From Gemmatimonas phototrophica (GTDB lineage: Bacteria; Gemmatimonadota; Gemmatimonadetes; Gemmatimonadales; Gemmatimonadaceae): 64,000 bases of DNA. Positions within the stretch are counted from its first letter, which is position 1. Every line of letters begins with the position of its first letter. The notes beneath the pieces were generated by a model. The model saw nothing but the letters and a program-made list of their open reading frames with translations. It did no database searches and had not been told where the DNA came from. The translations under genes were made by a program, and so were the position numbers. Positions 1 through 64,000 of the stretch are shown piece by piece. The stretch is taken from contig CAMBNV010000003.1 of the NCBI GenBank assembly GCA_945869195.1, positions 1 through 64,000 of the forward strand, in the 5' to 3' direction.

Positions 1-21
1 CCACCACCACCACCACCACCA
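1..21. repeat. (CCA)7 trinucleotide tract
   Basis: Seven tandem CCA units on the plus strand read as consecutive Gly codons (GGT/GGTGG frame) in the adaptor gene on the minus strand. Slippage here would change the length of a poly-Gly linker by whole residues. It touches the window edge, so its full length cannot be seen. Confidence 0.8.
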
Positions 22-1709
22 GGGCCACCAGCGCCCGGCGTCGCGCCACCCATTGGGCTCGCGCCGCCAAACATCGCTTTCATCCGATCATTGTTCTGCT
101 CACGCTGTGCCTGCAGGGCTGCGGCCGAGAGGAGCGCCACCTGCTCGCCTTCCTCCAGGCCACTGAGGACCTCAGTGTAGTCGTAGTCGGCGGTGCCGAG
201 GCGAACGACACGCGGCTCCCAGCCGCCGTCAGTCTTTTTCACAAAGACGAGTCCGGAGCGGGGCGGGGTGCGCGACGCACCGGCATTCTGGTTGCCCGAC
301 GGCGCGCGGCTGGACGGAGCGGCACCACTTCCTGCGCGCGCGCGGCAGGCGCGCACCACCTGCATGTCGACGCCGAGTTCCGTATAGGCGGCGCGGAGGT
401 CGGTGTTGAGCGCCTGTCGGTCGGCGTTCGGGTCGCGCATCTTCGCGGTGAGGTCGTCGACCTTCTTGGCTGCCGCCGGCTTCGCCGTGCGCGCGGCGGT
501 GATCGCCCTACACTGCGCATCGGTGACGTCGGGCAACTGCCCGCCCATTCCGCCGCCCTGACGGGCACCCCCCTGCTGTCCGCTGCCCTGAAGTAGGTCG
601 ACAAATCCCGGCGTGGAGACGGGGACCTGGCGCCCGCGTCCGCCGCTCGGACCCATGGTATTGTTCGCGGGGGCGGTGCCTGGTGCACGGCCCATGCCGC
701 CTCTGCCACCAGCACCACCGCCCGTCGAGCCGCCGCCCGTCGCGGCGCGAATCTGCGCCTGCACGCTGTCGGCGTCGAGTCCAAGGAGTGTGGCCGCCTG
801 CGCCGCTTCGCGGACCGACCGGACCGACTCGTTCGGGACGGTGAGCACCATCTCGCGACGCTCGGCGACAATCGCGACCTCGCCATTCATGCCCGGCATG
901 AGGAGGCCTTCCCGGTTGTCGAGCGAGATGAGGACGGGGAACATCGTGACGTTCTGCTGGACGACGGCCTGCGGCTCGATCTTTTCGACGGTGCCGCGGA
1001 ACTGGCGATCGGGAAAGGCGTCGACCGTGACGGTGGCCTCGAAGCCGGGGCGAACCTGACCGATGTCGGTCTCGTTTACGAGGGCGCGGGCCCGGACTTT
1101 CGTGAGATCGGCCATCTTGACGATTGTCGTGCCGCCACCGGCCGTGCTCGTGCCCGACTGAATTACCTGACCGAGCGCGACGGGCTTTTCGATGATGGTG
1201 CCCATGACCGGTGCGGTCACGCGGGCGTCGTCGAGCCGCTGTTGCGCGAGGTCGAGTGAAGCGCGCGACCGGACGATCGTCGCGGCGGCGTTGGCGTAGT
1301 CGAGCTGCGCGGTTTCGTTCTCTTGGGCGGTGATGATCTTGGCGGCGAAGAGGTCGTCCGAGCGCTTCTTCTGGATTTCGGAGACCTGGAGCTTTTTCTC
1401 GGCGGCGTCGAGGTCGGCACGCGACTGGTTGTACTGATTCTGTACGTCGCGGGTGTCGAGCTGAACGATGAGATCGCCTGGGCTCACGAGTGTGCCCGTT
1501 TCGACCGGCATCTCGGTCACCTGACCGGAGGAGCGCGACTTGACCTCAACGACGTTGATCGGTTCGATCACACCGGTGGCCTCGGCCGCCACGACGATCG
1601 TGCGCCGCTCGACCGCCGCGGTGCGGATGGTGACCGTTTCGTCCTGCCTCCCACTGCAAGCGATAGTGAGGCCGGCGAGGGCGATGAGCTTGAGGGACTG
1701 GCGAATCAC
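1..1709 (-). CDS. HlyD/MacA-family efflux periplasmic adaptor subunit (3' end cut by window)
   Basis: Periplasmic adaptor that would link an inner-membrane ABC or RND pump to the TolC channel encoded just upstream. The ORF track omits it because its stop lies outside the window, but the minus frame is open from GTG 1709 to the edge (at least 569 codons). Visible in order: N-terminal hydrophobic segment with Cys (LAGLTIACSG, possible lipoprotein), biotinyl-lipoyl half (VIEPINVVEVKSRSSGQV), long alpha-hairpin, second lipoyl half (ARVTAPVMGTIIEKPVALGQ), beta-barrel (DAFPDRQFRGTVEKIEPQ). After about residue 300 an insertion of some 180 residues, rich in Gly and Ala, interrupts the membrane-proximal domain, which resumes near WEPRVVRLG. 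Downstream residues form a poly-Gly tail from a (CCA) repeat. Typical adaptors are 350-450 residues, so this one is long. GGAG lies upstream of the GTG. Confidence 0.85.
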   Translation of the reverse strand, partial: MIRQSLKLIALAGLTIACSGRQDETVTIRTAAVERRTIVVAAEATGVIEPINVVEVKSRSSGQVTEMPVETGTLVSPGDLIVQLDTRDVQNQYNQSRADLDAAEKKLQVSEIQKKRSDDLFAAKIITAQENETAQLDYANAAATIVRSRASLDLAQQRLDDARVTAPVMGTIIEKPVALGQVIQSGTSTAGGGTTIVKMADLTKVRARALVNETDIGQVRPGFEATVTVDAFPDRQFRGTVEKIEPQAVVQQNVTMFPVLISLDNREGLLMPGMNGEVAIVAERREMVLTVPNESVRSVREAAQAATLLGLDADSVQAQIRAATGGGSTGGGAGGRGGMGRAPGTAPANNTMGPSGGRGRQVPVSTPGFVDLLQGSGQQGGARQGGGMGGQLPDVTDAQCRAITAARTAKPAAAKKVDDLTAKMRDPNADRQALNTDLRAAYTELGVDMQVVRACRARAGSGAAPSSRAPSGNQNAGASRTPPRSGLVFVKKTDGGWEPRVVRLGTADYDYTEVLSGLEEGEQVALLSAAALQAQREQNNDRMKAMFGGASPMGGATPGAGGPGGGGGG

Positions 1710-1775
1710 GGCAGGAGCTCCGATGGGGTGCGTTGGGTCAGAATTGCGAGTGGGACGCTCGCGCGGGACGAGCGA

Positions 1776-3077
1776 TTAGAGGTCACGCCCAATGAGGGCT
1801 TCGATCTGCGCCTTGGCGATCCGGGCATCGAGGCGAGCCTGAATGAGCGCCTGGCGCGCCGAGATGAGCGTGGACTGCGAGGTGATGAGCTCCAGCAACG
1901 TGCCTGCTCCGAGATTGTAGCGCTCCTGCTGCACGCGGAGATCCTCTTCACCGGCGACGACCGACTGCCGCTGGATATCGGCCCGCGCCTCGGCGGTGCG
2001 AAAGTTACCGAGCTGCTGGATCAACTGTTGACGCGCACTCAGTCGGACGTCACGCAGCTGCGCGTCGGCATTGTCCTCGGCGATGCGCGAGGCGAGGACC
2101 TGCTGCTCACGGCCGAGCCCGTTGAAGAGCGGAAAGCTGAGTCGAAGGCTCGTCGAGAGGTTCTTGTTGCGCCCGTCGCCGAGGAATCCAAACCCACTTT
2201 CCGACGAGGCAAAGCTTTCGGAGAGGCCGAGCGAGAGTGTCGGGAGGTAGGGCGCGAGGGCAGCGCGCCGGCCCTGCTGGGCGGAGGCGAGCTGACTCTG
2301 TGACTGCCGCACGGTCGGGCCGCGTTCAATGAGGCCGAACAGCTCATTTTCCGAGAGCGTGATCGTCGCGACGACGGAGGTGTCGCTCGTCACGGCGGTG
2401 ACGACAGCCGTCGAGCCGACGAGCCGCGAGAGGCTGGCATTTGCAGACGCGAGCGCGTTGTCGGCCGTGAGGGCCGCGAGGCGGGCGTTGCCCACCTGGA
2501 TGATCGAGCGCAGCGAGTCGGAGCGCGTGGCGGCACCCGCCGCGACGCGCGCCACTGCGGCACGCAACTGCAGCTGGGACTGCTCCAGCTGCACCAGCGC
2601 CGCGGTCTGCTGCTCGCGGGCGGCGAGTACGGCGAAGTACTGCTGCTTCACGTCCCGGGCGACGGCGAAGTTCTGTGAGGTTTCGGCCGCGTCGGCGGCG
2701 TCGACGTTGGCGCGCGCCGTCTGGAGGTCGAAGTAGCGGCGGCCGCCGGAGAAGAGGTCGACGTTGGAGCTGACACTGTGATTGGCGCGCCAGGGGGCGT
2801 CGTTCGGGAGGATCGAGTCGAGGGCTTCGACGTAGCGCGTGCCGTTCTGCTTGGCGGCGCCTCCACCGAAAGAGAGCGTCGGCAGGAAGGCACCCAGGCG
2901 GGTGCGAACGATCGCGGCGTTGGAGCGCACCGAGTTGCGCGCCTGCACCGCGGCGGGCGCGTTCTGGCGTGCGAGTCGGACGGCTTCATCGACGGTGATC
3001 GGGCGTGCGGCAACTTGCGCGAGGAGCGTCGCGGGAAATGCAACGAGGAGCACCAGACTGTTCACGCGCGCCTTCAT
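1776..3077 (-). CDS. TolC family outer membrane efflux protein
   Basis: Outer-membrane channel of a tripartite efflux or type I secretion system. The 433-residue product starts with a signal peptide (LVLLVAFPATLLAQ) followed by ITVDEAVRLARQNAP, the usual start of a TolC repeat, and two OEP repeats with long coiled-coil segments (residues about 25-220 and 230-430; second repeat includes ARAEADIQRQSVVAGEEDL-like helix and YNLGAGTLLELITSQSTL, a hallmark TolC stretch). Its ATG overlaps the stop of the upstream Spy-like gene by 4 nt (ATGA), and the adaptor gene follows after 66 nt, so both are expected in one transcript started by the ECF sigma gene. Substrate cannot be told from sequence. Confidence 0.93.
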   Translation of the reverse strand: MKARVNSLVLLVAFPATLLAQVAARPITVDEAVRLARQNAPAAVQARNSVRSNAAIVRTRLGAFLPTLSFGGGAAKQNGTRYVEALDSILPNDAPWRANHSVSSNVDLFSGGRRYFDLQTARANVDAADAAETSQNFAVARDVKQQYFAVLAAREQQTAALVQLEQSQLQLRAAVARVAAGAATRSDSLRSIIQVGNARLAALTADNALASANASLSRLVGSTAVVTAVTSDTSVVATITLSENELFGLIERGPTVRQSQSQLASAQQGRRAALAPYLPTLSLGLSESFASSESGFGFLGDGRNKNLSTSLRLSFPLFNGLGREQQVLASRIAEDNADAQLRDVRLSARQQLIQQLGNFRTAEARADIQRQSVVAGEEDLRVQQERYNLGAGTLLELITSQSTLISARQALIQARLDARIAKAQIEALIGRDL

Positions 3078-3451
3078 TGCCGCTTCTCCTGCCGGCGAGC
3101 CTCTTCGCGCTCGCGCTGCATTTTGTCATAAACGGTCTGCTGCTCAGGAGTGAGCAGCTCCCGGATCTGCTTGCGGGCGTTCACCGTGACAGAGTCAAGC
3201 AACGGGCGGGTCGGTCCCATCAACTCCTCGAACCGCCGGTTGCGCGCATCGAGGATCGAGTCGAGCCGCACCCGTTGTGTCGCGTCGAGCTTGAGGTTGT
3301 CGGCGAGTTTGGAACGCATGGCGCGCGGGTTGGCCCATTCATTCACGAGCCGCTCGCGCAGTACCCAGCGATCGACGGTGACACCGACGGCGGCGCCGGC
3401 GGCCATCGCCAATAGGTAGAACCCCAGAGCCATCTCTTTGGTTCGCGTCAT
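3074..3451 (-). CDS. Spy/CpxP-like periplasmic protein with membrane anchor
   Basis: A 125-residue protein with one N-terminal hydrophobic segment (FYLLAMAAGAAVGVTV) followed by a charged, helical body. The body has the arrangement seen in Spy/CpxP and 'heavy-metal resistance' periplasmic proteins: a helix of the type LKLDATQRVRLDSILDARNRR, then a second helix ending in LLTPEQQTVYDKM, the LTxxQ signature. Those relatives sense or chaperone misfolded or metal-damaged envelope proteins. The gene sits between the sigma/anti-sigma-like pair and TolC, overlapping TolC by 4 nt, which fits an envelope-stress role. Assignment rests on the LTPEQ motif and layout only. Confidence 0.65.
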   Translation of the reverse strand: MTRTKEMALGFYLLAMAAGAAVGVTVDRWVLRERLVNEWANPRAMRSKLADNLKLDATQRVRLDSILDARNRRFEELMGPTRPLLDSVTVNARKQIRELLTPEQQTVYDKMQREREEARRQEKRQ

Positions 3452-3462
3452 TGCTGCAATCC

Positions 3463-3837
3463 TCAGTGGCCGGTTGCGGCGCGCATGGTCGCCGGACGCT
3501 CGTCGAGGGCGTTCCGGCGGGCGAAGACGGGCTGGTCCATTCCGGGCGTCTCAATCACGCTCTCAAAGGCCATCTGCGTCTCGACGGCGCGCGCGCGCAG
3601 GTAGACCGATCCGGCCACGATGAGGATAAGGCTGGCGGCGATCATGCCGAAGCGGTACGCGCGCTCGGAGAGGGCCCACCAGCTCCCCTCCTCCTGCCCG
3701 CGTTCGATGCGCGCCATGATGCGCTGCTCGAGCGCGTCCCAGTAGCCTGGATCGCTCGGCGGCGCAACGATTCCCCGCAACGCGTTGGTGAGGGCGTCAT
3801 CCCGGACGAGCGCCGGGCCGTTCAGGTGATCGGTCAT
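3463..3837 (-). CDS. Single-pass membrane protein, candidate anti-sigma factor
   Basis: A 124-residue protein with a cytoplasmic-looking N-terminal half (DALTNALRGIVAPPSDPGYWDALEQRIMARIE), one transmembrane segment (FGMIAASLILIVAGSVYL, residues about 68-86) and a short C-terminal tail. The N-terminal half contains no zinc-binding HxxxCxxC motif, so it is not a classical ZAS anti-sigma factor. Its ATG overlaps the TGA of the ECF sigma gene (ATGA), the classic coupling of a sigma factor with its membrane-bound inhibitor; that position is the main evidence for the role. It could equally be an accessory membrane protein. Confidence 0.55.
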   Translation of the reverse strand: MTDHLNGPALVRDDALTNALRGIVAPPSDPGYWDALEQRIMARIERGQEEGSWWALSERAYRFGMIAASLILIVAGSVYLRARAVETQMAFESVIETPGMDQPVFARRNALDERPATMRAATGH

Positions 3838-4424
3838 AGTCCGCTCCGTACGTCGCCGAGGATTCGGCGCAAGTGAGACCTGGCATAGTGGAGATCGGAG
3901 CGCGCCGTCCCTTCCGGGATGTCGAGCATCGTGCCGATCTCTGAGTGCTTGAATCCTTCAACATCATGGAGGACGATCACCGAGCGCTGTCGCGCAGGGA
4001 GCGTCGCCAGAGCCTGCGTGAGCCGGGTCCGCAGTTCGCTCGACTCGGCGGGATCCCGGAATGGCGAGGCCACCGTCTCGGAGAGCTCGTCGGCGTCGCG
4101 CACTTTGCGGCGGCGGGTGACGTCGAGCGCCGCGTTGGCGACGATCCGGTGCAGCCAGGCACCGAATGCTTGGTCAGGGAGGAACCGGTCGATCGCCTTG
4201 AATGCATGCAGAAAGGCCTCCTGCACGGCATCCTCGGCGTCCTCGTGATTCATCACGATCGACCGTGCGACCACGTACGCGCGCCGCTGATGCCGGCGCA
4301 CGAGTTCCGAGAACGCCTCGCGGGTGCCGCGCTGGGCGGCAACGACGAGGTCGCGCTCGTCCGACGGCCGCTCAGTCATGAACGGTCGGGGAACACTCGC
4401 CCAAGGCAGGGCGACGGCGGTCAT
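3834..4424 (-). CDS. ECF-type RNA polymerase sigma factor
   Basis: Alternative sigma factor of 196 residues. Region 2 (RDLVVAAQRGTREAFSELVRRHQRRAYVVARSIVMNHEDAEDAVQEAFLHAFKAID; the DAEDAVQEAF block is diagnostic) is followed by a linker and region 4 (LPARQRSVIVLHDVEGFKHSEIGTMLDIPEGTARSDLHYARSHLRRIL). I keep the start at 4424 because GTGAGGACC gives a GAGG Shine-Dalgarno 7 nt before it, whereas the internal ATG at 4379 has none. It heads an operon with the candidate anti-sigma gene, a Spy-like gene, TolC and an adaptor, so it probably controls its own efflux operon in response to an envelope signal. Confidence 0.93.
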   Translation of the reverse strand: MTAVALPWASVPRPFMTERPSDERDLVVAAQRGTREAFSELVRRHQRRAYVVARSIVMNHEDAEDAVQEAFLHAFKAIDRFLPDQAFGAWLHRIVANAALDVTRRRKVRDADELSETVASPFRDPAESSELRTRLTQALATLPARQRSVIVLHDVEGFKHSEIGTMLDIPEGTARSDLHYARSHLRRILGDVRSGL

Positions 4425-4504
4425 TGCAGGTCCTCACTTGTCACATCCTACACTACGCAAGATTAACACCGGGCGTTGGGGTCCTCGGGCAAACGATCGA
4501 CCGC

Positions 4505-5113
4505 TCAGGAGGCGGCGGGACTGGCGAGCCCGAGCCCGAGCGCCGGCGCGCTCGCGCGCATCGCCCCGATCACGAACGCGATATGGGCGTCGAGTTCGAC
4601 GCCCATATCGGCGGCGCCGTTCAGGACGTCGTCGCGCGAGACACCGCGGGCGAAGGCCTTGTCCTTCATCTTCTTTTTGACCGACGAGGCCTCGAGATCC
4701 ATGACGCTGCGGGAGGGCCGGACGAGCGCGGCGGCCGTGATGAGCCCACAGAGCTCGTCGACCGCGAACAGCACCTTGGCCATGCGGCTCTCTCGCGGCA
4801 CGCCTGTGAACAGGGCGTGGCCGAGAATCGCGGTGCAGATGTCGTCTGGGTAGCCGAGCGTGCGGAGGTGGCGGACGCCCTCGCTCGGATGCTCGGAGTC
4901 GGCGGCCTGTGCGGCGTTGGGAAAACGCTCGTAGTCGAAGTCATGCAGGAGACCGACGAGCGCCCACCGGTGCTCCTCCTCGCCGAAATGGCCGGCGTAG
5001 GCTCGCATGGCGCACTCGACGGAGAGCATGTGCTTGCGGAGGGACGCGCTGGCGGTCCAGGACTCCATGAGGGCGAGAGCAACGTCGCGAGTGGGCAGCG
5101 GGGAGGCGGACAT
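4505..5113 (-). CDS. HD-domain protein (HDIG-type)
   Basis: Predicted metal-dependent phosphohydrolase of unknown substrate, 202 residues from the ATG at 5113. The ORF track extends to 5203, but the extra 30 residues (RWGGGTWRPRHPF...) look like untranslated leader; MSASPLPTRDVALALMESW begins the conserved part. Metal ligands are visible as an upstream His (LRKHMLSVECAM), the HD pair in ALVGLLHDFDYERFP, and a distal Asp (FAVDELCGL). This matches short HDIG proteins often annotated as hydrolases that occur alone. No Shine-Dalgarno is clear at either start. It stands alone between the terminator at 5234-5267 and the sigma operon. Confidence 0.8.
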   Translation of the reverse strand: MSASPLPTRDVALALMESWTASASLRKHMLSVECAMRAYAGHFGEEEHRWALVGLLHDFDYERFPNAAQAADSEHPSEGVRHLRTLGYPDDICTAILGHALFTGVPRESRMAKVLFAVDELCGLITAAALVRPSRSVMDLEASSVKKKMKDKAFARGVSRDDVLNGAADMGVELDAHIAFVIGAMRASAPALGLGLASPAAS

Positions 5114-5233
5114 GAAGAAGGGGGAGAGCAGGGTGAATGTGTCGACCACCCTTATGAATCTAAATGGATGACGGGGCCTCCACGTACCGCCGCCCCATCG
5201 CACGGCAGCCTACGTCACGCGCGCCGTAACAAA

Positions 5234-5267
5234 AGCGCCCCGCGCCCGGGTGGGGGCGCGGGGCGCT
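5234..5267 (-). terminator. Intrinsic terminator, 14-bp GC stem then U-run on the minus strand
   Basis: AGCGCCCCGCGCCC and GGGCGCGGGGCGCT form a perfect 14-bp stem around a 6-nt loop. The plus strand has AACAAAA on the left flank, so the minus-strand transcript continues TTTTGTT after the stem. It therefore terminates the cyclophilin/small membrane protein transcript, 29 nt after the stop of the 54-residue ORF. Confidence 0.9.
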
Positions 5268-5296
5268 CAGGCGACGCCGGCGAAGGCGGCGTTATC

Positions 5297-5461
5297 TCAA
5301 TGTGTCTCGGCAGTGCCCGGGGACGCTTCGTGGCTCGCGAACTTTCTGTTCGTGAGCATGGTGACCGTTACGACGACGACCGCAATGCAGATCGCGCCGA
5401 TGATGAGGCCCTTGAAAGCAGCGGCGCTGTCACGGCCGGTCATGGGGGTGCCGGAAGTCAT
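5297..5461 (-). CDS. 54-residue single-pass membrane protein (not in ORF track)
   Basis: Unrecognised small protein, below the length cutoff of the ORF track. It reads MTSGTPMTGRDSAAAFKG, a hydrophobic segment LIIGAICIAVVVVTVTML, then a polar tail NRKFASHEASPGTAETH and TGA. A membrane segment of 18 residues flanked by a Lys/Arg-containing side, placed between the cyclophilin gene (66 nt upstream) and a strong terminator 29 nt downstream of its stop, argues that it is a real gene and the last one of that transcript. No Shine-Dalgarno is evident; the second ATG (codon 7) is an alternative start. Orientation by the positive-inside rule is ambiguous. Confidence 0.7.
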   Translation of the reverse strand: MTSGTPMTGRDSAAAFKGLIIGAICIAVVVVTVTMLTNRKFASHEASPGTAETH

Positions 5462-5527
5462 GGTCGGAGAGGGGAGAAGGTGGAAAGTAGACGGCTGAGA
5501 GGGAACGGGAGATTCGGCCGAGAGCGA

Positions 5528-5986
5528 TTAGGCGACGCGGACGGTGACCATGTTGTCCTTGTCCGTCAGCTGCTTCATCACGTCGAGGCCGCCGGTGATC
5601 TGACCGAACACGGTGTGCACGCCGTTCAGGTGTCGGGTATTGCTCTCCGACAGCACCATGAAGAACTGTGAGCCACCGGTATCTTGGCCAGCATGCGCCA
5701 TCGACAGCGCCCCGATCTTGTGGGTCTGCGGGTTGCCCGCGGTCTCGCACTTGATCTGCCATCCAGGGCCACCCGTGCCCGGGGAGCCCTTGGATTTGCC
5801 GCCGATCTTTGCGTTCGGGCAGCCCCCCTGGACGACGAAGTCGGTGATCACGCGGTGAAAGCGGATCGCATCATAGAAGCCCTCGTTGGCGAGCTTCTCG
5901 AAATTGGCGACTGTCCCCGGAGCGTCGGTCTCGTACAGCTCGGCAGTGATGGTGCCCTTGTTGGTCTCGAACGTCGCGGTCTTCAT
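5528..5986 (-). CDS. Peptidyl-prolyl cis-trans isomerase, cyclophilin type
   Basis: Cytoplasmic cyclophilin of 152 residues that catalyses prolyl isomerisation during folding. Start chosen at ATG 5986 ([29 protein letters not shown]), the standard beginning of bacterial PpiB-type proteins; the 77 residues upstream in the ORF track are low-complexity Arg-rich shadow. Catalytic and binding-site segments are present: [14 protein letters not shown] (Arg and Phe of the active site), GSQFFMV (Q, F, M) and [12 protein letters not shown]. No signal peptide, so cytoplasmic. The downstream 54-residue membrane protein is probably in the same transcript. Confidence 0.95.
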
Positions 5987-6101
5987 GGGAGCAGAGAAGA
6001 GAGGAATAGAAGGGAGAGGGTAGCGCGGGAAAGATAGCCGGGCGGAGGAGAGCGGACCACCGTCCTCGGAGGCGGTCAACCGCGCCGCTGGAGGTTGATG
6101 G

Positions 6102-6599
6102 TCAGCGCCGCGGGCGCGCCGCAGAGGAGGCCGCGAACTGGTAGTACCGCGCCACCTTGCACCCGTTCTTGTACGCGGGGTCGAAGGTCCACTTCGCCAG
6201 CGCCGTCCGCGCACCATTGGTGAACCAGATGTTTGACGATTCGACCACCGTGAAGGTCGTCATATCCGGCTTGCCGAGCGTATCGACGAGGACCTCGACT
6301 CTGATCACCGAGCTCCCGTCACGGTTGAGTGCGGTGCGGGGGACGGGACGGCGAATCGGGGCGGGCTCCATCTTGAGCGGCGATGGAACGCGTTCCACGT
6401 CGAGGCGTGGATCGAGGCGTGCGTCCTCACGCGCCAGGACGCAACGGTCCCCAGGGGGCGCGAGCAGCTGCGCATTGCTCGCCGCCGCCTGAGTCCCCAC
6501 CGAGGCGCAGGCACTCAGGGCGGCGCCGGCGATTGCCAGCGCCGTGATGGTGCGGAGCGAAGGGAGTCTGCTCGAACGGGGGCACGAGATCGTGGTCAC
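6102..6599 (-). CDS. Lipoprotein with TonB C-terminal-like domain
   Basis: A 165-residue exported protein. The N-terminus has a signal peptide ending in the lipobox LSAC ([14 protein letters not shown]), so the mature protein is probably a lipoprotein of the periplasm. Residues about 75-150 resemble the TonB C-terminal fold: [24 protein letters not shown] then [32 protein letters not shown], where energy transducers carry 'G.V....V..SSG...D.AAL.A.....F.PA...G'. It lacks the N-terminal transmembrane anchor and Pro-rich linker of true TonB, so it is not an obvious energy transducer. The next gene downstream in this direction, the cyclophilin, starts about 115 nt away. Confidence 0.7.
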
Positions 6600-6613
6600 G
6601 GATCGGGTCGGGT

Positions 6614-7264
6614 TTAAGGAGTCGCCGACGGACAGAGGTCGACGAGGACGCAGTCATGGCACTTCGGCTTACGAGCATCGCAGGTGCGGCGCCCGTGCCC
6701 GATCATCAGGTGGGCGAGCTGCGCCCAGGTGTCTCGTTCGAAGAGCGGTAGTAAGGCCTGCTCGATCCGCACGGCATCGGTCTCTTTCGTCAGCCCGAAG
6801 CGCGCCGACAGGCGCGCGACGTGGGTGTCGACCACAATGCCCTCGTTCAGCCCGAAGGCATTGCCGAGGACGACGTTAGCCGTCTTGCGGCCGATACCGG
6901 GGAGGCTGACGAGTTCGTCCATCGTGCGTGGGAGCTGGCCGCCATGTTCACTGTGTAGCATGCGGGCGAGGCCCTGGATCGACTTCGCCTTGTTGCGAAA
7001 GAAGCCGGTGCTCCTGACCACCTCTTCGATCTCGTCCCTCGGGGCCGCCGCGAGCGCCGCCGCGTCGGGCCAGCGCCGAAACAACTCGGGGGTCACCAGG
7101 TTCACACGTTTGTCGGTGCACTGCGCCGAGAGCACGGTGGCGACCGCGAGCTCGAACGGGTTGCGATGCGCGAGCTCGCAGTGGGCGTCGGGATATGCCA
7201 CGGCGAGGCGGCGCTGGATCTCGCGGGCGTGGTCACGCAGCGCGCCGCCCCGCAGTCGTTTCAT
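6614..7264 (-). CDS. nth: Endonuclease III (DNA glycosylase/AP lyase)
   Basis: Base-excision repair enzyme that removes oxidised pyrimidines and cleaves AP sites. The helix-hairpin-helix LPGIGRKTANVVLG carries the catalytic Lys, and VVDTHVARL carries the catalytic Asp. A [4Fe-4S] cluster motif C-x6-C-x2-C-x5-C is seen at the C-terminus (CDARKPKCHDCVLVDLC). Length (216 residues from ATG 7264) is typical. The track's start at 7279 overlaps polX by 4 nt; the ATG at 7264, directly after the PolX stop, is equally plausible. It lies head to tail after polX, giving a two-gene repair unit. Confidence 0.95.
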   Translation of the reverse strand: MKRLRGGALRDHAREIQRRLAVAYPDAHCELAHRNPFELAVATVLSAQCTDKRVNLVTPELFRRWPDAAALAAAPRDEIEEVVRSTGFFRNKAKSIQGLARMLHSEHGGQLPRTMDELVSLPGIGRKTANVVLGNAFGLNEGIVVDTHVARLSARFGLTKETDAVRIEQALLPLFERDTWAQLAHLMIGHGRRTCDARKPKCHDCVLVDLCPSATP

Positions 7265-7275
7265 GGGGCGAGCGT

Positions 7276-9006
7276 TCACTGGCGCGCGCGCGCGCGTCGC
7301 CGGCGCGTCGCAAACTCCACGAACGCGTCGGCGCCGCGCGTGTTGATCACGTCGGCGGCGCCGAGCCAGCCTTTGCGCGCCATGCCGATCCCCAGCGCCA
7401 TGTTGTCGAGCCCAGCGACCGAGTGCGCATCGGGGCCGATCTCGATCTGCGCCCCATGCCGGCGGGCCGAGCGTGCGAGGCGCCAGTCGATGTCGAGTCG
7501 GTGCGGGTCGGCATTGAGCTCGATCGCGACGCCGAGCTCGCCGGCGCGGCGCATCACGGCCTCCATGTCGATCGCGAACGGCTCGCGGGTGAGCAGGAGA
7601 CGGCCGGTCGGGTGTCCGAGGATCGCCATGTGCGGATCTTCGAGCGCCTTGAGCACGCGGTCAGTCATCTGCCGCTCGTTCATTCCCATCCGCGAGTGGA
7701 CCGAGGCAATCACATAGTCGAAGCGGTCGAGCACCTCGACCGGATAGTCGATGCGACCACAGGGCAGGATGTCGGCTTCGACGCCCTTGAGCAGGCGAAA
7801 ATCGGTGAAGCTCGCGTTAATCGCGTCGATCTCCTCGTGCTGTCGTTGGAGCGACTCGACCGTAAGGCCACCGGAGTAGAAGGCCGACTGCGAGTGATCG
7901 CTGATGCCGACGTAGCTCCAGCCGCGTTGCCGCGCCGCTGCCGCGAGCTCCGCGATGGTCGCGCCGCCATCGGAGTACTGCGAGTGACAGTGCAGCACGC
8001 CCTGGATGTCCGGCAGTTCGATCAGGTGCGGCAGCGAGCCCTGAGCCGCGGCTTCTGATTCCCCGAGCCCCTCGCGGAGCTCCGGTGTGAGCCACGGAAG
8101 GCCAACCGCCGCATAGAGCGCGGGTTCGTCGGCGAGCTCGACGACCGAGCCGTCGCCGCGACGGAGCTGATGCGCCCCGAGGTTCAGTCCGCGTACCGCG
8201 GCGCGGGCGACGAGCTCCTGCACATGATCCTCGGAGCCGGTGGCGCGACACCAGGTGACCACGAACTCGTCGACCGGTACGCATTGCAGGATGAGACGCA
8301 CGCCATCGTCGTAGCGGATCGTCACCGCGCGGGTGCCGCTGCCGACGGAGTCGCGGACGCCGGGCGCGTGGGCGAGCGCGGCGGCGACCGCCTCGGGGTC
8401 GCGGACACAGGCGGCGACGATCTCGACCTCTCGCACCGTTTCGCAGTGGCGGCGAACGGCGCCGGCGATCTCTGCGCGCACCACTCCGGCTTGTCGCCGC
8501 ACCGACGCCAGTAGGCGCTCGGCCTCGGCGCGGCCGTGTGGGTAGAGCACCTGCGCACCGCTCTCCTTGAGCCAGGCGATGCCGCGCAGCACCTGCTCGG
8601 TTGACCGCGCGCCGAAGCGCGGTAGCTTCGTCAGTCGCCCGTCACGCGCGGCGTCCTCGAGCTCCTGGAGCGTGTCGATGCCGAGCCCTTCGTGGATGCG
8701 GCGGATGCGCGACGGCCCGAGTCCGGGAATGCGCAGCATCTCGAACAGACCCTCCGGCGTCGACTCGCGGAGTCGGTCGAGCAGCGCGGACTCTCCGGTC
8801 TCCTGGATGTCCTCGAGAACGTCGATCACCTCGGGCGCGAAGCGGCGCTTGTCGCGCCGGAGCAGCGCGGCGACCGGCTGGGCCTCGGCAGCGGCGAGGG
8901 CCCGTGCCGCATCGGCGTACGGCGCCGGGACGGCCGGATCCTCTCCCTGCAACTCAAGCAGGGCCACGATCTCGTGGAGGAGGTGGGCGACCGTGCGGGA
9001 ATCCAT
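7276..9006 (-). CDS. polX: DNA polymerase/3'-5' exonuclease PolX, with degenerate polymerase site
   Basis: Family X repair protein of 576 residues, the usual length. Order: helix-hairpin-helix region (LRIPGLGPSRIRRIHEGLGI, about 91-110), Pol-beta-like palm (about 180-310) and PHP phosphoesterase (about 335-570). The PHP ligands are all present: HCHSQYSDGG, GISDHS, KGVEADIL, VHSRMGMNE, GHPTGR, ELNADPHRLD, GPDAHS. The palm is not normal: where PolX carries the DxD metal pair this protein has E193-V-E195 (VREVEIVAAC), and the third Asp strand reads VRLILQCVP without Asp. The exonuclease/AP-endonuclease half is thus probably active while polymerisation is doubtful. Followed by nth. Confidence 0.9.
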   Translation of the reverse strand: MDSRTVAHLLHEIVALLELQGEDPAVPAPYADAARALAAAEAQPVAALLRRDKRRFAPEVIDVLEDIQETGESALLDRLRESTPEGLFEMLRIPGLGPSRIRRIHEGLGIDTLQELEDAARDGRLTKLPRFGARSTEQVLRGIAWLKESGAQVLYPHGRAEAERLLASVRRQAGVVRAEIAGAVRRHCETVREVEIVAACVRDPEAVAAALAHAPGVRDSVGSGTRAVTIRYDDGVRLILQCVPVDEFVVTWCRATGSEDHVQELVARAAVRGLNLGAHQLRRGDGSVVELADEPALYAAVGLPWLTPELREGLGESEAAAQGSLPHLIELPDIQGVLHCHSQYSDGGATIAELAAAARQRGWSYVGISDHSQSAFYSGGLTVESLQRQHEEIDAINASFTDFRLLKGVEADILPCGRIDYPVEVLDRFDYVIASVHSRMGMNERQMTDRVLKALEDPHMAILGHPTGRLLLTREPFAIDMEAVMRRAGELGVAIELNADPHRLDIDWRLARSARRHGAQIEIGPDAHSVAGLDNMALGIGMARKGWLGAADVINTRGADAFVEFATRRRRARARQ

Positions 9007-9080
9007 GGATGAAAGATAGGTCGAGCACGGTGCTCGATGGTGCCGATCTGTGGCGGAATGCGCTCGTCGCTGCGACCCCG

Positions 9081-9980
9081 CTACTCCTCGACCAGGTAGG
9101 CGGTGGCTCCAAGGAAGAGCCGAATGGCGGCGAAGAGCGCCTCCGGTTGTTCCACATACGGCACATGGCCGCAGTCGTCCAGCCAGACGCGCTGCGCCGA
9201 CAGCGCGTCTGCCGCCGCTTCGGCCGAGGCCAGAGGGATCGGATCCTGCCTCCCATGCACGACCAACGCGGGGACGCGAAGATCACGCAGCGCTGGGACG
9301 AGGTCGAACGCGCCGAGTGACTCCCAGACCGACTGCTGCACGCGACCGGTCACGCGGAATGGTGTGAGGTCGCGGGCGCGCCTCGGGTCGGCAAAGTACC
9401 CTGCGACGCTGAGCTCGAAGGTGCGCTGCCGGTACGCCGTCGGGTCGGAGTCGCGCAGTCCGCTCGAGGCGAGCTCGTCGCGCAGCGCGGCGGCGCCACC
9501 GCTCGCCTGCCTCCGCGCGAACTCGGTTTCGAACTCGTCACGAAAGGCGCGCGACACCGGTGCCGGGTCCAGCAGCACCATTCGCGAGGGCACCGGACCG
9601 GCGCCCCCCGCGTTGGCTTCGATCGCGTAGAGCATCGCGAGCAGCGCTCCCCACGAATAGCCCACCAGCGAGACCGGCCCCGGCGCGAGTTCGGCGAGCA
9701 CCGCCGTGAGGTCCTCGACGTGCGTGCGCCAGGTGATCGGCGCCCGGTCGTCGGTCTTGGACCGCCCGCCACCGCGTTGGTCGTAGAAGAGGCAGGTTCG
9801 GTCCTCGGCGAGCGCGAGCAGCTGGGGCAACAGATAGTCGTGATGCGCCCCAGGACCGCCGTGGAGGACGACGAGCGTGCCGCGGGGTGCGTGGGGCGCA
9901 TAGCGGCACCAGTAGAGTGGTAGCGCCGTCGTTGTCGTGAGGCCGCTCGCGCGCGGCGCTCGTATTCTCGCGTTGATCAA
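9081..9980 (-). CDS. Alpha/beta hydrolase, proline iminopeptidase-like
   Basis: Cytoplasmic serine hydrolase of about 299 residues. Oxyanion-hole motif HGGPGAHHDY, nucleophile elbow GYSWG (Ser), acid HGRQDPI (Asp) and terminal CGHVPYVEQP (His) complete the triad. The HGGPG box and DQRGGGRS are characteristic of the S33 prolyl aminopeptidase group, but haloperoxidase-like esterases share them. The ORF track start (10019) overlaps the M42 gene by 43 nt; TTG 9980 overlaps that gene's stop in a TTGA and is the economical choice, implying translational coupling to the M42 peptidase. Two peptidase genes in tandem suggest peptide catabolism. Confidence 0.85.
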   Translation of the reverse strand: MINARIRAPRASGLTTTTALPLYWCRYAPHAPRGTLVVLHGGPGAHHDYLLPQLLALAEDRTCLFYDQRGGGRSKTDDRAPITWRTHVEDLTAVLAELAPGPVSLVGYSWGALLAMLYAIEANAGGAGPVPSRMVLLDPAPVSRAFRDEFETEFARRQASGGAAALRDELASSGLRDSDPTAYRQRTFELSVAGYFADPRRARDLTPFRVTGRVQQSVWESLGAFDLVPALRDLRVPALVVHGRQDPIPLASAEAAADALSAQRVWLDDCGHVPYVEQPEALFAAIRLFLGATAYLVEE

Positions 9981-11047
9981 CGCGCCGTGAAGTCGGTCGC
10001 GACCGTCACGGCTTTGCACGAGGCTGCGATGAGGGTCGCCGCGTGGTCGAGATCGATCAGACTGACCATCTCGTTGGGCGAGTGCATGTAGCGGTTGGGC
10101 ACCGAGAGCAGTGCCGTCGCGACGCCGCGCCGCGCGAGATGGATCGCGTCGGCGTCGGTGCTCGTCTCGCGCCCTGCCGCGTGCAGCGTGAAGGGGATTC
10201 GCAGCAGCTCGGCGGCGTCACGCAGGATCTTGAAGGCGACGGGCGAGACCACCGAGCCGCGCGTGAGTACTGGCCCGCTGCCGAGGCTGGAGTCCCCGAG
10301 CTCTTTCTTCTCGACGCCGGGGTGATCGGTCGCGAAGGTGACATCCACGACGATGGCCATCGCGGGATCAATGCGCTCGCCCGCGACCCGAGCACCGCCG
10401 CCATGATAGGCGATCTCTTCCTGCGTGGTGGCCACGGCCACCACGCGCGCCTCACCTGGCGCGGCCGCGTAGCGGCGCAGCGCCTCGAGCACGACAAAAG
10501 CGCCGATCCGGTCGTCGATTGAGCGCGACACGATCCGATCGTTCGGGAAGTCGAGCGTGCGCGAGTCGATCACCCCGGCGTCACCGATCGACAACCGCGC
10601 CTCGGCCTGGGCGCGGGTCGCGGCGCCGATGTCGACCCACAGGTCGGTCATCTTCGTCGCTTTCTCGCGGTCCTCAACCTTGATCAGGTGAATCGGCTTC
10701 TTGCCGACGGCGCCGAGCACGTCGCCGTCACGGCCGAGGAAGCGAATGCGCTGGGCAACGAGCACCTGCGGGTCCCACCCGCCGATCGGCGCGAGGTAGA
10801 TGTACCCATCGTCGTCGATGTAGGTGATGATCACGCCAATCTCGTCGATATGACCCGCGAGCATGATCGTCGGTTCACCGGTCGGATTGACGATGGCCAT
10901 CGAGTTGCCGTGCACATCGGACTGTACCTCGGCGGCGAAGGTGCTCGCCTCGTCGCGCCAGACCTTGGCCGCGGCCGACTCGTAGCCTGAGGGGCCGGGC
11001 GTGTCGAGCAATGATTTTAGAAAAGTGATGGCGGCGGGCTTTAACAT
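9977..11047 (-). CDS. M42 family metallopeptidase (tetrahedral aminopeptidase type)
   Basis: Dinuclear zinc aminopeptidase, 356 residues, typical for M42. Metal and catalytic segments are seen in order: AGHIDEIGVIITYID (His, Asp), SRSIDDRIGAFVVLEAL (bridging Asp), TTQEEIAYHGG (Glu base and Glu ligand), VVDVTFATDHPG (Asp) and PNRYMHSPNEMVSL (His). No signal peptide, so cytoplasmic; relatives form large oligomers that finish peptide breakdown. It is followed by the alpha/beta hydrolase with a TTGA overlap and preceded by the BtuF-like gene after 10 nt. Confidence 0.93.
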   Translation of the reverse strand: MLKPAAITFLKSLLDTPGPSGYESAAAKVWRDEASTFAAEVQSDVHGNSMAIVNPTGEPTIMLAGHIDEIGVIITYIDDDGYIYLAPIGGWDPQVLVAQRIRFLGRDGDVLGAVGKKPIHLIKVEDREKATKMTDLWVDIGAATRAQAEARLSIGDAGVIDSRTLDFPNDRIVSRSIDDRIGAFVVLEALRRYAAAPGEARVVAVATTQEEIAYHGGGARVAGERIDPAMAIVVDVTFATDHPGVEKKELGDSSLGSGPVLTRGSVVSPVAFKILRDAAELLRIPFTLHAAGRETSTDADAIHLARRGVATALLSVPNRYMHSPNEMVSLIDLDHAATLIAASCKAVTVATDFTAR

Positions 11048-11057
11048 GCGAGGGACC

Positions 11058-11978
11058 TCAGGCGGGGTGCGCGGCCGGCGTGAGCGCGCGCGCGAAGGCG
11101 GGCTCGACCGGTGAGAAGAGTGTCGGATTGAATAGTCGTGCGAAGAGCTCCACGCCGTCTACGAGCCGCGGACCGGGCCGGCTGACGAAGGCGTTGGCGT
11201 CGAGCGCGAAAACACGGCGTTCGCGTGCCCAGGCCCACTCCGGGCGTGCGAGGAGGCGGTCGCCCTCAACCGCGGAGTGCGCAAGGTCGTAGCCACAGGG
11301 CGCAATGAGAATGACCTCGGGGTCGGCGGCTCGGACCGCGTCCATGGTCACCACCACCGAGTGCTCGCCTGGTTTCGCGCCCACGTCCACGCCGCCGGCG
11401 CGTCTGACCATCTCGGGTACCCAATGTCCCGCGGCGTAGAGCGGGTCGCCCCACTCGATCACCGCCACCCGCGGGCGGGGCGCCGTGGCGGCCTGAAGCG
11501 TCTCGTGCAGGAGGCGGAGTCGCGCGCGCGCGCCGGCGAGGATCTCGGCGGCCTCGTCCGCGAGTGCCATCGCCTCACCGACCAGACGAATATCCTCGAG
11601 AACGCCGTCGAGCGAGGTCGCCGAGAGCGTGATCACGCGCGGCACCGGGGCGAGCCGCGCCGCGACCGCCCGCACGTCGGACTCCATGACCGCACAGACC
11701 GCACAGAGCGCCTGTGTGATGATCAGGTCGGGGTTGAGGGCGCGTATGCGATCTTCGTAGAGCGCGTAGAGTGGGGCACCCTGCGACGCGATCGCGTGCA
11801 CCTGGGCGTCGACCACCCCTGGGGCGGCGGTGTCGTCGATCGCGGTGCCCGTGACACGCACGCGCGACGCCACAAGCGGCGGATGGTCGCAGGCATGCGT
11901 CACCCCGACCAGGTGCTCCATCCCCCCGAGCGCGGCGACGATCTCGGTCGCACTGGGGAGCAGCGAGATGACGCGCAT
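11058..11978 (-). CDS. BtuF-like (cobalamin-binding) protein without signal peptide
   Basis: A 306-residue substrate-binding-type protein starting MRVISLLPSATEIVAALGG at ATG 11978; the track's longer start adds 46 shadow residues. The fold is the helical-backbone BtuF/FhuD/TroA type: LPSATEIVAALGG, VGVTHACDHPP, NPDLIITQALCAVCAV, and WGDPLYAAGHWVPEMVRRAGG. Such proteins feed B12 to BtuCD, yet no export signal is visible and no permease or ATPase is nearby. Cytoplasmic single-gene BtuF-like proteins are common in several phyla and annotated as cobalamin-binding. Start overlaps the upstream stop by one base (TAATG). Confidence 0.8.
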   Translation of the reverse strand: MRVISLLPSATEIVAALGGMEHLVGVTHACDHPPLVASRVRVTGTAIDDTAAPGVVDAQVHAIASQGAPLYALYEDRIRALNPDLIITQALCAVCAVMESDVRAVAARLAPVPRVITLSATSLDGVLEDIRLVGEAMALADEAAEILAGARARLRLLHETLQAATAPRPRVAVIEWGDPLYAAGHWVPEMVRRAGGVDVGAKPGEHSVVVTMDAVRAADPEVILIAPCGYDLAHSAVEGDRLLARPEWAWARERRVFALDANAFVSRPGPRLVDGVELFARLFNPTLFSPVEPAFARALTPAAHPA

Positions 11979-12367
11979 TAGCTCCGCGTGTCGGGAATGG
12001 GCAGCAGGAGGAGGACGACGGCAAAGGTCAGCACCCCCACGGCCATCGTCACGAGCGGCGCCCCCAGGAAGTACTGCACAATCCCATGGAGTGCGGCGCC
12101 CTCTGCCGGTGCCCACCCGACGATGAGTGCCGTTTTGACGTCCTGTTCATTCTTCGCTGCCTCGACGCGACCGCGGAAGAAGAGCGCGAACACCACCGCG
12201 AACGCCGAGAAGGCCCACGAGACGTAGCGGATCGCCTGTAGCGTTTTGAGGGTGTCTGGATCGGTCGCATCAGGGATGCCGCCCTGGATCCGCAGATAGG
12301 CGGTGATCCCGGCGAATACCGCCACGCCGCCGATGAGCGCGGTGCGGATGAGGAAGAGCCGTCTCAC
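11978..12367 (-). CDS. Small polytopic membrane protein, unknown function
   Basis: A 129-residue protein that I do not recognise. Hydrophobic segments are at about 7-24 (IRTALIGGVAVFAGITAYL), 45-65 (IRYVSWAFSAFAVVFALFF), 80-100 (ALIVGWAPAEGAALHGIVQYF) and 103-122 (PLVTMAVGVLTFAVVLLLLP), giving four probable membrane spans with a charged loop (RGRVEAAKNEQDVK) between the second and third. It overlaps the amidohydrolase stop by 4 nt on one side and shares TAATG with the BtuF-like gene on the other, so it is embedded in the operon. Confidence 0.75.
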   Translation of the reverse strand: MRRLFLIRTALIGGVAVFAGITAYLRIQGGIPDATDPDTLKTLQAIRYVSWAFSAFAVVFALFFRGRVEAAKNEQDVKTALIVGWAPAEGAALHGIVQYFLGAPLVTMAVGVLTFAVVLLLLPIPDTRS

Positions 12368-14052
12368 GGCAGCTTGCGCTCGTAGACGCTTCGTCCACCC
12401 ACCCAGGTGGAGAGCACCAGGGTCGAGCCCAGTAGGGCGTCGGGCACGCGCATGATGTCCTGATCGAGCACCACGAAGTCCGCGCGCTTGCCAGCCGTCA
12501 ACGAGCCTAGTTCGTTCTCCTGGAACGCCGCGTACGCCGCCCAGAGCGTCATCGACTTGAGCGCTTCGTCGCGCGTCATCCGTTGCTCGGGATACCAGCC
12601 GCCGGCGGGCCAGCCGCGGGCGTCCTGCCGCGAGACGCTCGCCCGGAACGAGATGAGCGGATCCACGTACTCCACGGGGAAGTCGGAGCCGTTGGGGATC
12701 ACGACGCCGCTCTCAAGGAGCGATCGCCAGGCGTACGCGCCGCGCAGGCGGCCCTCGCCAAGGCGGGTCCCGGCCCAGTACATGTCGCTCGTCTGGTGCG
12801 AGGCCTGCATTGACGGGATCACGCCAAGCGCGGCGAACCGCGGAATGTCGTCGGCGCTGAGGACCTGGGCATGCTCCACCCGGAAGCGATGATCAGCGGT
12901 CGGGAGGGCCTTCAGTGCCGCTTCGTAGCTGTCGAGCACCAACCGGTTGCCTCGATCGCCAATCGCATGGGTGTTCATCTGGAAGCCGGCGCGGAGCGCG
13001 CGCGTCGCGAACTCCGTGATGTGCGCGGGGGCCGAGACGAGCAGGCCGGTGGTGCGCGCGTCGTCCGCATAGGGCTCGAGCAGCGCTGCGCCACGCGAAC
13101 CGAGCGCGCCGTCCTGATAGAGCTTGATCGACCGGACCCAGAGCGTGCCGTCGTACAGTCCCAGCTGCGGGCCACGTTTGAACCAGGCGTCAATCGTCGG
13201 CGCATGATCGGAGATCATCGCGTACAGGCGGATATTCAGCGCGCCCTCGCGACCGAGCTCCTCGTACAGCTCGAGCACCGTTGCCGAGGCGCCGGCATCG
13301 TGCACCCCCGTGAGTCCCCATCGGTGCATCTCGTCAATCGCGAGCTTGATCGCGTGTTTGGTCTGCGCGCGCGTCTGCGCGGGGATCGCGGTTTCGATCA
13401 GGCCCTGCGCGTTGTCGACGAAGACGCCGGCCGGGTTGCCCAGCGCGTCCCGTTCGATCTTTCCGCCGGCCGGATCCTTGGTCGCCTTGGTGACGCCCAT
13501 CTTCTGAATGGCGAGCGCGTTCACGAGCCCGGCATGGCCGTCGACGCGCTCGAGGTAGACGGGATGGTCGGGGAGGGCGCGCGAGAGCGCCTCGTGGGTG
13601 GGCCAGCGCGTGTCGCCCCAGTCATTCTGGTCCCAGCCGCGACCGACGATCCAGTCGCCCTTTGGCGTGGTGCGTCCGCGCTCCACCACACGGGCGATGA
13701 CCTGCTCGTACGACGTAGTGCCGACGAGGTCGACGTTGAGCAGTGACTGGCCGAGGCCGGTCACGTGGGCGTGGGCATCGGTCATCCCGGGGATGACCGT
13801 CCGGCCCTCGAGGTCGAGGGTGCGGGTACTGGTCCCGGTAAGCGCCCGCGCGCCGGCGCGGTCGCCGACGAAGACTACCCGTCCGCCGCGGATCGCCATC
13901 GCCTCGACGATGGCGCGCGCGCCGTCGGCGGTGTAGATGCGACCGTTGGTGACGACAAGGTCGGCGGGCAGCTGCTGCGCGACGAGCGGATCGCCGCCGA
14001 CAAACAGCGCGACTGCGGTCAGTGCAAGGGAACGGATCATCAGACTCATCAT
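12364..14052 (-). CDS. Exported amidohydrolase (YtcJ/AmmOH-type)
   Basis: Metal-dependent hydrolase of 562 residues with an N-terminal signal-like segment (SLALTAVALFVGGDPLVAQ), so probably periplasmic. Amidohydrolase_3 features: VTNGRIYTADG start, TDAHAHV (HxH metal ligands), AIGDRGNRLVLDSYE (metal His) and PNGSDFPVEYVDPL (Asp). Relatives act on N-substituted formamides or unknown amides; the substrate cannot be deduced. Its ATG overlaps the stop of the truncated aminopeptidase P-like ORF (TGATG within ATGATGAG), so translation may be coupled to that remnant. Confidence 0.9.
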   Translation of the reverse strand: MMSLMIRSLALTAVALFVGGDPLVAQQLPADLVVTNGRIYTADGARAIVEAMAIRGGRVVFVGDRAGARALTGTSTRTLDLEGRTVIPGMTDAHAHVTGLGQSLLNVDLVGTTSYEQVIARVVERGRTTPKGDWIVGRGWDQNDWGDTRWPTHEALSRALPDHPVYLERVDGHAGLVNALAIQKMGVTKATKDPAGGKIERDALGNPAGVFVDNAQGLIETAIPAQTRAQTKHAIKLAIDEMHRWGLTGVHDAGASATVLELYEELGREGALNIRLYAMISDHAPTIDAWFKRGPQLGLYDGTLWVRSIKLYQDGALGSRGAALLEPYADDARTTGLLVSAPAHITEFATRALRAGFQMNTHAIGDRGNRLVLDSYEAALKALPTADHRFRVEHAQVLSADDIPRFAALGVIPSMQASHQTSDMYWAGTRLGEGRLRGAYAWRSLLESGVVIPNGSDFPVEYVDPLISFRASVSRQDARGWPAGGWYPEQRMTRDEALKSMTLWAAYAAFQENELGSLTAGKRADFVVLDQDIMRVPDALLGSTLVLSTWVGGRSVYERKLP

Positions 14053-14483
14053 GAGGTGGTTCCAGAAGGAATGACGGGACGACTACCTGCGGATTCTAGT
14101 CCCCACCCACGCGGCGCGAAACGCCAACTGCGCGACCGTCGGGGTCCGGTCTTCACAATCAGGAGCGCCGATCCGGGCTCGTCGAAGCCGGTGAGGTAAC
14201 GAAACTGCGGCTGCTGTTGGAAGGGGACGAAGTCGGGAGTGGGCTCGCGGCCGCCGAGCACCAGGAGCACGCCGTCGGGGAGTGCCGCGGTTAGGGCCGC
14301 CCGCCGCGCCGCGAACTCGCTCTGGCCAATCTGCGCCGGCAGCACGGAGGCGGAGGGGGCGACGAGACACAGGAGAACGAGTGTCCCCCCGCGCGCCTTG
14401 CGCGCCGATCCGGTGCGACGGAGGCGGATCAGAGTGGCGGACAGACGGCGCACGAGGGACTCCGGTGTGAGATCGAGCGGCAC
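14049..14483 (-). pseudogene. Truncated Xaa-Pro aminopeptidase (aminopeptidase P) N-terminal remnant
   Basis: A 144-codon ORF. After a signal peptide (LVLLCLVAPSASVLPAQ) it reads IGQSEFAARRAALTAALPDGVLLVLGGREPTPDFVPFQ then FRYLTGFDEPGSALLIVKTG, the start of the aminopeptidase P N-terminal domain as found in secreted family members of 400 or more residues. After GSALLIV the homology stops and the frame continues in 35 unrelated basic residues (SRSWRFAPRGWG) to a TGA that overlaps the amidohydrolase ATG. No creatinase catalytic domain follows in any frame. I infer a deletion that fused the gene head to the next gene; the remnant may still act as a translated leader. Confidence 0.75.
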
Positions 14484-14592
14484 GAGATCGTCCGGAAGAT
14501 GGCGACAGGCCGCCGTGGGCGCACCGGTCCAGCGGAGGGGCGGCGGGGGACGTAGACTACCAGAAATCCCCCCTCACCGGAGTCATTCCGTG

Positions 14593-17343
14593 ATGTTTTG
14601 GCGCACTGTTCGTAACGCTCTCTCACTGCTGGCGGTCCTGGCCCTCTCGGCCGACGCCCAGCAACGCCTGACCTCCCCTAAGGACTTCTTCGGCCACGAG
14701 ATCGGCGCCGACTACGTCCTTCCGAACTACACCAAGTTTGTCGAGTACTGGCAGCGGCTCGCGACCGAGTCCGATCGCATGGACCTGGACACGATCGGCT
14801 TTACCGCCGAAGGCCGTCCGCAGCTGATGGCAATCGTCTCCAGCCCCGAGAACCTCCGGGATCGCGAGCGGTACCGGAAGATCGCTGAACAGCTCGCGCG
14901 CGCCGAGGGGATCACCCCGGTGCAGGCGCGCCAGCTCGCCAAAGAGGGGAAGGGCATCGTCTGGATCGACGGCGGCCTGCACGCGACCGAAGTGCTCGGG
15001 GCGCAGCAGCTGATCGAGAGCAACTGGCAGCTCGTGTCGGGCGACGACGAAGAGACCGTGCGATTCCGCAATGATCTCATCATCGTGATGGTCCATGCGA
15101 ACCCCGACGGCATGGAGCTCGTGAGCAACTGGTACATGCGCGAGTCCGACCCGAAGAAGCGCAACATGAACATCCCGTCCCTCTACCAGAAGTACGTCGG
15201 GCACGATAACAACCGCGACTTCTACATGGTGTCGCAGCCAGAGTCGGAGAACATGAACCGGGTGCTCTACCAGGAGTGGTATCCCCAGGTGATGTACAAC
15301 CATCACCAGGCGGGCCCGGCGGGCACCGTGATGTTCGCGCCGCCGTTCCGCGACCCGATGAACTACAACCTGCACCCGCTCATCCGCACCGGACTCGACG
15401 TCGTGGGTAGCGCGATGCACAATCGCTTCGTCACCGAGGACAAGGGTGGCGTGGTGATGCGGGCGACGACGGGCTATTCGACCTGGTGGAATGGCGGCCT
15501 ACGCACCACGGCCTACTTCCATAACATCATCGGCCTGCTGACGGAGACTGTCGGCAACCCGACGCCGATGGAGATTCCCTTCGTCCCCAACCGGCAGATC
15601 CCGAGCGCCGACGTCCCGCTTCCCGTGAAGCCAGGCGTCTGGCATTTTCGCCAGTCGGTTGACTACTCGGTGACCGCTAATCGGGCCGTGCTCGACGTGG
15701 TCGCGCGCAACCGTGAGAACTTCCTGTTCAACATCTGGAAGATGGGCACCGATCAGATTGCCAAGGGTAGCCGCGACAGCTGGACCGTCTGGCCGCGCCG
15801 GATCGAGGCGATCCAGAAGCAGATGGTCGCCGCCCCTGCCGCCGGCGGGTTCGGCGGTGGAGCGAGTCAGTCGCGTAGCGGCCCGGCCGCGCAGGCGCTG
15901 ATGGCGACGCTCTACTCGCCCGAGCGGCGCGATCCGCGTGGCTACGTGATCCCTTCCGACCAGGCGGACTTCCCGACGGCGGTGCGGTTCATCGCCACGT
16001 TGCAGAAGAACGGCGTCGACGTGCACCGCGCGACGGCAGCGTTCCAGCTCGGCGGGAAGCGCTACGCCCCGGGCTCGTACGTCGTGAAGGTCGGACAGGG
16101 ATTCGGCTCGCATGTGATCGACATGTTCGAGCCCCAGGACCATCCCGATGACTTCCGCGTGCCCGGTGGCGCGCCCACGCCGCCGTACGACAATGCCGGC
16201 TGGACGCTCGCGATGCAGATGGGGGTACAGTACGACCGCGTCCTTGAGACAATCGACGGCCCGTTCGAGAAGATCACGCCGAACAATCGCGTGAAGCCGA
16301 TGGCCGGCACCGTGGCGAGCAGCGGCACGTGGGCGCTCTCCGGTCAGACGAATGACGCGTTCATCGCGGTCAATCGCCTATTGAAGGCCGGTGCCAGTGT
16401 ATCGCGCAAGAACGACGGTACCTGGATCATCGCCAGCACCGCCATCAGCCGGCCGATCGTCGAGCGCGCTGCGCGTGAACTCGGCCTCAACTTCACCACC
16501 GGGAGCGCGTCCGGTACGCAGCCGGTGAAGTCGATGCGCGTTGGTCTGTGGGATCGCTTTGGCGGCTCCATGCCCAGTGGCTGGACGCGGTTTCTGCTCG
16601 AGCAGTACGAGTTCCAGTTCAGCGTCGTCTATGCGCAGGATCTCGACGCAGGCAACCTGAACGCCAAGTATGACGCCCTGGTCTTCGTCGACGGCGCGAT
16701 TCCAGCGATCCGCAGCGCTGCTGCGGGTGGGGGTGCGGGCCGCGGCGGAGCGGGTGGCGGCGGTGTGATGGACACGACCTCCTTCTCGGCCGCCATGCGC
16801 CGGACGGTTGGCAACGTCACGCAGGACATCACGATGCCGCTCATCAAACAGTTCGTGGAGAAGGGTGGCATGGTGATCACCATCGGTACCTCGACGAACA
16901 TCGCGCAGCATCTTGGCCTCCCGATCTCCGACTATCTCGTGGAGCGGGCGCCGGACGGAACCGAGCGCGAGCTTGGCAACACGAAGTTCTATGTGCCGGG
17001 ATCACTGCTCGAGGTCGCGGTCGACAACACCCAGCCGGCCACCGTCGGCTTTGGGAAGCGCGCCGTTGTGATGTTTGACAACAGCCCCGTCTTCAAGCTC
17101 ACGCCGGACGCGCTCGCGCGCGGTGTGCGGCCGCTGATGTGGTTCGACTCGGCCACGCCGCTCCGGAGCGGCTGGGCGTGGGGGCAGAACTATCTCGAGG
17201 GCGGCGTCGTGGCCGCCGAGGCGACGATCGGACGTGGGACCTTGCGACTGATCGGGTTCGAACCACTCTTCCGCGCCCAGCCGGCGGGGACGTTCAAGAT
17301 GGTGTTCAACGGCTTGATCGGTGTGAACAAGCCGACGATGTAA
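14593..17343 (+). CDS. Secreted M14-family zinc carboxypeptidase
   Basis: Large exported metallopeptidase, 916 residues from ATG 14593 (GGAG ten nt upstream, then a signal peptide TVRNALSLLAVLALSADAQ). The track's 1034-residue version includes 118 residues of antisense shadow. The M14 zinc site is visible as HxxE in DGGLHATEVLGAQQ (near residue 131) and a later His in QVMYNHHQAGPAG (near 236), with ANPDGMELVSNWYMRESDP between. The second half (about 450-916) is a long region with a Gly-rich linker (AAGGGAGRGGAGGGGV) and a ThuA/glutamine-amidotransferase-like flavour (DALVFVDGAIPAI, GGMVITIGTSTNIAQHLGLP). Such big M14 proteins are common in secreted-protein-rich bacteria. Monocistronic, ending at a hairpin terminator. 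Confidence 0.9.
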   Translation: MFWRTVRNALSLLAVLALSADAQQRLTSPKDFFGHEIGADYVLPNYTKFVEYWQRLATESDRMDLDTIGFTAEGRPQLMAIVSSPENLRDRERYRKIAEQLARAEGITPVQARQLAKEGKGIVWIDGGLHATEVLGAQQLIESNWQLVSGDDEETVRFRNDLIIVMVHANPDGMELVSNWYMRESDPKKRNMNIPSLYQKYVGHDNNRDFYMVSQPESENMNRVLYQEWYPQVMYNHHQAGPAGTVMFAPPFRDPMNYNLHPLIRTGLDVVGSAMHNRFVTEDKGGVVMRATTGYSTWWNGGLRTTAYFHNIIGLLTETVGNPTPMEIPFVPNRQIPSADVPLPVKPGVWHFRQSVDYSVTANRAVLDVVARNRENFLFNIWKMGTDQIAKGSRDSWTVWPRRIEAIQKQMVAAPAAGGFGGGASQSRSGPAAQALMATLYSPERRDPRGYVIPSDQADFPTAVRFIATLQKNGVDVHRATAAFQLGGKRYAPGSYVVKVGQGFGSHVIDMFEPQDHPDDFRVPGGAPTPPYDNAGWTLAMQMGVQYDRVLETIDGPFEKITPNNRVKPMAGTVASSGTWALSGQTNDAFIAVNRLLKAGASVSRKNDGTWIIASTAISRPIVERAARELGLNFTTGSASGTQPVKSMRVGLWDRFGGSMPSGWTRFLLEQYEFQFSVVYAQDLDAGNLNAKYDALVFVDGAIPAIRSAAAGGGAGRGGAGGGGVMDTTSFSAAMRRTVGNVTQDITMPLIKQFVEKGGMVITIGTSTNIAQHLGLPISDYLVERAPDGTERELGNTKFYVPGSLLEVAVDNTQPATVGFGKRAVVMFDNSPVFKLTPDALARGVRPLMWFDSATPLRSGWAWGQNYLEGGVVAAEATIGRGTLRLIGFEPLFRAQPAGTFKMVFNGLIGVNKPTM

Positions 17344-17368
17344 GAGCACGGCAGAGCTGAGATGTGGG

Positions 17369-17403
17369 GAAGGGCGGGGGCCAGTCGGTCTCCGCCCTTC
17401 TTC
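17369..17403 (+). terminator. Intrinsic terminator after the M14 peptidase gene
   Basis: GAAGGGCGG (17369-17377) pairs with CCGCCCTTC (17392-17400), a 9-bp stem with a 14-nt loop, then TTCG. It lies 26 nt after the peptidase stop. The U-run is weak, so efficiency is uncertain. It also sits 3' of the convergent acyl-CoA dehydrogenase gene. Confidence 0.7.
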
Positions 17404-17468
17404 GTGAAACGACGAAGGCGGCCCCCGTGGTGCCCGGCGCGCGCGTCCCCTCTCCCCTCTCTCGTCAG

Positions 17469-18635
17469 TTACCGGAATAGTGATCTCGCGATCGTCGCGA
17501 GCTGCATGTTCGATGTGCCTTCGTAGATCGTCCCAATCTTCGCATCGCGGTAGTACTTCTCTACGGGATAGTCCTTCGTGTACCCGTAGCCGCCGAAGAG
17601 CTCGATTGCCAGCGACGTGACCCGCTCACACACCTGCGACGAGAGCAGCTTCGCCATCGCCGCGGACTGCGTGATGTCGCGGCCCGCGTCCGTGAGCCGG
17701 GCCGCGTTGTAGACCATGAGTCGCGCGGCCTCGAGCTCCGTCGCGGCCTGCGCGACCTGGAACTGGATCCCCTGAAACTCACTCAGCGGCTTCCCGAACT
17801 GCTGCCGCTCCTTGAGGTAGGCGACCGCCGCCGAGAGCGCACCCTGCGCGATGCCGACCATCTGCGCGCCAATCCCAATCCGCCCCTCGTTGAGTGCCGC
17901 GATCGCGAACTTGTAGCCCTGGCCCACCGGGCCGAGCACGTCGCTATCGGGGACGAAGACCGACTCGAGGATCACCTCTGTGGTGCTCGAGGCACGGATG
18001 CCGAGCTTGTCCTCTTTCTTCCCGACAGCGAACCCCTTTGCGGACCGCTCGACGACGAAGGCCGTGATGCCCTTGTGGCCTTTCGAAGGGTCGACCGTCG
18101 CGAAGATGATAAAGAGCCCGGCCTCGGCGCCATTCGTGATCCAGAGTTTGCGGCCGGTGAGGGTCCAGCCACCCTCGGCCTTCACGGCACGCGTCTGTAG
18201 CGCAAACGCATCCGATCCGCTCGACGCTTCCGAGAGCGCGTAGGCGCCGATCGTGTTCGAGCAGAGGCGCGGTATCCATCGCGCGAGCTGCTCCTCGCTG
18301 GCGGCCGCGATCAGCGGGTTGGCGACGAGCGTATTCTGCACGTCGACCATGATCGCGGCGGCCGCGTCGACCTTGGAGATCTCTTCCACCGCGAGCGTCA
18401 CCATCATCACTGTCCCACCGGCGCCGCCATGCCGCTCGGGCATCTGGATGCCCATCAGGCCCATCTCGAAATAGGCCCTGATCAGTGCGGGGTCGAGCGT
18501 CGCGTCGCGTTCCATCTGCTGCACACGCGGGGCGACTTCGCCCGCGACGAACTCGGCGACAGCGTCACGAAAGGCGATCTCGTCGTCTGAGAGGACGGTG
18601 AGCGCCGGGCGGGTGTTCTCTTGGATCGTGGACAT
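17469..18635 (-). CDS. Acyl-CoA dehydrogenase
   Basis: FAD enzyme that introduces a 2,3 double bond into acyl-CoA, 388 residues from ATG 18635 (MSTIQENTRPALTVLSDDEI). Family landmarks: GAGGTVMMVTLAVEEISK, GAYALSEASSGSDAFAL (FAD/substrate segment), WITNGAEAGLFIIFA, and the catalytic Glu in IYEGTSNMQLATIARSL. ALNEGRIGIGAQMVGIAQGAL and ELFGGYGYTKDYPVEKYYRDAKI are the standard C-terminal blocks. Short/medium or branched-chain (butyryl-CoA type) specificity is likely from the overall pattern. Follows metH on the same strand after about 57 nt; whether it belongs to that transcript is unclear. Confidence 0.95.
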   Translation of the reverse strand: MSTIQENTRPALTVLSDDEIAFRDAVAEFVAGEVAPRVQQMERDATLDPALIRAYFEMGLMGIQMPERHGGAGGTVMMVTLAVEEISKVDAAAAIMVDVQNTLVANPLIAAASEEQLARWIPRLCSNTIGAYALSEASSGSDAFALQTRAVKAEGGWTLTGRKLWITNGAEAGLFIIFATVDPSKGHKGITAFVVERSAKGFAVGKKEDKLGIRASSTTEVILESVFVPDSDVLGPVGQGYKFAIAALNEGRIGIGAQMVGIAQGALSAAVAYLKERQQFGKPLSEFQGIQFQVAQAATELEAARLMVYNAARLTDAGRDITQSAAMAKLLSSQVCERVTSLAIELFGGYGYTKDYPVEKYYRDAKIGTIYEGTSNMQLATIARSLFR

Positions 18636-18692
18636 CGGTCGATAGCGGCTGAAGGATCGGCACGCAGGGCTCATCGGACCTGCCAAAGATAC

Positions 18693-22405
<3,713 letters not shown>

Positions 22406-22409
<4 letters not shown>

Positions 22410-23326
22410 GACGCACTCCCCTGGCCCGGCGACGCGGCGCCCACCCCGCCCCCGGGACTCTCCGCCGCCCTGAGTCCGAGGATATGACAGAGTGCGTAGG
22501 CGAGGTCCGCCCGGTTCAGCGTGTAGAAATGGAACTCGGTGACGCCAGCCTGCGCGAGCTGCTGGCACTGTTCGGCGGCCACCGTCACGGCGACGAGTTT
22601 CCGTGTCTCCGGATCTTGGTCAAGTCCTTCGAACATCCGCGCGAATGGGGCCGGGATCGTCGCACCGGTGCTTTTGGCGAACTTCACCATCTGCGTGAAG
22701 TTGGTCACTGGCATTATTCCTGGGACGATCGGCACGGTGATCCCCGCCTTGCGCGCGCGGTCCACAAATCGGATGAAGGCCCAGTTGTCGAAGAAGAACT
22801 GCGTGATCGCGCGCGTGGCGCCGGCGTCGATCTTTCGCTTCAGGTTGTCGAGATCATCTTGCGGCGACTTCGCCTCGGGGTGGGTCTCGGGATACGCGGC
22901 CACCGAGATTTCGAAGTCGTGCTGCTTGCGCAGCCCGGCCACCAGCTCGGCGCCGAAGCCGTAGCCGCCCACTGTTGGGACATAGGGCGCGTCGCCACCG
23001 GGGATGTCACCGCGCAACGCGACCACATGGCGCACGCCCACGTTCCAGTAGTCGTCCGCGACGGCGTCGATCTCCGCCCGCGTCGCAGCAACGCAGGTGA
23101 GATGCGCCGCCGGTACGAGCTGCGTCTCCGCGATGATCCGGCGCACCGTCTGGTGCGTTCGCTGGCGCGTCGAGCCGCCGGCGCCGTAGGTCACCGAGAC
23201 GAAGCGTGGCGCGAGCGGCGCGAGACGCGTGATCGACTTCCATAGTGTCTCTTCCATCTCCGCCGTTTTAGGCGGGAAGAACTCGAACGAGACCTGGAAC
23301 GGGGCCGGCAGAACAAGTGAACTCAC
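22406..23326 (-). CDS. metF: 5,10-Methylenetetrahydrofolate reductase
   Basis: Reduces 5,10-methylene-THF to 5-methyl-THF, the substrate of the MetH encoded next. The TIM-barrel protein shows [14 protein letters not shown] (catalytic Glu region), [44 protein letters not shown] and VPGIMPV, all standard. I place the start at GTG 23326 because AGAGGG lies just before it; the track's GTG at 23344 falls inside the tail of the leader terminator. This gives 306 residues. Stop overlaps the metH start (GTGA), so the two are translated together. Confidence 0.95.
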
Positions 23327-23347
23327 GACACCCTCTAAAAGCACGAA

Positions 23348-23374
23348 AGCCCGGGGCTGCAGAGCGCCCGGGCT
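23348..23374 (-). terminator. Leader terminator between SAM-II aptamer and metF
   Basis: On the minus strand AGCCCGGG and CCCGGGCT form an 8-bp stem around CGCTCTGCAGC, followed by TTCGTGCTTTT and then the metF Shine-Dalgarno. The upstream AGCGC at the 3' edge of the aptamer could instead pair with GCGCT in the terminator loop region, giving a mutually exclusive antiterminator. This arrangement suggests transcription attenuation, but the U-run is interrupted. Confidence 0.7.
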
Positions 23375-23375
23375 A

Positions 23376-23430
23376 GCGCTTTAGCTGATTGTTTAACGTG
23401 GCCGCAATTTGCCTCGAAATCGCCACGAAT
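23376..23430 (-). ncRNA. SAM-II riboswitch (metA/SAM_alpha motif)
   Basis: Read on the minus strand, CGTGGC (23427-23422) pairs with GCCACG (23402-23397) as P1. The loop begins GATTT, as in SAM-II, and carries ATTGC; the 3' side reads CCACGTTAAACAATCAGCTAAAGC, in which GTTAAACAA and GCTAAA are the most conserved blocks of this riboswitch class. ATTG in the loop can pair with CAAT in the tail to make the pseudoknot helix. SAM-II aptamers bind S-adenosylmethionine and switch off methionine genes; its position before metF-metH fits exactly. Recognised by eye, without a covariance-model search. Confidence 0.88.
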
Positions 23431-23442
23431 CGGTTGTCCTCC

Positions 23443-23471
23443 ATTCTATCATCCGGATGAACGGATGGCAA
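23443..23471 (-). promoter_or_regulatory. Promoter of the SAM-II/metF/metH transcript with palindromic spacer
   Basis: On the minus strand TTGCCA and TAGAAT are separated by exactly 17 nt, a good sigma-70-type promoter whose predicted start is a few bases before the riboswitch P1. The spacer next to the -10 contains the perfect 12-nt palindrome TCATCCGGATGA (23449-23460), placed where a repressor dimer would block polymerase. No regulator gene is adjacent. Confidence 0.65.
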
Positions 23472-23515
23472 GGGGGCGGCGCCGAATGGCGGCCCCTCTC
23501 TGACCCGCGGGGGGC

Positions 23516-24103
23516 TCACAGGAAGGTGAGGAGCGCCCGCTGAAGCAGGCTGAGCAGGAACCAGGCCAGGATTGGCGAGATGTCGATCCCGCTCATCGCT
23601 GGGAGCAGCCGTCTCAGCGGTTCGAGGAACCAGTCGGTGAGTTGTGCTGCCAGCCGCCCGATTCGTGAGTACGATCCGCCGATCCAACTGCTGATGACGC
23701 GCACGAGGAGCGCGGCCTGGAGCACCCCGAAGGTCCACCGCACCAGTAGCTCCAATAGTCCGGAGAGTCCGTGCGAGGTCGCGAGGTACGCAGTCACGAG
23801 CGCATCTCGCACGCCGCCCACGATGAAGACGGCGCCGGCCATCACCATGAGCAGCACGAGGACGGCGACCCAGGGCAGGTTCGCGGCCGCTACGCCGGTG
23901 CGCGCCAGATGGCGCTCGACCGGGGCGAGGAGCGGATCGACCGTCGCCCGCACGAAGCGCGCGATGCTCCCGAACGGACTGAGTCGCCGCGACCGGACCG
24001 CCCAGGCGAGGGCTGCGGCCAGCGTCGCAAGCAGCAGCACAATCGCCGACCCCGCGCGAATCCCATTCATGATCGCGTCGAGCATTTCGATGAGCGCGCG
24101 CAT
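23516..24103 (-). CDS. YggT family membrane protein
   Basis: A 195-residue inner-membrane protein with several hydrophobic spans (AGSAIVLLLATLAAALAWAV, LPWVAVLVLLMVMAGAVFIV, LQAALLVRVISSWI, ISPILAWFLLSLLQRALL). The C-terminal part contains the YggT signature: an R-x-x-SSW segment, then LTDWFLEPLRRLLPAMSGIDISPILA. In other bacteria YggT proteins sit near cell-division or osmotic-stress genes but their function is not settled. Here it lies 5' of the metF promoter on the same strand and divergent from the ECF sigma operon. Confidence 0.85.
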   Translation of the reverse strand: MRALIEMLDAIMNGIRAGSAIVLLLATLAAALAWAVRSRRLSPFGSIARFVRATVDPLLAPVERHLARTGVAAANLPWVAVLVLLMVMAGAVFIVGGVRDALVTAYLATSHGLSGLLELLVRWTFGVLQAALLVRVISSWIGGSYSRIGRLAAQLTDWFLEPLRRLLPAMSGIDISPILAWFLLSLLQRALLTFL

Positions 24104-24158
24104 CAGTATTTCGGTCTGCTACGGGGAGTCAGAGCGTCTGGGGTCATGACCACGAAAT

Positions 24159-24188
24159 GTGACACGCTCCCTCGCTACAGGGTACTAC
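24159..24188 (+). promoter_or_regulatory. Possible promoter of the ECF/CBM48 operon
   Basis: GTGACA and TACTAC with an 18-nt spacer lie about 100 nt before the ECF sigma ATG. The -35 matches the consensus at five of six positions but the -10 is poor, so an ECF-type promoter recognised by the operon's own sigma factor is at least as likely. Shown as a candidate only. Confidence 0.3.
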
Positions 24189-24283
24189 ACGGTGTGAAGG
24201 ACGATGCGATGGGCCGGGTGCGTTTCGGTGATTCGCCGTGGCGCGAAGCGGAGGTGGCGGGGCATTTTTCCCGGACCTCGCTT

Positions 24284-24844
24284 ATGACCGACACACTGCC
24301 CGGCACCTCCATCGACCCGACCCTCCCGCTGCGTGCCAAGGCGGGGGATCGTCAGGCCTTTGCTCAGCTTGTGGATCTGTTGTATCCGCGCTCCCTACGG
24401 TTCGCTCTCCATATGGTGGGCAATCGAGAGGATGCCGAGGAGGCGGTGCAGGACACGTTCGTCCGAGTGTATCACCACCTCGGCCAGTTTCGGGACGATG
24501 CGCGGTTCGAGCCCTGGCTCTTTCGCATCTTGGCGAATCGGTGCCGGAGCTTGGTGGAGAAGCGGCGACGACACACCACGGTGATCCAATACGGCGATGT
24601 GCCGGATCGGGGCGGGCCGCCGGGGACCGAGACTGAACGGGACTGGACTGAAGAGGTGTACCGGATCTTGGCGACGCTCCCGCTTGAACAGAAGGAAGCG
24701 TTTCTGCTCCGGCATGTGGAGGACATGGCGTACGAGGAAATCGCCGCAGTGACGGGCGTCGGCCTCAGTGCGCTTCGAATGCGGGTCAAACGGGCGTGCG
24801 ATGTGTTGCGAGCGCGCCTTTCCGAGGTGATACGAGATGAGTAG
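24284..24844 (+). CDS. ECF-type RNA polymerase sigma factor (CBM48 operon)
   Basis: A 186-residue alternative sigma factor starting at ATG 24284 (MTDTLPGTSIDPTLPLRAKAGD); the track start at 23771 covers antisense of the YggT gene. Region 2 is clear (FAQLVDLLYPRSLRFALHMVGNREDAEEAVQDTFVRVYHHL, ending RFEPWLFRILANRC), and region 4 reads LPLEQKEAFLLRHVEDMAYEEIAAVTGVGLSALRMRVKRACDVLRARL. Closest in style to RpoE/SigW-type ECFs. The next gene starts inside its last codons (8-nt overlap), so the following membrane protein is probably its partner and regulator. Confidence 0.93.
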   Translation: MTDTLPGTSIDPTLPLRAKAGDRQAFAQLVDLLYPRSLRFALHMVGNREDAEEAVQDTFVRVYHHLGQFRDDARFEPWLFRILANRCRSLVEKRRRHTTVIQYGDVPDRGGPPGTETERDWTEEVYRILATLPLEQKEAFLLRHVEDMAYEEIAAVTGVGLSALRMRVKRACDVLRARLSEVIRDE

Positions 24845-25442
24845 GGAAGTTGATCGACTGATCGAGCGTGTGCGCTCGACATTGAGGGAGGCGCCGGAAG
24901 CAGTACCCGACCCGCGCCTGGTCGCCCAGCTGCTCAGCGCCGTCTGGGCGTCGCCCAAGCCGTCGATGTTGCGGCGGTGGCTCGACGCGTGGCGCGTGCC
25001 CGCCTTTTCCGCTGTCACCGCGACCGTGGTGGCAGGGCTCGCCCTGTTCGCCGGCTTCGTGACGCGTGGGGTAATCGGCGAGCGTCCGGCGCCGGAGCCG
25101 CTCGCGGCCAGCGGGCCGCAGACCGGAGAGTTCCCAGTGCAGTTCGCTGCGGCGACCACGATCGACGAGGCCGCGCCCGTGCTCACGCAGTTCGTACTCA
25201 ATGATGCCAAGGCAGAGCGCGTCTCGCTCGTCGGGGACTTCAACGACTGGTCCGGCGCGGCGACCCCGCTGACGCGGCTCGACAGCGGCGTCTGGACCGT
25301 TTCCGTCCCCCTGCCGGCCGGCCGGCAGGTGTACGCCTTCCTGATTGACGGTACATTCTTGACGGCCGACCCGCGGGCGCCGAAGTCTGGCGACGCGGAC
25401 TACGGTCGTGAGGGTTCCGTCGTGATGGTCTTCCCCCGATGA
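24837..25442 (+). CDS. Membrane-anchored protein with AMPK/CBM48-like domain, candidate anti-sigma factor
   Basis: A 201-residue protein with three parts: a cytoplasmic N-terminus of about 55 residues (MSREVDRLIERVRSTLREAPEAVPDPRLVAQLL), one transmembrane span (FSAVTATVVAGLALFAGFVT, about 57-76) and an extracytoplasmic C-terminal domain (about 115-201) of the AMPK-beta/CBM48 glycogen-recognition type: VSLVGDFNDWSG, then GVWTVSVPLPAGRQVYAFLIDG and a final strand. The gene overlaps the sigma gene by 8 nt and the next gene by 4. The topology and position are those of an anti-sigma factor that senses something outside the cytoplasm, here perhaps a glycan. The N-terminus has no zinc-binding motif, so the role is inferred from layout. 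Confidence 0.75.
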   Translation: MSREVDRLIERVRSTLREAPEAVPDPRLVAQLLSAVWASPKPSMLRRWLDAWRVPAFSAVTATVVAGLALFAGFVTRGVIGERPAPEPLAASGPQTGEFPVQFAAATTIDEAAPVLTQFVLNDAKAERVSLVGDFNDWSGAATPLTRLDSGVWTVSVPLPAGRQVYAFLIDGTFLTADPRAPKSGDADYGREGSVVMVFPR

Positions 25443-26095
25443 ACATGCATCGTAGAGTGATCACTCTCGTCGCGCTGGCGCTCGCCAGTGTGTCTCCCGC
25501 CCCGGCGTTCGCGCAGGGACCGGTAGTGCTGCGCATCGCCGACGCGAAGACGCGCGTGGTCGTCGAGCGAGAGATCGCTCGGGCCGCTGCGAGAGGGCTG
25601 CCATTGCAGCCGCTCATCGCGAAGGCAATGGAAGGTGTCACGAAGCAGGCGACCGGGGAGCGGATCCAGGTGGCCGTGTCTTTGTTGGCGAAGCGCCTTG
25701 AGCAGGCGCGAGTCCTTCTGGCTCCCTCGACATCGGTCGCCGAGCTGACCTCGGGCGCAGACGCGCTCGCGATCGGAGTGCCCGGCACGATGTTGAAGCA
25801 GATCCGTGCGGCCTGGCCCGTGGAGCGGTCGGTGGCGATGCCACTCGACGTCCTCACCGAACTCGTCGCGAGGAGAATCCCGGCGCAGCACGCGCTCGAG
25901 CAGATCACCGCACTGATGGCGAGAGGGGCGACCCCCTCGCAGATCGCCTCGCTCGGGTCGTCGGTGCAAGCCGACGTCGCGGCGGGCCTAGCGCCTGATG
26001 CGGCGCTCGACGTGCGGGCTCGCGGTGTGATGTCGCTCCTCCCGTCACCTGCAGCCGCGGCCGCTTCCGCTCCCAGTGGCCGGAGGCAACCGTGA
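25439..26095 (+). CDS. Exported protein of unknown function in the ECF/CBM48 operon
   Basis: I do not recognise this 218-residue protein. It has a signal peptide (VITLVALALASVSPAPAFAQ) and a mature body that is almost entirely helical by composition, rich in Ala, Arg, Leu and Val (AKTRVVVEREIARAAARGLPLQPLIAKAMEGV), with an Ala/Ser/Pro tail. Two similar helical segments, LQPLIAKAMEGVTKQATGERIQVAVSLLAKRL and LDVLTELVARRIPAQHALEQITALMARGATPSQI, could be repeats. It overlaps its neighbours on both sides (ATGA at the start, 20 nt at the end), so it is an integral member of the four-gene unit. Confidence 0.75.
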   Translation: MNMHRRVITLVALALASVSPAPAFAQGPVVLRIADAKTRVVVEREIARAAARGLPLQPLIAKAMEGVTKQATGERIQVAVSLLAKRLEQARVLLAPSTSVAELTSGADALAIGVPGTMLKQIRAAWPVERSVAMPLDVLTELVARRIPAQHALEQITALMARGATPSQIASLGSSVQADVAAGLAPDAALDVRARGVMSLLPSPAAAAASAPSGRRQP

Positions 26096-27254
26096 CGGCG
26101 TGACGCGGGGAAGCGCGGCTGCGGTCCGCGCGCTGCTCCTCAGCTGTGCCGTGGCGCTGCGCGCCACGGCACAGCTGGTCCCGGACGTGCGCTTGGAAGC
26201 AGGCTATGCGCGCGTCGACCAGGCGGGTTTCGATCCCGTGAACGCGACACTGCTTGCGCTTTTTTGGCGCAAGCCGACCGACCGCTGGACGCTGTTCACG
26301 AGCGGCAACCTCACCTACGCGCGGGACTCGTTGGCCGCGGCGCAGGGCGTCGCGGCCTTTGCCGTTCCGTGGCGCGCGAACGATCATCTCCGCACCGACT
26401 TCGGTGCCGCCGGCGCTTCGTTCTCGCTGCGGGGCGCGGGGCGCGGTGGCAACGGGAGCGGTTTTCTCCGACAGCATTACGTGCGTGACCAGTGGGGCAG
26501 CTGGGTCGGCACCGCCGCCGGACGCACGGAGCGCGACCGCCGTCGCACCCGCTCCTACGCCGGTGACATCGGCGGCTGGGCCCGTTGGCGATCCCTCTAC
26601 GCGAGCGCTTCGCTCTCGCGACAGAACTCCAACGACTGGCTCCTGCTCCTCGCCTCCGGCCAGACGGCCTCACCGCGCGCCGCGTCGTACGAGCTGGAAG
26701 ACTGGCAGCTCGTCGCCGAGGCGCGCAGGGGACCGCACGAGCTTAGCGCCTCGTGGACCCACCGGCGATCGGTTGCCGGCGCTGACGTGCGCGTGGAGGC
26801 GGTCGCGGTGAACGGTGAACTCCAGTTCAACGACCGATTGACGTTTCTCGCGAGCGCCGGCCGTCAGCTCTCCGATCCGCTGCGCGGTCTGCCCGAGGCG
26901 AACATCATCACCGCATCGCTCCGCCTGAGCTTCGGGCCTAAACCGCTGCCGGTGATGCAACGGGCCACCATCGCTGACGCGCGGTTGATTCCGCGTGTCG
27001 AGGGCGGCGCTCATCTCGTAGTACGTGTCGAGGTGCACGATACAATCACGATCGAAGTGGCGGGTGACTTCTCGGAGTGGAAGCCATTGCCGATCGTACG
27101 CGAGGGCAACGCGTGGGTTGTCCGCGTCGCGCTCCCGCCCGGGAAGTACCGAATCGGTGTCCGTGCCAACCTTGGGCCCTGGCTCGCTCCGCGAAACCTC
27201 GCACGCGTGCGCGACGATTTCGGCGGCGAGTCGGGCCTGTTCGTGATACCTTAA
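26076..27254 (+). CDS. Exported beta-barrel-like protein with C-terminal AMPK/CBM48-like domain
   Basis: A 392-residue protein. After a signal-like stretch (AVRALLLSCAVALRATAQL) it has alternating polar/aromatic strands typical of outer-membrane barrels (RWTLFTSGNLTYARDSLAAAQGVAAF, ASLSRQNSNDWLLLLASGQ, LQFNDRLTFLASAGRQLSDPLRGL, ITASLRLSFGP). The last 77 residues form a second AMPK/CBM48-type domain: TIEVAGDFSEWKPLPI and NAWVVRVALPPGKYRIGVRANLGPW. So the operon codes for two proteins with the same unusual domain on opposite sides of the periplasm. GTG 26076 overlaps the preceding gene by 20 nt; GTG 26100 is an alternative start that still keeps the signal segment. Confidence 0.7.
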   Translation: MAGGNRDGVTRGSAAAVRALLLSCAVALRATAQLVPDVRLEAGYARVDQAGFDPVNATLLALFWRKPTDRWTLFTSGNLTYARDSLAAAQGVAAFAVPWRANDHLRTDFGAAGASFSLRGAGRGGNGSGFLRQHYVRDQWGSWVGTAAGRTERDRRRTRSYAGDIGGWARWRSLYASASLSRQNSNDWLLLLASGQTASPRAASYELEDWQLVAEARRGPHELSASWTHRRSVAGADVRVEAVAVNGELQFNDRLTFLASAGRQLSDPLRGLPEANIITASLRLSFGPKPLPVMQRATIADARLIPRVEGGAHLVVRVEVHDTITIEVAGDFSEWKPLPIVREGNAWVVRVALPPGKYRIGVRANLGPWLAPRNLARVRDDFGGESGLFVIP

Positions 27255-27283
27255 GCCGCAGTATCCCTCTTCTGGAGTCGCCA

Positions 27284-28582
27284 GTGCCCCTGACGTCGCG
27301 TCGCAACTTCCTCGCTGGACTCGCTGGTGCCGGTGTGGCGCTCCCGGTGCTCTCCGAGCGCGCCGCGGCCCAGCTCTTCAAGGCCGAGGCCGTCGCTGGC
27401 TCGCGGAGCGCCGGCGAGCTCGCCAACGACGAGTCGTACTGGTCGGAGATCCAGCGCGCGTTCGACTCCGACCGCACGATGATCAACCTCAACAACGGCG
27501 GCATCTCGCCGACGCCGAGCCATGTGCTCGAGCAGATGATCCGCGATCTGCGGTTCGTCAACGAGCTGCCGGTGGAGCACAACTGGCGCGTGCTCGAGCC
27601 GCGGATGGAGAGCACGCGCCGCGAGCTCGCTAAGGAGTTCGGCTGCGAGACCGAGGAGATGGCGATCACGCGCAACGCTTCGGAGGGTCTCGAGATTATG
27701 ATCCTCGGGATCGACCTCAAGCGCGGCGACGAGGTGATCGTCACCAACCAGAACTACGGGCGGATGATCACCACTTGGCAGCAGCGCGAGCGCCGCGAGG
27801 GGATCGTGCTCAAGCAGGTGAGCTTCCCGGTGCCGCTGCTCGACCCAAAGGTGCTGCTGAAAAACATCGAGGCGGCGATTACGCCGCGCACCAAAGTGAT
27901 CGAGCTCACCCACATCACCAACCTCTCCGGGCAGATTCTCCCGATCCGCGACGTGGTCCGGATGGCGCGCCCGCGCGGGATTGAGGTGTTCGTGGACGGC
28001 GCGCATGCGTTCGCGCACTTCCCGTTCACCCGCGACGAGCTCGAGTGCGACTACTACGCGACGTCACTGCACAAGTGGATGCACGCGCCGATCGGCGCGG
28101 GCTTCCTCTACGTGCGCAAGGAGAAGATCCCCACGCTCTGGCCGCTCATGGGCTCCGACGTGTCGCGGATCGCCAACGTGCGCAAGTATGAGGAGATCGG
28201 CACCCACCCGCAGGCCAACTTCAATGCCGTTTCGGTGGCGATCACCTTCCATCGCGGGATCGGCGCCGAGCGCAAGATCGCGCGGCTCCGCTACTTGCGT
28301 GACCGGTGGGCGAAGGCGCTCCAGGGCGAAAGCCCGCGCGTGCGCGTCCTCACCGAGCTGGGTCCCGACAAGGCGGGCGCAATCTGCATGTTCGGGGTCG
28401 ACGGACTCGACCCGGTGAAGCTCGGCAGTTGGATCTACACCAACTATCGGATCGTGAACACGCCGATCGTGCACCCGGAGTTCAGCGGCATCCGCATCAC
28501 GCCCAGCATCTACACGACGCTCGACGAGATCGACACCTTCGTTGACGCGGTCAAGGTCGCAATCCAGAAGGGCATCGCGTGA
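27284..28582 (+). CDS. Tat-exported class V aminotransferase-fold PLP enzyme
   Basis: PLP-dependent enzyme of the aminotransferase class V/isopenicillin N epimerase-like group. GTG 27284 is preceded by TGGAG at 7 nt, giving 432 residues; the track's start adds 69 unsupported residues. The N-terminus is a twin-arginine signal (SRRNFLAGLAGAGVALP). The body shows MINLNNGGISPTP, ITRNASEGLEIMILG, EVFVDGAHAFAH (Asp for PLP ring N) and TSLHKWMHAPIG with the PLP Lys. Export through Tat as a folded holoenzyme is consistent with a cofactor enzyme acting in the periplasm. Substrate (amino acid epimerase, cysteine desulfurase-like or other) is unknown. Overlaps the EVE gene by 4 nt. Confidence 0.9.
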   Translation: MPLTSRRNFLAGLAGAGVALPVLSERAAAQLFKAEAVAGSRSAGELANDESYWSEIQRAFDSDRTMINLNNGGISPTPSHVLEQMIRDLRFVNELPVEHNWRVLEPRMESTRRELAKEFGCETEEMAITRNASEGLEIMILGIDLKRGDEVIVTNQNYGRMITTWQQRERREGIVLKQVSFPVPLLDPKVLLKNIEAAITPRTKVIELTHITNLSGQILPIRDVVRMARPRGIEVFVDGAHAFAHFPFTRDELECDYYATSLHKWMHAPIGAGFLYVRKEKIPTLWPLMGSDVSRIANVRKYEEIGTHPQANFNAVSVAITFHRGIGAERKIARLRYLRDRWAKALQGESPRVRVLTELGPDKAGAICMFGVDGLDPVKLGSWIYTNYRIVNTPIVHPEFSGIRITPSIYTTLDEIDTFVDAVKVAIQKGIA

Positions 28583-29037
28583 GTCATTGGCTCCTCAAGT
28601 CCGAAGAGGAGGTCTTCGCGTTCGCCGATCTGCTAAACGCTCCGAAGAAGACGACACACTGGGACGGCGTCAGGAACTATCAGGCGCGCAACACACTGCG
28701 GGACCTCATGAAGAAGGGTGATCAGCTCTTCTTCTATCACTCGAGGTCAGAAGCGATCGGGATCGCGGGGATCTGCGAGGTGGTGCGCGAAGGGTATCCC
28801 GACTACACCGCGCTCGATCCTGCACACGAGCACTTCGATCCGAAGTCCAAATCCGACGCTCCCACCTGGTTCATGGTGGACGTCAAGGCGGTGAGGGCGT
28901 TCCCACGGGTCATCACGCTCGCGGAGCTCAAGGGCGTGAAGGGGCTCGAGAAGATGGTGCTGCTGCAGAAGGGGAGCCGACTAAGCGTGCAGCCGGTCTC
29001 GGCGGCGGAGTGGGGGATTGTCTGCGGGATGGAGTGA
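28579..29037 (+). CDS. EVE domain-containing protein
   Basis: A 152-residue single-domain protein of the EVE/PUA-like family, known from THYN1 and bacterial homologues that bind modified bases. Diagnostic segments: HWLLKSEEEVFAF, THWDGVRNYQARNTLRDLMKKGDQLFFYHS (the W-x-G-V-R-N-x-x-A-R core), GIAGICEVVREGYPDYTALDP and WFMVDVKAVRAFPRVITLAELK. Start GTG 28579 overlaps the stop of the PLP enzyme (GTGA). The gene ends where the convergent decarboxylase gene begins (zero-gap junction). Confidence 0.93.
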   Translation: MSHWLLKSEEEVFAFADLLNAPKKTTHWDGVRNYQARNTLRDLMKKGDQLFFYHSRSEAIGIAGICEVVREGYPDYTALDPAHEHFDPKSKSDAPTWFMVDVKAVRAFPRVITLAELKGVKGLEKMVLLQKGSRLSVQPVSAAEWGIVCGME

Positions 29038-29040
29038 TCA
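29035..29040. other. Zero-gap convergent stop-stop junction TGATCA
   Basis: TGA of the EVE gene (29035-29037) is immediately followed by TCA, the reverse complement of the decarboxylase stop (29038-29040). The two convergent genes have no intergenic space, so no terminator can be entirely outside coding sequence. Confidence 0.95.
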
Positions 29041-30504
29041 GGCCGTCACGACGGCCGCGCGTCCTATCCGCACCACGGCCTCAACCAGCGCATCGAAGTC
29101 GGCGTCCCGTGAGCGGTGATTCGAGATCGCAACGCGGATCGAGAACCGTCCGCCGATCACCGTCCCGCTCGGCACGGCGATCCCCTGCTCCTGCAGCTGG
29201 ATCAGAATCTCACGGTTGAGCGCGTCGAGCGCCCCGTCATCCAGTCCCGGTGCGAGGTACCGGAAGTTCACAATATTGAGCGGCGCGGGCGCGAGGAGCT
29301 CGAGAGCGGGGTGGGAGCTCACGAGTGAGGCGAGTCGGCTCGCCTGCGCCACGTTGCGCGCGATGTGCTGGCCGAGCGTGTCGGTGCCGGTCGCGCGGAA
29401 CCGCATCCAGACTTTGAGCGCCTTAAAGCTACGCGTGAGTTCAATGCCGCGGTCGGCGAAGAAAACGCCGCTCTGCGCCATGAGTCCACGTTTTTCGCTC
29501 GCGAGGTAGGCCCCCTGCGCCGAAAAGGTCTCGACGAGGTCGGCGTCGTTGCGCACGAGCACACAGGCGACGTCGAACGGCAGATACCCCCACTTGTGCA
29601 GATCGAACGCGAGCGAGTCGGCACGCTCCTGGCCGCTCACCTGAGCCGCGACCTCGGGTGCGAGCGCCGCCATCGCACCGAACGCACCGTCCACATGGAA
29701 CCAGAGCTGCTCGCGCTCGGCGAGATCGGCGAGGGCGTTCAGGTCGTCCGTCGCGCCAGTCTGCACCGTGCCCGCCGTGCCAATCACGCAGAACGGACGG
29801 TGCCCTGCGGCGCGGTCGGCGGTGATCATCGACTGCATCGCGGCGACGTCGACGGTGTAGTCGTCGCGCACCGGCACGCGGCGAAAGGCCCCATGGCCGA
29901 GGCCGAGGAGTTCGCACGCTTTCTTGAGCCAACCGTGCGTCTCGGTGCTGCCGTACACGAGGAGTGTGGGATGGTCACCCTGCAGTCCCTCGGCGCGCAC
30001 GTCAAAGCCGGCCCCCTTCTGGCGAGCGACCGCGAGGCAGAGGTCGTTCGCCATGGTGCCACCACTCACCAGGATTCCGCCGGCGGTCGCGGGGAAGCCC
30101 ATGAGCTCGGCGCACCACCGGAGCACCTGCCGCTCCACCAGCACCGGCGACTGTTCGAACCCGCCGACGTTGGGGTTCATCACAGACGCGAGAAAGTCAT
30201 CCATTGCGGCCTGCGGTGTACCGGTGCCCATCACCCAGCCCCAGAACCGGGGGTGGATGTTGCCGTTGGGGAAGGGGCGCACGTCGGCGAGGAACTCCTC
30301 GTAGACGGCCGCGTCACCCATGCCGGCGCGCGGGAGCGGCTCGCTTGTAAGGCGTTCGCGTACCGCGGCCGGCATTGGCGTCCAGGTGGGGCGCTCGCGC
30401 ACATCGCGCAGGTAGTCGAGCGACTCGTCGACCATCCGGTGCGCGAGGGTGCGGTACTGCTCCCAGTCGTCTGGGTCGAGCGGCGGGATGGCGGTGTCGG
30501 TCAT
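29038..30504 (-). CDS. PLP-dependent group II decarboxylase (aromatic-L-amino-acid decarboxylase type)
   Basis: A 488-residue decarboxylase of the DDC/GAD/HDC/TyrDC family, start at ATG 30504 (MTDTAIPPLDPDDWEQYRTLAHRMVDESLDYL). It has NIHPRFWGWVMGTGTPQAAMDDFLASVMNPNVGG, GILVSGGTMANDLCLAVAR, YGSTETHGWLKKA, CVIGTAGTVQTGATDDL, WFHVDGAFGA (PLP Asp) and SLAFDLHKWGYLPFDVAC with the Schiff-base Lys (HKW). This pattern fits aromatic amino acid or related decarboxylation, but specificity is not readable. Single gene upstream of the TauE-like permease on the same strand, separated by 49 nt. Confidence 0.93.
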   Translation of the reverse strand: MTDTAIPPLDPDDWEQYRTLAHRMVDESLDYLRDVRERPTWTPMPAAVRERLTSEPLPRAGMGDAAVYEEFLADVRPFPNGNIHPRFWGWVMGTGTPQAAMDDFLASVMNPNVGGFEQSPVLVERQVLRWCAELMGFPATAGGILVSGGTMANDLCLAVARQKGAGFDVRAEGLQGDHPTLLVYGSTETHGWLKKACELLGLGHGAFRRVPVRDDYTVDVAAMQSMITADRAAGHRPFCVIGTAGTVQTGATDDLNALADLAEREQLWFHVDGAFGAMAALAPEVAAQVSGQERADSLAFDLHKWGYLPFDVACVLVRNDADLVETFSAQGAYLASEKRGLMAQSGVFFADRGIELTRSFKALKVWMRFRATGTDTLGQHIARNVAQASRLASLVSSHPALELLAPAPLNIVNFRYLAPGLDDGALDALNREILIQLQEQGIAVPSGTVIGGRFSIRVAISNHRSRDADFDALVEAVVRIGRAAVVTA

Positions 30505-30553
30505 GAGGGAAATCTCTACGGGCGCAATCGCGAGCGCGACCCGGACATTGCGC

Positions 30554-31342
30554 TCAGATGAGTCCGAACAGCATCGCGAGGCCGGAGCCGAGCCCGATCG
30601 CGACGATGGCGCGGCGGACCCAGAGCTGCCCGACGCGCTGCGCCAGCAGCGAGCCGCCGAGGCCGCCGAGTGTCGCCCCAACGGCCATCGCGAGGGCGAT
30701 CGGCCAGTCGACGATCCCGCTCGCGGCGAAGATGACAACCGCGACGAGATTCATGACGCCACCGCCCCAGTTCTTGAGGCCATTCATCTGGTGGATGTTC
30801 GTCAGGCCCATGAGGCCGAAGGCGGCGAGCATGAGGATGCCGGCGCCCGCGCCGAAGTAGCCGCCGTAGATGCCGACCAGCAGTTGATAGAAGAGGAACG
30901 GCGCGGCGGGGGGGCGCAGGGTGCCGTCGGCGAGCTGGATGCTTTGCGCCGACGCCGAGCCGCGAAAGTGGCTGAGCAGCGGCTTCTGGGCCATGAAGAG
31001 CGTGGTTGCGCCCAAGATGAGCCAGGGGACGATCGCGGCGAAGCGCTGTTCCGGGGTGACCAGCAGCAGGAGGGCGCCGATGATCCCGCCGACTAGGCTC
31101 GGAATGGCGAAAGCGACGGCCCAGCGACGGGCGCCGCGCAGTTCGGCGCGGTAGCCCCAGAACGAGGTGACGGTGCCGGACAGGAGGGCAACAGTCGAGG
31201 TCGCGTTGGCCGTCACCATCGGGATGCCGAGGGCGACGAGGGCGGGGAAGGTGACGAGCGTGCCTCCGCCGGCAACCGCGTTCATGGCCGCGCCTACGGC
31301 CGCTGCGAGGGCGACGAGGGGGAGGAGGAGTGGGTCTTCCAG
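30554..31342 (-). CDS. TauE/SafE family sulfite/anion permease, probable CTG start
   Basis: Inner-membrane permease of the TSUP family with repeated Gly-rich membrane segments: AAMNAVAGGGTLVTFPALVALGIPMVTANATSTVALLSGT, IPSLVGGIIGALLLLV, PFLFYQLLVGIYGGYFGAGAGILML and GLKNWGGGVMNLVAVVIFAASGIVDWPIALAM, the two-fold TauE repeat. The track starts at ATG 31285, which cuts the first membrane helix. Reading upstream the frame stays open to a TAA at 31354-31352, and a CTG at 31342 gives EDPLLLPLVALAAAVGAAMN, completing helix 1. I extend the CDS to that CTG on membrane-topology grounds (ATG 31285 is the fallback). Substrate unknown. Confidence 0.75.
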   Translation of the reverse strand: MEDPLLLPLVALAAAVGAAMNAVAGGGTLVTFPALVALGIPMVTANATSTVALLSGTVTSFWGYRAELRGARRWAVAFAIPSLVGGIIGALLLLVTPEQRFAAIVPWLILGATTLFMAQKPLLSHFRGSASAQSIQLADGTLRPPAAPFLFYQLLVGIYGGYFGAGAGILMLAAFGLMGLTNIHQMNGLKNWGGGVMNLVAVVIFAASGIVDWPIALAMAVGATLGGLGGSLLAQRVGQLWVRRAIVAIGLGSGLAMLFGLI

Positions 31343-31535
31343 GCGAGTGACTTAAGGGGAGAGGGCGCGCGGGGTCGGGGCAGAGTCGAGCGGTAAGAAT
31401 AGCTCAGACTCGGAGTGGAAGTACTTGTGGCTGCGGCCGATGATATCTTTTACTGGCGCCGACCGACCTTTGGCGCCCCACTCGGCCCGTGCGATGCCAC
31501 GGCCGGGATTCACCCACCAGTTGGGACTCCAAGCG

Positions 31536-32879
<1,344 letters not shown>

Positions 32880-32891
32880 TCGAACAGGAGG

Positions 32892-32931
32892 GGTGAGGTG
32901 TGAGGAGGGCCGTCCGCTCTCACCTCTCACC
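32892..32931. terminator. Imperfect inverted repeat shared by citrate synthase and mutY 3' ends
   Basis: GGTGAGGTGTGAG (32892-32904) pairs with CTCACCTCTCACC (32919-32931) with two mismatches, around a 14-nt loop. It is located after the citrate synthase stop and overlaps the mutY stop (32920-32922), so it could terminate both convergent transcripts. No strong U-run on either side. Confidence 0.5.
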
Positions 32932-33675
32932 TGACATCCGTTGGAACGTCTTGCAGACCCCGCCTAGCGGGCAGATCTCACAGCGCTTCACTCTGGCCGT
33001 GCACACCAGCGCTCCGAGCTCTATCAGTGCCTGATTATGCACCCACGTCGCTTTGCCGGTGCGAGGGAGCGTAGCCTCGGTGATCGCCCAGATCCGCTTC
33101 TGGTCGCGCGCGCGCTTTGGGTGGAGGCGTGGAGCGAATACACGCGTGATCAGACGCGCGACGTTGGTGTCCACGAGTGCGGCGCGGCGCTCGAATGCGA
33201 AACTCGAGACCGCGCCGGCAGTGTACGCACCGATGCCGGGGAGTCTGCGCAGCGACTCGGCCTCGGCAGGTAGCGTGGCTCCATTCTTCGGCGAGCCGTT
33301 TGCGCGTGCGGTGGCGGAATCGCCCCACGCTGCGGCGCCTTCACGCACCACCGCGCGCGAGAGCTTGTGCAGGTTCCGCGCACGAGCGTAGTAGCCGAGT
33401 CCTTCCCATGCTGCGACGACATGCGTCTCGCGCGCGTCGGCCAGTACCTCGAGAGTGGGGAAGCGCTCCAGGAAACGCGGGTAGAACTCCATCACGCGCG
33501 CGACCTGAGTCTGCTGGAGCATCAGCTCTGAGACGAGGATCTGATACGGATCTCGCGTATTGCGCCAGGGGAGATCGCGGGCATTGCGCCGGTACCAGAC
33601 GCGAAGACGCGAGCCGAAGGTGCGGAGCGCGTCAGGGTCGAGGCGAGGGGAGCGTGACGTGGTGCGCGGGGGCAT
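32920..33675 (-). CDS. mutY: A/G-specific adenine glycosylase (short form)
   Basis: Removes adenine mispaired with 8-oxoguanine; works with the Nth-type repair seen earlier in the window. From ATG 33675 (MPPRTTSRSPRLD) it is 251 residues. Catalytic Glu and the Gln pocket are in LVSELMLQQTQVARV, HhH in RRLPGIGAYTAGAVS, Asp in ALVDTNVARLI, and the [4Fe-4S] motif C-x6-C-x2-C-x5-C in CTARVKRCEICPLGGVC. The C-terminal NUDIX-like domain that reads 8-oxoG in full-length MutY is absent: the protein stops just after the cluster. Starts one base after the NiCoT-like gene stop. Confidence 0.93.
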   Translation of the reverse strand: MPPRTTSRSPRLDPDALRTFGSRLRVWYRRNARDLPWRNTRDPYQILVSELMLQQTQVARVMEFYPRFLERFPTLEVLADARETHVVAAWEGLGYYARARNLHKLSRAVVREGAAAWGDSATARANGSPKNGATLPAEAESLRRLPGIGAYTAGAVSSFAFERRAALVDTNVARLITRVFAPRLHPKRARDQKRIWAITEATLPRTGKATWVHNQALIELGALVCTARVKRCEICPLGGVCKTFQRMSGER

Positions 33676-33676
33676 T

Positions 33677-34315
33677 TCAGCGCGGATCCCAGGTCGGAAT
33701 CTCCGCAAAGAGACCGCCGTCGACGATTAACTCACGAGCCAGCAGCAACCCGACTACAATGTTTAGCGCGCCCGCCACCAGCCGGATCCTCGACTGAAAG
33801 CGCATCACCCGCGCGCCGGCGTACCAGGCGGGCACTGCGAGCAGCATCGTGACGACCATCATCCCCAGGATTGTGCCGAGCCCGAAGACGAACAGGTAGA
33901 CGAGCGATGCGACGGTCCCGCGGATCGTTGCCAGGACAAGCAGCACGACCGCGGCACTACCGGCCAGGCCATGCACGAGACCCACGAGGAACGGCCGGAT
34001 CGTCGCGCGCGGTGCGTCGTCGCGCGCGCGCAGAGTGGTGAACCCGAGCGTGATGAGCATGAGCGCCACACTGAACTCGAGCCCGAGCCCGATGCGCGGG
34101 GGGATCACCAGCCGGAAGGCCACGATCGTCCCGCCGACCACGAGCAACGTGAGTGTGTGCCCGATCCCCCAGAGCGCACCGATGCCCGCTGCGCGGGCGA
34201 GCGACCGCTCGCGCGCGACAATCGCCGTCACCGCGACCACATGGTCGGCGTCCGTGGCGTGGCGGAGGCCCAGGAGGGCGCCTAGGATGATCGCGGTGAT
34301 GGGAGGTTGGAGCAT
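33677..34315 (-). CDS. NiCoT/HoxN-like nickel/cobalt permease
   Basis: A 212-residue membrane protein with the metal-transport signature in its first helix, LGLRHATDADHVVAVTAIVAR (the HxxxxDH motif of nickel/cobalt permeases), a second GIGALWGIGHTLTLLVVGGTIVAF and a GLVHGLAGSAAVVLLVLATI segment. At 212 residues it is much shorter than classical NiCoT (about 350) and resembles the UreH/high-affinity-nickel-like short subfamily. Plausible role is Ni or Co uptake, the latter for B12 enzymes in this region, but the substrate is not proven. Next on the strand is mutY, one base away. Confidence 0.75.
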   Translation of the reverse strand: MLQPPITAIILGALLGLRHATDADHVVAVTAIVARERSLARAAGIGALWGIGHTLTLLVVGGTIVAFRLVIPPRIGLGLEFSVALMLITLGFTTLRARDDAPRATIRPFLVGLVHGLAGSAAVVLLVLATIRGTVASLVYLFVFGLGTILGMMVVTMLLAVPAWYAGARVMRFQSRIRLVAGALNIVVGLLLARELIVDGGLFAEIPTWDPR

Positions 34316-34399
34316 CGTGGAATCTGTGGTGCAGGGGGAGCGATGAGGAGGGTGCGTACGAGTGCGTGACGGTGTGCGTGATGCGATCTGCCCCCGCCC

Positions 34400-35680
34400 T
34401 TAGCTGACCTTCTTGGTCTTCTTCTTGAGGAAGTCCATCAGGATGAACTGGCCCAGCGTCATGGTGTTCGTGAAGTAGGCCCGTCCGCGCGTGATCGTGC
34501 TGACCATCTTCACGAACTCTACGAGCGCGGCGTCGCGCGCGAGCATGAACGTGTTCACCGGGATCGCAGCCTTGCGGCATGCAGCCACCTCGGTGAGCGT
34601 CTCCTGCAGCACGAACGCGTCGAGCCCCATCGCGTTCTTGTAGATCCGCCCGTCGGGCAGGGTGAGCGCGCTGGGCTTGCCATCGGTGATCATCACGATC
34701 TGGCGCATGTCCTTCTTCTGCGCCATCAACAGCCGTCGGGCGAGCTTGAGTCCCGCAGCGGTATTGGTGTGATACGGCCCCACCTGTGCCTTGGCGAGCG
34801 CCCCCATCGGGATCTCCTCGGCGGAATCGTGAAAGAGCACGATCCTGATCGTGTCGCCAGGGAACGAGGTCTGAATCAGATGCGTGAGCGCGAGCGCGAC
34901 CTTCTTGGCCGGCGTGAAGCGGTCCTCGCCGTAGAGGATCATCGAGTGCGAGCAGTCGAGGATGAGGACGGTCGCACAGCTCGAGCGGTACTCACTCTGC
35001 CGTACCATGAGGTCGGTGTACTCGAGGTCCATCGGTACGTCGATGGACCCAGTGCGGAGCATCGAGTTCTTGAGCGTTTCAGTGATGTCGAGGTTGAGGA
35101 CGTCGCCGAACTCGTACGGCTTACTGCCCGCGTCGGACTCGATCCCGGTCGCCAGCTGCGGCGTGTCGTGCGACCCGAAGCTGCTCTTGCCGAGCCCGCC
35201 GAGGATCCCACGCAGCGATTTGTAGCCTAAGAAGTCGATGCCCTTAGCGGTGAGGTCGAACTGGACATCCTGTGCGGCGGCCTTCGCGAGACCGCCTGAA
35301 CCGAGCACTGGCTGATGGCCCGAGGGCGCCTGGGGCGGTTGCTCGGTCTTGAGGAAGCCTTCCTTGATGAGACGCTGGACGATCTCGTCGAGGAGCGTCG
35401 AGAGTTTTTCCTCCGAGAGGTCGTCTCCGTCGCCGCGGAGGGCCTCGAGCATCTCGGGCGTGAACTGTCCGCTCTGAATGAGCGCGTCGAGAATCGCCTG
35501 GCGAAGCCCGTCGATCGACCGATCGCCGCCCTGGTGCTCGTCGTCGCCCCACGGATTCGACGGCCCACCGCCGGCGAATCCCGATTGCAGCAGGAAGTCC
35601 GCGAGGTTGTTGAGCAGTGATTGGAGATCCACCGCGTCGGCGGACTCGGGGCTGAACTTACTGTAGGTGTGGAATCGCAT
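34400..35680 (-). CDS. VWA domain protein, probable partner of the MoxR ATPase
   Basis: A 426-residue cytoplasmic protein. N-terminal helical region (DLQSLLNNLADFLLQSGFAGG) and an Asp/Glu-rich stretch are followed by a von Willebrand A domain (about 240-426) with a MIDAS-like set: VLILDCSHSMILYGEDRF (DxSxS), HTNTAAGLKLARR (Thr) and MITDGKPSALTL (Asp). It has the length and layout of VWA proteins that pair with MoxR-type ATPases, and such an ATPase is encoded two genes away, across the MFS gene. SD AGAGGG precedes the ATG. Divergent from the MFS gene with 83 nt between starts. Confidence 0.85.
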   Translation of the reverse strand: MRFHTYSKFSPESADAVDLQSLLNNLADFLLQSGFAGGGPSNPWGDDEHQGGDRSIDGLRQAILDALIQSGQFTPEMLEALRGDGDDLSEEKLSTLLDEIVQRLIKEGFLKTEQPPQAPSGHQPVLGSGGLAKAAAQDVQFDLTAKGIDFLGYKSLRGILGGLGKSSFGSHDTPQLATGIESDAGSKPYEFGDVLNLDITETLKNSMLRTGSIDVPMDLEYTDLMVRQSEYRSSCATVLILDCSHSMILYGEDRFTPAKKVALALTHLIQTSFPGDTIRIVLFHDSAEEIPMGALAKAQVGPYHTNTAAGLKLARRLLMAQKKDMRQIVMITDGKPSALTLPDGRIYKNAMGLDAFVLQETLTEVAACRKAAIPVNTFMLARDAALVEFVKMVSTITRGRAYFTNTMTLGQFILMDFLKKKTKKVS

Positions 35681-35763
35681 GGGTGCCCTCTCTCACCGAA
35701 GAATACCTACCGGAAGGTACACTGCCACTGGGGAGTGAGACCCGCCACCTTTCCAGCACGCCA

Positions 35764-36999
35764 ATGACCGCGCCACTCCAGTTTCGCTCACTGAATCCGT
35801 TCCGGACCCTGGCCAAGTACCGGAATTTCCGGCTCTTCTGGTTCGGGCAGACGACCTCGCTCGTCGGATCATGGATGCAGACGGTCGCCGTGGGCTGGAC
35901 GGCGCTCGAGCTCACCAACGATGCCTTCATGGTCGGACTCGTCTCGGCCGCGAACACCTTCCCGATTCTCCTCTTCTCGATCCCAGGCGGCGTCGTCGCC
36001 GACCGCAACGACAAGCTGCGGGTGGTCCGGATCGCGCAGGCGCTCATGTTGGCCGAAGCGGCCGCGCTCGCGGCACTCTCGTTCACGGGCCACCTCACCA
36101 TTGGTTGGCTGCTCGGGTTGGCGCTGTTCGGCGGCCTGCTCGCGGCCTTTGAGATCCCGGCGCGACAGTCGCTCCTGATGGAACTCGTCGGCAAGGAGGA
36201 CATCGCGCAGGCGATCGGTCTCAACTCCACCGGCTTCAACCTCGCGCGTGTGCTGGGCCCGACGATCGCCGCGATTGTGATTGCCCGGCTCGGCGTCTCC
36301 TGGACGTACGCGCTCAACGCCGTAAGCTATCTCGCCGTGCTCGTCGGTCTCGCCATGATCCGACTGCCCGATCGGCGCGCGATACCGCGACCGAACATGA
36401 GCCACCTCGAAGGAATGCGCGAGGCAATCCGCTATGTGCTCGACACGCCGCCGCTCCCGATGCTCATCGCGATGGCGACAGTCTTCTCGCTGCTCGGCGT
36501 GCCGGTGATCACACTCCTCCCCGTGGTGGCACGCGAGCAGCTCGGGCTTGGCGCCGACGGCTATGGCGCGCTCATGGCATGCCTGGGGCTTGGTGCGGTC
36601 GTGGGTGCGCTCGCGATCGCGGCGACTGGCGGCGGCGCGCAGCGCGGGAAGGTGTTCCGCGCGGCCTCGTTCAGCTTCGCTTTGCTACTCATCGTCTTTC
36701 CGCTCGTGCGCGTGCCCGTGATCAACGGGCTACTCCTCTTCGCTGCGGGCATCGCGATGATCCTCAACAACGCGATTGTGAACGCGCGGTTGCAGGAGCT
36801 CGTGCCCGACGCGATCCGCGGGCGCGTGCTCTCGCTCTGGGTGATGGTGTACGTGGGCGGCTCGCCGATCGGGTCGTTCTTGGGCGGCTGGGTGGCGAGC
36901 GTGGCCGGCGTGGACTGGGCGATCGGGGGCGGGGCGGTGCTGATGCTACTCTTCGCGCTCTGGGCGTTCCGGCGGCATCCCATGCTTGCGGCGCGCTGA
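35764..36999 (+). CDS. MFS transporter (EntS-like)
   Basis: A 411-residue major facilitator starting at ATG 35764 (MTAPLQFRSLNPFRTLAKYRNFRLFWFGQTTSLVGSWMQ), where the track adds 27 residues of divergent leader. About 12 hydrophobic spans are visible, with the MFS motif A-like GGVVADRNDKLRVVRIAQ after helix 2 and GARILGP-type RVLGPTIAAIVIARLG. Closest in style to enterobactin-exporter or macrolide-efflux proteins of the MFS_3 group. Its last 54 nt overlap the 3' end of the convergent MoxR gene. Confidence 0.9.
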   Translation: MTAPLQFRSLNPFRTLAKYRNFRLFWFGQTTSLVGSWMQTVAVGWTALELTNDAFMVGLVSAANTFPILLFSIPGGVVADRNDKLRVVRIAQALMLAEAAALAALSFTGHLTIGWLLGLALFGGLLAAFEIPARQSLLMELVGKEDIAQAIGLNSTGFNLARVLGPTIAAIVIARLGVSWTYALNAVSYLAVLVGLAMIRLPDRRAIPRPNMSHLEGMREAIRYVLDTPPLPMLIAMATVFSLLGVPVITLLPVVAREQLGLGADGYGALMACLGLGAVVGALAIAATGGGAQRGKVFRAASFSFALLLIVFPLVRVPVINGLLLFAAGIAMILNNAIVNARLQELVPDAIRGRVLSLWVMVYVGGSPIGSFLGGWVASVAGVDWAIGGGAVLMLLFALWAFRRHPMLAAR

Positions 37000-38409
37000 G
37001 CGGCCGTACGTCCCGCTCTCCGACCGAGAGAGCTTCCGTCGCGCGACGAGCGCCTCGAGTACGAGCTCGCACGCCACGACCGCATCGGCATCATCGGTCA
37101 CACCGAGTCCGGCTGCCGTGATCTGCTCGATGAGCCCCGGCACCGTCGCGAAGCCCGCGCGCGCCACCGCCGTGCTCGCGTCGTCGCTCACCTGCAGCGC
37201 CTGCCCACGGTCGAACCAGATCACGATCTCGTCCAGATTGAGCGTGGTGCCGCGCGCGGTTAGCGTGGCGTCCGCTGCACGACGGATCAGCTCGCGCGCG
37301 ATCACGGCGCCACCGATCAGTTCGCCCTCGTACTCGAGTTCGATCTTCCCGGTGATGGCCGGGAGCGCCGCGTAGACATCGGCGAGGCGTGGGACGATTT
37401 CTGTTTCACCCAGCCTCGTTGCCCGCCGCTCGGCGTTGGAGATCACGTTCTCAAGGAGCGAGATCGACAGGCGCTGGGAGACGCCCGATCGCTGGTCGAT
37501 CCGTTTTTCCTGCCGGGCCTCGAACGCCACGCGCTCCGCCACCTCCGCGACGATCTGCGGCAGGCGCAGCGGTAATCCGTCGCGTACAGTCCATGCCTCC
37601 TGCGCGGTAATCGCCATCGCGAGGTCCACTGTCGCCGGATAGTGCGTGATGATCTCGCTTCCGATCCGGTCCTTGAGTGGCGTGATGATCTTGCCGCGGG
37701 CCGTGTAGTCCTCCGGATTCGCGGTGAAGGCAAGGACCACGTCGAGGGCCAGGCGCACCGGGTAGCCCTTGATCTGCACATCGCCTTCCTGCATCACGTT
37801 GAACAGGCCCACCTGCACCTTGCCCGCGAGGTCGGGGAGTTCGTTTAGCGCGAAAATCCCGCGGTTGGCGCGCGGGAGCATGCCGTAGTTGATCGAGAGC
37901 TCGTCTGACAGCAGGTGTCCGCCACGGGCGGCCTTGATCGGATCGAGGTCACCAATCAGGTCGGCCACCGTCACGTCGGGTGTGGCGAGCTTCTCCACGT
38001 ACCGCTGCTCGGGCGTGAGCCAGGCGATCGGCGTCTCGTCGCCCAGCGTGACGATCCGATCGCGGCCGTACTTGCTGATCGGGCCGAACGGATCGTCATT
38101 GGTCTCGCTGCCGGCAATCACCGGCAGCTGAGGATCGAGCAGCGTGGTGAGCGCGCGCAGGATCCGCGATTTCGCCTGACCACGGAGTCCCAGAAGGATG
38201 AAGTGGTGCTTGGAGAGCAGCGCGTTCACGATCTGTGGCATGACCGTGTCTTCGAAGCCGAGGACCCCCGTGAAGAGAGGTTTGCCGTCGGCGATGCGTG
38301 CAAGAAGGTTGCGGCGGATCTCGTGGCGGACGGAGCGCCCGCGGTGTTCCGGCGCGCCGTAGCGCGACTGCTTCAGGGCGCCGAACGTGAGGGGGAGTTG
38401 AAGGCTCAT
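36946..38409 (-). CDS. MoxR/ChlI-like AAA+ ATPase with altered Walker B
   Basis: A 487-residue ATPase related to magnesium-chelatase subunit I and MoxR. Walker A reads LLGLRGQAKSRIL (GxxGxxKS). Instead of the usual hhhhDE Walker B it has RGIFALNELPDL, with Asn for Asp. Sensor segments and the substrate-loop-like QVGLFNVMQEGDVQIKGYPVRLALDVVLAFTANPEDYTARGKIITPLKDRIG are as in ChlI/MoxR. The C-terminal part (about 360-487) is helical. Likely an assembly or insertion chaperone acting with the VWA protein at 34400-35680. Start shares TGATG with the oxidoreductase stop, so both are cotranscribed. Confidence 0.85.
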   Translation of the reverse strand: MSLQLPLTFGALKQSRYGAPEHRGRSVRHEIRRNLLARIADGKPLFTGVLGFEDTVMPQIVNALLSKHHFILLGLRGQAKSRILRALTTLLDPQLPVIAGSETNDDPFGPISKYGRDRIVTLGDETPIAWLTPEQRYVEKLATPDVTVADLIGDLDPIKAARGGHLLSDELSINYGMLPRANRGIFALNELPDLAGKVQVGLFNVMQEGDVQIKGYPVRLALDVVLAFTANPEDYTARGKIITPLKDRIGSEIITHYPATVDLAMAITAQEAWTVRDGLPLRLPQIVAEVAERVAFEARQEKRIDQRSGVSQRLSISLLENVISNAERRATRLGETEIVPRLADVYAALPAITGKIELEYEGELIGGAVIARELIRRAADATLTARGTTLNLDEIVIWFDRGQALQVSDDASTAVARAGFATVPGLIEQITAAGLGVTDDADAVVACELVLEALVARRKLSRSESGTYGRSARRKHGMPPERPEREE

Positions 38410-40505
38410 CAGTTGGTGGGTCGGATTTCAACGAGGTTGTCGTAGAACACGGGCCCGGCGCCCATGTCGGTGAGCCGCTGGCTGGTGGTCGCGTTCACGG
38501 TGCGGCCGTCTGGCGAAAGCTTGGCCCACCAGATCCCCGGAGCCCACGCCACGCCTTCGCGAATTCCTTCCCGCACACGCGCGCGCGCCTGGAAGTGCCC
38601 GCGCGCGTTCTCGACCATCACCATCACCCCGTCTGCGATTCCCCGGCGCTCAGCGTCGTGCGGATGCAAGGCCACCTCTGGTTCGCGCGCAGCGCGCTGC
38701 AACGGCCCCACGTTCACGAAGCTTGAGTTGAGGAACTGGTGCGCTGGAGAAGAAATCAGCGTGATCGGGAAGCGAGCAGCCAGCGCCGGAACGTTCTCAG
38801 GAAACTCGTGGGGCGGCGTGAAGCGCGGCAGCGGGTCGAGCCCGAGTGCCTTCATGCGCTCGGAGTAGAACTCGCACTTGCCGCTCGGCGTAGGAAAGCC
38901 GCCGTCGGCGAATGGCGAGTAGGGCGACGGCACTGAGAGCCGCACCCAACCGTTCGCCTTGAGCGCGTCATACGTGACCGAGGCCATGCGCGCATCGGAT
39001 GTGTCGAGCGCAGCACGCACCAGCGTGTCGTCGTCGTCCCGTAGGCAGGGATGGTCGAGCCCCATCCGCGCTGCGAGACGGCGGAAGATCTCGGTGTTGG
39101 GTAGTGCCTCACCGATCGGGGCAATCGCCGGCAGGTTGAGCGACGCGTACAGATGCCCGTACGACCAATGGACGTCGAGATGTTCGAGCTGCGTCGTCGC
39201 CGGCAGCACCCAGTCGGCGTAGTCGCAGGTGTCGGTGCGGAAGTGCTCGAGGACGACCATGAAGAGGTCTTCGCGCTTCATGCCGTGGATCACAGCGAGA
39301 TGGTCGGGTGCGATCGCCGCTGGGTTCGAGTTGTAGACGATCATCGCTCGCACCGGCGGTCCCCCCACGCCGGCATCGGGCGCGCGTAGCGCCTGGCCGA
39401 GCAACGACATGTTGATCGTGCGCGTCCCCGGCGGGACGAGATCGGGGCGTTGCAGCGCATTCTTGTTGAAGGCAAAACTCCCGCTCGACGAGAGTTGCAC
39501 GCCGCCGCCGGGGCGCCGCCAGTGGCCAGTGACGGCCGGCAGGCAGGCGATCGCGCGCACCGCCATCGCGCCACCCCCGTGGCGCTGGAGCCCATAGTTG
39601 AGTCGCACGAAGGCGGCCGTCGCGCGGCCGTACTCACGCGCGAGCGCCACGATCTGCTCCTCGGGCAGGCCGGTGATCGTCGCCACCCGAGACGGCGCGT
39701 ATTCTAGCACGCGCTCGCGCAACTCGGTGGCGCCCAGCGTGTGGCGCGCGAGATAGTCGTCGTCCTGCATCCCTTCGGCAAACAGCACATGCATCAGGCC
39801 GAGCGCGAGCGCGCCATCGGTGCCTGGGCGAATGGCGATCCACTCATCGCACTGCTCGGCCGTGCGCGTGCGGATCGGGTCAATGCAGATCACTCGCGCG
39901 CCCTTCGCCTTGGCCTCAAGAATCTTGGGCCACAGGTGTGGATTGCTCGTGAGTGTGTTCGTCCCCCACAGGATCACGAGGTCGGCTAGCGGCACCGCGT
40001 CGGTGTCGGCACCGATGCTTGCGCCCACGGTCATCCGCATCCCCATCATACCGGCGGTCGCGCAGATCGTGCGGTCGAGCAGAGAGGCGCCAAGGAGGTG
40101 AAAAAAACGCCGGTCCATCCCTTCACTCTGCAGCAGGCCCATCGTGCCAGCGTATGAATACGGCAGGATCGCCTGTGGCCCGTCAGGCGAGGCACGAATC
40201 GCGTTGAGCTTCGCACTGATCGCGTCGAGCGCTTCGTCCCACGTGGCCTCGATGAACTCGCCGCGGCCTTTTGGCCCAACGCGCCGGAGCGGCGTCAGCA
40301 CGCGATCGGTGTGATAGGTGCGCTCGAGATAGCGATTCACTTTCGTGCAGAGAAAACCCTGCGTGAAAGGATGCTCGGGATCGCCCTGGATGCGCGTGGC
40401 CCGCCCGTTCTCGACGGTCACCAGCGTAGCGCAGGTGTCGGGGCAGTCGTGGGAGCAGGCGCCGCGAATGATTCCTGGGGGCGCGGTCGAGACTGGTGCA
40501 ACCAT
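38409..40505 (-). CDS. Molybdopterin oxidoreductase with [4Fe-4S] cluster
   Basis: A 698-residue molybdopterin bis(guanine dinucleotide) enzyme of the DMSO reductase superfamily. The N-terminal cluster motif is CSHDCPDTC with the fourth Cys in FLCTKVNRYLER; central folds give PYSYAGTMGLLQSEGMDRRFF, DLVILWGTNTLTSNPHLWPKILEAKAKGARVICIDPIRTRTA, GHWRRPGGGVQLSSSG, VYNSNPAAIAPD and DYADWVLPATTQLEHLDVHWSYGH. The C-terminal molybdopterin-dinucleotide-binding domain is ISSPAHQFLNSSFVN to the end. No Tat signal, so cytoplasmic. Family members include thiosulfate/polysulfide, arsenite and formate enzymes; the substrate is open. Followed by the MoxR gene (TGATG). Confidence 0.93.
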   Translation of the reverse strand: MVAPVSTAPPGIIRGACSHDCPDTCATLVTVENGRATRIQGDPEHPFTQGFLCTKVNRYLERTYHTDRVLTPLRRVGPKGRGEFIEATWDEALDAISAKLNAIRASPDGPQAILPYSYAGTMGLLQSEGMDRRFFHLLGASLLDRTICATAGMMGMRMTVGASIGADTDAVPLADLVILWGTNTLTSNPHLWPKILEAKAKGARVICIDPIRTRTAEQCDEWIAIRPGTDGALALGLMHVLFAEGMQDDDYLARHTLGATELRERVLEYAPSRVATITGLPEEQIVALAREYGRATAAFVRLNYGLQRHGGGAMAVRAIACLPAVTGHWRRPGGGVQLSSSGSFAFNKNALQRPDLVPPGTRTINMSLLGQALRAPDAGVGGPPVRAMIVYNSNPAAIAPDHLAVIHGMKREDLFMVVLEHFRTDTCDYADWVLPATTQLEHLDVHWSYGHLYASLNLPAIAPIGEALPNTEIFRRLAARMGLDHPCLRDDDDTLVRAALDTSDARMASVTYDALKANGWVRLSVPSPYSPFADGGFPTPSGKCEFYSERMKALGLDPLPRFTPPHEFPENVPALAARFPITLISSPAHQFLNSSFVNVGPLQRAAREPEVALHPHDAERRGIADGVMVMVENARGHFQARARVREGIREGVAWAPGIWWAKLSPDGRTVNATTSQRLTDMGAGPVFYDNLVEIRPTN

Positions 40506-40845
40506 GAACTTCCTGACTCCGGAGCATGGAGTGAGAGCGTACGATGCACGCTAATGCGCGGCGGTCCGGTGCATCCGATGATTGGTAACTCGTTGCTGTA
40601 AAACGGGTTAACAGGCATTTTGCCGAGTCAGTCACACTGGTATCCTGACATGCGGTGCACGAGGAGACTAGGCGAAATATGACATTTTAACAAAAATCTA
40701 ACGCCAACCCATTGGTGAACAAGGCCCTATCGCGGGAGCGCGCATTGACCAGTAGAATCGGCACGCTTAGTTTACCCGTTCGTGCGGCACCTGCGAACCA
40801 CTCGCGGTCCGTCGCATCATCCCACTCTCGACGCAGAGTTTCTAA
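40506..40845. promoter_or_regulatory. 340-nt noncoding region between divergent transcripts
   Basis: Divergent region between the oxidoreductase (minus) and the small lipoprotein (plus). Its centre is noticeably richer in A/T than the neighbouring genes (for example AAATATGACATTTTAACAAAAATC). I see one good promoter toward the lipoprotein (separate entry) and no clear one toward the oxidoreductase, and no RNA gene. Confidence 0.5.
40745..40773 (+). promoter_or_regulatory. Sigma-70-type promoter of the small lipoprotein gene
   Basis: TTGACC and TAGTTT with exactly 17 nt between them. The predicted start lies near 40780, giving a leader of about 65 nt before the ATG at 40846. Confidence 0.6.
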
Positions 40846-41013
40846 ATGAAGCGTTTTGCCCTTGTTGCCTCCGTGTTCATGTTCGCCGCTTGCGCCCCGA
40901 AGGCCGAAGAGCAGGCGCCGGTTGTAGAGACCGTCGCCCCGGCCGTTGATTCGGCCGCGGCCGTGACCGATTCCACTGCAGTGGTTGTTGATTCGACCGC
41001 GACGAAGCCCTAA
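40846..41013 (+). CDS. 55-residue lipoprotein, Val/Ala/Asp/Thr-rich (not in ORF track)
   Basis: Too short for the ORF track. It has a lipoprotein signal with lipobox FAAC (ALVASVFMFAACAPKAEEQ), then a short, low-complexity acidic tail with the repeated pattern VDSxA/VTDSTA/VDSTA (three related VDS/TDS-T units). Its own promoter 73 nt upstream, a 65-nt leader and a perfect 20-bp hairpin 15 nt after the stop mark it as an independently expressed gene. Mature protein would be about 36 residues, of unknown role; such small repeat lipoproteins are often cell-envelope fillers or spacers. Confidence 0.8.
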   Translation: MKRFALVASVFMFAACAPKAEEQAPVVETVAPAVDSAAAVTDSTAVVVDSTATKP

Positions 41014-41028
41014 GCAGCTTCTCGCCCC

Positions 41029-41072
41029 AAGCGACGAACGCGCGATCCTACGGGATCGCGCGTTCGTCGCTT
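41029..41072. terminator. Perfect 20-bp hairpin with TACG loop after the lipoprotein gene
   Basis: AAGCGACGAACGCGCGATCC (41029-41048) pairs without mismatch with its complement at 41053-41072, leaving the 4-nt loop TACG. It begins 15 nt after the lipoprotein stop. There is no U-run after it on either strand (TTCGTGAC follows), so it may act as an RNA-stability or bidirectional terminator structure rather than as a simple intrinsic terminator. Confidence 0.8.
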
Positions 41073-41092
41073 CGTGACATATGCCGACCTGG

Positions 41093-41130
41093 CTCCGCAA
41101 TCGCCCCGTCATCCACGGGTGATTGCGGAG
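41093..41130 (-). terminator. Nested inverted repeat after ygfZ
   Basis: CTCCGCAATC (41093-41102) pairs with GATTGCGGAG (41121-41130), and inside it CCCGT pairs with ACGGG (41105-41109 and 41115-41119). It starts 3 nt past the ygfZ stop on the minus strand and would close the glycolate operon transcript. No U-run. Confidence 0.6.
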
Positions 41131-41133
41131 TAA

Positions 41134-42174
41134 TCACGTGGTAATCGCGAGGCTCGGCACCGCCAGCGGTGCCACGCGCGCGCGCGTCTCGCCGGACTCG
41201 GCACGGATGATGACGTCGCTCCCGAGTTCGACTTCGCGGCGCAGCATCGCGATGGCCAACGCACCGCCCGTACTCGAGACAACGCTCGTGCGCACCTCGC
41301 CGACGTCGGTACCCGCGAGATCGATCACGCGCGCGCCCTCTGCAAGTGGAGTGGCGCTTGTGAGCAGACGCAACAGGCGGTTTACATGGCCGCGAAAGTG
41401 GATCCGGGCGACGATCTCTTGCCCGGTGTAGCAGCCCTTGTTGAATGAGATTGCCCCGAGGACGTCGAGTCCGGCTTCTTGCGGGATCGTTTCGATGTCC
41501 ATCTCGGCGCCCCACTCGGGAAGCCCGGCTTCCACGCGCAGCACCTTGATCTCGACGGGCGATGCGGAACGCGTGCCTGCCGCGACAAGCGCCGCGCGCA
41601 ACGCTGCCACGCTCGTGCGCGCCCCGATCACTTCGAAGCCAGCGACACTGAGCTCCACCGAGCGCAGCACGTAACACGGCATCTCGGCGTCGCCGACCGC
41701 GAATCCCTCAAAGGCACCAAGCGCATCGAGCCGCGCCGCGAGTGGAGATGCTCGGTCATCGGTCCCTGTGTCGGTCACGGTCTCGGCTGCGTCCGCCGCG
41801 ACCAGCGTGGCGTCTCCGAGTGCGCGTGCGAGGATGGCGGACGCGTCACTGCCGTGTACCCCGAGACAGTCCGTCGCTTCAGAAATAACGACGTACTTCG
41901 CGAGGCGCGGGTTGACGAACTTTCGGATCATCGCGATGAACCCGTCGCCTGCCGCCGCGTCGCAGTCGACGAGGAGATCCGATCCCCGGTCAAAGACGCG
42001 GCAGAGGGCGATCACGCGGCCTTTGGGCGTGAGTGCGGCCGCACGATGACCGGTGCCGGCGCGCAACTTGATGACGTCATTGGTTACGAGGCCGCCGAGT
42101 GCTTCTTTCGCCTTCTCGCCCGAGAGGGTGAGACGCATTCGGTCGCCGCGCTCCACCATGAAGGCCGCGTTCAT
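41134..42174 (-). CDS. ygfZ: YgfZ/GcvT-fold folate-binding protein
   Basis: A 346-residue GcvT-like protein with the YgfZ signature KGCYTGQEIVARIHFRGHVNRLL, in which the Cys is the active residue of this family. Bacterial YgfZ uses tetrahydrofolate to help build or repair particular Fe-S enzymes. It closes the glycolate oxidase gene set, whose GlcF subunit carries [4Fe-4S] clusters, a sensible partner. The ATG overlaps the HAD gene stop by 4 nt. ISEATDCLGVHGSDASAIL and VLRVEAGLPEWGAEMDIETIPQEAGL are other family blocks. Confidence 0.92.
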   Translation of the reverse strand: MNAAFMVERGDRMRLTLSGEKAKEALGGLVTNDVIKLRAGTGHRAAALTPKGRVIALCRVFDRGSDLLVDCDAAAGDGFIAMIRKFVNPRLAKYVVISEATDCLGVHGSDASAILARALGDATLVAADAAETVTDTGTDDRASPLAARLDALGAFEGFAVGDAEMPCYVLRSVELSVAGFEVIGARTSVAALRAALVAAGTRSASPVEIKVLRVEAGLPEWGAEMDIETIPQEAGLDVLGAISFNKGCYTGQEIVARIHFRGHVNRLLRLLTSATPLAEGARVIDLAGTDVGEVRTSVVSSTGGALAIAMLRREVELGSDVIIRAESGETRARVAPLAVPSLAITT

Positions 42175-42860
42175 CGCCGACCGCCGGCACTCAGGCCGGT
42201 GAGATCGCGCACGCGCTCGAAAGTGAGGTGGCTGAGCGACTCGACCCAGGCGTCGCCCTCGACTGCTTCGTGCGCCGGGAGCGGGCCGACACCAACGCTG
42301 GCGATTCCTGCCGCACGCGCAGCACGCAGCCCGACCACCGTGTCCTCCACCGCGAGCGCTCGCAGCTGCTGGCCTGGAAAGAGTTGACCAACGCGCGCGA
42401 GGGCCGCGAGCCAGGGGTCAGGCGCCGGCTTCGACGGGGTCACGTCCTCCACGGTGATGACGGGCCGGAAGAGCCCCTCGAGGCCGGCGAGATCAAGGAT
42501 GAATGTCACCTCACGGCGCGATGCGCGCGTTACGAGCGAGAGCCGGCAGTGCGAGGCGAGACCTTCGAGTGCGAGCTGCGCATCGCGCGCGAGCGGGAGT
42601 CCCTTGCCCACGCGGGCCCCGAACGCACGTTCGGCGCGGAGGCGCCCGAGTTCGACCGCGGTTTCGTCGTCGGGAGCACCGGCGCCGCGGCGAATGCGAC
42701 GCACCGCCTCCTCGGTCGAGTGGCCGGTCGCGAGCGCAAACAGTGGGGCATCTACGATGATTCCCTCGACCGCAAGCGATTCCACGAGCGCGGCGTGGCG
42801 TGCCACCGTGGTATCGGCGATGACACCTTCGAATTCGATGAGAAGGACCGGGACATCCAT
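42171..42860 (-). CDS. HAD superfamily protein with ExE in place of DxD
   Basis: A 229-residue HAD protein like Gph or beta-phosphoglucomutase: a cap between motifs I and II (ALATGHSTEEAVRRIRRG), motif II SLVTRAS, motif III TPSKPAPDPW (Lys) and motif IV VEDTVVGLRAARAAG. Motif I is LLIEFEGVIADTTV: the nucleophile Asp and the acid/base Asp are both Glu (E9, E11). Its place between glcF and ygfZ points to phosphoglycolate phosphatase function, but the motif change makes activity doubtful. AGGA stands 8 nt upstream of the ATG. A fully normal HAD gene is present at 59924. Confidence 0.85.
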   Translation of the reverse strand: MDVPVLLIEFEGVIADTTVARHAALVESLAVEGIIVDAPLFALATGHSTEEAVRRIRRGAGAPDDETAVELGRLRAERAFGARVGKGLPLARDAQLALEGLASHCRLSLVTRASRREVTFILDLAGLEGLFRPVITVEDVTPSKPAPDPWLAALARVGQLFPGQQLRALAVEDTVVGLRAARAAGIASVGVGPLPAHEAVEGDAWVESLSHLTFERVRDLTGLSAGGRR

Positions 42861-42870
42861 GCAGGGAATC

Positions 42871-44160
42871 CTAACGGGGCCGCTCGGCTCGAGCGTACGT
42901 CTCGTCCAGTAGTTCGACCGGATGGCGGGTTGTCACGGCGCTCCCAGAGAGGCAGAGACCGCCTCCAATCTGCATAAGACACCCTGGATTTCCTGTGGCG
43001 ACAATCTCCGCCCCAGACTCGACGATCCGCGACAGTTTTGGCGCGAGAACGCGCTCGGCCACGTCCGGCAGCAGGAGATTGAAAATGCCCGCACTCCCGC
43101 AGCACTGGTCGCTGTCGGCGAGCGGCACGAGATTGATGCCGCTCACTGCCTGGAGTACGGCGAGCGGCGCGTCGACGATCCGTTGGGCGTGCTGTAGGTG
43201 ACAGGGCGCGTCATACGCGACGCGGGTGGCGACAGGCGTGCCGAGTCGTGGGTGCCGCTCATCAGCGCCAGCTCTGACAGCTGGTCCCGCGCTCGCGAGT
43301 AGTTGGTGCACGTCACGCACCTTCGCGCCGAACGCGGTCGCGCGGTCCGCCCACGCCGAATCGTCGGCGAGGAGGTGACCGTACTCGCGGCACATCGCGC
43401 CGCACCCGGCGGAGTTGAGCACCACCACCTCGGCACCGCTCCGCTCAAACGCGGCAATATTGGCGCGGGCGAGCGCACGCGCCATCACGGCATCGCCGGC
43501 ATGGGCATGCAAGGCGCCGCAGCATCGCTGGTCGGCGGTTACGCGCATCTTCCATCCATTGACGGTGAGTGTGCGCTCGGTGGCCCGGTTTACGTCCGTG
43601 AACAGTCCTTCCATCACGCAGCCTGTGAGCAACGACACGGTGCCGCGCGCGCCGTCGCCGCGCGCGTCGTACGAGGCAGGTGCGGGACGAGCGCTTGACG
43701 CGAGCATGGCAAACGGCATGGCGAGCCGCGCGGGCAACAGTCGCGCGAGCAGGGCGGCGATTCCGCTCCAGCGGATGAGGCGGGCGATCGCCAGGACACT
43801 CCGGAGCGCCCACTCGGTCGCGAAGAGGCGCAGTACGAGGCGCGCGACGAGCGGGAGTGGGCGGTGTGTCACGAGCGACTCACGGGTCGCCTCGAGCAGT
43901 TGGCCGTACGGCACACCGCTTGGGCAGGCCGTTTCGCAGCCACGACAACCGAGACACTGATCCAGATGTCGGCGGACCGCGGGGTCGTCGGGATTTACAC
44001 TGCCATCGAGAAGGGCGCCCATCAACAGCAGGCGACCCCGCGGCGAGTCGTTCTCGTCCTCGAGAGCGAGATACGTTGGGCAGGCCGGGAGACAGAAGCC
44101 GCAGTGCACGCAGGAGTCGAGGCCAGCGCGCGCGCGCTGGAGGGGGGCGAGCGTGTTCAC
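42871..44160 (-). CDS. glcF: Glycolate oxidase iron-sulfur subunit
   Basis: Electron-transfer subunit of glycolate oxidase, 429 residues. Two cluster motifs: CVHCGFCLPACPTY and CLGCRGCETACPSG. Two CCG-type domains follow, including VSLLTGCVMEGLFTDVNRAT, DQRCCGALHAHAGD, CGAMCREYGHLL and DQCCGSAGIFNLLLPD. Start GTG 44160 overlaps the glcE stop in a GTGA. Electrons from GlcD flow through it to quinone. The HAD gene begins 10 nt after its stop. Confidence 0.93.
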   Translation of the reverse strand: MNTLAPLQRARAGLDSCVHCGFCLPACPTYLALEDENDSPRGRLLLMGALLDGSVNPDDPAVRRHLDQCLGCRGCETACPSGVPYGQLLEATRESLVTHRPLPLVARLVLRLFATEWALRSVLAIARLIRWSGIAALLARLLPARLAMPFAMLASSARPAPASYDARGDGARGTVSLLTGCVMEGLFTDVNRATERTLTVNGWKMRVTADQRCCGALHAHAGDAVMARALARANIAAFERSGAEVVVLNSAGCGAMCREYGHLLADDSAWADRATAFGAKVRDVHQLLASAGPAVRAGADERHPRLGTPVATRVAYDAPCHLQHAQRIVDAPLAVLQAVSGINLVPLADSDQCCGSAGIFNLLLPDVAERVLAPKLSRIVESGAEIVATGNPGCLMQIGGGLCLSGSAVTTRHPVELLDETYARAERPR

Positions 44161-45068
44161 GCGACCTCACCGAGGAGACCGCGATTGAGTACCCGCGCCG
44201 GGTCGAATCGCTCCCGCAGGCGCGACGAGAGCGAGTCCCAGCGCCAGAGTGTCGCGCGCGCCGCCGGCGCGCCTCGCTGACGGATCGCGTTCCAGGTCCG
44301 CGCGTCCACCTCATACGCAACACCAAGCGCCCGGATCGCTCCTCGCGCTGCCGCGACCAGCGTCGCGTTTCCCCCAATGCGCACGAGCCAGCGCGCCGCA
44401 CCGAGTCCGAGTTCGCGCGCGTCCGGCGCGGAGACTCGCTCGCAGCCGAGCGGAGCGAAGGGACCGTCGGCGAACGCGCGCACCGTGGCATCGGTCGACT
44501 CCGTCGCGGCGAGTGCCCAGGTCTCGTCGACCGCCGGTTGCGAGCGCAGGCGCAGATGTACCTGCGTGATCACCGCAAGCGTGCCCCACGAACCGGTGAC
44601 GGCGCGAGTGAGGTCGAAGCCCGCGACGTTCTTCACGACGCGTGCGCCGGCCGCGATCACGCGTCCCGTGCCGTCGACGCACTCGACCCCCAGCGCGAGC
44701 GTGCTCGGCCGGCCCAGCTGTGCGGCGAATGGTCCGGCCGTGCCGGTTGCGATTGTGGCACCGACGGTGCCGCGGTCGTCGCCCCAAGGAAAGAGCGGGC
44801 ACCACTGGCCGTGCACCCGTGTCGCGGCTTCGAGCTCGGCGAGCGTCGTGCCGGCCCCCGCCGAGAGCGTGAGATCCTCGGGCCGGTACGAGGTGATCCC
44901 GGTGAACGCTCCTAGGGAGAGTTCTGCATCTGCCTGGACCGCGTGGCCCACGTCCATCCAGGTGCCGGCTCCCCGCAGGCGCAGCACGCGCCCCCGCGTC
45001 GCAGCGTCGCGGATGCTCTCCGCGACCTCGGTGACAGTCTTTGGCTCGAATCGTACGAGCGAGTTCAT
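44157..45068 (-). CDS. glcE: Glycolate oxidase FAD-binding subunit
   Basis: A 303-residue FAD-binding type 4 protein that complements GlcD in the three-subunit enzyme. The FAD-binding domain includes VLRLRGAGTWMD, LTLSAGAGTTLAELEAATR, TVGATIATGTAGPF and ARVVKNVAGFDLTRAVTGSWGTLAVI, the last being the usual GlcE 'GG.V.KN..GYD..' element. It is shorter than GlcD, as expected. Overlaps glcD and glcF by 4 nt on either side. Confidence 0.93.
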   Translation of the reverse strand: MNSLVRFEPKTVTEVAESIRDAATRGRVLRLRGAGTWMDVGHAVQADAELSLGAFTGITSYRPEDLTLSAGAGTTLAELEAATRVHGQWCPLFPWGDDRGTVGATIATGTAGPFAAQLGRPSTLALGVECVDGTGRVIAAGARVVKNVAGFDLTRAVTGSWGTLAVITQVHLRLRSQPAVDETWALAATESTDATVRAFADGPFAPLGCERVSAPDARELGLGAARWLVRIGGNATLVAAARGAIRALGVAYEVDARTWNAIRQRGAPAARATLWRWDSLSSRLRERFDPARVLNRGLLGEVA

Positions 45069-46519
45069 CTGGTCTCACCCGCCCGCGCGCCGTGGCGCGT
45101 CGACGCCACGCCGTGCCACTCCCTGCAGGCGCGGACGGGCACGACTTTTCCGGGATTCGCACGTCGCTCCGGATCGAAGACCGCGCGCAGGGAGCACATC
45201 GCGTCAAGCGTATCCGCCGTGAAGAGCTGCTCCATATAGGGCAACTTGTCGAGCCCAACGCCATGCTCGCCGGTGATGGTGCCGCCAGCCGCAATGCATC
45301 GCGTCATGATCTCGGTCATGGCCGCGTGGACCCGTGCCGACTCGTCGGCGTTGTGGGCGTTATACGGGATGTTCGGATGCAGGTTGCCGTCACCAGCGTG
45401 GAAGACGTTACAGATTCGCACGCGGTGCCGATCGCCGATCGCGGCGATGTCATCGAGCAACTCGGCGAGCATCGACCGCGGCACGACCGCGTCCTGCACG
45501 ACGAGGTGAGGCGCCACACGCCCCATCGCGCCGAATGCCTTCTTGCGTCCCAGCCAGAGTCGCGCGCGCTCGGCGGCGTCGTGGGCGACCCGCACGGTGC
45601 GTGCGCCGGCGGCGCGGCAGAGCCGCTCCACGGCCCACACGTCATCGTCCAGTCCGGCGGCGGCGCCATCGACCTCGATGAGCAGAACGGCCGCCGCATC
45701 GCGGGGATAGCCCGCGGCATACACGCTGGACTCGACCGCCTCGATCGTCGGCTGGTCCATGAGTTCGAGCGCCGCTGGCATGATCCCCGCCGCGATTATC
45801 CGCGAGGTGGCATCGGCGGCGTCACGCACGCGGGTGAAGTCGGCGAGCAGCGTGCAGACGCGCTCAGGGTCCGGCGTCAGGCGGACGGTCACATCCACCA
45901 CCACGCCAAAGCACCCCTCGCTCCCGACAAACGCGCCGAGCAGGTCGTAGCCGCCTTGGGTCCCGTCGTCGCGGGCGACGTCGCCGCGATCGAGTATGAC
46001 CACCTCACCGCTTGGCAGCACGACCGTCGCGCGGATCGCATGGTCGAGGGTGACGCCGTACTTGAGGCAGTGCGGACCGCCCGCATTCTCGGCGATGTTG
46101 CCGCCGATGGTGCAGGCCGTCTGCGACGAGGGGTCGGGCGCATAGTGCAGTCGGTGCGGCGCGCCCGCCCGCGTGAGGGCCGCGTTCACGACGCCGGGCT
46201 CCACCGTCGCCGTGCGCGCGATCGGATCGAGGGCGAGGATCCGCTTGAGACGGTGGAGCCCCAACAGCGTGATGTCGTCGGCGAGTGCCCCACCGGAGAG
46301 CCCCGTGCCGGCACCGCGCGACACGAATGGTGCGCCGGCCGCGGCGAGCACCCGAACAACCTCGATGAGTTCGTCCCGTGTTCCGGGAAAGACGGCGCGC
46401 GCGGGCGCACGCTGGAGTCCCGGCAGCGCGTCGGAGCGGTAGACGAGTAGTTGGGTCGCGCGTGCGATCACGTGCGCGTCCCCAACGATGCGGCCGAGCT
46501 GCGCAGCGAGGGAGGTCAC
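45065..46519 (-). CDS. glcD: Glycolate oxidase catalytic FAD subunit
   Basis: Oxidises glycolate to glyoxylate; 484 residues, normal for GlcD. FAD contacts are seen in FVSRGAGTGLSGGALADDITLLG, ATVEPGVVNAALTRAG, YAPDPSSQTACTIGGNIAENAGGPHCLKYG and LLGAFVGSEGCFGVV. The C-terminal FAD-linked oxidase domain ends with VCNVFHAGDGNLHPNIPY and GTITGEHGVGLDKLPYMEQLF (HGVG box). First of the five-gene chain glcD-glcE-glcF-HAD-ygfZ. Start is GTG 46519. Confidence 0.95.
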   Translation of the reverse strand: MTSLAAQLGRIVGDAHVIARATQLLVYRSDALPGLQRAPARAVFPGTRDELIEVVRVLAAAGAPFVSRGAGTGLSGGALADDITLLGLHRLKRILALDPIARTATVEPGVVNAALTRAGAPHRLHYAPDPSSQTACTIGGNIAENAGGPHCLKYGVTLDHAIRATVVLPSGEVVILDRGDVARDDGTQGGYDLLGAFVGSEGCFGVVVDVTVRLTPDPERVCTLLADFTRVRDAADATSRIIAAGIMPAALELMDQPTIEAVESSVYAAGYPRDAAAVLLIEVDGAAAGLDDDVWAVERLCRAAGARTVRVAHDAAERARLWLGRKKAFGAMGRVAPHLVVQDAVVPRSMLAELLDDIAAIGDRHRVRICNVFHAGDGNLHPNIPYNAHNADESARVHAAMTEIMTRCIAAGGTITGEHGVGLDKLPYMEQLFTADTLDAMCSLRAVFDPERRANPGKVVPVRACREWHGVASTRHGARAGETR

Positions 46520-46533
46520 GACCGGAAGCTATA

Positions 46534-46569
46534 CGACGGGGGCCCGGATTCGCATCCGGGCCCCCGTCG
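46534..46569. terminator. Perfect 15-bp hairpin between sigma factor gene and glcD
   Basis: CGACGGGGGCCCGGA (46534-46548) pairs perfectly with TCCGGGCCCCCGTCG (46555-46569), loop TTCGCA. It separates the sigma factor stop (46622) from the glcD start (46519) and could end the sigma transcript. No U-run follows on the minus strand (CGTATAGC), so the sequence is as likely to be a rho-independent pause or RNA-stability structure. Confidence 0.7.
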
Positions 46570-46621
46570 ATGACACTGCGTGATCTCTAGGTACGCGGTG
46601 ACGACCCTCTTCACCCGACGA

Positions 46622-47515
46622 TCAGGTCACCGCCCAAAAGCCGGCGAGGGAGCGACCCTCGGGCGAGGTACGGAGCTTGTCGAAGGCGCGCTCTCTTATC
46701 TGCCGGATGCGCTCGCGGGTCACGCCCATAAGTGCACCGATTTTCTCGAGGGTCAGCGCGTCGGCGCCCTCATCGAGGCCATAGTACAGGTTGAGGATCT
46801 TGCGTTCGCGCGGCGTGAGGTAGTGACGGAAGACGCGGTCGATGCACTCGCGCATGAGTTTGAAGTCAGTCCGCTCCTCGATCTCCACGCCATCGCCGCC
46901 GGCGAAGCGCTCGCCAAGCGTGGAGGCCTCGCGATCAGAGCGATCCACCGGAGCATCGAGCGAGAGTTCGGTAGAGGACATCGCCTTCGCGACTCGGACC
47001 TGCGCTGGAGTCTCGTCGAGCAGACGACCGATCTCTGAGTCGGTCGGGTCGCGCCGGAGCACCTGAGCCAGCACCGTCTCGGCGCGCGAAAGGCGGATGA
47101 GCTGGGAATTCTGGTTGAGCGGGATGCGAACCGAGCGCGTCTGCTCGGCGAGGGCCTTCAGAACCGCCTGACGCACCCACCAGACGGCGTACGAGATGAA
47201 CTTCACGCCCTGGTCTGGATCGAACTTGCGGACCGCCTTGAGCAGTCCCTCGTTGCCGATGGCGACGAGCTCAGAGAGGTCGAGGCCATGACCCTGATAC
47301 TTCTTGACGTAGCTGATCACAAACCGAAGGTTCGCCGTCACGAGCCGCTCGGCGGCGGCTTCATCGCCTTGCTGGGCCAATCGTGCTAGACGTCGTTCTT
47401 CGTTGATATCTTTGATGAGCGGGAGTTTCTGAATATCCGCGAGGTACTGGTCGAACGCCGAAGAGTGTGAGGAACGGAAGTAGCCCTTCGATCTCGTCTC
47501 ATTCGCGTTCTGCAT
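46622..47515 (-). CDS. Sigma-70 family RNA polymerase sigma factor (RpoD/RpoS-like, no region 1.1)
   Basis: A 297-residue group 1/2-like sigma factor starting at ATG 47515 (MQNANETRSKGYFRSSHSS). Regions are all present: 1.2 (SAFDQYLADIQKLPLIKDINEERRLARLAQQG), 2.1-2.4 (RLVTANLRFVISYVKKYQGHGLDLSELVAIGNEGLLKAVRKFDPDQGVKFISYAVWWVRQAVLKAL), 3 (SLDAPVDRSDREASTL) and 4.2 (LTLEKIGALMGVTRERIRQIRERAFDKLR). Region 1.1 is missing and the nonconserved insert after 1.2 is absent, giving the size of the short primary-like sigmas. Promoter with TTGACC/TATAGC lies about 110 nt upstream. Confidence 0.93.
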   Translation of the reverse strand: MQNANETRSKGYFRSSHSSAFDQYLADIQKLPLIKDINEERRLARLAQQGDEAAAERLVTANLRFVISYVKKYQGHGLDLSELVAIGNEGLLKAVRKFDPDQGVKFISYAVWWVRQAVLKALAEQTRSVRIPLNQNSQLIRLSRAETVLAQVLRRDPTDSEIGRLLDETPAQVRVAKAMSSTELSLDAPVDRSDREASTLGERFAGGDGVEIEERTDFKLMRECIDRVFRHYLTPRERKILNLYYGLDEGADALTLEKIGALMGVTRERIRQIRERAFDKLRTSPEGRSLAGFWAVT

Positions 47516-47533
47516 GCCCAACCCCGTTGCCGC

Positions 47534-47562
47534 GTGTGAAGGGAAGTGATGATGTGAGCAAC
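47534..47562. repeat. Inverted repeat in the sigma-factor leader
   Basis: AAGTGATG (47534-47541) pairs with CATCACTT (47552-47559) over a 10-nt loop, followed by TTT on the plus strand. For the minus-strand sigma mRNA this is a leader hairpin about 20 nt before the ATG. On the plus strand it would be a terminator-like element with no upstream gene. Confidence 0.5.
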
Positions 47563-47621
47563 ATCACTTTTTACGCAATCAAGGACGCTCGGTACCGGCT
47601 CGGACTGGCCGGGATACGTAG

Positions 47622-47649
47622 GCTATACATGGGACTTGAGTCCGGTCAA
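47622..47649 (-). promoter_or_regulatory. Sigma-70-type promoter of the sigma factor gene
   Basis: On the minus strand TTGACC and TATAGC are separated by 16 nt. Predicted start near 47615, leaving a leader of about 100 nt that includes the AAGTGATG hairpin. A second TTGACC lies 7 nt further upstream. Confidence 0.6.
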
Positions 47650-47727
47650 CGGTCAAGAAGTGTGCCAAGGCGACAGTATCCAGCCATCTACGCACTATCT
47701 CGTTGTGGTTAAACAGGTTAGGGCAAC

Positions 47728-48822
47728 TTACACATGTTTGATGGCGTTCAGGATCTCGGCCTCGGTTACGCGAACCCCGTACTGCGTCTCGCCGCCTGCC
47801 ATCTCGCCGAGCGCCCGCGGCAGCGCGAACTCGACCTGGCCCGCGCGTGTTTTTTTGTCGGTGCGCGTCGCGGTGACCACCTCGGCGGGGCTCACGCCGG
47901 CGGGCAACCGCACCGGGAGTCCTGCTGCAGCACAGACTGTCGCAATCGCGTCGGCGAGGCCGTGCTCGGCGAGTTGCAGTTGCTCAGCGAGGCGCGCCTC
48001 GGCGACCATGCCGATCGCGATCGCTTCGCCGTGCGCCACGCCGTAGGCGGTCACCTGTTCGATTGCGTGGCCGATCGTGTGCCCAAAGTTGAGCACCTTC
48101 CGCAGTCCACTCTCGCGTTCATCCTGCTGCACGACCTCTACCTTGATTTCGATCGAGCGACGGACGAGGTGGAGCTGGGTCTCGTCGTCTGGCGCATCGC
48201 CGAGCAGGATCTGGCGCAGGCGACTCGCGATCCAGGCAAAATAGGAGGCGTCGGCGATCACGCCATGTTTGATCGACTCGGCGAGGCCGGATCGCAGTTC
48301 GTGCGGTGGCAGCGACGTGAGCAGGCTGGGATCGACGAGGACGAGCGTCGGGTGATGGAACGCTCCGATCAGATTCTTCCCCGCATGGGTGTCGACGCCG
48401 GTCTTGCCGCCAATCGAGGAGTCGACCATCGCCAGGAGCGTGGTCGGCACCTGGATGAATGGTACGCCGCGTAGGTAGGTCGCTGCGACGAAGCCTGCGA
48501 GGTCGCCGGTGACGCCGCCGCCGAGGGCGATGATCACCGTATCGCGGCCGCACCCTCCCGTGATCAACTGGTCGCTCAGCGTACCCCAGCTCTGGCGTGT
48601 TTTGTGGCGCTCGCCTGCTGGGAAGGTGAGGAGAAGCGGTGCTCGGGCGTCGGCGCCAAACGACGCGAGGGCGCGTTCGCCAAGGAGCGCCGCCACCTGT
48701 TGGTCGGCGATGATCGCAACGCGGTGGCCGGGGAGCTGCGCGACAACGCGGGGGCCGAGCGAATCAAGCGCGCCCCGTGCGATCTCGATTGTCGCGCCGT
48801 GGAGGGTCAGCGATACGGCCAC
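47728..48822 (-). CDS. aroB: 3-Dehydroquinate synthase
   Basis: Second enzyme of the shikimate pathway, 364 residues. The NAD/zinc fold is clear: IALGGGVTGDLAGFVAATYLRGVPFIQVPTTLLAMVDSSIGGKTGVDTHAGKNLIGAFHHP. Zinc/catalytic residues are in SGLAESIKHGVIAD, LNFGHTIGHAIE and YGVAHGEAIAIGM (His). Start is GTG 48822, one base after the adenosyltransferase stop, so the two are in one operon although their pathways are unrelated. Confidence 0.97.
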   Translation of the reverse strand: MAVSLTLHGATIEIARGALDSLGPRVVAQLPGHRVAIIADQQVAALLGERALASFGADARAPLLLTFPAGERHKTRQSWGTLSDQLITGGCGRDTVIIALGGGVTGDLAGFVAATYLRGVPFIQVPTTLLAMVDSSIGGKTGVDTHAGKNLIGAFHHPTLVLVDPSLLTSLPPHELRSGLAESIKHGVIADASYFAWIASRLRQILLGDAPDDETQLHLVRRSIEIKVEVVQQDERESGLRKVLNFGHTIGHAIEQVTAYGVAHGEAIAIGMVAEARLAEQLQLAEHGLADAIATVCAAAGLPVRLPAGVSPAEVVTATRTDKKTRAGQVEFALPRALGEMAGGETQYGVRVTEAEILNAIKHV

Positions 48823-48823
48823 G

Positions 48824-49375
48824 CTACCAGGTCACTTCGCCGGCACCGGCGCGTCGGTTGGCGACTCTGGCGAGAATGAAGAGTAGATCCGAGAGGCGGT
48901 TGAGGTAGATGACCACGATCTGCGGAATCTGCGTCTCGCGCTGCAGGTGGATCACCGCGCGTTCGGCGCGTCGACAGGTCGTCCGCGCGACGTGCAGCGC
49001 CGCAGCCTTCGGCGTCCCGCCAGGGAGGATGAAGGCCTTGAGCGGCTCGAGTTCGGCTTCGCCGTCGTCGATCGCCTGCTCCAGTTGGGCGATGCGCGCG
49101 TCGGAGATGCGGGCTTTTTGCAGCTGCTCTTTCATCTTCTCTATATCTGGTGTCGCGAGTAGTGCGCCCAGCGAGAAGAGGTCGCGCTGCACGGGGGCGA
49201 GGACCTCGTCGATGCGCGACATTACCTCGATGGCGCGCGCCATGCCGATGACCGCATTGAGTTCGTCGATCTCGCCGTAGGCGGCGACGCGCGGATGGTC
49301 CTTGGAGACACGTCCTCCGCCGAAGAGTCCCGTGTCGCCCTCGTCTCCGGTCTTGGTGTAAATCTTGGTCGTCAT
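48824..49375 (-). CDS. Corrinoid adenosyltransferase, PduO type
   Basis: ATP:cob(I)alamin adenosyltransferase, 183 residues, completing adenosylcobalamin synthesis. Signature N-terminus KIYTKTGDEGDTGLFGGGRVSKDHPRVAAYGEIDELNAVIG (ATP-binding loop) and C-terminal RRAERAVIHLQ-type helix CRRAERAVIHLQRETQIPQIVVIYLNRLSDLLFILAR. Trimeric in known homologues. With MetH and the BtuF-like protein it marks active B12 use by this organism. Followed by aroB. Confidence 0.95.
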   Translation of the reverse strand: MTTKIYTKTGDEGDTGLFGGGRVSKDHPRVAAYGEIDELNAVIGMARAIEVMSRIDEVLAPVQRDLFSLGALLATPDIEKMKEQLQKARISDARIAQLEQAIDDGEAELEPLKAFILPGGTPKAAALHVARTTCRRAERAVIHLQRETQIPQIVVIYLNRLSDLLFILARVANRRAGAGEVTW

Positions 49376-49436
49376 ACGAGAAAAATAGAGGGTAAGGATG
49401 CCGGTCGCGCCAACTTGCGGAGGAGGCGGACGTTGC

Positions 49437-49465
49437 TTGACACCCGGCGGGGCATGCGGACGGAA
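49437..49465 (+). promoter_or_regulatory. Possible promoter upstream of the FNR-tamA-tamB genes
   Basis: A perfect TTGACA (49437-49442) lies 78 nt upstream of the flavoprotein ATG. No good -10 is found 16-18 nt downstream (ACGGAA/GGAATC), so only the -35 is convincing. The region is also where the adenosyltransferase gene begins on the other strand. Confidence 0.3.
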
Positions 49466-49519
49466 TCGAATGGGAGAGTGCCCGTTGTCCGGGCGGCTTC
49501 AGAGAGCGAACTTAATAGG

Positions 49520-50539
49520 ATGGCCTCCCACGAAATTCGCGACCTTTCTATTATCGGCGCGGGACCGACCGGGCTGTTCGCGCTCTTCTATGCTGGCATG
49601 CGCGGGGCCACGGCGCAAATCCTCGATGCCCTGCCGCAGGCCGGCGGCCAGCTCGCCGCCCTCTATCCTGAGAAGTTCGTTTTCGACGTGGCGGGGTTTC
49701 CGAAGGTACTCGCGAAAGATCTGGTCGCATCGCTTCTCATGCAGGCCGGGCAGTTTGGACAACCGATCCATCTCGCCCAGCAGGTGATTGGCCTCGAGGA
49801 GGCCGACGGGATTTTCACCCTCGTGACCGAAACTGACCGCTTCCCGTCGCGCGCGATCATCATCGCCGCCGGGATCGGTGCTTTCACGCCGCGGCGCCTC
49901 CCGCAGGCGTGCGCGGCCCCCTGGTACGGTAGGGGGATCCACGACGTTGTCCTCGAGCCGAAGCAGTTTGCCGGCCAGCACGTGACGATCATCGGCGGTG
50001 GTGACACGGCGTTCGACTGGGCGCACCAGCTTGACGGCGTGGCAAAATCAATCACGCTGGTGCACCGCAGCGACCGGTTCCGTGCGCATCAGGCGACCGT
50101 CGATGCGGTACTGGCTTCGGCGTCCCAGGGCCGCAGCGCCGTGCACACGTTCCACGAGCTATCTGACGTGATCGCCGAGGACGGGCGCATCGTGGCCATC
50201 GAGCTCAAGGACATCAAGACCAAACTCACCAAACGAGTCGATTGCGATGTCGTGCTCCCGATGCTCGGATTCGTGAGCGATATGGGAATACTGCTCGAGT
50301 GGGGCCTGCAGGTCGCCAAGGACGAAATCTCCGTCACGCAGACGATGGAGACGGGCCGCCCGGGTATCTGGGCCTGTGGAGATGTGAACACCTACCCCGG
50401 CAAGCTGAAGCTCATCGCGACCGGGTTTGCGGAGTCGTCCATTGCAGTGAACCAGGCGGTGCATTGGGTGTATCCCGAAAAGAAAGTCAATCCGGGACAC
50501 TCCTCCAACCTCGCCGTCTTCGGGCAAAAGGACGATTGA
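49520..50539 (+). CDS. FAD/NAD(P)-binding oxidoreductase, ferredoxin-NADP reductase (TrxR-like) type
   Basis: A 339-residue flavoprotein starting at ATG 49520 (MASHEIRDLSIIGAGPTGLFALFYAGMRGA). FAD site: IIGAGPTGLFALFYAGM; NAD(P) site: VTIIGGGDTAFDWAHQL; C-terminal FAD contact: WACGDVNTYPGKLKLIATGFAESSIA. The CxxC redox pair of true thioredoxin reductases is missing, so this is the ferredoxin/flavodoxin-NADP reductase group (YumC-like), which supplies electrons to ferredoxin. It sits 1 nt before tamA and is in the same transcript. The track's 75 upstream residues are shadow of the adenosyltransferase region. Confidence 0.9.
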   Translation: MASHEIRDLSIIGAGPTGLFALFYAGMRGATAQILDALPQAGGQLAALYPEKFVFDVAGFPKVLAKDLVASLLMQAGQFGQPIHLAQQVIGLEEADGIFTLVTETDRFPSRAIIIAAGIGAFTPRRLPQACAAPWYGRGIHDVVLEPKQFAGQHVTIIGGGDTAFDWAHQLDGVAKSITLVHRSDRFRAHQATVDAVLASASQGRSAVHTFHELSDVIAEDGRIVAIELKDIKTKLTKRVDCDVVLPMLGFVSDMGILLEWGLQVAKDEISVTQTMETGRPGIWACGDVNTYPGKLKLIATGFAESSIAVNQAVHWVYPEKKVNPGHSSNLAVFGQKDD

Positions 50540-50540
50540 C

Positions 50541-52820
50541 GTGGTGATTTGGCGCCACTCTCTTCTGGCGGGACTGGCGCACCTCCTTCTGGCGGCGTCG
50601 GCCCTCGGCGCGCAGGAGACGCGTTGCGAGCGCGGCGACGTCGAAGTGCGATCGCTCACCTTTCGGGGCAACACGGCGTTCACTGCCGCCACGCTCGCCG
50701 CCGGTATCGTGACGACGCCGTCGACCTGGGCGCGCCGCGTGCTCCGCGTGATCGGTTCCAAGCACTGCCTCGACACGCAGCAGTTGCCTGATGACGTGCT
50801 TCGCCTGGCGTTCTGGTACCGCAACTACGGCTTCATCGACGCGACAGTCGACACCATCGTCACGCGCGTCGGCGCCAACCGGGTTGCCATCCTATTCGAC
50901 ATCAAAGAGGGCACGCCGGTGCTGGTCGACACCGTGCGCGTCGAAGGTCTGGCGGCGGTCCCCGAGCACGATCAGATCGTGGCGGGGTTGCCGTCCCAGG
51001 TGGGAGGACGGTTTGACCGCTATGCGAACCGGGCCACCAAAGACTCGATCACGAGGCGCCTGCGCGATGGTGGGTACCCCGAGGCTGAGACGTTTCTCGG
51101 GTACGATCTGCGAACCACCGCGCGTTCGGCGACGGTGATCTTCTCCGTGCTCCCGGGCGCGCGCCGCCATATCGGGCGGATCGATATCACCCGGACGGGA
51201 CGCGACGCCCGCTCCCCCGAGGTGACCGAGGCCGCAGTGGGCCGACTCGCCGGCCTCCAGACGGGCGACCTCTATCGCGAACGCGATCTCGAGCGCGCCA
51301 AGCGTACCCTGTATCAGAGCGAGGCGTTCTCGCAGGTGGAGGTGCAGCCCGCGCTGGTCAGTGACGACTCGCTGTTCCGCGTCGACATCGACGTCGTCGA
51401 GGCCTCGCTGCGCGCAGCCCGTTTCGGCGGTGGATGGGGCACCCTCGACTGTTTTCGCACGACCGGCGAGTTCACCGAGTACAACCTCTTTAAGACCGCA
51501 ACGCGACTCGAACTGCGCGGCCGCGTCTCGAAGATCGGCATGGGGGAACCCCTCGCTGGCGCCGAGCGGTTCTGCAGCCAGACGGCGACGAAAGACGAGT
51601 TCGGACATTTTCTGAACTACTTCGGGAGCGCCACGCTCAGTCAGCCCTCGCTCTTGCGCGCCAGCTTCGTACCAACACTCTCGGTGTATTCTGAGCGGCG
51701 GTCGGAGTTCAAGGCGTTTCTCCGCACGGCGCCGATCGGCGCGAGTCTCGGGCTCAGTCGATCAGTGCCCGGGCGCTCGCTCAACCTAGGCTACAGCGTG
51801 GAGCTCGGGCGCACAGAGGCACAGCCCGCGCTCTTCTGCGCCGTATTCAGCGTCTGTGTCGAGGCCGACCGCGACGCGCTGCAACAGCTCCAACGCGTCG
51901 CGGTGCTGAGCGCCGCCACTAGCTACGACCGTGCCGACGACGCCAGTGATCCCTCGCGTGGAATTGTGGGGCGCGCCGACGTGCGCTACGCGTCAAAGTT
52001 CACGGGGTCGGATGAGGCCGTGCAGTTCGCGCGCCTCACCGCCGACGGTACGATCTACCGGCCACTAGGTGCCGACCTCGTGCTCGCGGTGCGCCTGCGC
52101 ATGGGCAGCGTTCTGGGACCGACCCTCGCGCTCAACCGCAACGCCAGCTTCGTGCCCGCGCAGGAGCGACTCTTTGCCGGCGGCCCCAATACGGTGCGCG
52201 GCTTCCAGCAGAATGAGCTTGGACCGGCCGTCTACATCCCCGAGCGCTACGACACGATTAGCGTCGCCACCGGGCTCCCGGTCGCCGGCGGGAGCATTAC
52301 GCTCGGCCAGCAGGTCTGGTTCCGCTCCGACGACTCGGTGCGACAGCGCGCCGTGCCCACCGGCGGCAACGCCATGGTGGTGGGCAACGTCGAACTCCGC
52401 ATCGTGAGTCCGTTTCTCCCCGAGTTGTTCAAGTGGACGGTCTTCGTCGATGTCGGTCACGTCTGGAACCGGGGTGCGGGCGCAGACCCTCTCACGTTCG
52501 CCACGCTCGCCGCGACACCGGGAGTCGGCGTGCGAATCCGCACGCCAATCGGTTATCTCCGTGCAGACATCGCGTACAATCCGTACGAACGTCCGGAGGG
52601 TGCGGCCTACTTCGATGCGCCGCTTACCGAGGGCGGCGCGCTCTACTGTGTGAGCCCAGGAAACAGGCTCATCGTGACGAAAATTGTGGACCCATCGAAT
52701 GCGGCGCAGACGATCCTCAGGCAGGCCGTCGGCACCTGCCCCAATAGCTTTCGGCCGTCGCGCGGCACGACTTTTCTCAGTCGCCTGCGACCCTCGATCG
52801 CGATCGGACACGCCTTCTAG
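50541..52820 (+). CDS. tamA: Omp85 family outer-membrane assembly protein (TamA/BamA-like)
   Basis: A 759-residue protein with signal peptide (LLAGLAHLLLAASALGAQ), POTRA-type periplasmic domains (GDVEVRSLTFRGNTAFTAATLAAGI, VDTVRVEGLAAVPEHDQIVAGLPSQVGGRFD, IGRIDITRTGRDARS), and a C-terminal 16-strand barrel with the Omp85 VRGF motif (GGPNTVRGFQQNELGP). The next gene encodes a TamB-type protein, which identifies this one as TamA-like rather than BamA. Together they insert outer-membrane proteins or move lipids. Start is GTG; two GTGs in a row are possible starts. Confidence 0.9.
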   Translation: MVIWRHSLLAGLAHLLLAASALGAQETRCERGDVEVRSLTFRGNTAFTAATLAAGIVTTPSTWARRVLRVIGSKHCLDTQQLPDDVLRLAFWYRNYGFIDATVDTIVTRVGANRVAILFDIKEGTPVLVDTVRVEGLAAVPEHDQIVAGLPSQVGGRFDRYANRATKDSITRRLRDGGYPEAETFLGYDLRTTARSATVIFSVLPGARRHIGRIDITRTGRDARSPEVTEAAVGRLAGLQTGDLYRERDLERAKRTLYQSEAFSQVEVQPALVSDDSLFRVDIDVVEASLRAARFGGGWGTLDCFRTTGEFTEYNLFKTATRLELRGRVSKIGMGEPLAGAERFCSQTATKDEFGHFLNYFGSATLSQPSLLRASFVPTLSVYSERRSEFKAFLRTAPIGASLGLSRSVPGRSLNLGYSVELGRTEAQPALFCAVFSVCVEADRDALQQLQRVAVLSAATSYDRADDASDPSRGIVGRADVRYASKFTGSDEAVQFARLTADGTIYRPLGADLVLAVRLRMGSVLGPTLALNRNASFVPAQERLFAGGPNTVRGFQQNELGPAVYIPERYDTISVATGLPVAGGSITLGQQVWFRSDDSVRQRAVPTGGNAMVVGNVELRIVSPFLPELFKWTVFVDVGHVWNRGAGADPLTFATLAATPGVGVRIRTPIGYLRADIAYNPYERPEGAAYFDAPLTEGGALYCVSPGNRLIVTKIVDPSNAAQTILRQAVGTCPNSFRPSRGTTFLSRLRPSIAIGHAF

Positions 52821-52823
52821 CGT

Positions 52824-55800
52824 ATGGGACGCCGCCGACTCGTTGTGCTCGTGAGCGCCCTGCTGATGCTCGTCATCGGGGCGGCTCTGGTCGGCGCATT
52901 TGTCGCGGCGACCCAGAGCGCGGGTGGGCGCGACTTCATTCGGCGCGTAGTTCAGGCGCAGCTCTCCCGCTCCGTGGAGGGTACACTCCGGCTGGGGATG
53001 CTCCATGGCTCGTTCATCACCGACCTCGTGGTCGACTCCATCGAGATACGCGACGACGGTGATTCACTCTTCGCCGCGACGGGGCCAATCCGCGTAACGT
53101 TTGATCCGCGGGACCTGATGGATGGACGACTGATTCTCCGGACCGTTGAGTTCACGCGTCCCCGCGTAGGCGTGCGGCGCGACGTCGACGGCATCTGGAA
53201 CATCGAGAAGCTCTGGCCTAAGCCCATCACGCCTCGTGGTGCCAAGCGTCCGTCGTCGTTCGGCAGCGTCTTCGTCCTTGAGCAGGTGTCAGTGCGCGGG
53301 GGTGAGTTCTGGGCGACGATGCCCTGGGTGCCGTCTGACACGCTTCGCGGGGCCGCTCGCGAGGCGGTCATCGCGACGGCGCTCGGCGATGGCATCTCCG
53401 AAACGCGCCGCGCCGGTGCGCGTAGGTTCACGCGCACCTTCCGCTGGCGCAACATCGCCGCCGACCTCCCGCGCATTCGTCTGTCGTATCCCGATTCTTC
53501 GGGACGGGTCATCGACGTCGCGCGTCTCGACGTCGCCGAGTCAAACCCACCGTTCAGATTCCGCGACGTGCAGGGCGCCCTGCGCTGGGTGGGCGACTCG
53601 ATCTGGTTCAACTTCCCTCGATTCGCGCTCACGAGCTCGACGGGTCGCGCGAACGGTAAGGTCTGGTGGGCCCCGGGCGCGGTACCCAACTATCGGGTGC
53701 ACGTCGTGGGCGACTCGGTCTCGCTCGCTGACGTGGCGTGGATCGCGCCCTCGCTCCCCACCGAGGGGGGCGGACGCCTAACGCTCGACATCCGCAATGC
53801 GCCAGGGATTCGCGACGGACTCGAGTACGTGATCAGCGGGTTGGACGTGCGGTCGCACGCCTCGCGGGTGCGCGGAAAGATGACCTGGGTGATCGGCGGT
53901 CCGGTCGCGGTGATGAAGGACGTCGACCTCGAGGCACTGCCGGTCGACTTTCAGTTGATCGAGCGTTTCAATCAGGCGCCGCTCGCGTATCCATTCGCCG
54001 GTCAGCTGACGGGGCGCCTGCGCGGGCGAGGCGGGCCGCTGAACCGGTTCATGATCGACGACCTACGCCTCCTGTTCCGCGACGGCAACGTCTTGGGGGC
54101 AGTCGCAGAGGGACGCGCCCAGGGCGAGATCGACATCCTCGAGCCGGCCAACGCGACCTTCCGCGGTTTCACCGTCGCGCTCGACTCGTTCGACTTGCGC
54201 ACGCCGCAGGCAGTGATTCCCGACTTCCCTGCGCTCGCTGGGCAACTCATGGGTCGTGCCCAGTTGGACTCGTCCTGGCTTGACCTGCGGTTTTCCGGCG
54301 CCGACCTGACGCACAAGGATGGTGCTCTCCCGGAGTCCCGGTTCACAGGCCGTGGACGGATTACCTCGGGTGGGATCGAGATGGCGTACGACGTGGACTT
54401 CGAGGCGGAGCCGCTCTCGATGACGACGCTTTCGAAATCCTTCCCCGCGGTGCCGCTGCGCGGCGAGTTTTCGGGACGACTGAAGGCGTCTGGCACGCTC
54501 CGCGATCTCTTGGTCGTCACCGACCTCTCGAGCGAAGCCGGGCGGATCACGGCTGACCTTCGGCTCGACGCCGAAGCGCCACGCTACCAGCTCAGCGGAG
54601 AGGCGCAGCTGACGCAGCTGGATCCGCAGGTCGCGTTCGATGATCTGCGTATGCCGAGCGGAGAACTAACGGCGCGATTCCTCGCCGATCTCGTTGGCGA
54701 CTCGCTCGCTGATCTCTCAGGGACTGCGGCGGTCCTCCTCGACCGATCGACGCTCTCGGGTGTTCGCATCTTCGCCGGCGATGGGCGACTGCGGTTCGCC
54801 GACGGCAAGGCGCTCCTCGACACGGTGCATCTGGAGACGACGGCGTTTGAGATCGACGCGACGGGCGCACTCGGTTTGCATGCCGGGCGAGCCGACTCGG
54901 TGTCGGTGCGCGCCCGCGTCGACTCGCTCGGTGGATTTCGTCCATGGATCGCGAGCAACGTCTCCGACTCGCTCGCGGGCGCGATGCGCCTTGATGGTCT
55001 CGCGAAGGGTTGGGTGCGCGACTTCTCTTTCGACGCGACCCTCGACGGCGCGGGCTGGCTGAGTGGCGGTTCGGACATCCGTCTCGTCACCGGGGAGGCC
55101 GAACTCACTGGGCTTCCCAGCGCGCCGAAGGGGACGATCGCTATCTCTGCCGACACGATGCGCGCGGCCGGCTTCGCGATCAACCGCGCGTTCATTCGTG
55201 GGACGCTCGACGGGACTGGGAGCGGTATTGTCGATGTCGACGTCGCGGGTGCGAACGGTACGCGGGCCGAGGCGCGAGCGCTCGTCGGTAGGTCGGACGA
55301 CTCAATCCGCGTCGTGCTCGATTCGCTCCTGCTGAGGACGCGCCAGCACCGCTGGTCGCTTGCTGGCCCCTCGGTGCTGTTGAGCGGACCGCAGGGCTTC
55401 TTCGTCGATTCGCTTGTACTCGCCGGCAGCGACGCCTCGCAACTCCGGATGATGGGCAGTGTTCCGCGCGACGGGGCGCTCGACTTCCGCGTCACCGCAC
55501 ACGGACTCCCCGTCTCCGACTTCGCAGAGCTGCTGCAGATCAGCGGCACGCACGAAGGCCGGATCGACCTCGACGGTCGCTTGCAGGGCACGCGGGCCGT
55601 TCCGACGCTTGAGGCTCTGGCCTCGATGCGGAACGGCCTGATCGGCGGGGTGCGTCTCGACACGCTGGACGCGACGATGACGGCCGCGGCGGACATGCTC
55701 CACTTCGGTGCGACGCTCGGTTCGCCACTCCAGCCAATGATGCGGGCCGAGGGCACACTGCCGCTCGCGATGCGCCTCGACGGCGCCGGCGCGGCGATGC

Positions 55801-57356
55801 TCGAGAATGCGCCCGTGCGCGCGACCCTGCGCGCCGACTCCGTGAGCCTTCGCATCCTCGAGACGTTCACCAAGCGGAGCACCGGTGACCCCGGCAACTT
55901 CGCACTCAACCTAGACGTCAGCGGACTCTGGAGCCGGCCGCGCCTGGACGGTCGACTGCTCGTGCGCAACGGTGATTTGCTGATCGCGCCGCTCGGCGAT
56001 GTGCGCTGGCGCAATATCACCGCCGACATCGGATTGAGCGGCGACAGCATAGCAATCCGCCTGCTCTCCGCGACGTCAAGCACCGAAGGCCGCGAAGGTC
56101 GTGCCTCCGTCTCCGGCTGGATGACGATTCCGGATCTCGACAACCCCGGTTTTGACGTGACAGTCCGGGCCAACGCGTTCCACGCCTACAACGTGCCCAA
56201 TGTCGCCGACATCGATCTCTCGGACAGTCTCCGGATCAATGGGAGCCTGAGGGCGGCAACGCTCCGCGGCGGACTCACTGCCGACCGCGCGATTATCAGC
56301 ATTCCTGAGATCGCAACCAAGAGTGTGATCTCGCTCGCCGAATTCGATCGCTTCGGTCTGCTCGACACCACGCGCCTACTCGACCGCCGCTTGGCTCCAC
56401 GCGCTCCGTCGGTCTTCTTGCAAAACCTCGCGGTGCGGGACGTACCGATCCAGATGGGACGCGACGTCTGGTTGCGTTCGGAGGAAGCGAACATTAACCT
56501 CGGCGGTCAGGTCTCGATCATGCGGGCGCAAGCCGTGCGGGCGCGTTCCAACGGTGAGGTGCAGCTCGCAATCACCGGTGCACTACAGACCGTGCGCGGT
56601 ACCTACCGACTCGATCTCGGGCCGGTGCAGCGCACATTCGAGGTCGAACAGGGCGAGATCCGGTGGTTCGGCGACGCTGACTACGTCTTCAATCCGTCGC
56701 TGGATATCGCCGCGATGCACACCGTGCGACAGTACAGCAAGCAGGGGTCGCAGCCCGATGTACATGTGCGTGTGAACATCGGCGGCACGCTGCTCGACCC
56801 GTCTGCCGCGCTCTCCTCGCCTGATTCGACTCGCGTGAAAAACACCGATCTGATCAGCTATCTGGTCACTGGCGGCCCGAGCTTCGCGATTGGTGATCGT
56901 GATGCGAACTACACCTCGACGGCGGCCCGCGTGCTGCTCAGCTCGCTGGGGAGTGTGCTCGGCGGCAAGGCCGGCGGACTCTGCGATGATGCGCGACTCT
57001 CGACGTCTGGAATTCAGGAGGGTGGGCAGGGGATCGTCGGCAGCACGGCGGCGGTACTCGAAGGCACGCGCTTTAATTGCGGCAAGCAGCTTGGCGATCG
57101 CGCCTTCGTTCGTCTCGACGCCGGTCTCTGTCAGGTGGGCCAGTTCGTGCAGGGAGGTGGTAGCGGTACGGCATCTGCGTTCGCGAACTCGATCGGCATC
57201 AAGGTTGATTACCTTATGAATTCTGGCCTGACATTGTCCGCAGGCGTCGAGCCGCCGACCAGTGCCGTGCTCTGCACGCAGAGCGTCAATGCGCGAGGGT
57301 TTGTTCCGACTCCGCAACAGTTCGGATTCGACCTCTTCCGTGCCTGGCGGTTCTAG
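52824..57356 (+). CDS. tamB: TamB-type translocation/assembly protein
   Basis: A 1510-residue inner-membrane-anchored periplasmic bridge protein. An N-terminal membrane segment (VLVSALLMLVIGAALVGAFVAAT) is followed by AsmA-like start, long beta-rich repeats resembling VPS13-like grooves (LTLDIRNAPGIRDG, GMLHGSFITDLVVDSIEIRDDGDSL), and the conserved TamB C-terminal domain (GEVQLAITGALQTVRGTYRLDLGPVQRTFEVEQGEIRWFGDADYVFNPSLDIAAM and RVNIGGTLLDPSAALSSPDSTRVKNTDLISYLVTGGPSF). Begins 3 nt after tamA. Predicted to link the inner membrane to the Omp85 partner for outer-membrane biogenesis or phospholipid transport. Confidence 0.93.
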   Translation: MGRRRLVVLVSALLMLVIGAALVGAFVAATQSAGGRDFIRRVVQAQLSRSVEGTLRLGMLHGSFITDLVVDSIEIRDDGDSLFAATGPIRVTFDPRDLMDGRLILRTVEFTRPRVGVRRDVDGIWNIEKLWPKPITPRGAKRPSSFGSVFVLEQVSVRGGEFWATMPWVPSDTLRGAAREAVIATALGDGISETRRAGARRFTRTFRWRNIAADLPRIRLSYPDSSGRVIDVARLDVAESNPPFRFRDVQGALRWVGDSIWFNFPRFALTSSTGRANGKVWWAPGAVPNYRVHVVGDSVSLADVAWIAPSLPTEGGGRLTLDIRNAPGIRDGLEYVISGLDVRSHASRVRGKMTWVIGGPVAVMKDVDLEALPVDFQLIERFNQAPLAYPFAGQLTGRLRGRGGPLNRFMIDDLRLLFRDGNVLGAVAEGRAQGEIDILEPANATFRGFTVALDSFDLRTPQAVIPDFPALAGQLMGRAQLDSSWLDLRFSGADLTHKDGALPESRFTGRGRITSGGIEMAYDVDFEAEPLSMTTLSKSFPAVPLRGEFSGRLKASGTLRDLLVVTDLSSEAGRITADLRLDAEAPRYQLSGEAQLTQLDPQVAFDDLRMPSGELTARFLADLVGDSLADLSGTAAVLLDRSTLSGVRIFAGDGRLRFADGKALLDTVHLETTAFEIDATGALGLHAGRADSVSVRARVDSLGGFRPWIASNVSDSLAGAMRLDGLAKGWVRDFSFDATLDGAGWLSGGSDIRLVTGEAELTGLPSAPKGTIAISADTMRAAGFAINRAFIRGTLDGTGSGIVDVDVAGANGTRAEARALVGRSDDSIRVVLDSLLLRTRQHRWSLAGPSVLLSGPQGFFVDSLVLAGSDASQLRMMGSVPRDGALDFRVTAHGLPVSDFAELLQISGTHEGRIDLDGRLQGTRAVPTLEALASMRNGLIGGVRLDTLDATMTAAADMLHFGATLGSPLQPMMRAEGTLPLAMRLDGAGAAMLENAPVRATLRADSVSLRILETFTKRSTGDPGNFALNLDVSGLWSRPRLDGRLLVRNGDLLIAPLGDVRWRNITADIGLSGDSIAIRLLSATSSTEGREGRASVSGWMTIPDLDNPGFDVTVRANAFHAYNVPNVADIDLSDSLRINGSLRAATLRGGLTADRAIISIPEIATKSVISLAEFDRFGLLDTTRLLDRRLAPRAPSVFLQNLAVRDVPIQMGRDVWLRSEEANINLGGQVSIMRAQAVRARSNGEVQLAITGALQTVRGTYRLDLGPVQRTFEVEQGEIRWFGDADYVFNPSLDIAAMHTVRQYSKQGSQPDVHVRVNIGGTLLDPSAALSSPDSTRVKNTDLISYLVTGGPSFAIGDRDANYTSTAARVLLSSLGSVLGGKAGGLCDDARLSTSGIQEGGQGIVGSTAAVLEGTRFNCGKQLGDRAFVRLDAGLCQVGQFVQGGGSGTASAFANSIGIKVDYLMNSGLTLSAGVEPPTSAVLCTQSVNARGFVPTPQQFGFDLFRAWRF

Positions 57357-57359
57357 TAT

Positions 57360-57379
57360 GAATCGCGCGAACGCGATTC
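57360..57379 (+). terminator. 8-bp hairpin right after tamB
   Basis: GAATCGCG and CGCGATTC pair perfectly around CGAA, four bases after the tamB stop, followed by CTTGG. No U-run, so it is a weak intrinsic terminator or RNA 3'-end structure. The remaining 200 nt to the P1 peptidase contain only a 5-bp GTGCC/GGCAC repeat and no credible gene. Confidence 0.5.
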
Positions 57380-57582
57380 CTTGGTCTGCCGTGCCTGCGG
57401 CACCCAGTTGCGATCAGGGGAGGGGTCGTGGTGCGAGCACAGCGAAACCTTCGTGAGCCCGATTTGTACGTGAAGCGGTGTGACGCGTTGCAGGAGTGCT
57501 TTCGCTGCGCTCAAGCAGGGTGCGTCCAGTCAGCTCTCAACGTCGTGATCCACCGGACCACCCTCAACGCGAGTCGCCGCCA

Positions 57583-58536
57583 ATGACATCTCTCTCTCGC
57601 TTCGGACTCGCGGTCGGGCATGCGGCCGATCCGAACGGCGGTACGGGCTGCACCGTCGTCCGTGGGATCAGTGCGCCGCACCGCGCTGCCGTGGCCGTGA
57701 TTGGCCGCGCCACGGGCTCACGCGAACTCGCGCTGCTCGAGCCCGGGCATCTCGTGGAACGAGTGGATGCGATCATGCTTGCAGGCGGCTCGGCCTACGG
57801 TCTCGATGCCGCCGCCGGCGTGATGCGCTGGATGGAAGCGCGAGGTCGTGGCTTCGCGGTGGCTGGCGGCGTGGTGCCGATTGTTCCAGCGGCGGTGCTC
57901 TTTGACCTCGAACCCTGTGGTCGATTCGACGCGCGTCCCACGGCGGCGATGGGCGAATCCGCCTGTGATCGCGCGACGAGCGAGAACATCGACGAAGGGT
58001 CGGTAGGCGCGGGGACGGGCCTTACGGTTGGCAAGGCGCTCGGAAGGGGCGGCGCCATGAAGGGGGGCTTCGGCCTTGCTGTGTGCGAATCCAATTCGTG
58101 CGCCGCCGCTGCGATGGTCGCGGTGAACGCGTTTGGTGACGTGCGAGACGTTAGCGGAAGGATCATCGCCGGGGCGCGGACACCAGGCGGTACGTTCGCC
58201 GACACGGCGCGCCTGCTCGCCGCTGGGAGTCTTGATCCTGCGTTCGGCGCGGCGGCTCCCAACACGACCCTCGCGGTAGTGGCAGTCGACGCGGCCTTCT
58301 CTCGTGTGGAGTTGCAACAGATCGCGCGGGCCGGGACGGCAGCGTATCACCGCCGTATCACACCGGCCGGTTCGAGCGTAGACGGCGACATTGTCTTCGC
58401 GCTCTCGCCAATGGACGGCCCGCGTGCGCCACTGGTACAGGCCGAGATGTTGGTTGTGGCCGCGCTCGAGGAGGCGATCGAGCGGGCGGTGAGGTTAGCA
58501 ATCGGACGCGATGGCGTCCCCGGGATTGCCGACTAG
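57583..58536 (+). CDS. P1 family peptidase (DmpA/NylC-like N-terminal nucleophile hydrolase)
   Basis: A 317-residue self-processing hydrolase from ATG 57583 (MTSLSRFGLAVGHAADPNGGTGCTVV). The family pattern GxCTVV, GSAYGLDAAAGVMRWME, GSVGAGTGLTVGKALGRGGAMKGGFG and, near residue 228, APNTTLAVVAVDAAF are present. Asn227-Thr228 is the expected autocleavage site, freeing Thr as the nucleophile, as in NylC. Members cleave N-terminal D-amino acids, beta-peptides or nylon oligomers; specificity here is open. No signal peptide. Confidence 0.9.
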   Translation: MTSLSRFGLAVGHAADPNGGTGCTVVRGISAPHRAAVAVIGRATGSRELALLEPGHLVERVDAIMLAGGSAYGLDAAAGVMRWMEARGRGFAVAGGVVPIVPAAVLFDLEPCGRFDARPTAAMGESACDRATSENIDEGSVGAGTGLTVGKALGRGGAMKGGFGLAVCESNSCAAAAMVAVNAFGDVRDVSGRIIAGARTPGGTFADTARLLAAGSLDPAFGAAAPNTTLAVVAVDAAFSRVELQQIARAGTAAYHRRITPAGSSVDGDIVFALSPMDGPRAPLVQAEMLVVAALEEAIERAVRLAIGRDGVPGIAD

Positions 58537-58542
58537 CCCCTC

Positions 58543-58968
58543 TTAGGAGACTAACCCGCCCATGGCGGGCAGCGCCACAGGACCCGAGCGAACGTGCAAT
58601 AGGAGCTCAGCGCAGAGATTGCTGTCGAGCACCACACGCATCACATGCGTTCCCGCTTCCTGGATCGGTAGGTCGATCGCGGCGATGACCGGCACGTCGA
58701 GCTCGGTCGCTCCTGGCGGCGGCGTTCCCACCTCGAGTTCGCCAGAGGAGGACCAGATTTCGTTCCCGCTCGGACCAAACCATCCAAAGCCCAGCGTGTG
58801 GCGGCCGATATCCCTCGGTAGCGCTTTGAGGCGGACCACCATGGTGGCGCGCGGATGCACGGACGGGAGGGTGGCGACCTGCAGCGCATCGAACACGCCG
58901 AGGATGTTGAGTTTTCCTTCCTGCGAGATGTTCGCGGCGTCCGCGAAGAGAGCAAATGAGACATGCAT
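58543..58968 (-). CDS. Conserved small protein, DUF6941-like
   Basis: A 141-residue cytoplasmic protein starting MHVSFALFADAANISQEGKLNILGVFDAL, a beginning I associate with the DUF6941 family of unknown function found in many phyla. Body looks beta-rich (TMVVRLKALPRDIGRHTLGFGWFGP, ELDVPVIAAIDLPIQEAGTHVMRVVLDSNLCAEL). Convergent with the P1 peptidase gene (stop codons about 7 nt apart) and divergent from the EamA gene. No function is proposed. Confidence 0.7.
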   Translation of the reverse strand: MHVSFALFADAANISQEGKLNILGVFDALQVATLPSVHPRATMVVRLKALPRDIGRHTLGFGWFGPSGNEIWSSSGELEVGTPPPGATELDVPVIAAIDLPIQEAGTHVMRVVLDSNLCAELLLHVRSGPVALPAMGGLVS

Positions 58969-59027
58969 GAAATGAAGCTAGCCAGCGGGCAGCTCCTCTG
59001 CCTGAGACGTCTGGTTAGTTTTTACCT

Positions 59028-59927
59028 ATGTCCTCCGCCGAGCATTCCCTCCTGTCCCACCGCTCCGTCTCACATATGACCGAGCTGAGCCTCCTGTTGA
59101 TGGCTGTGATCTGGGGCGTGAACTTCTCGGTGGTGAAGTACGGGACACAGGTCATGGAGCCGCTCGCCTACAACGCGCTGCGGCTGTCACTGGCCTGCGC
59201 GGTGCTGCTCGCGATCGCGACCTGGCGGCCCGGCAAGAGGCCGATCGCGTCCGACCGTTGGCGGCTAATGGCACTCGGTGTGGTTGGGCACTCCTTTTAC
59301 CAGATCCTCTTCATCTATGGCATCACACGCACGCGAGCCGGCACGGCTGCGCTCGTCGTGGCGGCGAGCCCAGCGGCGGTGGCGCTCGTCGCGCGCGTGT
59401 GTGGTCACGACAGGCTCTCAGCGCGCGCCACCGCCGGGCTCGCTATCTCGATCGTTGGCGTCTTTCTCGTGCTCGGCGACTCTATCAGCGCCAACGGGCC
59501 ATCGCATTTCGTTGGTGATCTCCTGATTCTCGGCGCCGTCGTCTGCTGGGCCTTTTTCAGCAACGGGCTCGTCGCGATCACGCAGCGCGTCGACGCGCTG
59601 CAGGTCGCCGCGTGGACGCTCGTCGGTGGTGTGGGCCCGATCATACTGGTCGGGACTCCTCAACTGCTACGCGTCGAGTGGACCGACGTGACGCTGCTGA
59701 CCTGGGCGGCCGTGTTCTACTCTGGGGTCATGGCGATGGTCGTCGCGAGTCTGCTCTGGTACCGCGGGGTCCATCTGATCGGGCCCACACGCACGTCGAT
59801 GTTCGGCAATCTTCAGCCGCTCGTCGCGGTCGTGGTGGCGTGGCTCGTACTCGGAGAGGTGCCGACGATGTTGCAGGGCGCGGGCGCCGCCACGGTGCTC
59901 GGCGGCCTCTATCTCTCCCGTCGATGA
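59028..59927 (+). CDS. EamA family (drug/metabolite) transporter
   Basis: A 299-residue membrane protein with ten hydrophobic spans in two EamA repeats: LSLLLMAVIWGVNFSVVKYG to FLVLGDSIS, and LLILGAVVCWAFFSNGLVAIT to GGLYLSRR, with the GPTRTSMFGNLQPLVAVVVAWLVLGE end pattern of the DMT superfamily. Likely exports an amino acid or metabolite. ATG at 59028; an internal ATG at 59076 would drop 16 polar residues. Ends in an ATGA overlap with the HAD phosphatase gene. Confidence 0.9.
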   Translation: MSSAEHSLLSHRSVSHMTELSLLLMAVIWGVNFSVVKYGTQVMEPLAYNALRLSLACAVLLAIATWRPGKRPIASDRWRLMALGVVGHSFYQILFIYGITRTRAGTAALVVAASPAAVALVARVCGHDRLSARATAGLAISIVGVFLVLGDSISANGPSHFVGDLLILGAVVCWAFFSNGLVAITQRVDALQVAAWTLVGGVGPIILVGTPQLLRVEWTDVTLLTWAAVFYSGVMAMVVASLLWYRGVHLIGPTRTSMFGNLQPLVAVVVAWLVLGEVPTMLQGAGAATVLGGLYLSRR

Positions 59928-60619
59928 AACGCATCGTTCTCTTCGACATCGACGGGACGCTGCTCCTCAGCCACGGCGCCGGCCGCACCGCGATGGAGGC
60001 TGCGCTCGTCGGAACCTTCGGCACGCCGGGACCGTCGACCTACCGTTACGACGGCAAGACCGACAAGCTCATCGTGCGCGAGACGATGCGCGCCGAGGGG
60101 TTTTCGGACGCAGTCATTGATGCACAGATGCCCCTGGTACTCGAACGGTATCTCGCGGGACTGGACACCGCCCTCGCCGACGTCACGCGTCAGGCGTACG
60201 CGCTCCCCGGAATCCGCGCGATTGTCGACGCAGTCGAGCGCGCCGACGACCTGGTGCTCGGGCTCCTCACGGGCAACGTCGTCACTGGGGCCCGCGCGAA
60301 ACTGCGCGCGGTCGCGCTTGAGTTCGACCGGTTCGTGGTTGGCGCCTTCGGGTCGGACCATGAGGATCGCCCTCAGCTCCCGCCCATCGCGCGCGAACGT
60401 GCCAGCAGGCTGCTCGGCTACGACGTACCGGGCGACCGGCTCGTGATCATCGGCGACACGCCGGCCGACATTCACTGCGGCCGCGGCGTCGGTGCACGCG
60501 CGATCGCAGTCGCCACTGGCGGCTACACGGTTACGCAACTCGCCGCGCACGATCCGGCGGCTACGTTTGCCAATCTATCCGACACGCCGTTAGTGCTCGA
60601 GGCAATCCGCGATGCGTGA
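59924..60619 (+). CDS. HAD superfamily phosphatase
   Basis: A 231-residue hydrolase (MKRIVLFDIDGTLLLSHGAGRTAMEAA) with normal motifs: I LFDIDGTLL (DxD), II LGLLTGNV, III ARERASRLLG-type Lys segment, IV IIGDTPADIHCGRGVGA. This subgroup (phosphoglycolate phosphatase-like, PGP/Gph) acts on small phosphorylated metabolites. Translational coupling: ATGA overlap with the EamA gene and 8-nt overlap with the CYTH gene. Confidence 0.9.
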   Translation: MKRIVLFDIDGTLLLSHGAGRTAMEAALVGTFGTPGPSTYRYDGKTDKLIVRETMRAEGFSDAVIDAQMPLVLERYLAGLDTALADVTRQAYALPGIRAIVDAVERADDLVLGLLTGNVVTGARAKLRAVALEFDRFVVGAFGSDHEDRPQLPPIARERASRLLGYDVPGDRLVIIGDTPADIHCGRGVGARAIAVATGGYTVTQLAAHDPAATFANLSDTPLVLEAIRDA

Positions 60620-61202
60620 GGTTGAACTCAAGGGCATTGTTCCCGACCTGGAAGCCACGCGTGCGGCGTTGCGGACGGCGGGGGCACTGCTCAGCTACAA
60701 AGGCCGCCTCGAAGACAAGCGCTATGACACGCCGGAGCGTGCGCTGGCACTCCGGGATCACGTGCTGCGATTGCGCGTCTATCGTGACACCACGGTGCGC
60801 GCGATGCTCGACTGGAAGGGACCCACCACCTACCAAGACGGCTATAAAGTCCGCGAAGAGCACTCGGTGAGCCTTGGCCATCCGGACGATCTCGCACTGA
60901 TGCTTGAACGCCTCGGGTATGTGGTCACGCGTGAGATCGATCGCGAGATTGAGCAGTACACGGTGGCAGGCGCCACCGTGCGGATTGAGCGGTATCCCCG
61001 CATGGATGTGCTCGTCGAAGTCGAGGGCGAGCCAGACGCGATCGAACGAGGCATCGTCTTGCTTGCCCTGCCGCGCGCCTTGTTTACCTCAGAGCGCTTG
61101 CCAGACTACGTCCGGCACTTCGAGGACCGAACCGGCCAGCGCGCGGCGATCTGTGATCGCGAACTCACGGGCGACTATCGCTACTCCGCGACCGATGCCT
61201 GA
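60612..61202 (+). CDS. CYTH-domain protein (class IV adenylate cyclase/thiamine triphosphatase-like)
   Basis: A 196-residue CYTH protein with the ExExK signature near its start (REVELKG), then KRYDTPERALALRDHVLRLRVYRD, AMLDWKGP, GYKVREEHSV and VRIERYPRMDVLVEVEG, the alternating charged strands of the triphosphate tunnel. Family members hydrolyse or cyclise triphosphates; class IV adenylate cyclases have this size. Overlaps the HAD gene upstream by 8 nt and the unknown 131-residue gene downstream by 8 nt. Confidence 0.88.
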   Translation: MREVELKGIVPDLEATRAALRTAGALLSYKGRLEDKRYDTPERALALRDHVLRLRVYRDTTVRAMLDWKGPTTYQDGYKVREEHSVSLGHPDDLALMLERLGYVVTREIDREIEQYTVAGATVRIERYPRMDVLVEVEGEPDAIERGIVLLALPRALFTSERLPDYVRHFEDRTGQRAAICDRELTGDYRYSATDA

Positions 61203-61590
61203 GTGTGTGCTCCCCGACTTTACGCGATCACTGCGCGGACTCGCGGTACCCTCCGCGGCCGGTTCGGCTCATGATTGGGTGTGCAATCGACTGATTCAAG
61301 CACGGACTGCGGCGAACAGGGTCCACACGGTCGAGGTACAGGTCGCGGCATTCGACGCAGTGCGTCTCGAGCGCGGGTTTCGCGATGCGATCACCGGCCT
61401 GCAGGGGGGGGCGACAACGACGCGGGCCGCCGCTGCGGACGATTGCAACCGGGCGTGGGAGCGCTGGGTGCTGGCGGTGCAGCGCGTCTTCGACACCGCG
61501 GACGATTGGAGTCGTGCGGTGCTCCCAGGGCTCGGAGATGCACGCGGACGAAACGGTGGCTTCTGGCGCTGCCTCCTCAGGAGGAACTGA
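61195..61590 (+). CDS. Unknown 131-residue protein between CYTH and AcpS genes
   Basis: I do not recognise this protein (MPECVLPDFTRSLRGLAVPSAAGSAHDWVCNRLIQ). It is soluble-looking and helical, with Trp/Cys positions (HDWVCN, NRAWERWVLAVQ, FWRCLL). It is translationally embedded: its ATG overlaps the CYTH stop by 8 nt and its last base overlaps the acpS ATG (TGATG). The long track ORF 60904-61590 extends it upstream into the CYTH gene and is not preferred. Codon usage matches the neighbours, so it is probably a real gene. Confidence 0.6.
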   Translation: MPECVLPDFTRSLRGLAVPSAAGSAHDWVCNRLIQARTAANRVHTVEVQVAAFDAVRLERGFRDAITGLQGGATTTRAAAADDCNRAWERWVLAVQRVFDTADDWSRAVLPGLGDARGRNGGFWRCLLRRN

Positions 61591-61970
61591 TGATTCTCGG
61601 TATTGGATTCGATCTCGTCTCGATCGGACGCGTCGAGGCGATGCTCGCGCGCCAGGAACAGCGCGTGCTCGATCGGCTGTTCACGGCCCACGAGCAGGAG
61701 TACGCGCGCGCGCGTGCCCGTCCGGCGATGCACCTCTCGGCGCGCCTCGCGGCGAAGGAGGCGGCCTTCAAAGCACTCACTGGCAGTGACGAGGCGAAGC
61801 TAATCGGGTGGAAGGAGGCCGAGGTACGGCGCGGTGAAGACGGTCCGCCACTCCTCCACTTCACCGGACGCGCAGCGGCGAGGGCCGCCGAGCTGGGCGT
61901 GGTGCGCGTGCACCTGACGCTGTCGCACACGGATGAGACTGCGGGTGCGGTCGTCATCCTCGAGTCGTAG
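61590..61970 (+). CDS. acpS: Holo-[acyl-carrier-protein] synthase
   Basis: Transfers 4'-phosphopantetheine from CoA to acyl carrier protein. 126 residues from ATG 61590, with AGGAGG five nt upstream. Metal/CoA residues are in ILGIGFDLVSIGRVEAML (Asp) and HLSARLAAKEAAFKALTG (Glu, Lys); C-terminal HLTLSHTDETAGAVVIL is the usual end. Typical length for AcpS. Convergent with lgt 45 nt downstream. Confidence 0.95.
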   Translation: MILGIGFDLVSIGRVEAMLARQEQRVLDRLFTAHEQEYARARARPAMHLSARLAAKEAAFKALTGSDEAKLIGWKEAEVRRGEDGPPLLHFTGRAAARAAELGVVRVHLTLSHTDETAGAVVILES

Positions 61971-62015
61971 GGCGTCGTCTCGCGAGGGCGCGGCGACGGA
62001 TACTGGCGCCGCTGA

Positions 62016-62849
62016 TCAACCTGCCGCGAGGATCCCGGGCTGCTGCTTGGACGGCCGCGAACGCATCTGCATCCAGACCGCGCCGGCGATCATGAACCCG
62101 AGTGCGATCATCTGTGCCATGGTGAACGTGCCGAAGAACCGGTCGTCCTTGGCGCGGAAGAACTCGACGAAAAAGCGCTCGGCGCCCTGCAGCACGCAGT
62201 ACGCGCCGAAGAGCCACCCCATCGCATGCTTGTGTGCGCGCAGGCGCCAGAGGACGAAGAACATGGCGAGCCCCATCGCCACTTCGTAGAGCTGTGTCGG
62301 GTGCACGGCGAGGACCATGTTTGACGGCATGTCGGCAAAGTCCCTCAGACCGAACAGCTGTGTGAGATTCGCGACGGTGCTGGCCGGGGCGCCCTCGGGG
62401 AATGCCACTCCGAACGCTCCGTTCCAGGGCGTGCCATAGTCGTCGCCCACCGCCCAACACCCGCTGCGTCCGACGGCATAGGCTGCCGCAAGTCCTGGTG
62501 CGCAGGCGTCGGAGATCTTTGCGAAGCTGTCCTTCTTGATGCGCACGACGATCACGCTCGCCAGGATGCCACCCATCAGGCCACCCCAGAACACGAACCC
62601 CGCACGGCTGAAGATCGCCGTGATGTCACCGACGAGGATCGCGTAGTAGACTTTCGCGCCGAGTAGGCCGCCAACGACCGCTGCGACGGTGATGTCGCCC
62701 ATGATCTCGGAGTGCCATCCGCGGCGGTCAAGTTCCTCTGTCGCGACCATCTGCCCGATCACGAAGGCGAGGAGCATCGCGAGCCCGAAGCCGGTGAGCT
62801 CGAGCGGGCCGACGTCGTAGGCGAATGGATGGTGAATGGTCTGGTTCAT
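62016..62849 (-). CDS. lgt: Prolipoprotein diacylglyceryl transferase
   Basis: Inner-membrane enzyme that attaches diacylglyceryl to the lipobox Cys of prolipoproteins, such as those predicted here. 277 residues with the Lgt signature GRSGCWAVGDDYGTPWNG, GWLFGAYCVLQGAERFFVEFFRAKDDR (Arg/Glu region) and HPTQLYEVAMGLAMFF. About seven hydrophobic spans. Start ATG 62849. tsaD ends 18 nt upstream on the same strand, so both are probably cotranscribed. Confidence 0.95.
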   Translation of the reverse strand: MNQTIHHPFAYDVGPLELTGFGLAMLLAFVIGQMVATEELDRRGWHSEIMGDITVAAVVGGLLGAKVYYAILVGDITAIFSRAGFVFWGGLMGGILASVIVVRIKKDSFAKISDACAPGLAAAYAVGRSGCWAVGDDYGTPWNGAFGVAFPEGAPASTVANLTQLFGLRDFADMPSNMVLAVHPTQLYEVAMGLAMFFVLWRLRAHKHAMGWLFGAYCVLQGAERFFVEFFRAKDDRFFGTFTMAQMIALGFMIAGAVWMQMRSRPSKQQPGILAAG

Positions 62850-62867
62850 ACGAGAAACTTAGGCGGA

Positions 62868-63914
62868 TTACCCATCCGCGGCGATGAGGCCGGGGATCGG
62901 GAGCGAGGAGTGCGCGTGCAGGGAGGCGTCGTCTCGCTGGCCCTGGTCGTATCGGAAGAGACCGGCGGCGGCGATCATCGCGGCATTGTCGGTCGCGAGT
63001 CGCGGCGGCGGCGCGAACACGGTGCCGCCGATCGGGTCGGCCGTACCCTGCATCGCCGTGACGAGCGAACGATTGCAGGCGACGCCGCCGCCGAGCACGA
63101 TCCGTGTTCGACCGTGCGCGCGCGCGGCGCGCAACGTCTTGGCGGTGAGTGTGTCGATGAGCGCCTCCTGAAAGGCGCGCGCGATATGGGCCCGGTCGCG
63201 ATCAAGGTCATCGCTCGCTCGCACGGCATGCAGCACGGCCGTCTTGAGACCGCTGAACGACACGTCGAAGTAGTCGTCGTCACCGAGGCGCTGACCGCTG
63301 TTGAGCATCGGGCGGGTGAATCGAAAGCGCGAGGGGTCGCCCTGGAGTGCGAGCGCCTCAATGTGTCGGCCGCCCGGGTATGGAAGACCTAATAATTTCG
63401 CGGTCTTATCGAACGCCTCGCCTGCCGCGTCGTCGCGCGTTGCGCCCAGCAGGCGATAGCGACCCCATGCCTCGACGTCCATCAATAGCGTGTGGCCACC
63501 CGAGACGAGTAGGGCTGTGAACGGCGGAGTCGCGTTGGGATGCGCGAGCGCGGTGGCAAAGAGGTGCCCTTCCATGTGGTGCACGCCGATCACCGGCTTG
63601 CCGAGCGATTCGGCGAGTGCCTTCGCATAGCTCACCCCCACCAGGAGCGCGCCGACCAGGCCAGGTGCATGCGTCACGGCAATCGCGTCGATATCCGCGA
63701 ACGTGCACTCCGCTTCGGCGAGTGCACGGCGAGTGACCGGGATGATCGCCGTGAGATGCTCGCGCGACGCGATTTCGGGGACGACGCCACCGAAGATACG
63801 GTGCACGTCTTGCGACAGAATCACCAGCGACTCGAGGATCGGGGCCGATGCGGTCCCGCTTACGACCGCCGCCGAGGTCTCGTCGCAGGAACTCTCGATA
63901 CCGAGGATGCGCAT
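62868..63914 (-). CDS. tsaD: tRNA N6-adenosine threonylcarbamoyltransferase
   Basis: Catalytic subunit of the t6A complex that modifies A37 of ANN-decoding tRNAs, 348 residues. Motifs: LGIESSCDETSAAVV, GVVPEIASREHL, GVHHMEGHLFATALAHP (HxxxH metal), LLVSGGHTLLMDV, GEAFDKTAKLLGLPYPGG, VSFSGLKTAVL, LGGGVACNRSL, FAPPPRLATDNAAMIA. Start ATG 63914. TsaB, TsaE and TsaC are not in the window. Confidence 0.97.
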   Translation of the reverse strand: MRILGIESSCDETSAAVVSGTASAPILESLVILSQDVHRIFGGVVPEIASREHLTAIIPVTRRALAEAECTFADIDAIAVTHAPGLVGALLVGVSYAKALAESLGKPVIGVHHMEGHLFATALAHPNATPPFTALLVSGGHTLLMDVEAWGRYRLLGATRDDAAGEAFDKTAKLLGLPYPGGRHIEALALQGDPSRFRFTRPMLNSGQRLGDDDYFDVSFSGLKTAVLHAVRASDDLDRDRAHIARAFQEALIDTLTAKTLRAARAHGRTRIVLGGGVACNRSLVTAMQGTADPIGGTVFAPPPRLATDNAAMIAAAGLFRYDQGQRDDASLHAHSSLPIPGLIAADG

Positions 63915-63958
63915 GGGGTGGCGGTCCGGCGCGCGTGAGCGCGCCAGTCCTCAGGCCG

Positions 63959-64000
63959 TCAGCGCCGCGGTTCCGCGAGCAGTCGCTCGAGAAAGGCGAC
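63959..64000 (-). CDS. 3' end of an upstream gene (partial)
   Basis: On the minus strand the last 42 nt read VAFLERLLAEPRR then TGA. The frame is open to the window edge, and the spacing to the tsaD start (44 nt) suits an operon neighbour. Too short to identify. Confidence 0.4.
   Translation of the reverse strand, partial: VAFLERLLAEPRR

Follow-up and report, generated by a model that had tools for sequence, protein, structure and literature searches.

The window analysed here, a 64,000-nucleotide stretch of Gemmatimonas phototrophica DNA (contig CAMBNV010000003.1), encodes a noncanonical PolX that, judged by its residues, has very probably lost the ability to add nucleotides and would work on DNA 3′ ends through its Mn2+-dependent PHP nuclease. 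Noncanonical PolX proteins were defined in 2022 by Prostova et al. and make up 27.5% of prokaryotic PolX (PMC9226535), a picture with which a 2026 survey agrees (PMC12926913). The window protein belongs by sequence to this known class, and the core idea is not new. The addition made here is a whole lineage of Gemmatimonadota PolX, linked to the endonuclease III gene nth, with about ten or more separate losses of the polymerase site. Gemmatimonadota are unnamed in the main texts of both studies, and the supplementary tables of the 2022 paper may list some; in the literature collection searched, no paper turned up on PolX in an endonuclease III neighbourhood or on PolX in Gemmatimonadota.

The two active sites of the window PolX

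The polX gene (7276..9006, minus strand) encodes a protein of 576 residues, in which profile, alignment and model evidence identifies an 8-kDa domain, helix-hairpin-helix, palm, fingers and PHP domain. The NCBIfam profile NF006375 (PRK08609 PolX) matches it over the whole length of the model (E 2e-118), with a score of 396.5 bits that falls a little below the cut-off of 426, and Pfam detects the pol-beta thumb, PHP and HHH_5. In phmmer searches, residues 3-570 align with T. thermophilus PolX (3AU2/3B0Y) at E 2e-98, and D. radiodurans PolX, which is 33% identical, is found at E 3e-77. These two proteins are also the best structural matches of an AlphaFold2 model built with 27 relatives (mean pLDDT 91; TM 0.76 to 3AU6). 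A Pol-beta core followed by PHP, with homology over the full length, places the protein in bacterial PolX (PolX1: 8-kDa domain, Pol-beta core, PHP). Its N-terminal 8-kDa domain (8773..9006, minus strand) is degenerate; the NPF-[R/K]-x-RAY segment and the first helix-hairpin-helix are gone.

The catalytic triad of the polymerase is altered at all three positions. An earlier note on this DNA, made from the letters alone, had reported E-V-E at residues 193-195 and no Asp in the third strand, VRLILQCVP; both readings are correct, as are the coordinates given there for the gene. E193-V-E195 (8422..8430, minus strand) replaces the first two catalytic Asp residues, D198 and D200 of T. thermophilus PolX, and I239 (8290..8292, minus strand) replaces the third, D240. 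The codons on the minus strand are GAG for E193 (8428-8430), GAG for E195 (8422-8424) and ATC for I239 (8290-8292). These assignments are unambiguous because the palm strands that bear the triad align without a gap. With an EEI triad in place of the three acidic metal ligands of canonical PolX, the window protein is by sequence no canonical polymerase.

More of the polymerase site is gone than the earlier note had seen. GAVRR (residues 182-186; 8449..8463, minus strand) stands where canonical enzymes have GSxRR, so that the phosphate-binding Ser is Ala (S180→A), and RATGSEDHV (residues 254-262; 8221..8247, minus strand) replaces Y[F/L]TGSKxH[N/S], which reads YLTGSKAHS in T. thermophilus. The equivalents of the steric-gate YF (Y→R, F→A), the Lys (K→E) and Asn279 (N→V) are thereby lost; the nucleotide-site roles of the gate, Lys and Asn279 are taken from PMC9226535. 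The palm itself is not shortened, as the spacing from GxxRR to TG is 76 residues in the window PolX; T. thermophilus PolX has 75 there, and D. radiodurans PolX 67. The fingers likewise show no deletion: positions 4-63 of the 63 in Pfam DNA_pol_B_thumb are covered, and the alignment with T. thermophilus PolX has no large gap.

Two other explanations of the missing triad were considered and rejected. A replacement acidic triad nearby is disfavoured by the gap-free palm strands and by the model, which places I239 within palm strand three and puts the closest pair of acidic residues, D233/D234, in the preceding hairpin turn; in the modelled fold, no substitute triad is apparent. Against a sequencing or assembly error, the third Asp is missing from all 15 genus-level loci.

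The nuclease site, by comparison with B. subtilis PolX, is kept. In the PHP domain (residues 335-570; 7297..8004, minus strand), all nine metal ligands are present (H339, H341, D346, H371, E410, H437, H465, D526 and H528, in the same numbering as cited for B. subtilis PolX; PMC6616362), bearing out the earlier claim that every PHP metal motif survives. Five of six DNA-path residues are also in place, namely R469, R474, N498, R503 and K545, for which B. subtilis mutants show a need in the nuclease activities (PMC6616362). The exception is F440, which is Met here and F, L or M across 12 genus loci. Since mutation of F440 to Ala impaired all PHP activities of B. subtilis PolX (PMC6616362), the AP-endonuclease activity of the window PolX may be weak. 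The B. subtilis PHP domain acts on blocked 3′ ends (PMC6616362).

An nth-linked PolX lineage in Gemmatimonadota

A search of 395 genomes of the phylum detected PolX in 299, and the other 96 gave no match at E ≤ 1e-20. We read 120 of the phylum's PolX loci together with 80 named loci from many phyla and built trees with FastTree and with a quick IQ-TREE search under LG+G4, excluding the motif columns from both. The phylum holds two main kinds of PolX. Canonical proteins carry DDD and YFTGSKxHN, and none of the 20 read adjoins nth. The second kind comprises 117 nth-linked loci, mostly from metagenome-assembled genomes and with some genomes represented twice, which form a single clade with 99% support in both trees. 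One further pair (L099/L100), with the triad RVE, is not linked to nth and falls outside this lineage.

Within the nth-linked lineage the triad is all-acidic in 45 members and lost in 72. Because regain of three Asp residues is unlikely, losses only were counted: the 200-row tree has 12 of them and the second tree 14, figures that drop to 9 and 10, respectively, when restricted to strongly supported branches. Ordinary parsimony, applied to the 200-row tree, counted 13 triad-state changes. These sequence trees indicate about ten or more independent decays of the polymerase site. The nine PHP ligands and R469, R474, N498, R503 and K545 are invariant in all 117 loci. The palm is relaxed by comparison: at similar PHP identity its conservation is 0.32, versus 0.43 in canonical PolX and 0.51 in canonical PolX of Gemmatimonadota.

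The GS serine follows the triad, being kept in 45 of 45 triad-intact members versus 5 of 72 triad-lost ones. Loss of the triad and loss of the Ser coincide in 6.7 of 8 independent tree pairs on average and never run in opposite directions (p 0.016), whereas the control position 254 shows no such tie to triad state on the tree. This coupling suggests that the triad-intact members probably still catalyse something. Their least expected feature, and that of the whole analysis, is that DDD and GSxRR are retained (e.g. L015, L023, L056, L061) while the normal nucleotide gate is gone (Y→R/W, F→A, Asn279 equivalent→V/L/C/W) and palm conservation reaches only 0.35, again versus 0.43 and 0.51. A tentative and rather doubtful explanation is that these ~45 proteins, whose acidic triad, GS-Ser and RR core are evidently under joint selection and whose YF..K..N has become RA/WA..A..V, represent a third state: active nucleotidyl transferases whose choice of substrate has shifted, for instance to ribonucleotides or to one-nucleotide repair after Nth. 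That activity would then have been given up on about ten or more occasions, the window PolX being one of the cases in which the nuclease alone is left.

In the genus-level group of 15 loci, the triads are EEI, EEV, EEQ, DEQ, EEM, EEL or DDQ. The third position is thus I, V, Q, M or L and never Asp, which indicates that it is under no constraint. The earlier note had asked whether ExE is clade-wide in Gemmatimonadota; alignment shows that it is confined to the genus level, where 12 of the 15 loci carry it. By this sequence comparison, ExE arose late, after the loss of the third Asp, which neighbouring genera with DDH, DDN and DDT lack as well. In three loci of a neighbouring genus (L013, L017 and L019), which have lost the third Asp alone (DDH, DDN), much of the N-terminal 8-kDa domain is seemingly missing, with matches starting at query residue 53-58. 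In another genome of the window's own genus (G171), a 65-residue ORF between the hydrolase gene and nth (L209:2216-2413, minus strand) fuses in frame ~14 residues from the PolX N terminus with ~50 from its C terminus; this polX deletion scar may be real or an assembly effect.

Gene neighbourhood and a possible role in repair

The gene nth (6614..7279, minus strand) lies directly downstream of polX, as the earlier note had observed, and overlaps the polX stop by 4 bp. Its product matches TIGR01083 above the cut-off (248 bits) and has the features of endonuclease III, an HhH-GPD protein: GRKTA with the catalytic Lys, VDTH with the catalytic Asp, and the 4Fe-4S cysteines C-x6-C-x2-C-x5-C. In 117 of 117 lineage loci, nth likewise follows polX directly on one strand. 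On the upstream side, an alpha/beta-hydrolase gene (9081..10019, minus strand), proline iminopeptidase-like in profile searches, occupies a conserved position beside polX in at least 91 of the 117 loci, a lower bound set by short flanks. In most of the genomes checked that have no polX, or have an unlinked canonical one instead, the hydrolase gene and nth are still neighbours. The PolX-Nth pairing put forward in the earlier note is half supported: it stands as a constant adjacency of the lineage, which extends to one Acidobacteria and one Myxococcota genome, and as a sign of joint function it is tempered by the conserved hydrolase and by the persistence of nth without polX.

Outside Gemmatimonadota, polX adjoins nth in L144 (Acidobacteria), L155 (Myxococcota) and L178 (Hydrogenedentes). 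The PolX proteins of the first two have a full canonical polymerase site and no hydrolase neighbour, and that of L178 has the triad NND. Such adjacency to canonical PolX in other phyla points to a pairing that predates loss of the polymerase site.

No second PolX, such as a canonical one able to supply polymerase activity, was found in the window genome, where the window PolX is the sole copy. Xth was likewise not found in this genome, and two Nfo (endonuclease IV) genes were (C4:131405-132220 and C6:161907-162698). AP-endonuclease work is therefore not left to PolX alone, and a role as sole AP endonuclease, considered on account of the missing Xth, was rejected. Xth was found in 8 of the 17 genus genomes, and most of the remainder carry the second Nfo type.

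Loss of the triad and the dNTP pocket, the relaxed palm, the invariant PHP site and the Deinococcus precedent (PMC9226535) together lend good support to the repair nuclease without polymerase activity that had been proposed from the window alone. For the window PolX we infer an absence of polymerase activity, a nuclease activity and, more tentatively, a partnership with Nth, which is plausible. The PHP domain would act as a 3′-5′ exonuclease, as a 3′-phosphodiesterase/phosphatase and possibly as an AP endonuclease, and the catalytically dead Pol-beta core may serve as a DNA-binding platform. Beta-elimination by Nth, its lyase step, leaves a blocked 3′ end. From known enzymology, the PHP site could clean this end to a 3′-OH, with another polymerase filling the gap. 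We give an even chance to the idea that the window PolX and the co-encoded Nth cooperate in base excision repair. Three findings, along with the Met at F440, weigh against the repair-nuclease reading as a whole: polX is dispensable, as seen from the genomes without a match, among them the genus member with the 65-residue scar; two Nfo could already do AP and 3′-end cleaning; and the nth adjacency belongs to a larger conserved neighbourhood.

The most serious competitor, to which we give somewhat less than an even chance, accepts a polymerase-dead PHP nuclease that trims 3′ ends generally and has no special tie to Nth, hydrolase, polX and nth being inherited as a block. The frequent presence of the hydrolase gene, which has no known repair role, and its persistence beside nth without a linked polX fit this account. 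The overlap or near overlap of polX and nth on one strand argues for a closer tie, as do the pairs without a hydrolase in Acidobacteria and Myxococcota and the absence of nth beside all 20 canonical, unlinked PolX read from the same phylum. The idea that polX is merely decaying, with no selected function left, can point to repeated whole-gene loss, to the scar that an in-frame internal deletion has left in one genus member and to the degenerate 8-kDa domain and palm; it is nevertheless very unlikely, given a 576-codon frame that is intact in the window, as are those of 11 further loci of the genus-level group (74-88% identity), and 14 PHP catalytic and DNA-binding residues that do not vary in the lineage.

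Equally improbable is a weak polymerase or nucleotidyl transfer activity kept through Glu193/Glu195 and Mn2+. Glu does occur, rarely, in triads that Prostova et al. count as canonical (PMC9226535), and G182, R185, R186, T256, G257 and H261 are still conserved in triad-lost members. However, structure explains these residues equally well, the third ligand is Ile, none of the dNTP-site elements Ser, steric gate, Lys and Asn is retained, and the D. radiodurans enzyme is inactive although its triad contains two Glu (PMC9226535). A function in NHEJ end processing, as proposed for other noncanonical PolX, is more improbable still. Ku/LigD are enriched in genomes with noncanonical PolX (PMC9226535), but a PF02735 search, which finds B. 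subtilis Ku, detected no Ku in the window genome or in the 16 other genomes of the genus, so that the published link would not apply here; a divergent Ku missed by this profile would reopen the case. A repair nuclease, possibly working with Nth, remains our preferred reading.

Noncanonical PolX have so far been characterised mainly in Deinococcus and Bacteroidetes. Within a single operon context, the nth-linked lineage presents close relatives in a natural series that runs from triad intact through one ligand lost and all degraded to gene deleted. It allows one to ask what the polymerase half of PolX does, and whether selection keeps the nuclease.

Comparison with known PolX proteins

The window PolX shows the features by which noncanonical PolX are recognised: a triad substituted by a non-acidic residue (third Asp to Ile, the first two being acidic Glu), substitutions in the dNTP site and an intact PHP site. 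The palm and fingers deletions of many noncanonical PolX, which are not required, are both absent, and the association with Ku/LigD, frequent and not defining, does not extend to this genus. Two Deinococcus proteins are the closest characterised precedents, the PolX of D. radiodurans with the triad AEE and that of D. gobiensis with ARE; both have no polymerase activity and a strong 3′-5′ exonuclease (PMC9226535). Like these proteins (D. radiodurans, PDB 2W9M), the window PolX has lost the triad, has a degraded dNTP site and keeps the PHP ligands and the domain order; unlike them, it has EEI, a palm that is not shortened, linkage to nth and no Ku in its genome. Noncanonical PolX have one main phylogenetic cluster (Bacteroidetes, Deinococcus), though membership of it is not required; on the tree, D. 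radiodurans PolX lies near but outside the nth-linked lineage, with weak branches. Triad-intact members are nested within that lineage, which implies a loss separate from that in Deinococcus.

With the canonical PolX of T. thermophilus (3AU2) and B. subtilis, the window protein shares fold, domain order, PHP ligands and DNA-binding residues, whereas its polymerase triad and dNTP pocket are gone. The actinobacterial PolX-like proteins without a polymerase region (PMC12926913) resemble it in keeping PHP, giving up the polymerase and reducing the N-terminal domain; in the window PolX, however, the polymerase core persists as a fold. Also close are the triad-intact, nth-linked PolX of other Gemmatimonadota (e.g. 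L015, L023, L056), which belong to the same lineage, have the same neighbourhood and carry the same, unusual RATG/WATG gate motif, but retain the DDD triad and the GS-Ser that the window PolX has lost.
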